Origin: an uncultured Lachnospiraceae bacterium
Lineage (GTDB): Bacteria > Bacillota > Clostridia > Lachnospirales > Lachnospiraceae
Direction: 5' to 3'
Assembly: GCA_947175055.1 (NCBI GenBank)
Contig: CAMWLJ010000018.1
Span: 1 to 43,771 of the forward strand
DNA length: 43,771 nt
How positions within the stretch are numbered: position 1 is the first letter of the stretch; each line of letters starts with the position of its first letter. Positions 1-43,771 of the stretch are shown one piece after another. The notes below the pieces were generated by a model. That model was not told the origin of the DNA. It worked only from the letters and a program-made list of their open reading frames with translations, and did no database searches. Both the position numbers and the translations under genes were made by a program.

Positions 1-226
1 CGGTCTCTTTTACGGTTTCCAGGAAGGCATCAAAGAATTCATAGGTAAATTCTCCCTCATGAGGTTCTACCTTGCTCCACGCGAATTCAGCGATACGGAT
101 CGTCTCGATTCCACAATCCAGCATTCTCTGTAGATCTTCCATCCAGAGCTTTTGATCCCAATGCTCCGGATAGTAGCAGGTACCCAGCGATAAATGCTCC
201 CACGTATAATTTTGTTTCTTTCTCAT
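1..226 (-). CDS. Beta-galactosidase, GH42 family (N-terminal fragment)
   Basis: The first 75 codons of a minus-strand gene that runs off the left edge of the window. The peptide starts MRKKQNYTWEHLSLGTCYYP and continues with EHWDQKLWMEDLQRM and IETIRIAEFAWSKVEP. This is the standard opening of the GH42 TIM barrel (first strand G-x-x-YYPE-W, then the IR-x-AEF-W motif). The family hydrolyses terminal beta-D-galactosides, usually in the cytoplasm after oligosaccharide uptake. The ATG at 226 is set by a good GGAGGT ribosome site at about 232-237. No signal peptide is visible. The upstream leader holds several perfect hairpins, listed separately. A second, different GH42 gene lies at 36830-38818. 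Substrate cannot be told from this fragment. Confidence 0.85.
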   Translation of the reverse strand, partial: MRKKQNYTWEHLSLGTCYYPEHWDQKLWMEDLQRMLDCGIETIRIAEFAWSKVEPHEGEFTYEFFDAFLETVKET

Positions 227-238
227 AGTAACCTCCAT

Positions 239-380
239 GATTCCGCTCTGCGGAATCTCAAATCCGTGCGGAGAATGCCCTGTTTTGGGCATTCTCTGGC
301 GTGAGAATGATTTGCGAAGCAAATCTAGAACTTCTTAGCGAAGCGTCCTATGGCGCGAGCTTTAGAAGTTCTTCTCACGC
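239..380 (-). other. Leader of nested and serial inverted repeats upstream of the GH42 gene
   Basis: This lies between the J-domain gene terminator and the GH42 ribosome site. Read on the minus strand it holds an outer stem GCGTGAGAA / TTCTCACGC (372-380 with 299-307). That stem encloses two others: GAACTTCT / AGAAGTTC (364-371 with 328-335) and GATTTGC / GCAAATC (319-325 with 309-315). Together they form a compact three-way junction with linkers of 0-2 nt. Two more perfect hairpins follow: GAGAATGCCC / GGGCATTCTC (287-296 with 271-280) and GATTCCGC / GCGGAATC (250-257 with 239-246). The last ends directly at the SD. None has a terminator-like U-tract. It may be a structured 5' leader or a dispersed palindromic repeat. 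No named family is recognised. Confidence 0.6.
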
Positions 381-410
381 TATGTTTCCTCCGTTTTCAG
401 TGATCTTAAC

Positions 411-438
411 CAAAACAGACCAGCTCTTCAGGCCGGTC
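411..438 (-). terminator. Rho-independent terminator after the J-domain gene
   Basis: On the minus strand a 7-bp stem GACCGGC / GCTGGTC (432-438 with 418-424, one G-U pair) is followed by TGTTTT. It lies 20 bases past the stop codon of the J-domain gene. It would separate that cluster from the GH42 gene, which then needs its own promoter in the hairpin-rich leader. Confidence 0.65.
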
Positions 439-458
439 CGCGTTAGTTACAGCATATT

Positions 459-1001
459 CTATGCATGTTTAAACTCTTTCTCGTACTTCTCTCTCAATCT
501 CTCATATTCTTTGTTGATGCGCTGAATTACGTCTTTATCTCCCGCCACATTATCCGGATGGAATATTTTGATCAGATCTTTATAGCGTTTCTTCAGCGAC
601 AACGGATTATGTACGCCCTGGAAGAAAATCGATACCTCCGCATGTCCGCCGTAAAGAAGATGCTCGTCCATAAGTTCCTTCTCTGCCGAGAGACGCGCCC
701 ATTCTTTATCAAGCCTTCTGCGGTCAAGATCAAGTTGTTTGAATCCGTTCTGCAAAATCTCCATCTTCTTCTCGAAAAACTGGTTGTCCTCTTTCAAACG
801 CTGACGCTCACCCGCTGCCTTGCGGTTTAAGACTTTCATCTCTTCCTGAAATTGTACTTTCTCTTTCAGGAATTGTTCCTGCATGTTCTTCAACTCTTTT
901 GACGCCGTCTCTAAACGGATATTTTCCCGAAAAAGCCATGCTTTTAAAGCCTGCAGTTCCTCCTCTGAGCCCTGTGCAAGAATCTCTTCTACCCTCTTCA
1001 T
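459..1001 (-). CDS. J-domain (DnaJ-like) protein with long coiled coil
   Basis: A 180-residue protein. Residues about 10-120 are a charged, heptad-like helix rich in E, K, Q and R (coiled coil). The C-terminal 50 residues form a J-domain-like module with the HPD triad at 148-150, in the context KDLIKIFHPDNVAGDKDVI. The HPD loop is what stimulates Hsp70 ATPase in true J proteins. No G/F or zinc-finger regions are present, so this is a short class C type with no obvious client domain. The start chosen is ATG 1001 (MKRVEEIL). An in-frame ATG at 1049 with GGTGA upstream is a possible alternative and would add a short hydrophobic stretch. It is the last gene of a minus-strand cluster with GerW and DUF2953 proteins. 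Function beyond a likely DnaK partner is unknown. Confidence 0.7.
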   Translation of the reverse strand: MKRVEEILAQGSEEELQALKAWLFRENIRLETASKELKNMQEQFLKEKVQFQEEMKVLNRKAAGERQRLKEDNQFFEKKMEILQNGFKQLDLDRRRLDKEWARLSAEKELMDEHLLYGGHAEVSIFFQGVHNPLSLKKRYKDLIKIFHPDNVAGDKDVIQRINKEYERLREKYEKEFKHA

Positions 1002-1075
1002 AATGATAAACCCCGACCATCTGAGCAGCGTATGACTGCCCAAACCCATACAAATCACCAGTTGCTGTATTCCCC

Positions 1076-1216
1076 TTAATCACAGCAAAAAAAATTATAT
1101 CCGATCAGCAACAGCAGGACAATGAGCACCAGACCGATAAACCGATTGGTCAAAAAAAGCATAAACAGCATCCCTGCTGCAATACAGACCGCCACAAACC
1201 CTATCAATTTCTTCAT
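1076..1216 (-). CDS. Small two-helix membrane protein, 46 aa, unknown function
   Basis: A short ORF starting at ATG 1216 with GGGAT six bases upstream and ending TAA at 1076. The peptide MKKLIGFVAVCIAAGMLFML is followed by FLTNRFIGLVLIVLLLLIGY and NFFCCD. It is two hydrophobic segments (about 4-21 and 26-41) joined by TNR, with a basic N-terminus and a CC pair at the end. It sits in a same-strand run between gerW (69 bases upstream) and the J-domain gene (74 bases downstream). That position and its clean composition make it more likely real than chance. The family is not recognised. Location in a sporulation-linked cluster is only a hint of function. Confidence 0.65.
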   Translation of the reverse strand: MKKLIGFVAVCIAAGMLFMLFLTNRFIGLVLIVLLLLIGYNFFCCD

Positions 1217-1285
1217 ATAATATCCCTGCTTATGCCCTTTGTATATTATATGAATGAAAGGCCCGAATAGTTCTGCCTCAGCCCA

Positions 1286-1675
1286 TTATTCTTCTTCCGG
1301 AAATGCGATATCCACCGCCTGATCGTCCTCGATCATCTCCTCTTTAGGGGCGGTAAATTTATCCACGATATCAGGGATCATATCAAGCACCTTAGTAATG
1401 GTATCCTGATTCTTGATATTTACCAGCTTCGTGGAACCATTCTTGATCACAAGCACTGCACTTGGGGTCATCTTGGCAGAAAAACCGCCGCCACCGCCAT
1501 TCTTCTTATCGCTGGCGCTGGCTCCGGCACCCACACCAAAACTGATGTCTACCAGTGGCAGAATGATGGTATCACCAATCTGTGTTGCGTCTCCCACCAC
1601 TGTCTTCGTGCCGATCACCGCATTCATGCCTTTCATTAAAGCTTCGATTACACCGGAAAAATTATTATCTGCCAT
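1286..1675 (-). CDS. gerW: GerW/YtfJ family sporulation protein
   Basis: A 129-residue protein matching the GerW (YtfJ) family throughout. It has an N-terminal EALMKGMNAVIGTKTVVGD segment, the strand IILPLVDISFGVGAGAS, a glycine run (GGGGGFSAKMTPSAVLVI) near residues 60-75, and an acidic C-terminus. In Bacillus, YtfJ is made in the forespore and is needed for normal germination. The biochemical activity is unknown. The start at 1675 is fixed by an AAGGAGG site inside the last codons of the DUF2953 gene, whose stop is immediately upstream (1676), so the two are translationally coupled. The ytfI-ytfJ neighbour pair is a conserved feature of spore-forming Firmicutes and suggests this organism can sporulate. 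Confidence 0.92.
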   Translation of the reverse strand: MADNNFSGVIEALMKGMNAVIGTKTVVGDATQIGDTIILPLVDISFGVGAGASASDKKNGGGGGFSAKMTPSAVLVIKNGSTKLVNIKNQDTITKVLDMIPDIVDKFTAPKEEMIEDDQAVDIAFPEEE

Positions 1676-2746
1676 TTATACAGCCTCCTTTTTAAACAGC
1701 TTGATCAATGTTCTTATATCTTTATTTCTGTAGACCTTCCACGCTACGCGCAGGAAAGTAAACGCCCGTATTTTGCCTTTGATAAACAGATGCCCTTCCA
1801 CATGCGCCTGCTCGAAATCCCCCACAATCCGCACATGCTCTCCAAGCAACGGGTACAACATACCATACACCGCCAATATCTCTCCCGTGGAAGCCGGATC
1901 TCCAGTTCCCACGATCAGGTCTGCCTCGAATTTATCAGGTTTCAAGGCCCTTAACAAAATACCTATCTGACCTTTGCACAGTTCCCAAGAATGTTGGAAA
2001 GCATCACTCTGAAGCACCTCTCTATAGTACTGTATAGTATTCGACGTAGACTTTATTTTATCACACATATGCCGGATTGTGTACAGTATATTCTGAAAGG
2101 CATTCTTTATTCTATCCAGAAATTGTCGGATCTTGTTGAGCAGATTCCGAACCTTTTGAGAGATCTTATAAATCCATTTACGAAATGGACCGGAAGGTTC
2201 TGGTGCTGCCTCTTGCGTATTTTCCGTATCTTTTGTCTCTCCGGTATTTTCAGGATCCACAGTCTTCACCTGTTCTAAAGAAGTATCCACACTTGACTTG
2301 TCCTCTGCATCAGGCACTTTACCTGCATCCGGTACTGACTGTTCTTCTTCTGCTTGTTCTACTTCTTTCCCGGCTGTATTTTCATCTGTTTCACCCGGCT
2401 TTTTCTTTTTTCGTTTTTTCTTTCTCTCAGATTTTTCTTTAGTCTGTTTCTTCTCTGCTTCCGGTATCTGAAATAAAGTAAACAAGAAGATCCGTACCCT
2501 CACATATACATCTGCCGGATAACATAGGAGGATATTGACCAGATGCAAAAGCCACGTAACCTTCGCATGTACGACAAAGGGTGGGTTGCCTTCTCCTTCT
2601 TCTCGAAACACTTCGATCCGGTACCGCAGCGGTACGAAAAATGCACAGCTTATGGCAAGAAGCAAAACACCCAAGATACACAGAAGGATAATGCCTATGA
2701 TTTTTAAAATGAGTAAAATAATATGTAGCATATAAGTTAACGTCAA
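1676..2746 (-). CDS. DUF2953 (YtfI-like) membrane-anchored protein
   Basis: About 356 residues. The N-terminal membrane segment spans about residues 7-38. It is followed by the DUF2953 core (FVPLRYRIEV, then VTWLLHLVNILLCYP), a low-complexity K/E-rich stretch (about 100-175), an amphipathic helix region, and the conserved C-terminal part (KPDKFEADLIVGTGDPASTG, then GDFEQAHVEGHLFIKGKIR). The order DUF2953 then GerW is the ytfI-ytfJ pair of spore formers. The start is uncertain. TTG 2746 is ten bases after the upstream stop but very close to GAGGG, while ATG 2731 is further away than ideal. The K/E insert is longer than I expect for the family. Function is unknown; a sporulation role is inferred from context. 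Confidence 0.85.
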   Translation of the reverse strand: MTLTYMLHIILLILKIIGIILLCILGVLLLAISCAFFVPLRYRIEVFREEGEGNPPFVVHAKVTWLLHLVNILLCYPADVYVRVRIFLFTLFQIPEAEKKQTKEKSERKKKRKKKKPGETDENTAGKEVEQAEEEQSVPDAGKVPDAEDKSSVDTSLEQVKTVDPENTGETKDTENTQEAAPEPSGPFRKWIYKISQKVRNLLNKIRQFLDRIKNAFQNILYTIRHMCDKIKSTSNTIQYYREVLQSDAFQHSWELCKGQIGILLRALKPDKFEADLIVGTGDPASTGEILAVYGMLYPLLGEHVRIVGDFEQAHVEGHLFIKGKIRAFTFLRVAWKVYRNKDIRTLIKLFKKEAV

Positions 2747-2756
2747 TTCCCTCTTC

Positions 2757-3071
2757 TCAATTCATGGCTCTTCCCAAAAGATACGCAGTCAGATCAGCCT
2801 GTCCGGTCTCACGGACAGACTCTTGTGCAATACGGCAGATGATCTCCACGGCCTCATCATGACTCCCGGCGATCCCGATCACATACGGCGGGTGTTCCTT
2901 GTAATAACGCTGCTGAAACATCAGATTATGATAGATCGACAGCTGACCACTCTCCTCCATGTAGGCGATCACGTATACATTTTGCAGCTTTGCATGCCTT
3001 TTCAGTTTTCTCCGTGTTTTCCTCGGATTTCTAATAGTATCCCCAATATAAAGATTTTTATAAAATTTCAT
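2757..3071 (-). CDS. Conserved-looking hypothetical protein, 104 aa
   Basis: The first gene of the GerW cluster. It starts at ATG 3071 with AGGAATA upstream. The peptide is MKFYKNLYIGDTIRNPRKTR, then a basic stretch (RRKLKRHAKLQ), a beta-rich middle (VYVIAYMEESGQLSIYHNL), and an alpha-helical end (SHDEAVEIICRIAQESVRET). It has no signal peptide, membrane segment or cysteine cluster that would point to a function. Its stop is 10 bases from the DUF2953 start, so the two are almost certainly cotranscribed. I do not recognise the family. Confidence 0.75.
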   Translation of the reverse strand: MKFYKNLYIGDTIRNPRKTRRKLKRHAKLQNVYVIAYMEESGQLSIYHNLMFQQRYYKEHPPYVIGIAGSHDEAVEIICRIAQESVRETGQADLTAYLLGRAMN

Positions 3072-3089
3072 GTATATTCCTGATAAAAA

Positions 3090-3117
3090 ATGATAGTTCC
3101 TTTTTCATTGTTCCCAA
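3090..3117 (-). promoter_or_regulatory. Possible promoter for the 104-aa/DUF2953/gerW cluster
   Basis: On the minus strand TTGGGA (3112-3117), a 16-bp spacer and TATCAT (3090-3095) lie just upstream of the first gene. The start site would leave a very short 5' UTR ending at the AGGAATA site. A second weak candidate (TAAAAT further upstream) is also present, so the choice is uncertain. Confidence 0.4.
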
Positions 3118-3198
3118 ATAGATAAAACTTAAATCATTTTAACACACTTCCCCGAAATAAAACAGACATAAACCATTAACTTTTCTTAAATTTCATGT

Positions 3199-3645
3199 CT
3201 ACGTCCTGGCATACCAAAGCTCCTTTTTCTTCAGATCCAGATAAATCCCATAGGCCTGCTCCAAGATCTGCTTCTCATTGGGGAACTTGAGCAGATGGTA
3301 TGCCTCATGATATTTATAGTACCCGGAGTCCGTAAAATATTCCTCGCGCTGGGGTCGGCTGTAATAGCTGTCCGCGATCATCAGATACCAGTGCACCTCC
3401 TTGGACACCGTATCTTCCGGGACAAGGAAAGTATACTGGCTTTTGCCGATGTATTTCATGATAGATGCCTGCACGCCGGATTCCTCATAAACTTCCCTGA
3501 GCGCCGTCTGTGCCTGCGTCTCTCCCTCCTCGATCGTTCCTTTGGGCAGGACCCAACCCTCGTATTTGTTGTGCAAATGCTTATACAGCACCAATATTTT
3601 TCCGCGAAAGATAACAACGCCACCGCTGCTCACAGCCTCGATCAT
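3199..3645 (-). CDS. Nudix hydrolase
   Basis: 148 residues. A complete Nudix box G-x5-E-x7-REVYEESGV occupies residues 36-58 (GTIEEGETQAQTALR, then EVYEESGV), with all metal-binding glutamates. The upstream strand VSSGGVVIFRGKILVLYKH and the WVLPKGT lead-in match small diphosphohydrolases of the MutT/diadenosine polyphosphate type. The family cleaves a nucleoside diphosphate linked to another moiety; the substrate cannot be read from sequence. The ATG at 3645 has GGAGTAA six bases upstream. It stands between the penicillin-binding protein gene and the GerW cluster, with about 95 bases to the former, and may end that transcript. Confidence 0.9.
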   Translation of the reverse strand: MIEAVSSGGVVIFRGKILVLYKHLHNKYEGWVLPKGTIEEGETQAQTALREVYEESGVQASIMKYIGKSQYTFLVPEDTVSKEVHWYLMIADSYYSRPQREEYFTDSGYYKYHEAYHLLKFPNEKQILEQAYGIYLDLKKKELWYART

Positions 3646-3740
3646 AACTTACTCCATTTCATACTCGTTCCGTCATCTTGTCATACATTCTCTATACCGG
3701 TCACTTTAATATGCCCAGATCATCATGATATCCGGCCGCC

Positions 3741-5198
3741 TCATGCCCCAAAATATTCATCGAAGATCCGTTTGGCAATAGGTACCGCATAATCACCGCC
3801 ACTTCCTGCACCTTCAATGATGATGGTCACGCACACTTCCGGTTCCTCTGCCGGGGCAAAGCCCGTGAACCAAGCATGAGAATCAGTCTTTATATTATTG
3901 TATTCCGCAGACCCGGTCTTACCGGCCGCAGTATAGGTCAATCCGGATAATTTCGTGCCTGTACCACTTTCCACCACCGCTGTCATCAGTTCCGTCAGCG
4001 CCGCTGCTTCTTCCTCGGAGAGCAGCTTCCTGTACGCGTCAGGGGAAAACTGTTTGATGATATTTCCTTCGTTGTTCTTGACATGATCCACCAGATAAGG
4101 CTTCATGACCGTGCCATTGTTGGCGATCGCACAGGTGATCATATTCAGATGCAGCGGCGTGATCTGGGTAGTCCCCTGGCCGATGGAGGCTTGCAGGATC
4201 TCAGAATCGGAAGTCCCGGCGTCCACTACAAGTCTGCTCTTGTTGTAGGCAAAAGATACCGGCAGTTCCTGATTAAACAAAAGGCTATCCAGCGTACTGC
4301 CCCATTTTGCCCGGTCTAATTGCATGCCGATATTCGCAAACGAAGCGTTGCAGGACTTGGCAAAAGATTTCGTAAAATCCTCGCTGCCATGCACCGATCC
4401 GTGATAGCAGTTGATCGTATCCTGCCCGGCGCTGTATCTGCCATTACACTGGTAGCGGTATTGTCCGTAGCTGTCCGGATTCTCCCGGATATATTCCAGG
4501 GCTGTGACGATCTTGAAAGTGGATCCCGGAGGATACAATCCCTGAGTGGCCCGATTCAAAAGGATAGTACTCTCTTTGTCCTGTATCACCTCCTCCCAGA
4601 TCGCATCTATCTCATTGGGGTCATAGTCCGGTTTGGAGACCATGGCCAGGATCTTGCCCGTGGCCGGCTCGGAGACGATGATCGCTCCTTTATAGACACC
4701 CAGAGACCGGGATGCGATATCCTGCAGACTCACATCCAGAGTGGTCACCACACTGTCTCCCGGATACTTGACACCGGCCACGTCACTGGCTACCTTGTCC
4801 GAGAGTTTGGCATTGGAATTGATCAGGTAATAATTGGCCGCAGCCTCTATGCCGAATCTGCCGTTGGAAGCATATCCCACGGCATGGGCAAAAAGATTTT
4901 CGTAAGGGTAGACCCTTTTCTCAGTACCATCTTCATCTGTCTGCGTCTCGGCCAGTACCTGTCCGCCTGCCGCGTAGATGCTGCCCCGTGTATTCTGTGC
5001 GGCGAAGATCTCCTGCCTGCCATTGTAGCTGTTGTTGATCAGCTCCTGTTTATTTGTGGCGGCATAGTGGCACGTATATCCCATCATCCCCAAAAAACCA
5101 AAAACAAAAAGGTATGTGACCGCAAGAATTTGTTTATTCCGTTTTTTCCTGGAGGGCTTCCTTCTGCGGTGGCCGTCTTCTTTTCTTCCTCTTGACAC
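3741..5198 (-). CDS. Class B penicillin-binding protein (transpeptidase), complete copy
   Basis: 485 residues. A basic cytoplasmic tail (about 1-22) and one membrane helix (23-42) come first, then a short dimerisation domain and the transpeptidase domain. That domain has catalytic Ser226 and Lys229 in SxxK (PPGSTFKI), the SxN motif SCN at 282-284, and KTG at 427-429. It is short for class B, resembling actinobacterial PbpA and clostridial partners of FtsW/RodA. It crosslinks peptidoglycan outside the membrane. The start is GTG 5198, set by GAAGGAG six bases upstream. In the undamaged arrangement it overlaps the ftsW/rodA 3' end by 65 bases. Because of the tandem duplication, this copy now sits behind a truncated ftsW/rodA piece (5134-5517) but keeps its own SD and start. 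Confidence 0.9.
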   Translation of the reverse strand: MSRGRKEDGHRRRKPSRKKRNKQILAVTYLFVFGFLGMMGYTCHYAATNKQELINNSYNGRQEIFAAQNTRGSIYAAGGQVLAETQTDEDGTEKRVYPYENLFAHAVGYASNGRFGIEAAANYYLINSNAKLSDKVASDVAGVKYPGDSVVTTLDVSLQDIASRSLGVYKGAIIVSEPATGKILAMVSKPDYDPNEIDAIWEEVIQDKESTILLNRATQGLYPPGSTFKIVTALEYIRENPDSYGQYRYQCNGRYSAGQDTINCYHGSVHGSEDFTKSFAKSCNASFANIGMQLDRAKWGSTLDSLLFNQELPVSFAYNKSRLVVDAGTSDSEILQASIGQGTTQITPLHLNMITCAIANNGTVMKPYLVDHVKNNEGNIIKQFSPDAYRKLLSEEEAAALTELMTAVVESGTGTKLSGLTYTAAGKTGSAEYNNIKTDSHAWFTGFAPAEEPEVCVTIIIEGAGSGGDYAVPIAKRIFDEYFGA

Positions 5199-5517
5199 GC
5201 TTTGCTCCTTCTTCCTGTCGAATGATAAACAGTCCTTCTATGATAAAGAACATCACCAGTGTGGTCAACACGGAACTGCCGCCATAGCTGATAAACGGCA
5301 ATGTGACACCGGTCATCGGGATAAATTTCGTCCCGCCGCCCACTGTCAGGAACACCTGGAAAATATAGGTGACGCCCAGTCCGAAAGCGATCAACTGGTA
5401 GAACTTGTCCTGAAGCCTGACGGAAATATCCATAAACATGATAAAACAGCTGATACAGACTAAGATCATACACATGGAGAATAAAATCCCCAGCTCTTCC
5501 GCCACCGCCGAGAACAC
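4450..5517. repeat. 1,068-bp tandem direct repeat, copy A
   Basis: This is identical, as far as I compared by eye, to copy B at 5518-6585 (offset exactly 1,068). It holds the last 384 bases of the ftsW/rodA gene and the first about 750 bases of the PBP gene. The outer breakpoints share only the tetranucleotide ACAC (4446-4449, 5514-5517 and 6582-6585). That is a microhomology junction typical of slippage or illegitimate duplication. Confidence 0.95.
5134..5517 (-). pseudogene. Truncated FtsW/RodA C-terminal fragment
   Basis: The last 127 codons of the FtsW/RodA-type gene, identical to the end of the complete gene at 6202-7575. The fragment opens at the duplication junction (5517) at FSAVAEELG and ends in the normal lysine-rich tail. 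It has no ribosome site or authentic start of its own. It is dead coding sequence, though it carries the SD for the full PBP copy within it. Confidence 0.9.
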
Positions 5518-6266
5518 TGGTAGCGGTATTGTCCGTAGCTGTCCGGATTCTCCCGGATATATTCCAGGGCTGTGACGATCTTGAAAGTGGATCCCGGAGG
5601 ATACAATCCCTGAGTGGCCCGATTCAAAAGGATAGTACTCTCTTTGTCCTGTATCACCTCCTCCCAGATCGCATCTATCTCATTGGGGTCATAGTCCGGT
5701 TTGGAGACCATGGCCAGGATCTTGCCCGTGGCCGGCTCGGAGACGATGATCGCTCCTTTATAGACACCCAGAGACCGGGATGCGATATCCTGCAGACTCA
5801 CATCCAGAGTGGTCACCACACTGTCTCCCGGATACTTGACACCGGCCACGTCACTGGCTACCTTGTCCGAGAGTTTGGCATTGGAATTGATCAGGTAATA
5901 ATTGGCCGCAGCCTCTATGCCGAATCTGCCGTTGGAAGCATATCCCACGGCATGGGCAAAAAGATTTTCGTAAGGGTAGACCCTTTTCTCAGTACCATCT
6001 TCATCTGTCTGCGTCTCGGCCAGTACCTGTCCGCCTGCCGCGTAGATGCTGCCCCGTGTATTCTGTGCGGCGAAGATCTCCTGCCTGCCATTGTAGCTGT
6101 TGTTGATCAGCTCCTGTTTATTTGTGGCGGCATAGTGGCACGTATATCCCATCATCCCCAAAAAACCAAAAACAAAAAGGTATGTGACCGCAAGAATTTG
6201 TTTATTCCGTTTTTTCCTGGAGGGCTTCCTTCTGCGGTGGCCGTCTTCTTTTCTTCCTCTTGACAC
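5466..6266 (-). pseudogene. Truncated PBP N-terminal fragment (266 codons)
   Basis: This starts at GTG 6266 with the same GAAGGAG site as the complete gene. It encodes PBP residues 1-251 exactly: the cytoplasmic tail, membrane helix, dimerisation domain and the start of the transpeptidase domain including STFK at 226-229. It then crosses the duplication junction near 5517, reads 15 out-of-frame residues (SRRWRKSWGFYSPCV) and stops. It lacks SCN and KTG, so it cannot be an active transpeptidase. Because start, SD and membrane anchor are intact and it directly follows the complete ftsW/rodA gene, it could be translated as an inactive membrane-bound stub. Confidence 0.85.
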
Positions 6267-6585
6267 GCTTTGCTCCTTCTTCCTGTCGAATGATAAACAG
6301 TCCTTCTATGATAAAGAACATCACCAGTGTGGTCAACACGGAACTGCCGCCATAGCTGATAAACGGCAATGTGACACCGGTCATCGGGATAAATTTCGTC
6401 CCGCCGCCCACTGTCAGGAACACCTGGAAAATATAGGTGACGCCCAGTCCGAAAGCGATCAACTGGTAGAACTTGTCCTGAAGCCTGACGGAAATATCCA
6501 TAAACATGATAAAACAGCTGATACAGACTAAGATCATACACATGGAGAATAAAATCCCCAGCTCTTCCGCCACCGCCGAGAACAC
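5518..6585. repeat. 1,068-bp tandem direct repeat, copy B
   Basis: The second copy of the unit described at 4450-5517. It ends at the ACAC tetranucleotide (6582-6585); beyond it the ftsW/rodA sequence continues uniquely. Lack of visible divergence between the copies points to a very recent event or an assembly artefact. Confidence 0.95.
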
Positions 6586-7575
6586 GAAATCAGCCTCCAC
6601 AAAGGGAATCGATGTGGGAGTGCCCCGAAACAGCCCCAGCCCAAACCAACCGCCGCTGCTGATGGCAAACAAGGACTGTGTGATCTGATAACCGGCATCG
6701 TCAATACAACTGAACGGATCCTTCCAGGCCTGGACACGGACACGCACATGGGAGAAAAACTGGTAAGCAAGCATCGCTGCGAAGCATCCCCCGGCACTGC
6801 CAAGGAGCAGATAGATCCACTTAGACGTAGCGATAAAGACCATCATCACATAAACGATAAAGAAGATTAATGCACTGCCAAGATCTCTGGAGGCGACCAG
6901 GATCAACACATGGATACCCGCCAGCACTGCTGTCAGGATGACCCGTGGCAGATCATGGGATTCATAAAGCGCACTGGCCAGAAAAAAGACAAATACGATC
7001 TTCACAAACTCAGAAGGCTGAAAGGTCACTCCTGCGATAGAATAGGAAATCTTCGAGCCATAAGTCACGGCCCCCAATACGAGCACGATACCCAGTGCTA
7101 TGATCCCCACTGCTGCATAGACCCAGGTTAGGCCTTTCAGAAATCTTAACTTATGGATGAAATAGGGAATCAGCATTCCCGCCACGATCGATACCGTCAC
7201 GATGAAAAACTGCTTGATCGCTTTTTCAAAGGACAGTCTGGTCAGGATCACAAAACCGATACTGAGCAGTAAACACATATTGTTGACGATCAGCCGGTTT
7301 CCCTTGGGATAGACCATACGAAAAAGCATCACCGTGGCAAACAGAAGAATCTGCTGCAACACGTAGAAAAGCAGATATTCTATATTCCCCGTCTCAAAGC
7401 AGATAACAAGAAAGCATGAAAAATGCACCAGAAACATCAACAGATTCTGGCGGATATAGCAGCCGCTCCGGCTCTCTTCATCCTGATAGCGGAACACAAG
7501 AAAACACTCCAGCGTATATAATGCCATAAACAGCGTAATAAAATATTTGGAAAGCTCTGTAATATATATTTCCAT
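6202..7575 (-). CDS. FtsW/RodA/SpoVE (SEDS) family peptidoglycan glycosyltransferase
   Basis: 457 residues with about ten membrane helices. SEDS hallmarks are present: FQPSEFVKI, the SRDLGSALI loop, the long extracellular loop WKDPFSCIDDAGYQITQSL with AISSGGWFGLGLFRG, the EADFVFSAVAEELG segment, and the C-terminal PMTGVTLPFISYGGSS. SEDS proteins polymerise lipid II and pair with a class B PBP, here the gene immediately downstream. The N-terminus is longer and less conserved than in FtsW of model species. The C-terminal tail is very basic (KRVKRKKRRRPPQKEAL) and overlaps the PBP start by 65 bases. The start at ATG 7575 is five bases after the stop of the U32 peptidase gene, so the genes are cotranscribed. 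I cannot say whether it serves division, elongation or sporulation. Confidence 0.92.
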   Translation of the reverse strand: MEIYITELSKYFITLFMALYTLECFLVFRYQDEESRSGCYIRQNLLMFLVHFSCFLVICFETGNIEYLLFYVLQQILLFATVMLFRMVYPKGNRLIVNNMCLLLSIGFVILTRLSFEKAIKQFFIVTVSIVAGMLIPYFIHKLRFLKGLTWVYAAVGIIALGIVLVLGAVTYGSKISYSIAGVTFQPSEFVKIVFVFFLASALYESHDLPRVILTAVLAGIHVLILVASRDLGSALIFFIVYVMMVFIATSKWIYLLLGSAGGCFAAMLAYQFFSHVRVRVQAWKDPFSCIDDAGYQITQSLFAISSGGWFGLGLFRGTPTSIPFVEADFVFSAVAEELGILFSMCMILVCISCFIMFMDISVRLQDKFYQLIAFGLGVTYIFQVFLTVGGGTKFIPMTGVTLPFISYGGSSVLTTLVMFFIIEGLFIIRQEEGAKRVKRKKRRRPPQKEALQEKTE

Positions 7576-7580
7576 AAAAA

Positions 7581-10001
7581 CTATTCCACGCCTCTTTTCA
7601 AATGACCTGTGGTATAGGATTCATCAACGGATCGTCCGACTGTCAGAATCTGTCTGCACTCATCGGCCGTCTCCGTGGTAAAATCATAGCGTCTTACATC
7701 CACTCCGATTCTTTTTACCACATTCTCCTGCTGGTGTAAAGAAAAAGGAACTGAATTATAGATGATATTATAGCAGTGCCTGCAATTTATTTCCACCGGA
7801 AAAATAACACCATAGCGATCTTTTAATTGTAACTGTGATCTTTGGAGCGGCATCATCTGAGGATTCGGTTCCGTTTGATAGATTTCATGGCATTGTTTCG
7901 CTGTCTTGCGAATGCAGTTAGCAGTGATCATCATCGGAATCCGGCCGTAAACGATCATCGTCGTGCGCATACCATTGCGCATGGCATGGTCGGCCAGTTT
8001 CCCCGCCTCTTTGCGGTTCAGCTCCCAGGGCAACGTATATTCTTTACAATAGTGTGCCCAAAAACGCACGCTCTTGGCATTAAAACAGTACAATCCCGCA
8101 TCCGGTACCATATCATAGGAACCTGCCAGCTTCCGGACAAAAGCAGCTTCCTCGTAATTGCGTACCAGAAACCCGCTGATCAGTCGGCCGCCTGCATTAG
8201 AGCCCGCTGCCGTATGCTCCTGTTCTAAAAACCGTATCAGCTGTTCCATATAAGCTCCATCGCCTGCCCGCAGGATATAGGGAAGTGCAAGGTAGTATTC
8301 CGGTGCATCTCCCGTCGTCCCCGCTTCCGCATATCCGGTCCTGTGCTCCGTCATATATGCCGTGATACGCTCATGCTGCGTCATATACAGATCACTGTCA
8401 ATGTAAATTCTGCGGCAAGGAAATTGCAGCGCCACGGCAAACTGGTCACTGGTGGAGACCAGAATATCCACAGGCGGCTCCTTTATAGATTGCATCTCAA
8501 GTGATTGACTGTCGACCAATTCGGTATTGTTGACTGACTTGGTCGGTATATTTTTATTCGTTTTGTACCCGGCGTTCATGCCCTGACGTAAAATATATTG
8601 CCGCTCGTAGGCTTCAACCCCTACCCGCCGCAATTCGTTCAAAGCCCGTACCGGCAGGAAAACATCCTCCGTCATGCAGATTTCACATGTTCTGACAAAG
8701 ACGCATGAATTTCCTGTTTTCAGTAAGCGCTTCCGAATGTCTTCTGCTCGTAAAGGTGCTTTTTGAGCCGCTTCTACGATCTCGCCCTCCACGGAAATAT
8801 CTATCTTCCCGCAAGCGCACTCCTCTTCTGTGCTGTGCATACGTTCAGAATCTTTGCCTGAATGTGTAAGGGTCTCTCGGTTGTCGAAAAGACTGTCTCC
8901 CATGATCTGCAAAACTGCCGGCTTTCCTTTGTCCAGCGTAACTTTCATGGAAACTGCCAGCTTACCCGGCTCTTGCAGGTACTTGGCCCTGATCTGGGCC
9001 AGCAGGTTTTCATCGCTTCCGCCATAGCTTGGTCGGTGGAGTGTGATCATTTCCCGTCCGTTTTTCCGTTCATAATAGCCGGTCTGGATCTCACTGCGGA
9101 TATAAAGACTCTTCAACTTGTCCAGATCTTCTTTGCTGACATGATATGCTTCCGGCCCTTTCTCATAATAAAGATCGATATATTTGCGGTAAAGCGCCGT
9201 GACACCGGCGGCATATTCTACCTTCTTCATGCGGCCTTCTATCTTAAAGGAATCTATTCCGGCTTCGATCAGCTGCGGCAGATAAGAGATAGTGCACATA
9301 TCCTTCAAACTCAACGGAAATGCTGTATCAGGAGATACCGGCTTGCCAGCACCGTCACAGATTTGATACGGCAGCCTGCATGGCTGGGCACATCGTCCTC
9401 TATTCCCGCTTCTGCCGCCAAGTACACTGCTGAAAAGGCATTGGCCTGAGTAGCAATAGCACATGGCTCCATGTACAAAGCATTCTATTTCCAGGCCGGT
9501 CTGCTTCTTGATCCGGCAAACCTCTTCGAGTGACAGTTCACGGGCGGGGACAATGCGCTCTACCCCCTGTTCTTTCAGGAAAGCACATCCTTCCGGTCCG
9601 GTAAGTGTCATCTGTGTACTGGCATGCAGCGCAAGTTCTGGAAAATGATTCCTGATCTGCGTAAGTACACCGATATCCTGCACGATGACTCCATCCAGTC
9701 CGGATTCATAAAAAGGCCGCAGATAAGGGATCAAATCTTCAAATTCGTCGTCTTTTATCAGGGTATTCACCGTAAGATAGATTTTGCGTCCCATAACATG
9801 TGCCACATGGATGACCCGACAGATTTCTTCCGTTGTGAAATTTTCCGCATAGGCCCTGGCGCCAAATTTCTCGCCGCCCAGATAGACTGCGTCGGCTCCC
9901 GCATTGATGGCTCCCAGGAAAGCCTCATAGTTTCCCGCAGGCGCCAGCAATTCGACTTTGGCCTCTGGTCGCTTCTTGTTCTCTGTAGAGGATTCTATCA
10001 T
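7581..10001 (-). CDS. U32 family peptidase
   Basis: 806 residues. The N-terminal half is a U32 barrel beginning KVELLAPAGNYEAFLGAINAGADAVYLGG. The family signature E-C-F-VHGAMC-x-YSGQCLFSS lies at about 170-190, followed by GRSGNRGRCAQPCR. A DUF3656-type insert and a repeated barrel-like C-terminal half follow, as in the long (about 800 aa) Firmicute members. Bacterial U32 proteins are annotated as collagenase-like proteases, but several act in tRNA or rRNA hydroxylation, so protease activity should not be assumed. The conserved cysteines fit an iron-sulphur-dependent role. The start at ATG 10001 has GGAG 11 bases upstream. It is followed after five bases by the ftsW/rodA gene and preceded by the zapA terminator. 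Confidence 0.9.
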   Translation of the reverse strand: MIESSTENKKRPEAKVELLAPAGNYEAFLGAINAGADAVYLGGEKFGARAYAENFTTEEICRVIHVAHVMGRKIYLTVNTLIKDDEFEDLIPYLRPFYESGLDGVIVQDIGVLTQIRNHFPELALHASTQMTLTGPEGCAFLKEQGVERIVPARELSLEEVCRIKKQTGLEIECFVHGAMCYCYSGQCLFSSVLGGRSGNRGRCAQPCRLPYQICDGAGKPVSPDTAFPLSLKDMCTISYLPQLIEAGIDSFKIEGRMKKVEYAAGVTALYRKYIDLYYEKGPEAYHVSKEDLDKLKSLYIRSEIQTGYYERKNGREMITLHRPSYGGSDENLLAQIRAKYLQEPGKLAVSMKVTLDKGKPAVLQIMGDSLFDNRETLTHSGKDSERMHSTEEECACGKIDISVEGEIVEAAQKAPLRAEDIRKRLLKTGNSCVFVRTCEICMTEDVFLPVRALNELRRVGVEAYERQYILRQGMNAGYKTNKNIPTKSVNNTELVDSQSLEMQSIKEPPVDILVSTSDQFAVALQFPCRRIYIDSDLYMTQHERITAYMTEHRTGYAEAGTTGDAPEYYLALPYILRAGDGAYMEQLIRFLEQEHTAAGSNAGGRLISGFLVRNYEEAAFVRKLAGSYDMVPDAGLYCFNAKSVRFWAHYCKEYTLPWELNRKEAGKLADHAMRNGMRTTMIVYGRIPMMITANCIRKTAKQCHEIYQTEPNPQMMPLQRSQLQLKDRYGVIFPVEINCRHCYNIIYNSVPFSLHQQENVVKRIGVDVRRYDFTTETADECRQILTVGRSVDESYTTGHLKRGVE

Positions 10002-10081
10002 CTTCTTAATGTCTCCGTTACCTTCCCTATAGTCGCCTTGCGCAGATCAGCCACAAAGGCAGACGCATGGGAGATTACATG

Positions 10082-10110
10082 AAAAACCCTGTGGGTTTCC
10101 CCAACAGGGC
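10082..10110 (-). terminator. Rho-independent terminator after zapA
   Basis: On the minus strand a GC-rich hairpin (CCCTGTTGGG / CCCACAGGG with a GAAA loop and one bulged T) is followed by TTTTT. It lies 16-44 bases past the zapA stop and before the U32 peptidase start. It would separate zapA from the wall-synthesis operon, perhaps with read-through. Confidence 0.8.
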
Positions 10111-10125
10111 TTCTTCTATTTGTCG

Positions 10126-10539
10126 TTATTTCTTCTTCTCTTTCTCTTTCAGTTCGGTTTCCAGACGAACGATCTTCTTAGCTGTCTCGTTAGCCTCTGT
10201 CTGGAGATTGCGGATATTCTTCTCCATGTTCTCCAGCTTGATCTGAGACGCGATCAGCTCATGTTTCAGATCGTACATCTCTTTCTCTTTATTCTGGATC
10301 TCTTCCTCCAGGCGTGTGATCTGGTTCTTCGCCTTGAAATAATCATCCGCTATATTCAACTGCATCAGGACGTTCTGCGTGTCGAGAGACTGCCTCTTAA
10401 AACTGTCAACCTTGCTGTATTCCGCAACTTTATTGTTTATGTAAGATGCGACCTTCTGCAGATACTCTTCGCTCTCGTAGCCGCTTAAGGTAAACACTTT
10501 ACCGGCAATAATAACCTCTGTATCTGTTTTCGTTGACAT
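10126..10539 (-). CDS. zapA: Cell division protein ZapA
   Basis: 137 residues from ATG 10539, which has a strong GGGAGGGG site five bases upstream; an upstream in-frame start is unlikely. Residues 1-65 (TDTEVIIAGKVFTLSGYESE, then EYLQKVASYINNKVAEY) are the globular ZapA domain. Residues about 65-137 are a continuous coiled coil ending in a lysine-rich tail. ZapA binds FtsZ and bundles protofilaments at the Z ring, as a dimer or tetramer through the coiled coil. The coiled coil is longer than in E. coli ZapA, as is usual in clostridia. It lies just upstream of a U32 peptidase and SEDS/PBP genes, which fits a division and wall neighbourhood. Confidence 0.9.
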   Translation of the reverse strand: MSTKTDTEVIIAGKVFTLSGYESEEYLQKVASYINNKVAEYSKVDSFKRQSLDTQNVLMQLNIADDYFKAKNQITRLEEEIQNKEKEMYDLKHELIASQIKLENMEKNIRNLQTEANETAKKIVRLETELKEKEKKK

Positions 10540-10595
10540 AGGGTCCCCTCCCATACTAAATATGCCGTCCGAGTTCGTGATGTGATACAATATCT

Positions 10596-10625
10596 ATTAT
10601 ATAATAGCTTACAGTATAATTTCAA
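10596..10625 (-). promoter_or_regulatory. Sigma-70-type promoter of zapA
   Basis: On the minus strand TTGAAA (10620-10625), an 18-bp spacer, and a perfect TATAAT (10596-10601) lie 57 bases upstream of the zapA start. Confidence 0.75.
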
Positions 10626-10670
10626 GTATAAAATGTTATCCCCAAAATGTCGCAACAGTTCACGGACAAA

Positions 10671-11537
10671 TCATCTTAAATGAACATCCATCTGCGGATA
10701 AGGTATGGAAATGCCGGCATCATCCAAAGCATATTTGACCTTCTCCGTGATCCGCCATTTGCATTCCCAGTATTCATCATTGTCTGCCCAGCACCGCACA
10801 TTCAGATTGACACTGCTGTCTGCCAGTTCTTCCACAAACACTCTGCGGTCTTTGGAACTGAGAACGGCGGGATCTTCTTCCAGTACTTTCATGATCACTT
10901 CTCTGGCATGCCGGATATCGGCATCATATGAGATACCTACCTTAATGTCCATCCGCCGCTCTGTCAATGTACTCATATTCAAGATGCTGGAATTAGACAA
11001 TGTCCCGTTGGGAATGATGACTACATGATTATTGGGTGTTGACAGTTTGGTGTAGAAGAGCTGGATCTCCTTGACGGTGCCTTCGTGGTCATCATTATCC
11101 ACTTTGATATAATCGTCTACACGGAACGGCTTCAACAAAAGGATCAACACCCCGCCCGCAAAATTTGACAGGCTCCCCTGGATCGCGAGGCCGATCGCCA
11201 CGCCGGCCGAACCAAGAAGCGCCACTACACTCGTCGCATCCAAGCCAAATCCTGAGGCGATCATAAACAACAGCAAAATATACAGGACAGCTTTGATAAA
11301 GGAGTCCAGGAACTGCGTTACACCGATATCCGCATTTCCTTTTTTCAGAGAACGGCGGACGATCCTACGCACCAGTTTAATGACTTGTACACCGAGCAGG
11401 AAAACTACCAGCGCCAGCAAGACTCTGGCCCCGAATCGCAGCGCCTTATCGGGCAGCTGCTGTAAATATTGCTGTATCAATCCTACATCGATCTCTTCTG
11501 CTGTAAGCTGTTCCAATTCCTTCAAGTGATCCTCCAT
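10671..11537 (-). CDS. Small-conductance mechanosensitive channel, MscS family
   Basis: 288 residues from ATG 11537. The start is set by an AGGA site seven bases upstream; an upstream GTG at 11567 lacks an SD. Three membrane helices are visible: about 34-55, 76-97, and the pore helix 104-130 with the G/A-rich face SAGVAIGLAIQGSLSNFAGG. The MscS beta domain (VDDYIKV, then HEGTVKEIQLFYTKLSTPNN, then VVIIPNGTLSNSSI) and the C-terminal alpha/beta part follow. The protein opens under membrane tension to release solutes during hypo-osmotic shock and sits in the inner membrane as a heptamer. It is 67 bases downstream of glgB on the same strand, with no clear terminator between, so it may be cotranscribed with glgB. 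Confidence 0.92.
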   Translation of the reverse strand: MEDHLKELEQLTAEEIDVGLIQQYLQQLPDKALRFGARVLLALVVFLLGVQVIKLVRRIVRRSLKKGNADIGVTQFLDSFIKAVLYILLLFMIASGFGLDATSVVALLGSAGVAIGLAIQGSLSNFAGGVLILLLKPFRVDDYIKVDNDDHEGTVKEIQLFYTKLSTPNNHVVIIPNGTLSNSSILNMSTLTERRMDIKVGISYDADIRHAREVIMKVLEEDPAVLSSKDRRVFVEELADSSVNLNVRCWADNDEYWECKWRITEKVKYALDDAGISIPYPQMDVHLR

Positions 11538-11604
11538 AGCGTATTTCCTGTCCCCTATTATTTTCACTGCCCATGATCTTGCATTTCAGGCATTCTCACG
11601 CCGG

Positions 11605-14184
11605 TTACTTCTGCGTTCTGGTCCTGCGTGCCTGCTTTGCGGGAGTTTCCTCCTTGGCGGTCTTTTTTCCTGTAGCGCTCTTTTTCTCCGGCGTCTTTTT
11701 CTCGACTGTGGTCTCGGTCTTTGGCAGTTTCTGTTCCTTTTCCTGTGTCTCTACGATCTTCTGCAGCTTGATTTCCGCTTCTTTGGCCTTCTTCAACATT
11801 TCTTCTGCTTCTTTGGCTCTCAGCCGGGCTTCTTCCGCTGCAAGCTTCGCCAGTCTTTTGGCTTCCGCTGCCTCCGCTGCGATAGCCTCCGCCTCTTCTT
11901 TGGCGATTCTCCGTTCTTCTGCTTCCCTTGCCTTGCGGAGTTCTTCCGCGCGTATCCGTTCGATCTCAGCCTTCTCTTCTTTGGTATACGGCGCATAGGA
12001 GAAAATGCTGACCGACAGGGGCGCGCTTACCATATCAATGGCATACGGCTTACCATCCCACTCTGTTTCCTGCGTATTGCAGACATCCTTATTGACCACG
12101 CCGCTTCCTCCATAGATCCTAGCATCCGTGTTCATGATCTCCTTATATTTGCCTTCATAAGGCACACCTATCCGAAACGCCTGCCTGGCGTTGGCAAAAT
12201 TGGCTACGACCACCAGCGAATCCTCCGGTCTGTCCGCTTTGCGCAGATAAGACAGCATGCAGGCATCCGGTGTAATACAGTTGATCCATTCAAAACCTTC
12301 CCAGGAAGTGTCTTTCACATGCAGTGCCGGCCTGGAAACATACAGCTTATTCATATCCGCTGCCAGACGATTTAATTTGGCATGCTCTTCGTACTGTAGC
12401 AGATCCCATTCGACCTCTCTGGATTCGTTGAATTCTTTATATTCACCGATATCCTGTCCCATGAAAAACAGCTTCTTGCCGGGGTGGGTCATATAATAAG
12501 CATAGGTCAGGCGCATATTGGCAAACTGTTCGGGGCGCTCTCCCGGCATCTTACCGATCAAAGTGGCTTTCCCGTGCACCACCTCGTCATGGGAGAACAC
12601 CAGCATAAATTTCTCACTGTAAGCATAGATCATACTGAAAGTCAGTTCGTTATGACGTCCGGAACGAAAATAAGGATCCGTCTTGATATAATCCAGATAA
12701 TCGTTCATAAAGCCCATATTCCATTTCAAATCAAATCCGAGACCGTCTTCTTCAAGGCTGCCGGTGATCTTCGGCCACGCCGTAGACTCCTCTGCGATCA
12801 TAAGAACTCCCTGGTTACGTTTCTTCATAATAGAATTGAGATGTTTTAGGAACTCGACAGCTTCCAGATTCTCATTACCGCCATACATATTGGCTACCCA
12901 TTCGCCGTCATTCTTGCCGTAATCAAGATACAGCATAGAGGCAACGGCATCGATCCGGATACCGTCCGCGTGATACTGCTCCACCCAGTATAGTGCATTT
13001 GCGATCAAGTAATTGCGTACCTCCGGTCTGCCGTAATTATAGATCAGCGTACCCCAATGCGGATGGCTGCCCTGACGCGGATCCTGATGCTCATACAGGC
13101 ATGTCCCGTCGAAATTGGAGAGCCCGTACGTGTCTCTCGGGAAATGTGCCGGTACCCAATCAAGGATCACGCCGATACCGGCTTTATGCATTTCGTTCAT
13201 AAAGAACATAAAATCCTGCGCATTGCCGTAACGTGATGTAGGAGCATAATAACCGATCACCTGATATCCCCAGGAGGCATCCAGCGGATGTTCCATAACG
13301 GGCATCAGTTCGATGTGCGTATACCCCATCTTCTGCACGTATTCGATGACCTTCGGTGCAAGCTCCCGGTAATTATAGTATTCTCTTCCGTCAGCCGGTT
13401 TCGCAAAAGATGCCAGATAGATCTCATACACATTGATCGGCTTATCCTCTGTGTGCATGCCGACACGGTTCTTCATCCATTTATCGTCTTCCCACTTAAA
13501 GCCGTTAAGCTCTCTGACGATCGAGGCGCTGTCCGGCCGCAGCTGCTGTTCAAAAGCATACGGATCCGCTTTCAGGAAGGTAAGTCCGCCCTTTGCCTTG
13601 ATCTCGAACTTATAGCACTCTCCCTGTTCCACACCGGGGATGAATAATTCAAAAATACCGGAATCCCAGAGCCGTCTCATCTGGTGTGCCCGGCCGTCCC
13701 ATCTGTTAAAATCTCCTACCACGCTGACACGCAGCGCATTCGGTGCCCATACGGCAAAAAGTACGCCTTCTACGCCATCGATCTTGGCAGGATGTGCGCC
13801 AAGTTTCTCATAGACCATATAGTGTATGCCTGCGTTAAATTTCTCGGTATCTTCTCTGGTGATCTGAGGTGCAAAATTATAGGCATCCCGCACCTTCTTC
13901 AAGGAATCGTCTTCATATTCAATGACATATTCATATTCCGGAATCTTCTTGCCAGGGATTAAGGCCGCGAAGAAGCCTTCCTCATCAACCAGATCCATCG
14001 GATAACTCTTGTCCCCTTCCAGAAGCTGCAGCCGCACGCTTTTTGCACCGGGTTGAAAAGTTTGTACCAGTACGGAACTTCCCGCTACGTGTGCCCCCAG
14101 GATCGCGTGGGGATCATCCGATTCGGAATATACGATCCCTTCGATCTCCGGCCAGTTCATCAGTTTATACAGTTTCTTGTTCAT
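11605..14184 (-). CDS. glgB: 1,4-alpha-glucan branching enzyme with long C-terminal tail
   Basis: 859 residues. A CBM48 domain (about 120-230) precedes the GH13 barrel. The catalytic triad is Asp412 (GIRIDAVASM), Glu465 (LMIAEES) and Asp533 (FSHDEVVHGK), followed by the C-terminal beta domain to about 733. It forms alpha-1,6 branches in glycogen. Typical enzymes stop near here. This one adds residues 734-859: an uninterrupted charged helix of A/E/K/R repeats (about 734-815), then a basic K/T/P-rich tail ending KQARRTRTQK. The tail is in frame with no repeat or frameshift sign. The start at ATG 14184 has GGGAGGGG five bases upstream. No other glycogen genes are adjacent. The tail may drive oligomerisation or binding to a polyanion or partner; this is inference. 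Confidence 0.95.
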   Translation of the reverse strand: MNKKLYKLMNWPEIEGIVYSESDDPHAILGAHVAGSSVLVQTFQPGAKSVRLQLLEGDKSYPMDLVDEEGFFAALIPGKKIPEYEYVIEYEDDSLKKVRDAYNFAPQITREDTEKFNAGIHYMVYEKLGAHPAKIDGVEGVLFAVWAPNALRVSVVGDFNRWDGRAHQMRRLWDSGIFELFIPGVEQGECYKFEIKAKGGLTFLKADPYAFEQQLRPDSASIVRELNGFKWEDDKWMKNRVGMHTEDKPINVYEIYLASFAKPADGREYYNYRELAPKVIEYVQKMGYTHIELMPVMEHPLDASWGYQVIGYYAPTSRYGNAQDFMFFMNEMHKAGIGVILDWVPAHFPRDTYGLSNFDGTCLYEHQDPRQGSHPHWGTLIYNYGRPEVRNYLIANALYWVEQYHADGIRIDAVASMLYLDYGKNDGEWVANMYGGNENLEAVEFLKHLNSIMKKRNQGVLMIAEESTAWPKITGSLEEDGLGFDLKWNMGFMNDYLDYIKTDPYFRSGRHNELTFSMIYAYSEKFMLVFSHDEVVHGKATLIGKMPGERPEQFANMRLTYAYYMTHPGKKLFFMGQDIGEYKEFNESREVEWDLLQYEEHAKLNRLAADMNKLYVSRPALHVKDTSWEGFEWINCITPDACMLSYLRKADRPEDSLVVVANFANARQAFRIGVPYEGKYKEIMNTDARIYGGSGVVNKDVCNTQETEWDGKPYAIDMVSAPLSVSIFSYAPYTKEEKAEIERIRAEELRKAREAEERRIAKEEAEAIAAEAAEAKRLAKLAAEEARLRAKEAEEMLKKAKEAEIKLQKIVETQEKEQKLPKTETTVEKKTPEKKSATGKKTAKEETPAKQARRTRTQK

Positions 14185-14286
14185 AAGTGCCCCTCCCTGT
14201 CATCTTTCTATAGTCATGCTGTTGGGAAGCGCGCTTTCTGTCCGGCAAACGCTTCCGTATATTGTTTTGTTATATCGCTGTCTATA

Positions 14287-15522
14287 CTATATCTTGTGGA
14301 TCAATATGCCGCTCCGTAATTTGGGTTCAAACCAAGTAGACTTAGGCGGCATCAATCTGCCGGCATCGGCTATCGCAAACAACTCATGAATATTTGTGGG
14401 ATACATAGCAAATGCAACTGCCGCGTCTGTATCAACCCGTCTGGCAAGTTCTTCCAGACCTCTGATCCCACCTACGAAATCAATCCGCTTATCAACCTTG
14501 GGATCAAAAATGCCGAGCAACGGTCCCAACAGATCTCTCTGCAAGATCGACACATCCAAATTCTCGACCGGATCATCGGTATAGCGCTCCTCTTTGATTC
14601 TCAGGCAATACCATGTGTTCTGCAGATACATGCCGATCTCACCCTTGCGTCCCGGCCGAAACGGTTCCCGTCCTATGGCTGTGACATCGCAGACAGGAGC
14701 AAGCGCCTTGATAAATTCCGCTGCGGTATACCCGTTTAAAGATCTGACGACCCTATTATAGTCCATGATCATCAGCTGATCGTCCGGAAAGAGCACTGAA
14801 AGAAAATAGTCGCTCTCTTCGGTTCCGGTGTGGACAGTCCGCGCTGCCCTTCTCATTTGGGAGACTTTGACCGCAGAAGCACATCGATGGTGTCCGTCTG
14901 CGATATAGATTGCTTCGACCTGCGCAAACTCCTGCCGGATGAGCTCTATCTTCTCTCTTTCGCCGATGATCCAAACTCTGTGCGTAACCCCGTCCTCTGC
15001 CAGGAAATCATATACCGGAGTACTCAGCATGACTTCCCGTACTACATCCTCGATCCGTTCACGTCTCCGGTAGGCCAGTAAGATCGGACCAGTCTGTGCA
15101 TTACACAGATCGATATGCCTGATACGGTCTGCCTCCTTCTCAGTCCTGGTATTCTCGTGTTTCTTTACCACCTGCCGCTCATAATCCTCTACCGATACAC
15201 AGGCACCGATTCCCACTTGGGAGCGCCCGTCCATGGCCAGTTCATAGATATAATAGACTTCCGTCGCTTCCTCGACCAGCAGGCCCGTGTTCTGCATGTC
15301 CTGCAGCATGGAAGCTGCTTTCTCATAGACTTCCTGCGCATACATATCATGATCTTCCGGAAATTGCGTCTCCGGCCGGTCTATCCGCAGGAAGCTGTAG
15401 GCATCATCATGTACCTTCTCATATGCTTCCTTCCTGCTGTACACATCATACGGAAGCGCCGCGATCCGCTCAACCATATCGTCCCTGGGCCTGAGTGCCC
15501 GAAAAGGTTTAATGTCTGCCAT
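14287..15522 (-). CDS. DUF1015 family protein
   Basis: 411 residues from ATG 15522, chosen because AGGAGG lies four bases upstream and MADIKPFRALRP is the family's usual opening. Conserved features include LPYDVYSRKEAYE, FLRIDRPE, the KKHENTRTEKEADR block, YIADGHHRCASA (about 213-224), and the C-terminal AFAMYPTNIHELFAIADAG with MPPKSTWFEPKL. The HHR motif and acidic residues suggest an enzyme, but no activity is established to my knowledge. In many anaerobic Firmicutes this gene sits beside serC and serA, as it does here with one small opposite-strand gene between. A role in serine metabolism is a context-based guess; no classical serB is in the window. Confidence 0.85.
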   Translation of the reverse strand: MADIKPFRALRPRDDMVERIAALPYDVYSRKEAYEKVHDDAYSFLRIDRPETQFPEDHDMYAQEVYEKAASMLQDMQNTGLLVEEATEVYYIYELAMDGRSQVGIGACVSVEDYERQVVKKHENTRTEKEADRIRHIDLCNAQTGPILLAYRRRERIEDVVREVMLSTPVYDFLAEDGVTHRVWIIGEREKIELIRQEFAQVEAIYIADGHHRCASAVKVSQMRRAARTVHTGTEESDYFLSVLFPDDQLMIMDYNRVVRSLNGYTAAEFIKALAPVCDVTAIGREPFRPGRKGEIGMYLQNTWYCLRIKEERYTDDPVENLDVSILQRDLLGPLLGIFDPKVDKRIDFVGGIRGLEELARRVDTDAAVAFAMYPTNIHELFAIADAGRLMPPKSTWFEPKLRSGILIHKI

Positions 15523-15649
15523 TCTGCCTCCTGTCTTAACCGATACGTTACAATTCACGTCCTAACCGCTCACAAACTGTAACACCAATACTTTATATTG
15601 TTCTTATTTTATCAAATTAGACTATGCAGTACAAGCGTGAAGTGTTAAA

Positions 15650-15855
15650 ATCGTAATATGATGCCAGAGTCAAAAGGTCATGTATGACATGCTTGCATGT
15701 CAATACATGACTTTGGGACCCGAAAAAACATGAAAAAGTAGCCCGATAGGGCGGATTTTGAATGTTTTTAGGATTGCGGGAGCATGAAATGCGGAGCAAG
15801 CCGTAGGCATCAGGGGGCAAAAAACCTTTTGACCCCAACATCATAGTATTAAGAT
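15650..15855. repeat. Intergenic repeat-like element with terminal inverted repeats (MITE-like)
   Basis: The 463-bp gap between the DUF1015 start and the plus-strand small gene is mostly filled by this element. Its ends are imperfect inverted repeats: TATGATG-n5-GTCAAAAGGT at 15657-15678 and its complement near 15826-15848, extending outward with TAATA. Inside, a 15-16 bp hairpin occupies 15678-15710 (TCATGTATGACATGC / GCATGTCAATACATGA). A second nested structure at about 15725-15778 has AAAAACAT / ATGTTTTT around GCCC-GATA-GGGC. An ORF reading across the whole element (15617-15901, minus) looks spurious. From memory, similar sequence recurs in Lachnospiraceae and is often mis-annotated as small proteins; this needs a search. 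Confidence 0.6.
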
Positions 15856-15985
15856 AATTATTCAGCTGGGACTTTCCAGATCCGGCAGCTATGAGCCGCA
15901 AACTGAATAGCGAATAATAAGAAAAGAAAGGGATTGCTATGAATGGACGTTAGACCATGATCAGCAAAAGAAAGGGTGACACATA

Positions 15986-16270
15986 ATGACATCTGAAAAT
16001 AAGGAAATTTTAGATCGTATCAATGCCTATGCGGAGAAAGTGCTGGCAGATATCGATCCGCAGAAAACAAGGATCTCTTTTCAGTTGGAAGCATTGAAGC
16101 CTGTCATGCAGGAGATCGCCGACGAAAAGGGAACATCGGTCGAAGACATCTTCATCCTTTATATGGATCTTGCCAGTGAAGCTTCGGTGGAGGCAGAGAA
16201 TCAGCTTCAGGCGACTTTAGAGGAAAACGAGAATGCCAATTTCTCCCAGATCGCCAATCGACTGGACTGA
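15986..16270 (+). CDS. Small acidic hypothetical protein, 94 aa
   Basis: This is one of only three annotated protein genes on the plus strand. ATG 15986 has AAAGGGTGA about seven bases upstream. The peptide is helical and acidic (TSENKEILDRINAYAEKVLA, then ISFQLEALKPVMQEIADEKG, ending ANFSQIANRLD). It has no cysteine, membrane segment or signal peptide. It stands between the IR-bounded element and the serA 3' end, convergent with serA. I do not recognise a family. The good SD and protein-like composition support it as real. The 5' flank also holds a CGGC / GCCG hairpin around 15882-15897. Confidence 0.6.
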   Translation: MTSENKEILDRINAYAEKVLADIDPQKTRISFQLEALKPVMQEIADEKGTSVEDIFILYMDLASEASVEAENQLQATLEENENANFSQIANRLD

Positions 16271-16287
16271 CTGTTTGAGTCAAATTT

Positions 16288-16331
16288 CCCGGCATAGTTT
16301 CCGGGCATATCGCCCATGGTACTATGCCGGG
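16288..16331. other. Long perfect hairpin between the 94-aa gene and serA
   Basis: An 11-bp perfect inverted repeat CCCGGCATAGT (16288-16298) / ACTATGCCGGG (16321-16331) has a further GGGC / GCCC hairpin in its loop. It lies in the 103-base space between convergent 3' ends. It probably acts as a bidirectional terminator or mRNA 3'-end stabiliser, although neither side has a good U-tract (AAATTT on the serA side). Confidence 0.55.
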
Positions 16332-16373
16332 GATAGTGTACAAGCCGATAGCAGAATCATCTGTCCTGCAGGA

Positions 16374-17537
16374 TCATTTAACGACTCTCACTCTGAATAC
16401 ACCGTCTATAGACTGCAGTTTCTCTATAATCTGTGTCGAAGCCGGCGTCTCGATATCAAGCATCGTGTACGCGACCTCTCCTTTTGATTTGTTCATCATG
16501 TCAGAGATGTTAATGCCGATATCGCCAAAACACGCCGTGAATTTCGTGATCATGTTCGCCTTATTCTTATGGAAAATGGCTACACGCCCTGCCTGGGCAC
16601 AGATACCCATATCACACTTCGGATAATTGACGCTGTTGATGATATTTCCGTTTTCCAGGTAATTCTTCAATTCCTTTACCGCCATGACCGCACAATTATC
16701 TTCCGATTCTTCCGTGGAAGCGCCAAGATGAGGAATCACAATACATCCATCTTGTCCGGCTGTGACCGTGTTAGGGAAATCCGATACATATTTGCGGATC
16801 TTGCCGGCTTTAAGCCCGGCAAGTACTGCCTGCTCATCCACCAGAAGATCTCTCGCGAAATTGAGCAGGATCACGCCGTCTTTCATCTTATCAATGGCGG
16901 CCTGGCCGATCATACCCTTCGTGGAATCCAGCAGCGGTACGTGGATCGTGATATAGTCGCATTCCTCGTAGATCTCCTCCACATTCAGCACATGCTTTAC
17001 ATCACGGCTCAGATTCCATGCCGCATCTACAGAGACATAGGGATCGTAACCATACACTTCCATCCCCATATGCTTTGCCACATTGGCAACTCTGACACCG
17101 ATCGCGCCAAGGCCTACGATTCCCAGCTTCTTGCCTTCGAGTTCCGTTCCTGCGAAGTTTTTCTTGGCTTTCTCCGCATTCTTCCCGACATTCTCGTCAC
17201 TCTGGTTCTCTTTCACCCACTCAATGCCGCCCACAACATCACGTGAAGCAAGCAGCATACCGGCGATCACCAGTTCTTTGACACCGTTGGCATTGGCCCC
17301 TGGCGTATTGAAGACTACGATCCCCTGCTGCGCACATTTGTCCAGCGGAATATTATTGACCCCGGCACCGGCTCTTGCAATAGCAAGAAGGTTCTTTGGC
17401 AGTTCCATATCGTGCATGGCGGCGCTCCTCACCAAGATACCGTCAGCCTCCTGCATCTGCTCTGTCTTCTCATACAGATCCGTAAACTTATCCAGACCTA
17501 CTCCAGCGATCGGATTCAAACAATGATATTTAAACAT
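16374..17537 (-). CDS. serA: D-3-phosphoglycerate dehydrogenase (short, ACT-containing)
   Basis: 387 residues from ATG 17537 with AGAGGAAG five bases upstream. The substrate domain has ARAGAGVNNIP at about 55-64. The Rossmann motif GLGAIG lies at 142-147 with YDPYVS after it. Active-site Arg229 (NFARDLL) and His270 (IPHLGAS) are present, and an ACT domain covers about 317-387. The enzyme oxidises 3-phosphoglycerate to 3-phosphohydroxypyruvate, the first step of serine synthesis, and the ACT domain usually gives serine feedback. The usual LDVFExEP box with the catalytic glutamate is replaced by VSDFPNT (251-257), as in a distinct Firmicute clade. It follows serC with a 36-base gap, so the two form one transcript from the promoter at 18696-18724. 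Confidence 0.93.
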   Translation of the reverse strand: MFKYHCLNPIAGVGLDKFTDLYEKTEQMQEADGILVRSAAMHDMELPKNLLAIARAGAGVNNIPLDKCAQQGIVVFNTPGANANGVKELVIAGMLLASRDVVGGIEWVKENQSDENVGKNAEKAKKNFAGTELEGKKLGIVGLGAIGVRVANVAKHMGMEVYGYDPYVSVDAAWNLSRDVKHVLNVEEIYEECDYITIHVPLLDSTKGMIGQAAIDKMKDGVILLNFARDLLVDEQAVLAGLKAGKIRKYVSDFPNTVTAGQDGCIVIPHLGASTEESEDNCAVMAVKELKNYLENGNIINSVNYPKCDMGICAQAGRVAIFHKNKANMITKFTACFGDIGINISDMMNKSKGEVAYTMLDIETPASTQIIEKLQSIDGVFRVRVVK

Positions 17538-17573
17538 ACACACTTCCTCTTTTCTATATTGCCCTTTTCGCAC

Positions 17574-18653
17574 TTATGCTTCTTCTTCAAAGGCCTTCAT
17601 AAACGCTACCAGCTTCTCCACACCCTCGATCGGCATGGCATTATAGATGCTTGCCCGCATGCCGCCTACGCTCCGATGACCCTTCAGATTTACGAATCCT
17701 GCGGCGGATGCTTCTTTGATAAACTTCGCATCCAGTTCTTCACTGCCTGTCACAAAGGGGACATTCATAAGCGACCTGTCTTCTTTTCTCACCGTTCCCT
17801 TGAACAGACTGCTCTCATCAAGAAAATTATACAATATGGCGGCTTTCTTCTCATTCAGAGCTTTCATTGCTTCCAGGCCTCCGTTCTTAAGAAGCCATTT
17901 AAACACCTTGCCGCATATATAGATTCCGTAACAGGGCGGTGTGTTGTATAAAGAATCATTATCGGCGTGGATCTTATATTTCATCATTGTCGGCGTTCCC
18001 GGGAGTACATCATCTGTGAGAAGATCTTCTCGGATGATCACCACCTGTGTTCCCGCCGGGCCCACATTCTTCTGCACGCCGGCGTATACCATACCGTATG
18101 CAGAGATATCCATCGGTTCAGATAAAAAGCAGGAAGAAGCATCGGATACCAGGATCTTACCTTTCGTATCGGGCAATTTATGGAATTTCGTGCCATAGAT
18201 CGTATTGTTCTCGCAGATATAGACATAATCCATATCCTCCGTGATCGGCAGATCGGAACAATCGGGAATATAAGAAAAGGTCTTATCTGCCGAAGAGGCA
18301 AGTTCTACGGCCTCCCCATAGATCTTGGCTTCTGCAAACGCTTTCTTCGCCCATTGTCCGGTCAATATGTAGCCTGCTTTGCGGTTCTTCATCAAGTTCA
18401 TCGGTACGGAAGCAAATACCAGGCTGGCGCCGCCCTGTAGAAACAATACCTTATAATTCTCGGGAATCGCAAGCAGACTGCGCAGATCCGCCTCCGTTTC
18501 TTTGATGATCGTGTCATAGGCTTTGGAGCGATGGCTCATCTCCATAACCGACATACCAGTTCCCCTGTAGTCTAGCATCTCCTCCGCGGCTTCTTTCAGG
18601 ACTTCCTCCGGCAGCACTGCAGGACCTGCTGAAAAATTGTATACTCTGGCCAT
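17574..18653 (-). CDS. serC: Phosphoserine aminotransferase
   Basis: 359 residues from ATG 18653 with GAGGAGAG upstream. It starts MARVYNFSAGPAVLPEEVL, the class V aminotransferase SerC signature. It has the substrate and PLP pocket (LFLQGGASLVFASVPMN), the PLP lysine in YAGVQKNVGPAG, and the end VGGMRASIYNAMPIEGVEKL. It converts 3-phosphohydroxypyruvate plus glutamate to phosphoserine in the cytoplasm. It is the first gene of serC-serA. Length and motifs are normal. Confidence 0.97.
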   Translation of the reverse strand: MARVYNFSAGPAVLPEEVLKEAAEEMLDYRGTGMSVMEMSHRSKAYDTIIKETEADLRSLLAIPENYKVLFLQGGASLVFASVPMNLMKNRKAGYILTGQWAKKAFAEAKIYGEAVELASSADKTFSYIPDCSDLPITEDMDYVYICENNTIYGTKFHKLPDTKGKILVSDASSCFLSEPMDISAYGMVYAGVQKNVGPAGTQVVIIREDLLTDDVLPGTPTMMKYKIHADNDSLYNTPPCYGIYICGKVFKWLLKNGGLEAMKALNEKKAAILYNFLDESSLFKGTVRKEDRSLMNVPFVTGSEELDAKFIKEASAAGFVNLKGHRSVGGMRASIYNAMPIEGVEKLVAFMKAFEEEA

Positions 18654-18695
18654 TTTCTCTCCTCTCGCTTTCCTTACATAGTTGAAACAAACCCC

Positions 18696-18724
18696 ATTGT
18701 ACCCTCTCAAAACACTTTAGTCAA
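18696..18724 (-). promoter_or_regulatory. Sigma-70-type promoter of serC-serA
   Basis: On the minus strand TTGACT (18719-18724), a 17-bp spacer and TACAAT (18696-18701) lie about 43 bases upstream of serC, with A/T runs further upstream resembling an UP element. A second TTGAC occurs 12 bases upstream. A 14-base palindrome GACATG-AA-CATGTC (18780-18793) lies further upstream and could be an operator or part of the preceding gene's 3' end. Confidence 0.8.
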
Positions 18725-18799
18725 TTACTACGTCAAAATTTTTTCACCTGTGGAATTTTTTGAGTTTGCGGCCGGTCTGGACATGAACATGTCAGCACA

Positions 18800-20206
18800 C
18801 TAGTAAAACATTACGACCGGCGTTCCCACTTCTACACTGTCATACAATTCTACCATCACATCCCGCGGCGTATTGATGCAGCCATGGGAACCGTTCGTCT
18901 GGTAGATCGTTCCACCGTACTTGCTCCTCCAGGATGCGTCATGTATCCCGATCCCGCCTTTGACAGGCATCCAGAAATCAACCGGCGAAGCGTAGCCCGG
19001 ACCTCGCAGCACACGGTTCTTCTGTTTCAGATAGACATAATTGACACCGGAAGGCGTTCCCATCCTGCGGGAAGTATTGCCCGTCACAACAGGTGTCTTG
19101 AGCTTTAACATACCGTCCGCATAGTAGTACATCATCTGCTCCCCCATATCGACTTCCACATAAGTATCGCCAATATCGTCTTTTCCCTGTCTCCATGCTT
19201 TCTGTGTATATGCCGGTTCGTGGGTCTCTTTTCTGCCGCTTAAGAATGCATCGGTGAGATAGGATATCTCCGCCTTCTTATCCAGCTTATTGCCGTATAT
19301 GCCACCTTCAATGGTGACGATCTCTCCTCTTGTCGCTCTGAACCTCCTGCTGGCACCTACGGTATCATATTCCTTGGCCAGCGCATCGATAAATTCCTCC
19401 ACAGCGTTATCCCGCAGCTTCAGATTCCCTTGGTCATCCAACGCGAAGCTGCCGTCCTCCTGCAATTCGATCCAATCACAGACAACCGAAGCGTCCACGG
19501 GAATCTGTTCCTCACCCATCTGATAGATGATGCCACACTGTTGGAAAGCATTTACTTTGTCCCAAAGCTTCAAAGTGTCTTCCATCTGCATGGACAGTTC
19601 AAGATCGTGATAGCAGCCTTCTTCCTCTAAGTAAACCTCCGGCCGGGATTCTGCCACGGCACATAAGATCGCGGCTTCCGCCTCTGACAGAGACAAAACA
19701 TCCGTTCTTTCATTTAACAGTTCATATCCCTGTTTTGTTTTGATGATCGCTATCCTTCTCTCTTCTTCCGACTGCTCTCCTGCTTCCGAAAGAAAAGGAA
19801 TTTCGTTTAAAATATCTTTAAGCACCTGTCTGTCAAAGGTTACCACTGGCATAAGTTCTACATTCTCACTGTGGAACAGACTGTCGATCCAAACCCATGC
19901 GTTCTGCTGCTGCAGGTAGATCTCCAGTGCTCTCGCGAAATCATACCGATAGTCGATGTCCTCTGCGGATATCTGCCAGGTATTGCCATCCTTATCGTAG
20001 ATCACAATACCGTCATAGGAAAATCCTTTTGCCAGTTCTTCATTCACATCGTTAATGCTTCTCCCGGTACAATACACACCGTTGATCCATGTACCATATG
20101 CAAAAGCATTATGGTAGTAAATGGCCAGTCCGATATAAGTTCCCATCAGACTGACCAGAATAATGCACATAATAATCAATAAATGCTTTATGAATCTTTT
20201 CCCCAT
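18800..20206 (-). CDS. L,D-transpeptidase (YkuD) with N-terminal anchor
   Basis: 468 residues. An N-terminal membrane anchor lies at about 7-30. An extracellular region resembling the peptidoglycan-binding type 4 repeats of Firmicute L,D-transpeptidases covers about 35-320. The YkuD catalytic domain has His422 and the SHGCINTP motif with Cys443. The enzyme makes 3-3 crosslinks or attaches groups to the peptide stems outside the membrane. It lies 75 bases downstream of ilvB on the same strand with no clear terminator, so it may be transcribed with the branched-chain amino-acid genes. The SD is weak (GGAAA six bases before ATG 20206). Confidence 0.93.
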   Translation of the reverse strand: MGKRFIKHLLIIMCIILVSLMGTYIGLAIYYHNAFAYGTWINGVYCTGRSINDVNEELAKGFSYDGIVIYDKDGNTWQISAEDIDYRYDFARALEIYLQQQNAWVWIDSLFHSENVELMPVVTFDRQVLKDILNEIPFLSEAGEQSEEERRIAIIKTKQGYELLNERTDVLSLSEAEAAILCAVAESRPEVYLEEEGCYHDLELSMQMEDTLKLWDKVNAFQQCGIIYQMGEEQIPVDASVVCDWIELQEDGSFALDDQGNLKLRDNAVEEFIDALAKEYDTVGASRRFRATRGEIVTIEGGIYGNKLDKKAEISYLTDAFLSGRKETHEPAYTQKAWRQGKDDIGDTYVEVDMGEQMMYYYADGMLKLKTPVVTGNTSRRMGTPSGVNYVYLKQKNRVLRGPGYASPVDFWMPVKGGIGIHDASWRSKYGGTIYQTNGSHGCINTPRDVMVELYDSVEVGTPVVMFY

Positions 20207-20281
20207 AAGACGTTTCCAGTCACCTTAAATTCAGTTTATCTTCCGTTCTCTGTACCGGGACGTTTACCGGGCACTGATATC

Positions 20282-21964
20282 TTACGCTTTCTTCTGCTTC
20301 AGATCCAGTGCATCAAAAGCGTCCGTGATCGGAGCGCCTGCCGGTACCATCGGGAATACTTTGTCATCTTCCGGAATCAGGCATTCGATCAACACCGGTC
20401 CCTTCAAAGCGATCGCTTTCTCAATGGCAGGAGCGACCTCATCCATTTTCGTCACACGGATGGCTTCACAGCCCAATCCTTCCGCAACTTTACAGAAATC
20501 TACGCCGTCGTTCAACACGGTCTGAGAATATCTCTTGCCATAGAAAAGAGTCTGCCACTGTCTTACCATACCGAGTACATGATTGTTGATCACTATCTGG
20601 ATGATCGGAATATGGTAACGGCTTGCCGTCGCCAGTTCGTTCATATTCATTCTGAAACAGCCGTCACCCGCGATGTTAATACAGATTTTATCCGGACGCC
20701 CCATTTTTGCGCCCAGACACGCACCCAGACCGTATCCCATCGTGCCGAGACCGCCGGATGTCAGAAGCGTCCGCGGCATGGAATATTTGTAATACTGAGC
20801 CGCCCACATCTGATGCTGTCCAACATCCGTCGTGATCACTGCATCGCCGCCAGTGATTCTGTCAATTTCTTCTATAATGTACGGACAAGATAGTGCCGAA
20901 TGATCATAATTGAGTGGGAACTTTTCCTGCAGGTCAGCAATGTGCTGCATCCACGCCGTATGTTCCTGCTGTTCCAGCTCTTTATTGATCCTGTTGAGCA
21001 CTTCCTTTAGGTCGCCTACCAGAGAAACATCTGTCCTGATATTCTTATTGATCTCAGCAGCATCGATATCAATCTGCAGTACTTTCGCGTTCTGGGCAAA
21101 TTTCTGAGGATTTCCCACTACACGATCGGAAAATCTTGCGCCCAACGCGATCAGCACGTCGCATTCACTGACACCAAAGTTGGAGATCTTCGTGCCATGC
21201 ATTCCGATCATACCGGTATAGCGCGGATCGTGTCCGTCCATCACTCCTTTACCCATAAGAGTATCACAGACAGGCGTATCCATGATCTGCGCAAATTCTC
21301 TGACTTCCTTGTAGGCACCGGAGATCACTGCGCCGCCGCCCACATAGACAAAGGGCTTCTTCGCATTGCGCAGCAAAGACAACGCTTCCTGCAGCTCTTC
21401 CTCGGTATAGCAGGACAGCTGACTTGGCATTTGCGGCTCTTTTCTCTCATATGCACAGCTGTTAGAAGTCACATCCTTCGTGATATCTACCAGCACCGGA
21501 CCCGGCCGGCCACTTCCCGCAATAGCGAAAGCCCTGCGAAGCGTGTCAGCCAGGATCGTCACATCTTTTACGATATAATTATGCTTTGTGATCGGCATGG
21601 TGACACCGGCGATGTCTACCTCCTGAAAGGAATCCTTGCCAAGCGACGGAAGCACGACATTACAAGTAATTGCCACCATCGGTACTGAATCCATATAGGC
21701 AGTCGCGATACCGGTCACCAGATTCGTGGCTCCCGGGCCACTTGTTGCCAGACATACGCCCACCTTACCGGTCGCCCTGGCATATCCGTCTGCCGCATGT
21801 GCCGCCCCTTGCTCATGGGACGTAAGAATATGATTTATTTCATTACTATGTTGGTATAAAGCGTCATATACATTAAGAATCGTTCCTCCCGGATACCCAA
21901 ATACAGTATCTACTCCCTGCTCTTTCAGGCATTCCACAACGATTTCTGCTCCTGTCAATATCAT
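20282..21964 (-). CDS. ilvB: Acetolactate synthase, large (catalytic) subunit
   Basis: 560 residues from ATG 21964, preceded by GGAGG six bases upstream; the in-frame ATG at 21976 overlaps that SD. ThDP enzyme hallmarks are the catalytic Glu51 (SHEQGAAHAADG), the FAD/central domain, and the ThDP-binding GDG at 433-435 with the NELATASRY tail. It condenses two pyruvates, or pyruvate and 2-oxobutyrate, in valine, leucine and isoleucine synthesis. No small regulatory subunit (ilvN) or ilvC is next to it. It follows ilvD by 30 bases. The ribosome site is embedded in a 17-base box shared with leuB. Confidence 0.95.
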   Translation of the reverse strand: MILTGAEIVVECLKEQGVDTVFGYPGGTILNVYDALYQHSNEINHILTSHEQGAAHAADGYARATGKVGVCLATSGPGATNLVTGIATAYMDSVPMVAITCNVVLPSLGKDSFQEVDIAGVTMPITKHNYIVKDVTILADTLRRAFAIAGSGRPGPVLVDITKDVTSNSCAYERKEPQMPSQLSCYTEEELQEALSLLRNAKKPFVYVGGGAVISGAYKEVREFAQIMDTPVCDTLMGKGVMDGHDPRYTGMIGMHGTKISNFGVSECDVLIALGARFSDRVVGNPQKFAQNAKVLQIDIDAAEINKNIRTDVSLVGDLKEVLNRINKELEQQEHTAWMQHIADLQEKFPLNYDHSALSCPYIIEEIDRITGGDAVITTDVGQHQMWAAQYYKYSMPRTLLTSGGLGTMGYGLGACLGAKMGRPDKICINIAGDGCFRMNMNELATASRYHIPIIQIVINNHVLGMVRQWQTLFYGKRYSQTVLNDGVDFCKVAEGLGCEAIRVTKMDEVAPAIEKAIALKGPVLIECLIPEDDKVFPMVPAGAPITDAFDALDLKQKKA

Positions 21965-21994
21965 ATTATCCTCCATTCCGAAGCGTTATGCCGA

Positions 21995-23662
21995 TTATCT
22001 CGGAAGCTCTAAAATAGCGCCTCTGTTGCCACTGGTCACCAGTTCACGGTATCTTGCCAGATAACCGCTCGTAATCTTCGGTTCTCTTGGCTGCCATCTT
22101 TCTTTTCTGGCTGCCATCTCTTCCTCTGATACCTTGACATCCAGTTTCATATTCGGAATATCTATGCAGATGATATCCCCCTCCTCGATCAACGCGATCG
22201 GGCCGCCTACGGCTGCTTCCGGAGATACATGCCCGATAGATGCACCACGGGAAGCACCGGAAAATCTTCCATCTGTGATCAATGCAACACTGGAGCCCAA
22301 TCCCATACCGGCAATAGCCGACGTAGGATTTAACATTTCCCGCATACCGGGTCCTCCCTTTGGTCCTTCATATCGGATGACCACCACATCACCTGCTACG
22401 ATCTTACCGCTCTTGATCGCCGCGATCGCATCTTCTTCACATTCAAATACGCGTGCCGGCCCTTCATGGACCATCATTTCCTCCACCACGGCCGAGCGTT
22501 TCACCACACTGCCGTCCGGAGCCAGATTCCCCTTGAGCACTGCGAGGCCGCCGGTCCTGCTGTACGGATCATCCACTGTTCTGATGACCTCTGTATTCTT
22601 GTTGACTGCATCCTTAATATTCTCTCCCAGCGTATTGCCGGTCACTGTCATACAGTCCGTATGTAACAGACCGATATCTGCCAACTCTTTCATGACTGCA
22701 TAGACACCGCCCGCCTCATTCAAGTCTTCCATATAGGTAGGACCTGCCGGAGCAAGATGACATACATTCGGCGTTTTCTCACTGATCTCATTGGCAAAGG
22801 CAATATCAAAATCAAATCCGATCTCATGGGCGATCGCCGGAAGATGCAGCATGGAATTTGTCGAGCATCCGAGAGCCATGTCAACCGTCAATGCATTTAA
22901 GACAGCTTCCTTGGTCATGATATCTCTCGGGCGGATGTCTTTCTTCCACAACTCCATGACTGCCATGCCTGCATGTTTTGCCAGTTTGATCCTTTCCGAA
23001 TAGACTGCCGGGATCGTTCCGTTGCCGCGCAGGCCCATGCCCAAAACTTCTGTCAGGCAGTTCATGGAATTAGCGGTATACATCCCGGAACAGGAACCGC
23101 AGGTGGGGCAGGTCTTCTCTTCAAATTCCCGCAGCTCTTCATCACTCATGGTGCCTGCCGCATGGGAGCCCACTGCCTCAAACATGGAGGAAAGGCTTCT
23201 TTTCTGCCCTTTTACGTGTCCGGCCAACATGGGGCCGCCTGACACGAATACGGTGGGTACATTGATCCGCGCTGCCGCCATCAAAAGCCCCGGCACATTC
23301 TTATCACAGTTAGGCACCATCACCAGAGCGTCAAACTGGTGGGCCAGCGCCATACATTCCGTAGAGTCCGCGATCAGGTCTCTCGTTACCAGAGAATATT
23401 TCATGCCGATATGTCCCATGGCAATGCCGTCACACACCGCGATCGCCGGAAAGACTACCGGCACGCCGCCTGCCTGTGCCACACCAAGCTTCACGGCATC
23501 AACGATCTTATCCAGGTTCATATGCCCCGGAACGATCTCATTGTAGGAACTTACGATGCCGACCATCGGCTTTGTCATCTCTTCTTCCGTAAAGCCGAGT
23601 GCATTGAATAAACTTCTGTGAGGCGCCTGTTGAATACCGGCCTTAACATTATCACTTCTCAT
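21995..23662 (-). CDS. ilvD: Dihydroxy-acid dehydratase
   Basis: 555 residues from ATG 23662 with a strong AAAGGAG site. It has the family's iron-sulphur ligands in [10 protein letters not shown] and [19 protein letters not shown], plus the C-terminal [15 protein letters not shown] segment. It dehydrates 2,3-dihydroxy-isovalerate and 2,3-dihydroxy-3-methylvalerate to the 2-keto acids of valine and isoleucine, and is oxygen-sensitive in many anaerobes. It lies in the order leuB, GT-C-like gene, ilvD, ilvB, with 94 bases of upstream space that includes a TGTACA-AAA-TGTACA dyad. Length is normal. Confidence 0.97.
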
Positions 23663-23741
23663 ATTCCTTCTCCTTTATCTTAAAATATAGTACTTCGTCA
23701 TCATCTTCTCCCGGAATGCACGGGCAATGCACACTCCTCGT

Positions 23742-23756
23742 TGTACAAAATGTACA
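23742..23756. promoter_or_regulatory. TGTACA-AAA-TGTACA dyad upstream of ilvD
   Basis: Two self-palindromic TGTACA words separated by AAA directly follow the stop codon of the GT-C-like gene and precede ilvD by 80 bases. It could be an operator or a small mRNA hairpin; no matching regulator is known to me. A direct repeat GTGCAT-n5-GTGCAT lies just downstream on the minus strand. Confidence 0.35.
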
Positions 23757-25388
23757 TTATTCATACAAGATAAATCTGTCATTTTCATAGACCGCTGACA
23801 AATCGGCTTCTTCCAGGAACCGCGTAAATTCCGTTTCTGACAAATACAGCTTCCATGCATCCCCTGTAGGATCAAAACCTGTGTCATTCATTTCTGCCCC
23901 AAGCAAAAGGTATTTATCGGCCAAGACGATATCTGCCTCCTTGGGTTGCTGCGTAATGCGTTCCGGTCCGATATCATTTAAGAATAACAGAAGATATTCC
24001 TGGTCACAATCCGTAACTGCTACCCGACCGACGTGTCTCCAGTCTATCTGCGAATAGGCATCCTCTATCGCAGCTTCCCTGTCGCTGTATTGGGCCATGT
24101 AAGAAGCGGAAAATAACAACGTCACACACAGTATACCACACAGAACAGATACTGTTCCGGGAAGATACTTCCACATACTCCGCCATCTGTCTGTCCGTCC
24201 GCCAAGCCCGTGCGGCAGGTATTCTGCCAGATATTTGACCAGCCATGCAGCGGCAAACGCCAATATGACGCCTGCAAAAGAAAAGACCCGGTAATAGGGC
24301 AGCGAACATTGTAGGAACAGCATAAACGGTATGCAGAGAAAACTTACTATGAGGAAGATCTCCATCATCCTTCCATGATCCTGCACTGTCTTCTCCGGCA
24401 TATATACACCATGCCTCAGATCACGCCAGAGCCGAAGCAGTAAAATCATCACACATAGAGCCGACAGCATCGCCAGTAGGACTGCACCGCCCATATAATA
24501 TTCATTCAGCATATTCCGTTGCCAGTCTATAAATTTATGCACAAAGCCTTCTCTGCCGACACTCTGTATATATGGTGTCGCCAACATATATTCTATGCCG
24601 GCTCCCAGCGCATCAAAGGGCGCCTGCAGCAGAACTGAGACATGTCCCATACCATAATGACTGCTTCCTTCCGTCTTCACGAGCAGATTGGAGCCGATCG
24701 CCAGCCAGACGATCCCATAGAGACCCAGGGTACAGACGGCGCTTGCCAAAGATGTAAGAATAAGCCGTACAAGGCTGCTATATTTCCTTAGGATAACCAG
24801 GATGACGCCGCCGGCCAGACAAACAGGCAGCACCGCGTACACACTGCTTGGTATGGCATATAGCATCAGGATAAGACTGCCTCCAAAAAGCAGATGATTC
24901 CTGAGCAGTGCCCGTTGCCCCGATATAATGTGGAATAACGCATGGACAGATAACAAATAACAAAATGCTACCAGGGCGTATCCCCGGCCCTGCACGGCCA
25001 ACTGATTTACGATTTTCATCCCAGCATAGATAAATACAGGAATAAGTGCTATCCCCCGACCAAAGCATTTCCTGCTGATCATAAAAAGCAGTACCAGACT
25101 CCCCAGCGAAGACAGATAAGATATTCCCCGCAGTGCAATGACCGGATTGCCAAAAAAGCCGAGAAATGCCGACAATACCGAATACCCGATATGATTATTC
25201 GGCAGGGGCCAGTGAATCGCTGCATAGACAGGCCCCCTGCTTATAAAGTAGTAATAAGTATACAGCTCATCATACCAGGGTGTCAGCGCAAACATCCGCC
25301 ATCCATAATAACATGCCATAAAGGCGAGAAACAGGATGAATCCCCACTTCTCTATATCAATTTTGTGTCGCTCACAGCATTGTTCCAT
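23757..25388 (-). CDS. GT-C fold glycosyltransferase-like membrane protein
   Basis: 543 residues from ATG 25388; a TTG at 25412 overlapping leuB is an alternative. About ten membrane helices cover the first 430 residues. The first outer loop holds the acidic pair in TPWYDELYTYYYFISRG, as in ArnT/PMT (GT39/GT83) type enzymes that use polyprenyl-phosphate sugars. NNHIGYSVLSAFLG and the RGYALVAFCYLLS helix also match that style. The C-terminal 110 residues are soluble and extracytoplasmic. The substrate is unknown, probably a wall or surface glycan. It starts 7 bases after the leuB stop and is followed by ilvD, an odd place for such a gene. Family assignment is by architecture only. Confidence 0.7.
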   Translation of the reverse strand: MEQCCERHKIDIEKWGFILFLAFMACYYGWRMFALTPWYDELYTYYYFISRGPVYAAIHWPLPNNHIGYSVLSAFLGFFGNPVIALRGISYLSSLGSLVLLFMISRKCFGRGIALIPVFIYAGMKIVNQLAVQGRGYALVAFCYLLSVHALFHIISGQRALLRNHLLFGGSLILMLYAIPSSVYAVLPVCLAGGVILVILRKYSSLVRLILTSLASAVCTLGLYGIVWLAIGSNLLVKTEGSSHYGMGHVSVLLQAPFDALGAGIEYMLATPYIQSVGREGFVHKFIDWQRNMLNEYYMGGAVLLAMLSALCVMILLLRLWRDLRHGVYMPEKTVQDHGRMMEIFLIVSFLCIPFMLFLQCSLPYYRVFSFAGVILAFAAAWLVKYLAEYLPHGLGGRTDRWRSMWKYLPGTVSVLCGILCVTLLFSASYMAQYSDREAAIEDAYSQIDWRHVGRVAVTDCDQEYLLLFLNDIGPERITQQPKEADIVLADKYLLLGAEMNDTGFDPTGDAWKLYLSETEFTRFLEEADLSAVYENDRFILYE

Positions 25389-25395
25389 AGCAACA

Positions 25396-26478
25396 TTAAA
25401 TCCTCTCTGCAAGAAGATCTCCCATCTGTCTGCAGCCTACCAGCGTACATCCCTCTGACATGATATCCGATGTGCGGTAGCCGTCTTTCAATACCTGCTT
25501 CACTGCTTTCTCGACATCGTTCGCCTCCGCGTCAAGGTCAAAGCTGTAACGCAACATCATAGCTGCCGAAAGCACCGTAGCGATCGGATTCGCAATATCC
25601 TTCCCGGCTATATCGGGTGCCGAACCGTGACTTGGTTCATAAAGCCCAAATTTCGTGTCGTTTAAGGAGGCGGAAGCCAGCATACCAATGGAGCCGGTTA
25701 CCATGCTTGCCTCGTCGGACAAGATATCACCAAACATATTCTCCGTTAAGATCACATCAAACTGTGCCGGATCCTTCACAAGCTGCATCGCACAATTATC
25801 CACCAGCATATGCTCCAGCGTCACTTCCGGATAGTCTTTGGCGACTTCCTCGACAACCTGACGCCACAGACGGGAAGAATCCAGTACATTGGCCTTATCA
25901 ACACTGGTCACTTTCCCACGTCTCTTTCTGGCGATCTCAAAGCCTTTGACGGCAATCCTTCTGATTTCATTTTCATTATAGACCAGTGTATCGACTGCCG
26001 TCTTCACGCCGTCTGACTCAGTCGTTTGACGTTTACCAAAATAAAGTCCGCCGGTCAGTTCTCTCATGATCATCATATCAAACCCGGCTGCGGATATCTC
26101 TTCCTTCAGAGGACAAGCCCCTACCAATTCGTCATACAGCACAGCCGGACGCAGATTGGCGAACAGATTCAGTGCCTTCCGGATCGCAAGGAGTCCGGCT
26201 TCCGGACGAAGATCTGGTGGCAGTTTATACCATGGGGATGTGGAGGCATCTCCTCCGATGGAACCCATAAGAACCGCATCCGCACTCTTCGCCGCAGCGA
26301 CTGCTTCCTCAGTCAGGGGAACGCCGCAGGCATCGATCGATGCGCCGCCCATCAAGATATCCGTATAATGTATCACATGTCCGTATTTCCTGGCAACAAC
26401 ATCTAAGATCTTTCTGGCTTCTCCCACGATCTCCGGCCCGATGCCGTCGCCGGGAATACAAGTAATCTTTAATTCCAT
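25396..26478 (-). CDS. leuB: 3-isopropylmalate dehydrogenase
   Basis: 360 residues from ATG 26478, chosen because GGAGG lies about seven bases upstream; an in-frame ATG at 26490 overlaps the SD. Family motifs are ITCIPGDGIGPEI at the N-terminus, the substrate loop ALNLFANLRPA, the metal/substrate segment VDKANVLDSSRLWR, and the LTENMFGDILSDEASM block followed by the NAD-binding EPSHGSAPDIAGKDIANPIA. It oxidises 3-isopropylmalate to 4-methyl-2-oxopentanoate in leucine synthesis. It is the first gene of leuB, GT-C-like, ilvD, ilvB, with a promoter about 225 bases upstream. leuA, leuC and leuD are not in the window. Confidence 0.97.
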   Translation of the reverse strand: MELKITCIPGDGIGPEIVGEARKILDVVARKYGHVIHYTDILMGGASIDACGVPLTEEAVAAAKSADAVLMGSIGGDASTSPWYKLPPDLRPEAGLLAIRKALNLFANLRPAVLYDELVGACPLKEEISAAGFDMMIMRELTGGLYFGKRQTTESDGVKTAVDTLVYNENEIRRIAVKGFEIARKRRGKVTSVDKANVLDSSRLWRQVVEEVAKDYPEVTLEHMLVDNCAMQLVKDPAQFDVILTENMFGDILSDEASMVTGSIGMLASASLNDTKFGLYEPSHGSAPDIAGKDIANPIATVLSAAMMLRYSFDLDAEANDVEKAVKQVLKDGYRTSDIMSEGCTLVGCRQMGDLLAERI

Positions 26479-26492
26479 AATCTCCTCCATTC

Positions 26493-26567
26493 CGAAGCGC
26501 TCTGCTCTGAGAACACGAGCAAAATTTCAGATTCTGCTCCGCGATCAATAGAATCTGTGGCGCTTCG
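26493..26567 (-). other. Three-way-junction leader directly upstream of the leuB ribosome site
   Basis: On the minus strand three perfect stems form one closed junction. P1 is CGAAGCGC / GCGCTTCG (26560-26567 with 26493-26500). P2 is CAGATTCT / AGAATCTG (26550-26557 with 26528-26535). P3 is TGCTC / GAGCA (26517-26521 with 26503-26507). Linkers are 2, 6 and 2 nt. The 3' strand of P1 is followed at once by GGAATGGAGGAG, the SD. The 400-base space between leuB and the lipoprotein gene also holds a promoter and a terminator (listed). No T-box motif (GGTGG...ACC) or leucine-rich leader peptide was found. It may be a cis-regulatory RNA or a mobile palindromic repeat; the topology resembles the leader at 299-380. 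Confidence 0.55.
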
Positions 26568-26700
26568 ACACAAACTCCCAGATGAATAAATTGTTTATTT
26601 TAGTAATAATTGCTGTATAAAAATTCACATTTACGTCGTTTTCCATCTATAAATATTCATTTTATACACGCGTTACAGGAAACCAAAATATCACTTATCT

Positions 26701-26729
26701 ATCATAGTCTATTCTCACTCAAATTTCAA
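26701..26729 (-). promoter_or_regulatory. Sigma-70-type promoter of the leuB-ilv operon
   Basis: On the minus strand TTGAAA (26724-26729), a 17-bp spacer and TATGAT (26701-26706) would give a leader of about 215 nt before leuB. Confidence 0.7.
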
Positions 26730-26789
26730 GAGAAAGAACAGCTCGAAACACAGAACAAAATTAGGAAATTCATCGAAATTACCTATATG

Positions 26790-26823
26790 TAAAAAAGAGA
26801 CAGACCGTCAATGATCTGTCTCT
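26790..26823 (-). terminator. Rho-independent terminator after the acidic lipoprotein gene
   Basis: On the minus strand AGAGACAGA / TCTGTCTCT (26815-26823 with 26796-26804) is a 9-bp perfect stem followed by TTTTT. It ends the lipoprotein transcript before the leuB promoter. Confidence 0.92.
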
Positions 26824-26878
26824 CTGTACTGTTTTACATTCTTATCTGTCGTAAGATCCTACTTTTCTGTCCAAGCTA

Positions 26879-27478
26879 TTACTGTGCTGTGAAAGATCTC
26901 TCTGCCAGTACATTGCTATCGGGATCCAAGTAACGTACTGTGTATGTGCATGTACCAGCATCTGCGCTCACTGCCTGATCCAGAGATCCAGCCAGAACTT
27001 CAAAACTTGCAGCGGCATCATCCAAACCAGCCTCAAGCTGCTCTGCAGCACCATCCTGTATCAAAGAGCTGTCTGTGATCATTAAAGATAGGATCAATTC
27101 GTTTCCTTTAGCTTCAACTGTAACAGACATACCCTGCTCTTCATAAGAAGCAACACCTTCTTCAAACTGAGCCATTACTGCCGGATCGCTCAAAAGGCTT
27201 TCTACCGTCAAATCTGAAGATTCTGTTGTCTCAGCCTCTGCTTCTTCATCCGTTGCTTCATCTGCAACTTCGGTTTCTTCATCCGTTGCTTCATCTGCAA
27301 CTTCGGCTTCTTCATCCGCAACATCAGTTTCTTCATCCGCTGCTTCATCTGCAACTTCAGTAGTCTCCTCTGTCTCAGCAGCAGGTGCCGTCTCATCAGA
27401 TCCGCCACAAGCTGTAACGGACAGTGTCATTGCCATGATCGCTGCACATGCAATAAGTTTTAAAGATTTTCTTTTCAT
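26879..27478 (-). CDS. Acidic repeat-bearing lipoprotein
   Basis: 199 residues. A lipoprotein signal peptide MKRKSLKLIACAAIMAMTLS is followed by the lipobox VTAC, with Cys24 as the lipidated residue. Residues about 28-88 are an extremely acidic linker made of near-identical 11-residue units (EVADEATDEET; 33-bp DNA repeats around 27230-27370). Residues about 88-199 form a small globular domain (LTVESLLSDPAVMAQFEEGV, then MSVTVEAKGNELILSLMI). The domain resembles DUF4854-type extracellular domains of Firmicute lipoproteins, though I am not certain. It would be anchored on the outer face of the membrane. The gene has a consensus promoter and its own terminator, so it is monocistronic and probably abundant. 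The function is unknown. Confidence 0.85.
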   Translation of the reverse strand: MKRKSLKLIACAAIMAMTLSVTACGGSDETAPAAETEETTEVADEAADEETDVADEEAEVADEATDEETEVADEATDEEAEAETTESSDLTVESLLSDPAVMAQFEEGVASYEEQGMSVTVEAKGNELILSLMITDSSLIQDGAAEQLEAGLDDAAASFEVLAGSLDQAVSADAGTCTYTVRYLDPDSNVLAERSFTAQ

Positions 27479-27579
27479 AAGTACTTCTCCTCCTTTTACT
27501 TAATATGATAAGAGCATATCACGCAAACATATCACTGTATACAATATGTCAAGCATAGTGCTCCTTCACACAATCAGTG

Positions 27580-27608
27580 ATTATACAAGACCACAATTTT
27601 TTTGTCAA
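27580..27608 (-). promoter_or_regulatory. Consensus sigma-70 promoter of the lipoprotein gene
   Basis: On the minus strand TTGACA (27603-27608), a 17-bp spacer and TATAAT (27580-27585) are a perfect consensus match, about 100 bases upstream of the lipoprotein start. A second TTGACA lies 35-40 bases downstream without a good -10. Confidence 0.88.
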
Positions 27609-27715
27609 TATCCAAATATCGCCTTTATATATTTTTAATATTTTCTCCGTTGCTGCGTTACAGTCATTGTTTTGGCCATACAGTTCACAGCAACAAGCTC
27701 TTTCCTAGAAACAAG

Positions 27716-27749
27716 AAAAAAGAGCTTCAACCCTTCAGGCAAGCTCTTT
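27716..27749 (-). terminator. Rho-independent terminator after yajC
   Basis: On the minus strand AAAGAGCTT / AAGCTCTTT (27741-27749 with 27719-27727) is followed by a TTTTT tract, 25 bases past the yajC stop. A further AAGCTCTTT copy at 27695-27703 could pair with the same AAAGAGCTT, giving two alternative hairpins. Confidence 0.85.
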
Positions 27750-27773
27750 GTACAAAACACATGCGCTTCTTTG

Positions 27774-28088
27774 TTAATTCGTCTCGGCTTTCTCAATCTG
27801 CGCAACCGCTGACTTCTGCATCGGAATACGACAGTTCTTGTTATTGCCAAACTCTACAATGATCGTGTCGTCAGTAATATCGATCACGATTCCGTAGAAC
27901 CCACCCGTTGTAAGGACACAATCACCAACACTCATATCTGCCAGCATCGCAGCAACTCTCTTCTGCTCCTTCTTCTGCGGACGTATCATGATAAAATACA
28001 TAAAAGCTACAATGACCACGATATACAAGATCATTATGATACCGCCACCCGCAGCAGCGACCGGTTCAGCCGTCATTAAAAGTCCCAT
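27774..28088 (-). CDS. yajC: Preprotein translocase subunit YajC
   Basis: 104 residues from ATG 28088 with GGAGGAAATA upstream. One membrane helix lies at about 17-36 (IIMILYIVVIVAFMYFIMIR), followed by the family's RPQKKEQKR and the conserved ADMSVGDCVLTTGGFYGIV segment. YajC associates with SecDF and the SecYEG translocon in the membrane. Its gene follows tgt, the widespread tgt-yajC order, although 143 bases with a possible promoter lie between. Confidence 0.96.
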   Translation of the reverse strand: MGLLMTAEPVAAAGGGIIMILYIVVIVAFMYFIMIRPQKKEQKRVAAMLADMSVGDCVLTTGGFYGIVIDITDDTIIVEFGNNKNCRIPMQKSAVAQIEKAETN

Positions 28089-28138
28089 ATTATTTCCTCC
28101 AATGTTATAAATATATTGTTGTAAACAATCTACTGCAT

Positions 28139-28167
28139 ACTATACACTTAATACTTACTAAAAACAA
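28139..28167 (-). promoter_or_regulatory. Possible promoter of yajC
   Basis: On the minus strand TTGTTT (28162-28167), a 17-bp spacer and TATAGT (28139-28144) lie about 50 bases upstream of yajC. The -35 is poor. Read-through from tgt is equally possible. Confidence 0.45.
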
Positions 28168-28231
28168 GCTTTTTTCACTTTTATTTTCTTTTTGGCTGTA
28201 GTTTAGTGTTGCCTGGTCTTTGTCTTTCTCG

Positions 28232-29374
28232 CTACAGCGAATCGTTTCTATGAGCAGACATGCCGGCCAGCTTTTGTTTCTTGTAAGCGGCAAACCTTCC
28301 TTTCTCCAATGCCTCCCTGATCTCCTCCATCATCGTGTTGTAGAAATATAGATTATGAAGGACACACAATCGCATACCAAGCATTTCTTTTGCCTTCAGA
28401 AGGTGTCTGATATATGCTCTGGAATATCTTGCACATGCCGGACAACTGCACCCTTCTTCGATCGGACGTGCATCCAGCTCGTATTTGGCATTAAAAAGGT
28501 TGATCTTGCCTGAATTTGTATATAGATGACCATGCCTGCCGTTTCTGGTCGGATATACACAATCAAAGAAATCCACACCGCGCTCCACCGCTTCCAGTAT
28601 ATTAGCCGGTGTACCTACTCCCATCAGATAAGTTGGTTTGTCCTGTGGCAGATAAGGAACCGTTTCCTCGATCACATGATACATCTGTTCATGGCTCTCT
28701 CCTACTGCCAGGCCGCCGAGAGCATATCCGTCACACTCCATTTCCGTGATCCTTTTCGCATGATCGATTCTGATATCATCATACACAGCGCCCTGGTTAA
28801 TACCAAAAAGGAGCTGCTTCTTATTGATCGTATCTTCCAGGCCGTTTAACCGTTCCATTTCTTTCTTACACCGCTCCAGCCATCTGGCCGTGCGTGATAC
28901 GGATGCCTCCACATAATGTCGGTCTGCGACACTGGAAGGACATTCATCAAATGCCATGGCAATGGTGGATGCCAGATTAGACTGGATCTGCATGCTCTCT
29001 TCCGGGCCCATGAAAATCTTCCTGCCGTCTATATGAGAATTAAAATACACACCCTCCTCTTTGATCTTACGGAGTCCTGCCAGCGAAAAGACCTGAAAAC
29101 CACCGGAATCAGTCAAGATCGGCCGTTCCCATGACATAAACTTGTGCAGACCTCCAAGCTGCTTTACGATCTGATCACCCGGACGGACATGGAGATGATA
29201 TGTGTTGGATAACTCCACTTGCGTCTTGATCGTCTCCAGATCTTCCGTAGAGACAGCCCCCTTGATCGCTGCTGCAGTGCCGACATTCATAAATACAGGG
29301 GTCTGAATCGTGCCGTGCACGGTTGTAAGCTGCGCACGTTTGGCCCTGCCTTCCGTTTTTATTATCTTATACAT
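28232..29374 (-). CDS. tgt: tRNA-guanine (queuine) transglycosylase
   Basis: 380 residues. Active-site Asp89 lies in TDSGGFQVFSL and the nucleophile Asp271 in VDFFDCVYPTRNGRHG. The zinc site is Cys309, Cys311, Cys314 and His340 with the exact C-x-C-x2-C-x25-H spacing. It swaps guanine-34 for preQ1 (or queuine) in tRNAs with GUN anticodons. The ATG at 29374 has only a distant GGAAAGGG, so initiation may be weak. No queuosine synthesis genes lie next to it. A possible promoter (TTAACA, 17 bp, TAGATT) lies in the 98-base upstream gap. Confidence 0.97.
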   Translation of the reverse strand: MYKIIKTEGRAKRAQLTTVHGTIQTPVFMNVGTAAAIKGAVSTEDLETIKTQVELSNTYHLHVRPGDQIVKQLGGLHKFMSWERPILTDSGGFQVFSLAGLRKIKEEGVYFNSHIDGRKIFMGPEESMQIQSNLASTIAMAFDECPSSVADRHYVEASVSRTARWLERCKKEMERLNGLEDTINKKQLLFGINQGAVYDDIRIDHAKRITEMECDGYALGGLAVGESHEQMYHVIEETVPYLPQDKPTYLMGVGTPANILEAVERGVDFFDCVYPTRNGRHGHLYTNSGKINLFNAKYELDARPIEEGCSCPACARYSRAYIRHLLKAKEMLGMRLCVLHNLYFYNTMMEEIREALEKGRFAAYKKQKLAGMSAHRNDSL

Positions 29375-29472
29375 ATATGATCATGCCCTTTCCAATACCC
29401 GTAATCTAAAGTAAACGATATCATATGTTAAGAACAATAGCATCATGTGATCAGACACTATAGTCACTGCTC

Positions 29473-30519
29473 TTATAAATATTTATCCCAAAATTCTTCC
29501 AGACAGATTTCTTCCTCCTGCATTACAGTCGCAGCCTCTTTACCTACATATCTAAAATGCCAAGGTTCATATTCTATGCTGGTAATATATTCTTTGTCCT
29601 TAGGGTAACGCAATGTAAATCCATACTCACTGCTATGTTCCGCCAGCCATTTACCTGCTTCGGTTTCCCCGAAGCCTTCATCAAGATATTTGTAAGTATC
29701 ACAGAAAATATCAAGCGCCAATCCGATCTGATGTTCACTGGCCCCTGGTACGGTTACAGTTTGAGAAGCCAGTTTATAAGCATCCATGTAAGACATTCCC
29801 TGTCCCATATAGATTTTCACCTTCTTGTTAAAAAGAAATTCCTGCCGGTTCAGATCTCTGTATGGCGAACATATCTCCAGATTAATACCCTCATCTTTCG
29901 CGGCCTGCATCATCGTAAGCAAATCTTCGATGATTCGCGCATCACATTTCATGTTTCCCTTGATCGTTCCGAAGTCAAAACTGTATCCTTCCGGTATAGG
30001 ATGTTGTTTGTTGATGAGAACAAGCCGCCAGTCAGATTCGTCAAATTCATAATCTTCTTCTATTTCTTGCTGTACTCCCTTCCCGGACGCATAAGCATCT
30101 TGGCTTTCCAAAATATCATCGATCGTATATGTATCTATTCCCTCAGCATCGTCTTCTATGTCGTATTCCACATCCAGATCCTCATCCTCCAAAAGGATCT
30201 GCTCTGTCGGAACCCTCTCGGATTCCACTGCCAGTGAGACATCTGAATCACCTACGATCTCTCCGTAGACTTCCTGAGCCTTCGTAAAGCTTGTCCTCTC
30301 TGCAAATACCGCAAAGGAAAAACTACAACTGCTCATAAAAAAGCCTACGACAAATGCCACACTGGCATATCGTTTGGTATTTGTCGCAAAATGTCGGCAG
30401 GCATGATAAACCCCTAAAATGACAGACAACATGATAAGACAGGGATAGTGCAGTCTTTTATGTCTCTTTGCTATTGCAGTAAATTTGATGATCGCTCTTT
30501 CTCGGAATGTCTTTTTCAT
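29473..30519 (-). CDS. VanY/M15B-type D-alanyl-D-alanine carboxypeptidase
   Basis: 348 residues from ATG 30519 with GAGGA five bases upstream. Two N-terminal hydrophobic segments (about 25-42 and 52-74) are followed by a long acidic linker (about 85-160). The peptidase M15B domain has zinc ligands His263 and Asp270 in SEHQIGLALD and His321 in YEPWHFRYVG. The family trims the terminal D-alanine from peptidoglycan stem peptides outside the membrane. Two hydrophobic segments are unusual; typical members have one anchor. No van resistance genes are nearby, so a housekeeping wall-remodelling role is more likely than glycopeptide resistance. Confidence 0.9.
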   Translation of the reverse strand: MKKTFRERAIIKFTAIAKRHKRLHYPCLIMLSVILGVYHACRHFATNTKRYASVAFVVGFFMSSCSFSFAVFAERTSFTKAQEVYGEIVGDSDVSLAVESERVPTEQILLEDEDLDVEYDIEDDAEGIDTYTIDDILESQDAYASGKGVQQEIEEDYEFDESDWRLVLINKQHPIPEGYSFDFGTIKGNMKCDARIIEDLLTMMQAAKDEGINLEICSPYRDLNRQEFLFNKKVKIYMGQGMSYMDAYKLASQTVTVPGASEHQIGLALDIFCDTYKYLDEGFGETEAGKWLAEHSSEYGFTLRYPKDKEYITSIEYEPWHFRYVGKEAATVMQEEEICLEEFWDKYL

Positions 30520-31099
30520 TGGAATCCTCGGGTTCGTTCAAATTATGATAGTAATATACTTTGATTTTGATCATTTCACAAAATACATTTGCTGTTTAAT
30601 TATAATAACATATAAAATTTATTTGTACACCTTTTTTATGTAAATCTATTTATATTTTTTTACGGATCGATGGCCAACTATACCGAGCCTATTTATACGT
30701 GGACTCATTTCAACATTGTCTAACATTATCTGCTACAGGGTCAGCACATGAAATTATATTTCGCTAAATCGGACGTGCCTGGCACTATTTCTTTTCCTTG
30801 AGCACATTAGGGCTCTAAATTGTTGAAATAAGTAATGTACATTATGCTGCTGTCTGTGTTATCATATTGCAGTGTAACATAAGGGTGATGTTATGTTAAC
30901 AGTGTCTTTTACCAACAATTAGCATGGTCATTTGGCTATTATCCTCTGTTTTCAGCAACAATAACGGTTGATATTTTTAAAATGCAGGTTTTCTTTCATA
31001 ATTTTTACAGATAATTGCATGTTTTGATGTTTATTTACACACATTTCGATTATTTGATTATTTTTTACAAAAAACATTATACAAGAAAGGATACTAGTT
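30520..31099. other. AT-rich 580-bp divergent intergenic region
   Basis: No protein gene is supported here. Near the left end, minus-strand TTGTGA-17-TATATT may be the carboxypeptidase promoter. At 30703-30715 and 30821-30833 a 13-bp inverted repeat with one mismatch (ACTCATTTCAACA / TGTTGAAATAAGT) encloses 105 bases. At 30875-30898 is a perfect 8-bp dyad TAACATAA-n8-TTATGTTA. Near 31050-31085 weak plus-strand -35/-10-like sequences precede the aroC ribosome site. The enclosed segment is less AT-rich than its flanks and could be a decayed insertion remnant or an RNA. Confidence 0.5.
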
Positions 31100-32200
31100 A
31101 TGGCAGGTTCCACTTACGGAAAAATTTTTCAGATCTCAACCTGGGGAGAATCCCACGGAGCAGCATTGGGAGTGGTCGTAGACGGCTGTCCCGCAGGCCT
31201 TCTCCTAAGCGCAGATGAGATTCAGGTTTATCTGGATAGGCGTAAACCCGGGCAATCCAAGATTACTACAAACCGCAGGGAAGCAGACCAGGTCGAACTT
31301 CTCTCCGGTATCTTCGAGGGCAGAACCACCGGCACGCCCATCTCCATGATGATCCGCAATACTTCTCAGCGCTCTGCGGATTACGGTGAGATTGCCAATT
31401 GCTATCGTCCCGGTCACGCAGATTATACATTCGACGCCAAATACGGTTTCAGAGATTACCGAGGCGGTGGCCGCTCTTCCGGCAGAGAGACCGCCGGTCG
31501 TGTAGCTGGCGGCGCCATCGCTGTACGGCTTTTGCAAGAATTCGGCATCCGCGTGACAGCCTATACGCTGTCCATCGGCCCGGTGAAGATCGACCGCGAC
31601 AAATTCGATCCTTCGGTTATTCTGACGACTCCCACCGGCATGCCGGATCTTGACGCTTCTGCCATGGCGGAAGCCTATTTGGCAGACTGTATGAGAAACT
31701 ACGATTCTGCGGGCGGTATCATCGAATGTGTTATCGAAGGGGTGCCCGCCGGGCTGGGAGATCCGGTGTTCGAGAAACTGGACGCCAATCTAAGCAAAGC
31801 GATCATGTCCATCGGTGCAGTCAAAGCGGTGGAGATTGGTGACGGTATAGAAGTTTCCGTCCGTCAGGGGTCCCAGAACAACGATCCTTTTCGTATGAAA
31901 GACGGGAAGGTGATCAAGACCACCAATCATGCTGGCGGTATCCTGGGCGGTATCAGTGACGCATCTTCTATCATTCTGCGTGCCCATGTAAAGCCTACTC
32001 CTTCTATCTTCTCTGCCCAACAGACCGTCAACAGGCAGGGAGAAGACATGGAACTTTCCATAAAAGGTCGTCATGACCCGGTGATCGTACCTCGTGCCGT
32101 AGTTGTAGTAGAATGTATGGCGGCTCTTACGATCGCCGATGCTCTGCTTCTCAATGCCTCCGCCAAACTTGATAATCTCAAAAAAATATATGGCAGGTGA
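31100..32200 (+). CDS. aroC: Chorismate synthase
   Basis: 366 residues from ATG 31100 with AAGGA eight bases upstream. Signatures are GKIFQISTWGESHGAALGVV at the N-terminus, YRPGHADYTF, and the FMN-binding GFRDYRGGGRSSGRETAGRV. The third signature region lies around GRHDPVIVPRAVVVVE. It converts EPSP to chorismate using reduced FMN, the last step of the common aromatic pathway. It is a lone plus-strand gene; its stop codon is inside the bidirectional terminator. No other aro genes are adjacent. Confidence 0.97.
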   Translation: MAGSTYGKIFQISTWGESHGAALGVVVDGCPAGLLLSADEIQVYLDRRKPGQSKITTNRREADQVELLSGIFEGRTTGTPISMMIRNTSQRSADYGEIANCYRPGHADYTFDAKYGFRDYRGGGRSSGRETAGRVAGGAIAVRLLQEFGIRVTAYTLSIGPVKIDRDKFDPSVILTTPTGMPDLDASAMAEAYLADCMRNYDSAGGIIECVIEGVPAGLGDPVFEKLDANLSKAIMSIGAVKAVEIGDGIEVSVRQGSQNNDPFRMKDGKVIKTTNHAGGILGGISDASSIILRAHVKPTPSIFSAQQTVNRQGEDMELSIKGRHDPVIVPRAVVVVECMAALTIADALLLNASAKLDNLKKIYGR

Positions 32201-32217
32201 CAACCTGCCATATATTT
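32184..32217. terminator. Bidirectional terminator between aroC and the GH25 gene
   Basis: A 15-bp perfect hairpin AAATATATGGCAGGT-GACA-ACCTGCCATATATTT overlaps the aroC stop codon. The minus direction has a run of T's after the stem and is the stronger terminator for the GH25 transcript. The plus direction has only ATTTATA. Confidence 0.92.
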
Positions 32218-32235
32218 ATAACTGAATTGCGGGTA

Positions 32236-33969
32236 TCAATTCATCAAATAACTGCTGATGCAATACAGCGTCTGTCCGTTATACTCTACCCGTGACCAAC
32301 CGTACTCCTCATTGATGCCTGTCCTTGTCACATATTCTCCATTGTGCAGTGTGGCAACTACCGTAGCATCCGGATTGGTCACGCTGGGCAACGCTCGCAG
32401 ATTTACCTCGATCTTAGCTGTCACTTGGTCGTTTCGTTCCGTAAACTTGGTCTTAAGTCCGTCTCCGCTGCCTGCTCCCTCCTCGGAAGGTTCTGCTGGT
32501 GTCTGATAGCTCAAATCCGTCGTCAGATAACTGGATACCGCATAGACTGTCTGACCATTCAATTCCAACCTGGACCAACCGCTGTCGCTGACACCGGTTC
32601 TGGCAATAGTTTCGCCATTTTTCAGGGTATAGACGATCGTGCTGTCCTCTCCCTGACTGGGGATATTCCGCAGATTGGTGGAATCTTTGGCCGTCACATT
32701 CTCACTGACCTGCGTGAAATTCATCAATGCCTCCGCATCAGCCGTAACTTCTTCCGGTGCCTCGGTGTTTTGGGCCTGGGCTGTGCCCTCATATCCGAAA
32801 TAAGCCACATTCACATCTACCGGCTTGCTGATTCCGTCCACTGTTCCCCGGTTCGTATACTGCCACATGGCATGCGTTCCCGTATAAGAGGACTGTGCCG
32901 TTTGCGGATAGGGTATCGCCGGATACTGGGATACCCAGATGCGGTACGTTCCCTCCAGCCTTTCCGTATCCCATTTCGCACTACCTGTCAATTCTCCCAT
33001 GGAAGAATAGAACATCGGTGTATAACCCCTGTTATAGATTTCCTGCAGAAAGGCTATGGCAATATCCGTGCGCTGCGCATTGGTCAGACCGTACTGCACA
33101 CTATCCGGCTGGTCAAAGCCCTCACAGTCATAGGCCACCGGATAGGTGATCTGGTATTTAGCGATAAAATCCGCAACCCAGCCGGCTTCCTCTATCGCCT
33201 CATCGGTCGTGGTAGCTGTGGAAAAGAAATATACGCCCACCTTAATGCCGTTCTTCTGGGATTCCTGCATATTGTACTTCGCGTTGGAGTCGGCACAGAT
33301 CTCTCGGGACTTATCCGCCCGGTAGCCCACACGGATCATGGCAAAATCGATACCCGACGCGGCAACCTTTGCCCAGTCGATGGTACCCTGATAACGCGCC
33401 ACATCAATGCCAACTGTTACCTGATCAGTCTGTGTCACGCTGCCTGAAGAAAGAAGCTCCGTTACATTGACTTCCGTTCCCTGGGCAGTGCTCATATTGG
33501 AATTCTGCGGATCCTGCGCTTCCACCTGCAGTGTCTCATCCGCATGCTCCAAGGCCGGTTCGCCTGTCAATGTATCCGTCTCGCCGGATATGTTCCCGGT
33601 ATCTTCTGCTATTTTGCCTTCTCGCTCATTCATAACAGGTGATATTTCCTGATTTTCTTCATCTTCTATCGCTCCGGGTTCCAGTGCTGCTCCTGTCTCA
33701 TCGGCAGATTGCATCGTCTCTTGTACCGTATCCTTCTTCCGGCTTCCGCCCAGCAACAGGACGGCTACCACGATAATGATCACACCTGTAACCGCTACTG
33801 CTGCGATAGGAATCAGTAGTCTTCTATCAGACAACCTTCTCGCATAATAAGGCTCAACTTCGTCCTCATAGTAGTCTACATAGTCCTCTTCCTCATCTAA
33901 AGAGTCAACATAGTCCTCTTCCTCGTCCAGATCCAGGAAGTCATCATCCAGATCGCTCAGTTTTCTCAT
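32236..33969 (-). CDS. Membrane-anchored GH25 muramidase with two SH3b domains
   Basis: 577 residues from ATG 33969, chosen for the strong AAAGGAGG eight bases upstream; longer in-frame starts lack an SD. A very acidic N-terminus (about 8-38, with EEEDYVD repeated) faces the cytoplasm. One membrane helix lies at about 51-74, then a low-complexity acidic linker to about 180. The GH25 domain (about 185-392) has VGIDVARYQGTIDWAKV and the catalytic DxE Asp281-Cys-Glu283. Two bacterial SH3 domains (about 425-485 and 515-577) share VTAK-n-NLR-n-P and GWSR-n-NGQT-n-SSYL. It cuts the N-acetylmuramic acid beta-1,4 bond, acting on the cell's own wall. It is the last gene of a run behind tyrS and the aldolase-like gene. 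Confidence 0.93.
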   Translation of the reverse strand: MRKLSDLDDDFLDLDEEEDYVDSLDEEEDYVDYYEDEVEPYYARRLSDRRLLIPIAAVAVTGVIIIVVAVLLLGGSRKKDTVQETMQSADETGAALEPGAIEDEENQEISPVMNEREGKIAEDTGNISGETDTLTGEPALEHADETLQVEAQDPQNSNMSTAQGTEVNVTELLSSGSVTQTDQVTVGIDVARYQGTIDWAKVAASGIDFAMIRVGYRADKSREICADSNAKYNMQESQKNGIKVGVYFFSTATTTDEAIEEAGWVADFIAKYQITYPVAYDCEGFDQPDSVQYGLTNAQRTDIAIAFLQEIYNRGYTPMFYSSMGELTGSAKWDTERLEGTYRIWVSQYPAIPYPQTAQSSYTGTHAMWQYTNRGTVDGISKPVDVNVAYFGYEGTAQAQNTEAPEEVTADAEALMNFTQVSENVTAKDSTNLRNIPSQGEDSTIVYTLKNGETIARTGVSDSGWSRLELNGQTVYAVSSYLTTDLSYQTPAEPSEEGAGSGDGLKTKFTERNDQVTAKIEVNLRALPSVTNPDATVVATLHNGEYVTRTGINEEYGWSRVEYNGQTLYCISSYLMN

Positions 33970-34088
33970 TCGTATCCTCCTTTCCTCACCTGCTTGTACA
34001 ACGTCTTCCATGTTTCCTTTATTCCCACAAATAACGAGCCGAGCTGCTGTTTGTAGGAATTTATCGACTGCCACGAGGGTCAAGTACC

Positions 34089-35081
34089 CTATCCGATATC
34101 CAGAAGATCCAGATACAGATCATTATAGTCCGTCCGATCTTCCTTGATGAACTGAATCGCTGTCTTCGGATGCTGATTCAAGATGCCTGTCAAAAGATAC
34201 GGCACATCATATCCCCACTTCACACCGGATTCCCGCAACGGATCTATCTGGTTCTCCACAAACTTAAGCAGCGGATTGATCCTATACTTCGGATTCTTTA
34301 AGAAACCAAGCAGCAGTTCGCTGGGGCAGTTTCCGCAGCCTCGTCCAAGTCCGCTTACCGTCGCATCCAGATAACTTACGCCCTTGATGATCGCCTCTGT
34401 AGTATTGGCAAAGGCCAGCTGCTGGTTGTTGTGAGCATGAATGCCTACCTTCTTGCCGTATTTTTCCGCTACTTCCAAATATTTGTCACATAATCTTCTA
34501 ACCTGTTCCGGATAGAGCGAGCCATAGCTGTCCACCAGATAGACTGTGCCCACACTGCTTTTGCAGAGAAGTTCAAGTGCCGCTTCAATATCCAGATCGT
34601 TGGATTTGGATATTGCCATAATGTTGACTGTGGTCTCATAGCCCTTCTTCGTACAATCTTCGATCATCTCCACCGCCGCCGGGATCGTATTGATATAAGT
34701 AGCGACCCGCACCATATCGATAGGGCTGTCCTTCTTATTTATAATATCTTTCCGGAAATCACAGCGTCCCACATCCGCCATCACAGCGATCTTCATATCG
34801 GTTTTGTTGTCACCCACCACGGCACGGATATCCTTGTCGTCGCTGAACTTCCATTTACCAAATTTCTTTACGTCGAATAATTCCTTAGACGCCTTGTAGC
34901 CAAACTCCATATAGTCCACACCAGACTTGATGTTGGCCTGGTATAGATCCTTCACAAACTCGTCCGTAAAGAAAAAGTCATTCACCAGGCCGCCGTCCCG
35001 CAGCGTGCAGTCCATCACTTTGATGTCCGGTGAATAGGACATCAGGGTTCTTTCTTTAGCGATTCTTTCTATTTTCTCCAT
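34089..35081 (-). CDS. HMGL-like (DRE-TIM) aldolase-type protein
   Basis: 330 residues from ATG 35081 with GAGGTG eight bases upstream. The motif IKVMDCTLRDGGLVNDFFFT (about 20-39) is the DRE-TIM metallolyase opening. The metal-site HAHNN and the glycine-rich ATVSGLGRGCGNCPSELLLG complete the family picture shared with 4-hydroxy-2-oxovalerate aldolase and HMG-CoA lyase. No acetaldehyde dehydrogenase partner or catechol meta-cleavage genes are near, so the textbook aldolase role is unlikely. The substrate is unknown. It stands between tyrS (74 bases upstream) and the GH25 muramidase (119 bases downstream) on one strand. Confidence 0.8.
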   Translation of the reverse strand: MEKIERIAKERTLMSYSPDIKVMDCTLRDGGLVNDFFFTDEFVKDLYQANIKSGVDYMEFGYKASKELFDVKKFGKWKFSDDKDIRAVVGDNKTDMKIAVMADVGRCDFRKDIINKKDSPIDMVRVATYINTIPAAVEMIEDCTKKGYETTVNIMAISKSNDLDIEAALELLCKSSVGTVYLVDSYGSLYPEQVRRLCDKYLEVAEKYGKKVGIHAHNNQQLAFANTTEAIIKGVSYLDATVSGLGRGCGNCPSELLLGFLKNPKYRINPLLKFVENQIDPLRESGVKWGYDVPYLLTGILNQHPKTAIQFIKEDRTDYNDLYLDLLDIG

Positions 35082-35155
35082 CTCATGTTCACCTCGCTTT
35101 TAACACATTAACTGCCATACATCGTTCTGTTATGCAAATGTTCAAAATTGACACT

Positions 35156-36382
35156 TTATTTTACCATGATCTTCTTAAAGCTTTTCTTGCCTTTTTTTAC
35201 AATAAACTCTTCTGCACCGATCGTTTCTTTCGTATAAGTGGCCTTTATATCTGTCACTTTTTCCCCTTTCACGGATACGCCGCCCTGCTCTACGGCACGT
35301 CGTGCTTCGGAACGGGACGCAGCCATGCCTGCCGCCACCAGTACACCCAGGATATCGATGGAACCATCCACGAATTTGTCATCTGTCAACGTCGCCGTAG
35401 GCATATTGTCCAGGCTGCCGCCTCCTGCAAAAAGCGCCTTCGCCGCTTCTTCGGCCTTATTCGCTTCCTCTTCACCGTGTACCAGATTGGTCAGTTCATA
35501 AGCAAGAATCTCTTTGGCCTTATTCAACTGGCTGCCTTCCCACTGATCCATTTCGTCGATCTGCTCGATAGGCAGGAAGGTCAACATCCGCAGACATTTG
35601 AGCACATCGGCATCTGCAACGTTTCTCCAGTACTGATAGAATTCAAAAGGCGTAGTCTTATTCGGATCAAGCCAGACCGCACCCTTCTGGGTCTTACCCA
35701 TCTTCTTGCCCTCTGAATTCATCAGCAGCGTGATCGTCATCGCGTAGGCATCCTTACCCAACTTACGGCGGATCAGGTTCGTACCGCCCAACATATTGCT
35801 CCACTGGTCATCGCCGCCAAACTGCATGTTACAGCCGTATCTCTCGTACAATGCCATGAAGTCATAGCTCTGCATGATCATGTAATTGAATTCCAGGAAG
35901 CTTAAGCCTTTCTCCATCCTCTGCTTATAGCACTCTGCACGGAGCATATTGTTGACGCTGAAACATGCGCCCACATCACGGATAAATTCCACATAATTTA
36001 AGTCAAGCAGCCAATCTGCGTTATTGACCATCAGCGCCTTACCCTCAGAGAAGTCGATGAACCTGCTCATCTGCTTCTTGAAGCATTCACAGTTATGATC
36101 GATCGTCTCCTTCGTCATCATGCTGCGCATATCAGTCCTGCCGGAAGGATCTCCGATCATGGCCGTACCACCGCCGATCAGAGCGATAGGCTTGTTGCCT
36201 GCCTCCTGCAGTCTTTTCATCAGGCACAGCGCCATAAAATGTCCCACATGCAGGCTGTCCGCTGTTGGGTCAAAACCGATATAGAAAGTCGCCTTTCCGT
36301 TGTTGATCAGGTCACGGATCTCATCAGCATCCGTCAGCTGTGCAAGAAGTCCTCTTGCCTGAAGTTCTTCAAAGATTTTCAT
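35156..36382 (-). CDS. tyrS: Tyrosyl-tRNA synthetase
   Basis: 408 residues. The class I signature is HVGH at 45-48 (DPTADSLHVGHFMAL). The KMSKS loop appears as KMGKT at 227-231. The tyrosine and tRNA pockets are normal (GGDDQWSNMLGG). A C-terminal S4 domain lies at about 335-400 (VAAGMAASRSEARRAVEQGG). It charges tRNA-Tyr in the cytoplasm. The T-box leader upstream at 36439-36766 shows control by uncharged tRNA-Tyr. Genes for an aldolase-like protein and a GH25 muramidase follow on the same strand. Confidence 0.97.
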   Translation of the reverse strand: MKIFEELQARGLLAQLTDADEIRDLINNGKATFYIGFDPTADSLHVGHFMALCLMKRLQEAGNKPIALIGGGTAMIGDPSGRTDMRSMMTKETIDHNCECFKKQMSRFIDFSEGKALMVNNADWLLDLNYVEFIRDVGACFSVNNMLRAECYKQRMEKGLSFLEFNYMIMQSYDFMALYERYGCNMQFGGDDQWSNMLGGTNLIRRKLGKDAYAMTITLLMNSEGKKMGKTQKGAVWLDPNKTTPFEFYQYWRNVADADVLKCLRMLTFLPIEQIDEMDQWEGSQLNKAKEILAYELTNLVHGEEEANKAEEAAKALFAGGGSLDNMPTATLTDDKFVDGSIDILGVLVAAGMAASRSEARRAVEQGGVSVKGEKVTDIKATYTKETIGAEEFIVKKGKKSFKKIMVK

Positions 36383-36438
36383 TGTCTCCTCCTTTTCTGT
36401 TTCATCATATAGGAAATTCGGAAAAATTCTTATATGAC

Positions 36439-36474
36439 AAAAAACCCCGTCCTATATATACTATAGGACGAGGT
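36439..36474 (-). terminator. T-box-controlled attenuator of tyrS
   Basis: On the minus strand CCTCGTCCTATA / TATAGGACGGGG (36462-36473 with 36445-36456) is a 12-bp stem with one G-U pair, followed by TTTTTT. It directly follows the T-box sequence and is the regulated terminator of the leader. Confidence 0.92.
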
Positions 36475-36766
36475 TACACTCGTGGTACCACCTATTTTCA
36501 CAGTCAGTTCACACTGCCTGCCTCATCAAGTACAACAGCTGGCTTACAGATATGATCGCCGATCCGCACTACCGCCGCAATACTCTCCTGCTATAACGGG
36601 CATTTCCCGGCACAGCCTACTAGGATATCTGTTCCATTCTGCCATGCAGCTCCGAGATGTATTCATGATAAACCTCCCGTGCGCCTCTCATCAACCGGCT
36701 GCTTTCTGTTCGTTTGGCAGATCACTACTTGTTCTCTTCAACGCTTCTATTTTCTTTGCTGACTTT
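36439..36766 (-). promoter_or_regulatory. Tyrosine T-box riboswitch upstream of tyrS
   Basis: The 447-base space between tyrS and the GH42 gene is filled by this leader. On the minus strand the conserved T-box AGGTGGTACCACGAG lies at about 36479-36493. Its TGGT bulge would pair with the tRNA ACCA end, giving discriminator A as in tRNA-Tyr. Stem I contains GAATACATCTC at about 36653-36663. The TAC at 36659-36661, followed by A, is the likely tyrosine specifier. The leader starts behind the promoter at 36767-36795 and ends in the terminator at 36439-36474. Uncharged tRNA-Tyr would favour the antiterminator and tyrS expression. Confidence 0.92.
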
Positions 36767-36795
36767 AATGTAAACGAAAGCGCGCCGTTTGTCAA
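36767..36795 (-). promoter_or_regulatory. Promoter of the tyrS T-box leader
   Basis: On the minus strand a perfect TTGACA (36790-36795), a 17-bp spacer and TACATT (36767-36772) lie just upstream of the T-box stem I region. Confidence 0.75.
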
Positions 36796-36829
36796 CTGTA
36801 AATTTTATTCTCACTGCATCGATCTATTC

Positions 36830-38818
36830 TCAGACCTCGATCATTTTCAGATCCCAGGCAGGAATCGTAAATTGCTCTCCAGACCGGATATTCTCTCCCG
36901 TCAGAAGATCTGTCCCGTCTGCGTACGCGTACTGCACCTCCTGTATCGTACTGGAATAATTGAGATAAAAGAATACGGTCTTCTTAAGATCGTTGGTTCC
37001 TCTGCGGATGATCACCGGGAAACCGCTCCCTTCCGAAACCGGAACGCCTGCCTCTTGGAGAGCCATTTCCAGAATCCGTGTAAGCAGCTTTTCATCAGTC
37101 ATACACCCTATATAATATGCACGCCCCTGCCCAAAAGCATTCCTGGTCACGGCAGCGTATTCCTTCCAGTTATAATGATCGTAAGTCACCAGTGTCTGTG
37201 CCGTGTCAGGAACCAAAAGCTCCATAAACACTGTGGCCTCGTGGGCCACGCCGTCCTCCGTGCTCTCCCCGGAGAGCTTTACGTTCTTTGGTATGGTAAA
37301 TTGATGATAGTGCATACCCAGGCAGTCACTTAAGATCCGCGGCTGTACCTCATGGCTCACCTTCACATTCTCATCTGCAAAAGCGCTCTTAAAAGTAGCG
37401 ACCAGTGTGCCACCCTCCTCCACATACCGGTTCAGCTTCCGGAGCACTACGTCCGGTACCGCATAGAGGGCCGGCACAAGGATCATCTTATACTGGTCAA
37501 AGTTCTCCGACTCCGGCCAAAGGAAATCACACTCTATGTTTCCCTTATAGAGCGCGTCATAAAGCCAGCGCACAACATCATTATAGGATGCCGCGATCCG
37601 AAACCACTTCAAGGCGGTCAGTGCCTCGTTGCTCACGAGGATTGCGACCTCGTTCTTCTTTTTCAGATTTACAAGGTGGCTGCCGATCTCCTGAAATTCC
37701 CGTCCAATGATACAAGCCTCCTGGTACGTGGCATTTTCTTCAAAATCATGGCTCAAAAGGCCCTTCCAGTAAGTTTCCATCGCGTTATGCAAAGAATGCC
37801 AATGCCAGTACATCACGCTGCCGGCCCCTGATGCGATATGGCTGTATGCCTGCAGGCGCAGCTGCCCCTTATAAGGCAGCCATTCCGGGAAGCCCTGGGC
37901 TTCCGTCTCCAGAAGCAGATAATTGTCCTGTTTCAGGGAACGCGTCAGATCTCCGCCGAGAGCGATCTCATTGCCCGTCAGATTCTCCTGGGTCGGATGG
38001 TAAATATCTACACCGGCGATGGTCAGGCACCGGGCGGTACGATGGTGATCTACGTCGGGCTGGACGCCATAGGAATACCCCCTCCATTCAAGATCAAAGT
38101 TGTGGGTAATAAACTGATCCTCACGGGCATATTCACGTACCAGCGACGCCTGCCAGCCAAGGAATCCCTCGACCAGTCTTCTCTGAAATTTCTCGAATTC
38201 CGCCCCCAGACTGCCGTTTATCGTCCCTCTCACATCCGGGAAATCCTCCCAGGCGTTTATCCGGTTACTCCAGTAATCCAGGCCAAAAGCTGCATTCATG
38301 GCATCCAGATTGTTCCCGAATTTCTCCCGCAGATATTTTACAAATCTTTCCTGTACGTTCTTTCCTGCCGTACCGTAATGCTTCGTCTCGTTATCTATCT
38401 GGAAACCGATGACACATTTTCTGTGTGCCGTGCATTCCATCAGACGTCGGATCACGCGCTCTGCATAAAACAGGTAGACTGGATGGGTAATATCCATGAT
38501 CTGCCGTGCACCGTAAATAGCCCGTCCCTTCTTTGTCTCCACCAGCACATCCGGGTGTGACTTTACCATCCACGTGGGCACCGCATAGGTGGGTGTTCCT
38601 ACGATCACATGGATCCCGGCCTCCTCCATGGCATCCAGAACTCTTTCCACATGGGTAAAGTCAAATACCCCCTCCTGGGGTTCGCAGGTACTCCACGTGG
38701 ACTCGGCAATCCGTACCGTGTTGATCCCTGCCTTCTTCATCATCCGTACATCTTCCGCCAGCCGCTCATAAGGCATATACTCGTCATAATATGCCGCGCC
38801 AAATAAAATCTCGTTCAT
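36830..38818 (-). CDS. Beta-galactosidase, GH42 family
   Basis: 662 residues from ATG 38818 (MNEILFGAAYYDEY), with an AGGA site upstream. The longer frame to 38902 reads into the leader. The GH42 barrel has the acid/base Glu in GFQIDNETKHYG and the nucleophile Glu in YLLLETEAQGFPEW. The trimerisation domain (about 390-590) and small C-terminal beta domain follow. There is no signal peptide, so it is cytoplasmic. It hydrolyses beta-galactosides taken up as oligosaccharides. An AraC regulator gene lies 123 bases upstream on the same strand and is the obvious candidate controller. The protein is clearly different from the GH42 start at 1-226. Confidence 0.95.
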   Translation of the reverse strand: MNEILFGAAYYDEYMPYERLAEDVRMMKKAGINTVRIAESTWSTCEPQEGVFDFTHVERVLDAMEEAGIHVIVGTPTYAVPTWMVKSHPDVLVETKKGRAIYGARQIMDITHPVYLFYAERVIRRLMECTAHRKCVIGFQIDNETKHYGTAGKNVQERFVKYLREKFGNNLDAMNAAFGLDYWSNRINAWEDFPDVRGTINGSLGAEFEKFQRRLVEGFLGWQASLVREYAREDQFITHNFDLEWRGYSYGVQPDVDHHRTARCLTIAGVDIYHPTQENLTGNEIALGGDLTRSLKQDNYLLLETEAQGFPEWLPYKGQLRLQAYSHIASGAGSVMYWHWHSLHNAMETYWKGLLSHDFEENATYQEACIIGREFQEIGSHLVNLKKKNEVAILVSNEALTALKWFRIAASYNDVVRWLYDALYKGNIECDFLWPESENFDQYKMILVPALYAVPDVVLRKLNRYVEEGGTLVATFKSAFADENVKVSHEVQPRILSDCLGMHYHQFTIPKNVKLSGESTEDGVAHEATVFMELLVPDTAQTLVTYDHYNWKEYAAVTRNAFGQGRAYYIGCMTDEKLLTRILEMALQEAGVPVSEGSGFPVIIRRGTNDLKKTVFFYLNYSSTIQEVQYAYADGTDLLTGENIRSGEQFTIPAWDLKMIEV

Positions 38819-38861
38819 CTGTGTTCTTATCCTTTCTCTTTGCTCCCTATTCCTATAGAGT

Positions 38862-38890
38862 TTGATACTGCCTCCTAGTATGTCGTGCAA
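38862..38890 (-). promoter_or_regulatory. Possible promoter of the GH42 gene
   Basis: On the minus strand TTGCAC (38885-38890), a 17-bp spacer and TATCAA (38862-38867) lie between the AraC regulator gene and GH42. Both boxes are imperfect, as expected for an activator-dependent promoter. An AT-rich partial dyad (ATATATCACATAT and ATATAT) at about 38918-38949 could hold an AraC-type site. Confidence 0.35.
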
Positions 38891-38941
38891 ACAGGATAAC
38901 ACAGAAAGAGAACGGGATATATCACATATTTCATGTCATTG

Positions 38942-40150
38942 TCATATATTTTTGTTCTTTTGGAAATCTCCGAACTTCTCGCGGTACCTTGTCGGTGTCA
39001 TCCCTGTCTGTTCCTTAAAGGCTCTGCCGAAATGACTTTGGGTACAAAATGCCAGATAAGAAGCAATACTTTTGATATCGTAATCCGAATAACGCAGCAG
39101 ATTCTCGGCAAGCCGTATCCTTTCCCGACGGATATACTGTTGGATCGTGATCCCTTCCACCCGGTGAAAAAGTGTTGAAAGCCAGGCAGAGGATATACCG
39201 ATCTGATGTCCGATCTCCCCGATCATGATCTCATTATGCAGGTTCTGGAAAATATAGTTCTTGGCCTGATCAACCATCGCATTTCTCTCTGCCGATGCGT
39301 GAACGGCACTTACCCGTTTTGTGAATTCAAACTCCGCCTGCCGCATGGCCGCCTCGATCTTCACGGCATCCGTCATATCCTCGATCTTCAGAATATAGCC
39401 GTCCACCATAGAAAAGGCCTCTTCCGGAAGCATCCCTCCTTCGATAGCCGCTCTGGAAGCCAGCGTTACTACACAGATCGCAATATTCTTGGCCTGCCGC
39501 AGTCCGTCTCTGGAAAGCTGTCCTATTTCCCCGCGCCGGACTTCCTGAAGGCTCCTTTTCAGCAGCTCACTGTCCCCGCGGCGGATGCTGTCCATCTCCC
39601 GTTTTTCCTGATCGTAGGGATTGTGTGGAATCTCCTTTTCTTGCCGTTGGAAGATCACCTGCTGCACGCTGGCCCGGGCTTCCCGTATCTCATTCTCCAC
39701 CAGATTGCTTCTTGGCCACAGGTCTTTAGCCGTCCACTCCTGTCCCGTAATGCCATGGCAAAGTGCCAGCAGACCTGCACAGAAAACATGCTTATCACAG
39801 AAGGCTATTCTGATACATCCTTCTCTGCTTACACGATGAGCATCCGCCAGACACCCGGCAAATTCTTCCACCGGCTCTTTGATACTGACCGGGCCGATCA
39901 ACAGCCTTTTCCCCTGAAAAGGCAATATGCCATACAAAACAGCTTCAAATTCACAGTACAGTGTAGGACAATTGCAGTCCCCTTTGGCAAGCAGCAGCTC
40001 AAAAAGGGCCGGATCGCGATACAACGGGTCCGCCTCCGGGTTTGATTCCCCGTATACCCGCTGTATGTCATGATCCTGCCCTACAAGATAGATATTGCAT
40101 TGAAATATAGTTACCCACTGCTCCAGCAAATAATCCAAATTGCGTATCAT
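38942..40150 (-). CDS. AraC-family transcriptional regulator
   Basis: 402 residues. The C-terminal AraC/XylS DNA-binding domain covers about 292-397, with both helix-turn-helix units (MIGEIGHQIGISSAWLSTLF and IKSIASYLAFCTQSHFGRAF) and the family end TGMTPTRYREKFG. The N-terminal about 290 residues are a sensor region. It has a cysteine-rich stretch (GDCNCPTLYCEF near 57-68, plus CDKHVFC) and a helical middle. I do not recognise its fold. The ATG overlaps the upstream VWA gene stop by ATGA, so translation is coupled to it. The GH42 gene follows 123 bases downstream and is the likely target. Confidence 0.92.
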   Translation of the reverse strand: MIRNLDYLLEQWVTIFQCNIYLVGQDHDIQRVYGESNPEADPLYRDPALFELLLAKGDCNCPTLYCEFEAVLYGILPFQGKRLLIGPVSIKEPVEEFAGCLADAHRVSREGCIRIAFCDKHVFCAGLLALCHGITGQEWTAKDLWPRSNLVENEIREARASVQQVIFQRQEKEIPHNPYDQEKREMDSIRRGDSELLKRSLQEVRRGEIGQLSRDGLRQAKNIAICVVTLASRAAIEGGMLPEEAFSMVDGYILKIEDMTDAVKIEAAMRQAEFEFTKRVSAVHASAERNAMVDQAKNYIFQNLHNEIMIGEIGHQIGISSAWLSTLFHRVEGITIQQYIRRERIRLAENLLRYSDYDIKSIASYLAFCTQSHFGRAFKEQTGMTPTRYREKFGDFQKNKNI

Positions 40151-41343
40151 CGGTTCACCATCAGCTTTATCATCGCCTGATTGAGCCCGTCCACCGTCAA
40201 CTTATACATGGGGAACATCCCCTTGATCGCCGTTTCCGCCTCCCGCCAAGGTGCGTGGCCCGGCGCCATCTTCGGATTCAGCCAGACGATTTTCTTGTAA
40301 TGCCGCTTCATAAGCTGCAGCCATTCCATACCGGACAGACCGCCGTTAGGTCCTCTGTAATTGCCCGATGTGGAATACAGCTCTTCCGGCGCCATGGCTG
40401 CATCTCCCACGATGATCACCTTATAATCACTGTCCAGATTGCGGAACATCCATTCCGTCTCGATCCAGTCCCCGTTCTCACACTCCGGCGTCTTATACAG
40501 ATTGGAGTAGATGCAGTTATGGAAAAAGTAAGTCTTCACATCCTTATAGTGATTGGATTTATATACAGAATGGAACAACTCATTCAAAAGCGTCGTATAG
40601 GGGATCATCGTACCGCCCGAATCCATGAGCAGCAAAAGCTTCACCGCATTCTTGCGCGGTTTCTCCATCACGATCTGCAGACAGCCGCCGTTATTGCAGG
40701 TTGCGTCCACTGTACCGTTAATATCAAGTTCCGTCTCCGGAATGTCCAGTTTCGATGAAAACTGCCGCAGTTTCCGCAGCGCCATCTGAAACTGTCTGTT
40801 GTCCAGCACCTTGTCATTGCGGAAGTCACGGTATTTCCTGGCGCCTACCACCTGAAAGGCAGACTGGTAGCCGGTGGTTCCACCGACCCGGATACCGCCC
40901 ATGTTGCCGCCAAGATTACCAAAAGATGTCTTACCCATAGTGCCGATCCAGTGACTGCCGCCGTTGTGCTCCTCATTCTGATCCCGCAGCCGTTCCTTGA
41001 AGGTATTCTCCACATCTTCCTTATCCACCTGGATCACTTCCTGATTCATCTCATGGCGGATCTCCTCGAAGACATCCTGCATATCCGGCTTATCCAGCCA
41101 GCGCATCATATTCTTGCTGACTTCATTCTCCGACTGGATTCCCTTAAACACCTCGTCAAAAGCCATGTCAAACTTGTCAAACTCCGTCTCCGACTTCACC
41201 AGGATCATCCGCGCTACATAATAGAATTCTGTCAGGCTGCTGTTGCACAGCCCCTGATCCAACGCGTTCTGCAGGGTCAACCATTCACTCAAGGATACGT
41301 CGAGCCCTTTATCTTTTAACGTGTAGAAAAATTTACCGAACAT
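40147..41343 (-). CDS. VWA domain protein, CoxE-like
   Basis: 398 residues from ATG 41343 with AGGAAA upstream. The N-terminal half is helical (LKDKGLDVSLSEWLTLQNAL is typical of CoxE-like proteins). A Gly-rich stretch lies at about 128-158. The C-terminal VWA fold begins KNAVKLLLLMDSGGTM. The metal-ion site motif DxSxS is here Asp241-Ser-Gly-Gly-Thr245, so it is degenerate. Such proteins work with MoxR AAA ATPases as a chaperone pair that inserts metals or remodels partner enzymes. The MoxR gene is 18 bases upstream. No oxidoreductase client is adjacent. Confidence 0.88.
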   Translation of the reverse strand: MFGKFFYTLKDKGLDVSLSEWLTLQNALDQGLCNSSLTEFYYVARMILVKSETEFDKFDMAFDEVFKGIQSENEVSKNMMRWLDKPDMQDVFEEIRHEMNQEVIQVDKEDVENTFKERLRDQNEEHNGGSHWIGTMGKTSFGNLGGNMGGIRVGGTTGYQSAFQVVGARKYRDFRNDKVLDNRQFQMALRKLRQFSSKLDIPETELDINGTVDATCNNGGCLQIVMEKPRKNAVKLLLLMDSGGTMIPYTTLLNELFHSVYKSNHYKDVKTYFFHNCIYSNLYKTPECENGDWIETEWMFRNLDSDYKVIIVGDAAMAPEELYSTSGNYRGPNGGLSGMEWLQLMKRHYKKIVWLNPKMAPGHAPWREAETAIKGMFPMYKLTVDGLNQAMIKLMVNR

Positions 41344-41361
41344 AAATGTTTCCTTTTCTGA

Positions 41362-42186
41362 TTAAAATTCCCGCCTGTTCTTCACTGTCTCCAGATCCTC
41401 GTCCTTCTTCACTACCACCCCGATGAAAGGCAGCTCCGAACGAAGCTTATCTGTCGGGATCCCGCCGATCTGTAAGGCATTGACCCAGTCGATCAATTCG
41501 GATGTGCTTGGTTTCTTGCGGATATCCTTCATGGAGCGAATCCAGTAAAATGCCTCCATGACATCCTTCAGCAACTTATCTTCTACATCCGGATAATGGG
41601 TCCGCACGATCTCCTCCATCAACGTCTGATCCGGGAAATCAATATAGTGGAAAATACATCTGCGCAGGAAGGCATCCGGCAGCTCTTTCTCCGCATTGGA
41701 AGTGATGATCACGATCGGCCTGTGTTTTGCCTTCACGGTTCTCTTGGTCTCATGAATATAGAATTCCATCTGGTCAAGCTCCCAGAGAAGATCGTTGGGA
41801 AATTCCAAATCTGCCTTGTCGATCTCGTCAATCAACAGGATCACCTGTTCCTCTGACTCAAAAGCCTCTCCCAGTTTGCCCAGTTTAATGTAGCGGGCGA
41901 TATCATTGACACCCTCCTCACCGAACTGGCCATCGTACAGTCTCTGGATCGTATCATACATATACAGACCGTCCTGCGCCTTGGTGGTAGATTTTATATT
42001 CCAGATGATCAGCTTCTTGCCAAGAGAATTAGCGATCGCCTGCGCCAGCATCGTCTTACCCGTGCCCGGCTCGCCCTTTACGAGAAGCGGCTTCTGCAGG
42101 GCGATAGCCACATTAACGCTTGCCAGAAGCTGTTCGGATGCAACATAATCGGAAGTGCTGCTGAAGTTCTTGTTCTGTTCACTCAT
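41362..42186 (-). CDS. MoxR-family AAA ATPase
   Basis: 274 residues from ATG 42186, with AAAGGG seven bases upstream; an earlier in-frame ATG at 42219 lacks a better site. Walker A is GEPGTGKT (38-45), Walker B is ILLIDE (116-121), sensor 1 is TSN (162-164), and the arginine finger region is DAFLRRC (171-177). It is an ATP-driven remodelling chaperone of the cytoplasm that acts with the VWA protein next to it. It is the first gene of a moxR, VWA, AraC run and diverges from metF across a region rich in GTTACG words. Confidence 0.93.
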   Translation of the reverse strand: MSEQNKNFSSTSDYVASEQLLASVNVAIALQKPLLVKGEPGTGKTMLAQAIANSLGKKLIIWNIKSTTKAQDGLYMYDTIQRLYDGQFGEEGVNDIARYIKLGKLGEAFESEEQVILLIDEIDKADLEFPNDLLWELDQMEFYIHETKRTVKAKHRPIVIITSNAEKELPDAFLRRCIFHYIDFPDQTLMEEIVRTHYPDVEDKLLKDVMEAFYWIRSMKDIRKKPSTSELIDWVNALQIGGIPTDKLRSELPFIGVVVKKDEDLETVKNRREF

Positions 42187-42199
42187 TTTGATTCCCTTT

Positions 42200-42405
42200 C
42201 GTAACAGTTCAGCCTTCATCTTCCCCGTTACGCCCTTTCCAGTACATTCATATTTCGTTTCTTGCCTGTCTCATAAATTTATGTTACGATATTTTGAGTA
42301 CAAAAGCAAGCAGTATTCACGTTACAAGACCATTCGTAGAATACGGCAGTATAGGTACAGACCATAGAAAGGAAAATGTTACGCATAGGAGGATTCCGCG
42401 TAACG
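42200..42405. promoter_or_regulatory. Cluster of GTTACG/CGTAAC words between moxR and metF
   Basis: GTTACG or its complement occurs at 42200-42205 (CGTAAC), 42227-42232, 42283-42288, 42320-42325 (CGTTAC), 42378-42383 and 42399-42404 (CGTAAC). The first lies at the start of moxR translation and the last two flank the metF SD. Chance expectation for such a 6-mer in 205 bases is well below one. This may be a regulator-binding array or simply a local repeat. A weak moxR promoter (TTGCTT, 17 bp, TAACAT) overlaps the third copy. Confidence 0.4.
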
Positions 42406-42429
42406 ACAAAGACATATGACACAGACTGA
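42376..42429 (+). CDS. Possible 17-codon upstream ORF overlapping metF
   Basis: ATG 42376 follows AAAGGAAA and reads MLRIGGFRVTTKTYDTD to TGA at 42427-42429, overlapping the metF start (42416) in another frame. It spans the hairpin that holds AGGAGG. Translation of it could deliver ribosomes to metF, whose own SD spacing is abnormal. Evidence is arrangement only. Confidence 0.25.
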   Translation: MLRIGGFRVTTKTYDTD

Positions 42430-43267
42430 GATCAAGAACAAGACAGGCCTCTCCTTTGAGGTGTTCCCACCTAAGAAAGATGACGAATTCGATAATGTAT
42501 ACCCTATTCTGCAGCAGTTGGCAGCCCTGCGTCCTGATTTTATCAGCTGCACCTATGGTGCCGGCGGTTCCCGCGCCGGTAAGACTATCGAGATCACTTC
42601 CTATATCCAGCAACAGCTGCATATTGATGCCATTGCCCATATCACCTGCGTCGGCTTCACGAAAGAAGACTTACACCAAAACTGTGAGGCACTGCGGGAA
42701 GCAGGGGTAAACCATGTTCTTGCGCTGCGCGGAGACCGCCCTTTATCCATGAGCGACGAACAGTTCAATAATCGTGAATTTCATTATGCCACGGATTTGG
42801 TTCGTCACCTGAGGGAGCACACGAATCTGCAGATTTCCGGCGCCTGTTATCCGGAGAAACATTTCGAGGCGCCAAACCTGGAAGAAGACCTCCGGCATCT
42901 GAAAGAGAAAGTAGAAGCCGGCGTTACTTCACTGGTCTCCCAGATGTTCTTTGATAACACCTTTTTCTACCGTTTCCTGGATAAAGTCCGTGCGATGGGA
43001 ATCGACATTCCTGTCCACGCCGGTATCATGCCCATTACCACCGCAAAGCAGCTCGGCACCACCGTATCGCTCTCCGGTTCTTCCGTCCCGAAAGCGCTGG
43101 CAGATATCATCGCCACCTTTGGCGACGACAAGGAGGATATGCGCAAGGCCGGCATAGACTATGCCGTGAACCAGATCCGTGATCTGAGAGAGCATGGTGT
43201 GGACGGTATCCATATCTATTCTATGAATAAGGTTAAGACTACGACGGAGATCTGTCAGTCATTGTAG
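42416..43267 (+). CDS. metF: 5,10-methylenetetrahydrofolate reductase
   Basis: 283 residues. The family opening is LSFEVFPPKKD, with FISCTYGAGGS, HITCVGFT, HVLALRGDRP and the SQMFFDN segment, all part of the FAD/folate TIM barrel. It reduces methylene-THF to methyl-THF for methionine synthesis and one-carbon metabolism. The ATG at 42416 is the only start between an in-frame stop (42401) and the conserved sequence. Its only strong SD (AGGAGG 42387-42392) is 23 bases away, inside the loop of a GTTACGC / GCGTAAC hairpin. No SAM riboswitch is visible. It diverges from moxR and ends at a bidirectional terminator. Confidence 0.95.
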   Translation: MTQTEIKNKTGLSFEVFPPKKDDEFDNVYPILQQLAALRPDFISCTYGAGGSRAGKTIEITSYIQQQLHIDAIAHITCVGFTKEDLHQNCEALREAGVNHVLALRGDRPLSMSDEQFNNREFHYATDLVRHLREHTNLQISGACYPEKHFEAPNLEEDLRHLKEKVEAGVTSLVSQMFFDNTFFYRFLDKVRAMGIDIPVHAGIMPITTAKQLGTTVSLSGSSVPKALADIIATFGDDKEDMRKAGIDYAVNQIRDLREHGVDGIHIYSMNKVKTTTEICQSL

Positions 43268-43289
43268 ACCTCACTATCCATAAGATCTC

Positions 43290-43327
43290 AAAAGGACAAT
43301 GTTCTCTTTCGAGCCATTGTCCTTTTT
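43290..43327. terminator. Bidirectional terminator between metF and gpsA
   Basis: A 12-bp perfect stem AAAAGGACAATG / CATTGTCCTTTT (43290-43301 with 43315-43326) with T-runs in both directions lies between the convergent stops of metF and gpsA. Confidence 0.93.
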
Positions 43328-43337
43328 GCTATGTGCT

Positions 43338-43771
43338 CTACCAGGGTAACAGCGGATTCTCTATCTTCTTATCCCGCAGCATCAGATTCTTCACGGCCTC
43401 GTCTGCCAGTTGTCCTTCAAACAGCACCGCGTTAACCTGCTCTATGATCGGCAGTTGCACGTCATACTGTTTCGCCAGTCCCATGGCAGCTTTGGCGGAA
43501 TACACGCCTTCCACCACCATCTTCACCTCGTCCATAGCCTGTTTCATCGTGTACCCCTGTCCGATCAGAATACCGGCCCGCCGATTGCGGGAATGCATGG
43601 AAGCACAGGTCACGATCAGATCTCCAATACCTGTCAGCCCGCAGAATGTCTCAAACTTGCCGCCCATGGCCACGCCCAGTCTGGCGATCTCGGTAATGCC
43701 TCTGGTGATCAGCGCTGCCTTCGTATTATCCCCGTAGCCCAGACCGTCAGCGATACCCGCCGCCAAAGCCA
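43338..43771 (-). CDS. gpsA: Glycerol-3-phosphate dehydrogenase [NAD(P)+], C-terminal part
   Basis: About 143 C-terminal codons; the gene continues beyond the right edge. The sequence [20 protein letters not shown], then [20 protein letters not shown], matches the GpsA C-terminal domain, with the catalytic-site lysine region just outside the window. It ends [18 protein letters not shown]. The enzyme reduces dihydroxyacetone phosphate to sn-glycerol-3-phosphate for phospholipid synthesis. It is convergent with metF, sharing the terminator. Confidence 0.96.

Follow-up and report, generated by a model that had tools for sequence, protein, structure and literature searches.

In the window analysed here (the whole stretch of 43,771 nt, which is the entire contig C18 of an uncultured Lachnospiraceae bacterium genome), the junction between a SEDS gene and a class B PBP gene is written twice, as exact tandem copies. 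We estimate with a probability of roughly 0.54, based on comparisons of the assembled DNA, that this duplication represents a junction of technical origin or one carried by a minority of molecules, which was unrolled by the assembler. Microhomology joining would form the ACAC junction, whether in a molecule of the library or its amplification or within a small fraction of the cells; such a molecule would turn the unit into a loop of the short-read assembly graph, and the assembler might walk this loop twice, by which the unit would be written twice in the consensus. We infer the graph loop, where the molecule with the junction came from, and its rarity in cells. In our best reading, the duplication does not belong to the wall-synthesis pair as a fixed, selected trait.

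The repeat and the genes at its junction

Direct comparison of positions 4450–5517 with 5518–6585 revealed 0 mismatches in 1,068 bases, so that the identity claimed by an earlier note on this DNA holds along the whole unit. Identity starts at 4446, and the maximal exact repeat is therefore 1,072 bp (the 1,068-bp unit plus a 4-bp overlap), with the first copy at 4446–5517 and the second at 5514–6585, neither being assigned to a strand. Beyond these limits the flanks of the two copies diverge immediately, which agrees with the further claim that the breakpoints have only ACAC in common. This 4-bp microhomology lies at the novel junction (5514–5517, no strand), and the same letters occur at 4446–4449 and 6582–6585.

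An exact repeat of 1,072 bp is far beyond chance, and no other exact direct repeat of at least 60 bp was found within the window. The arrangement has the form of a microhomology (short-junction) tandem duplication, that is, direct tandem copies which share 4 bp and are without a long flanking repeat. Duplication mediated by long repeats was rejected because there is neither a long flanking repeat nor a second exact repeat of at least 60 bp in the window. Hairpins at the break points were also rejected, since single-strand folds of 60-mers at the left, right and junction sites were no better than those of shuffled sequences (z = 0.60, 1.59, and -0.10, respectively). Elsewhere in the window, imperfect short tandem repeats with periods of 21, 33, and 54 are present at 27234–27374, inside a minus-strand open frame (26879–27478).

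All genes around the junction are on the minus strand, in the order U32-family peptidase (7581–10001, upstream of SEDS and outside the duplication), complete SEDS of the FtsW/RodA/SpoVE family (6202–7575, 457 aa), 3'-truncated PBP (5466–6266), 5'-truncated SEDS (5134–5517), and complete class B PBP (3741–5198, 485 aa, GTG start). The earlier note describes both genes as complete, with truncated copies of each between them, and this is what we found. The complete SEDS protein matches PF01098 (E-value = 2.3e-57) over residues 103–424, which correspond to positions 11–348 of the 356 in the profile and thus to nearly the full domain. The complete PBP matches PF00905 (E-value = 5.6e-51) and PF21922 (E-value = 2.7e-11). 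Class B PBPs contain three catalytic motifs named SxxK, SxN, and KTG, which are represented in this protein by STFK at 226, SCN at 282, and KTG at 427.

The truncated PBP copy follows the PBP to residue 251 and continues with 15 out-of-frame residues; it keeps STFK and lacks SCN and KTG, two of the three catalytic motifs. The truncated SEDS copy is without the first 330 residues and has 127 aa counted from its first GTG, which sits exactly on the repeat junction. It matches PF01098 only at profile positions 256–348, and we infer that it represents the last membrane helices. Both repeat copies contain the same ribosome-binding region ahead of the PBP start, including the purine-rich AGAAGGAG. 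In the sequence ATGA, the stop codon that ends the truncated PBP shares bases with an ATG in the frame of the truncated SEDS; we take this overlap as chance. Both outer genes are complete because any tandem duplication across a gene junction gives such a geometry, and their completeness adds no independent evidence.

Search for the junction in relatives and homologues

The related-genome comparison that the earlier note had called for was carried out at two levels. The nearest named loci belong to Lachnospiraceae MAGs, with PBP identities of 88, 90, and 93% in the closest three. None of the 41 named loci crosses the junction; both halves are present in 39 and one half in 2. A 600-bp query centred on the junction was compared with 77 genomes of the genus, the window's own included. 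Matches were detected in 73 of the 77, corresponding to 72 of the 76 other genomes, and among the matches listed in these 72 there was no junction crossing: each ends at or before position 300 of the query or starts at or after position 297. The overlap of positions 297–300 arises because four bases are shared at the junction. Since the junction is crossed neither by the matches listed in 72 of 76 genomes nor in the 41 loci, the ancestral state was taken as a single unit and the duplication as derived. After this comparison, a conserved or selected arrangement was dropped as the leading reading. No title on duplication of a SEDS/PBP pair was found among the literature matches listed.

A possible natural precedent was considered in UBA7143, in which 142 bp from the 5' end of SEDS occur twice with 91% identity between two N runs (DKWV01000011.1, L055 8387–8955; the same pattern is present in L015). 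We read this as a scaffolding error because the pieces are split by two N runs and an exact 24-bp repeat is found at the flanks; the doubled piece looks like mis-scaffolded strain variants. In another locus (DPJQ01000209.1, L059 4726–7796), three N runs lie within the SEDS-PBP pair, two of which are flanked by exact repeats of 37 and 23 bp. These are gaps inserted despite overlapping flanks.

A protein search with the truncated PBP identified 3,599 homologues, and the best 120 of them were examined. No 6-residue piece of the chimeric tail is present in any of these best 120 of 3,599, in a database clustered at 90% in which a chimeric protein might hide inside a cluster. All but one of the same 120 are at least 397 aa long, as compared with about 229 to 266 aa for the chimera; the one shorter protein is P0008, described below. 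The absence of the tail from the best 120 of 3,599 homologues was counted in favor of an assembly error. Two full-length PBPs are nearly identical to that of the window (2 and 1 differences in 448 residues); the longest contigs of their clusters are 7.8 and 6.0 kb and are uninformative on copy number.

Two other metagenome PBPs were observed in this search. The first (P0008), a 219-aa protein of another lineage (93% identical) with 8 member sequences and one 2.0-kb contig, is terminated by a foreign tail of ~10 residues a few residues ahead of the window's break. A six-frame comparison with the window and the 41 named loci gave no good match to this tail, the best being 7/10 residues and including a stop. 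If its cause is biological, the tail would indicate a break-prone site, which is a point against an assembly error in the window. The second (P0005, longest contig 2.6 kb) has an N-terminal part nearly that of the window and a C-terminal part of another lineage from just after ALEYIRENP, and is either a recombinant or a chimeric contig.

Assembly character and a second duplication

The genome is a draft of 3.47 Mb in 225 contigs with a completeness of 80.9%. We compared contig ends with a sample of the same genome (120 stretches, 2.11 Mb, cut at 20 kb): 10 of 103 ends share exactly 55 bases elsewhere, 3 of 103 share 51, a few share less, and none more, some of the 55- and 51-base cases being both ends of one pair. 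Exact 55-base end overlaps are the mark of a de Bruijn short-read assembly at k = 55, a value which is a SPAdes default. According to excerpts of a published account, metaSPAdes contig ends overlap by n-1, where n is the largest k-mer (PMC7111523), a wording to which 55 is not an exact fit.

In a graph built at k = 55, a 1,072-bp exact repeat is a loop, and the k-mers do not give the number of turns. Assembly of this type is thus unable to count a 1-kb exact repeat from k-mers. In line with this, one source states, in the part consulted, that the assembly graph does not reveal how many times a cycle is traversed (PMC9104695). Excerpts of another describe local repeats in wrong number as a common assembly error and the artificial concatenation of identical sequence, sometimes of hundreds of bases, as a seemingly rare one (PMC7111523). 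The duplication resembles the errors in these excerpts in that identical sequence of hundreds of bases lies head to tail in a short-read-type contig; it differs in having a single extra copy with a 4-bp junction overlap.

Two further repeats were observed in the sampled contigs. The start of contig C39 (L131 1–91) contains an exact 55-base self-match 36 bases on, as when an assembly is halted at a graph loop. In addition, an exact 703-bp direct repeat is present at 11478 and 15115 of L111 (G000:C19:20001-40000), with copies 2.9 kb apart, and is possibly a mobile element or a paralogous segment.

An exact-repeat scan of the 2.11 Mb detected a second exact tandem duplication of 809 bp (an 806-bp unit plus a 3-bp TGG overlap) at about 31097–32711 of contig C8 (G000:C8, equivalent to L101 11097–12711; no strand). 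The duplicated stretch takes in the 3' end of one gene, alpha/beta-hydrolase-like, and the 5' end of the next, acyltransferase/condensation-like (both named from reading the translations), and both outer genes are again complete. A query across its junction matched 14 of 40 relatives. One match in G006 runs ~35 bases past this junction (query 39–338); it was rejected, as the stretch in question aligns as a normal single copy. The presence of the second duplication at unrelated genes implies that the process behind both copies does not single out wall genes.

In controls totalling 1.17 Mb, the longest exact near-tandem repeat measured 69 bp. Three same-genus genomes contributed 0.40 Mb to these controls, and the 41 named loci, which all represent a single conserved neighbourhood, contributed 0.77 Mb. 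A count of two events in 2.15 Mb versus none in 1.17 Mb of relatives is no significant excess, and the window was chosen for having one. The scan misses copies that lie across the borders of the 20-kb stretches as well as the 1.3 Mb of the genome outside the sample.

Together, the k = 55-like fragmented assembly, the second duplication, and the lack of any relative crossing the junction shift the weight somewhat toward an assembly error. SPAdes-type assemblers resolve loops partly by coverage, and such decisions would favor a real junction of high frequency and speak against an error. The alternative drawn in the earlier note, a fresh genome change or an assembly error, named the right two options, with the second slightly likelier; its emphasis on the wall-synthesis pair and on selection found no support. 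More generally, where a contig assembled from short metagenome reads contains an exact tandem copy of a kilobase, the truncated genes that result may be false, and such a copy needs to be marked as suspect before biology is read from it.

Origin of the junction and competing explanations

An overlap of 4 bp is shorter than joining by k-mers requires, and the junction was therefore probably present in the sequenced molecules. In 400,000 simulated random tandem joins on this genome, overlaps of at least 3 bp occurred in 5.9% and of at least 4 bp in 2.0%, and the simulated chance that both events have at least 3 bp is 0.0035 (n = 2 events only). This hints at joining guided by microhomology, either in vivo or via template switching in the library. 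The excess of microhomology over random joining at both junctions would be equally compatible with events in vivo and with an in vitro template switch, and was weighed as a point against an assembly error.

The strongest competing explanation is that the dominant strain really carries a tandem duplication of very recent date, which arose at the 4-bp microhomology by slippage or template switching; we regard it as quite possible, at somewhat less than even odds. As part of the same explanation, the duplication would be neutral or carry a small cost, and recombination between the copies would be expected to collapse it. Exact copies with a clean 4-bp junction are what such an event would leave, both events share more bases at the junction (4 and 3 bp) than random joining gives, and absence from relatives fits recency. 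Precedents for microhomology junctions in bacteria are found in the consulted parts of two papers: junction microhomology of 3 to 30 bp in rearranged amplicons of E. coli (PMC3161906), and, in both E. coli and B. subtilis, a selected tandem duplication whose 1.6-kb unit is bordered by 9 bp of microhomology (PMC11111574). The excerpts of the latter also state that microhomology was not strictly required for those tandem duplications (PMC11111574). The duplication in the window resembles these cases in its direct-order copy, few shared bases, and lack of any long flanking repeat found; the published ones came from selection experiments or were confirmed in the laboratory, whereas ours is read from an assembled sequence (PMC3161906, PMC11111574, excerpts).

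On the other hand, without a common cause one would not expect a single genome to have two unstable duplications that arose independently and are both close to fixation. Moreover, in the excerpted Salmonella data, 5 of 8 tested duplication junctions were verified, all with at least 11 bp, and junctions with 7 bp, 9 bp, and one with 17 bp were unverified (PMC3411829). Short-homology junctions are treated in the same excerpts as hard to separate from chimeric reads (PMC3411829). If real, the duplication would be one more fresh, unstable tandem duplication caught ahead of its collapse.

It is improbable that the assembler read a small circular DNA, or an excised molecule of the unit, as a tandem copy. 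The head-to-tail junction of a circle would be identical to that of a tandem copy; however, profile search matched the frames of the unit to the SEDS and PBP families only, with no replication or mobility family, and there is no reason for two such circles.

Retention of the duplication by selection, in which the truncated PBP and SEDS copies, or changed spacing and dosage, would alter the activity of the pair, appears very unlikely. Coupled translation could persist through the ribosome-binding region in both copies and the ATGA overlap, and a truncated PBP that retained its membrane anchor and dimerisation domain could perhaps compete for SEDS. However, the unit is bounded by a 4-bp microhomology that falls within both genes, two of three catalytic motifs are missing from the truncated PBP, the arrangement was found in no relative examined (listed matches and 41 loci), the second duplication hits unrelated genes, and other SEDS and PBP genes are present in the genome. 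The suggestion of possible selection thus found no support, the truncated copies being without any pointer to a function. Least likely of all, a real high-frequency duplication might act as a reversible switch, in which a catalytically dead, membrane-anchored PBP fragment, translated from the SEDS operon, would bind SEDS until recombination between the 1-kb copies restored the normal operon.

The standing of this pair in the genome was assessed by profile search. Five matches to PF01098 were detected, two on the window contig, two stronger ones on C4 and C20, and one on C35 that covers half of the profile. PF00905 also has five matches: two on the window contig (one being the truncated copy), two on C4, and one on C20. 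Judged by the NCBIfam cut-offs, the window SEDS scores too low for ftsW, rodA, or spoVE, and the window PBP too low for PBP2. With at least two further SEDS and three further transpeptidase-domain matches, the window pair is one of several, and its earlier description as a key wall-synthesis pair is not supported. Like other pairs of a SEDS glycosyltransferase and a class B PBP, the two genes are adjacent, with overlapping or nearly overlapping frames as in relatives; the genes themselves are ordinary, and the duplicated junction alone is unusual.
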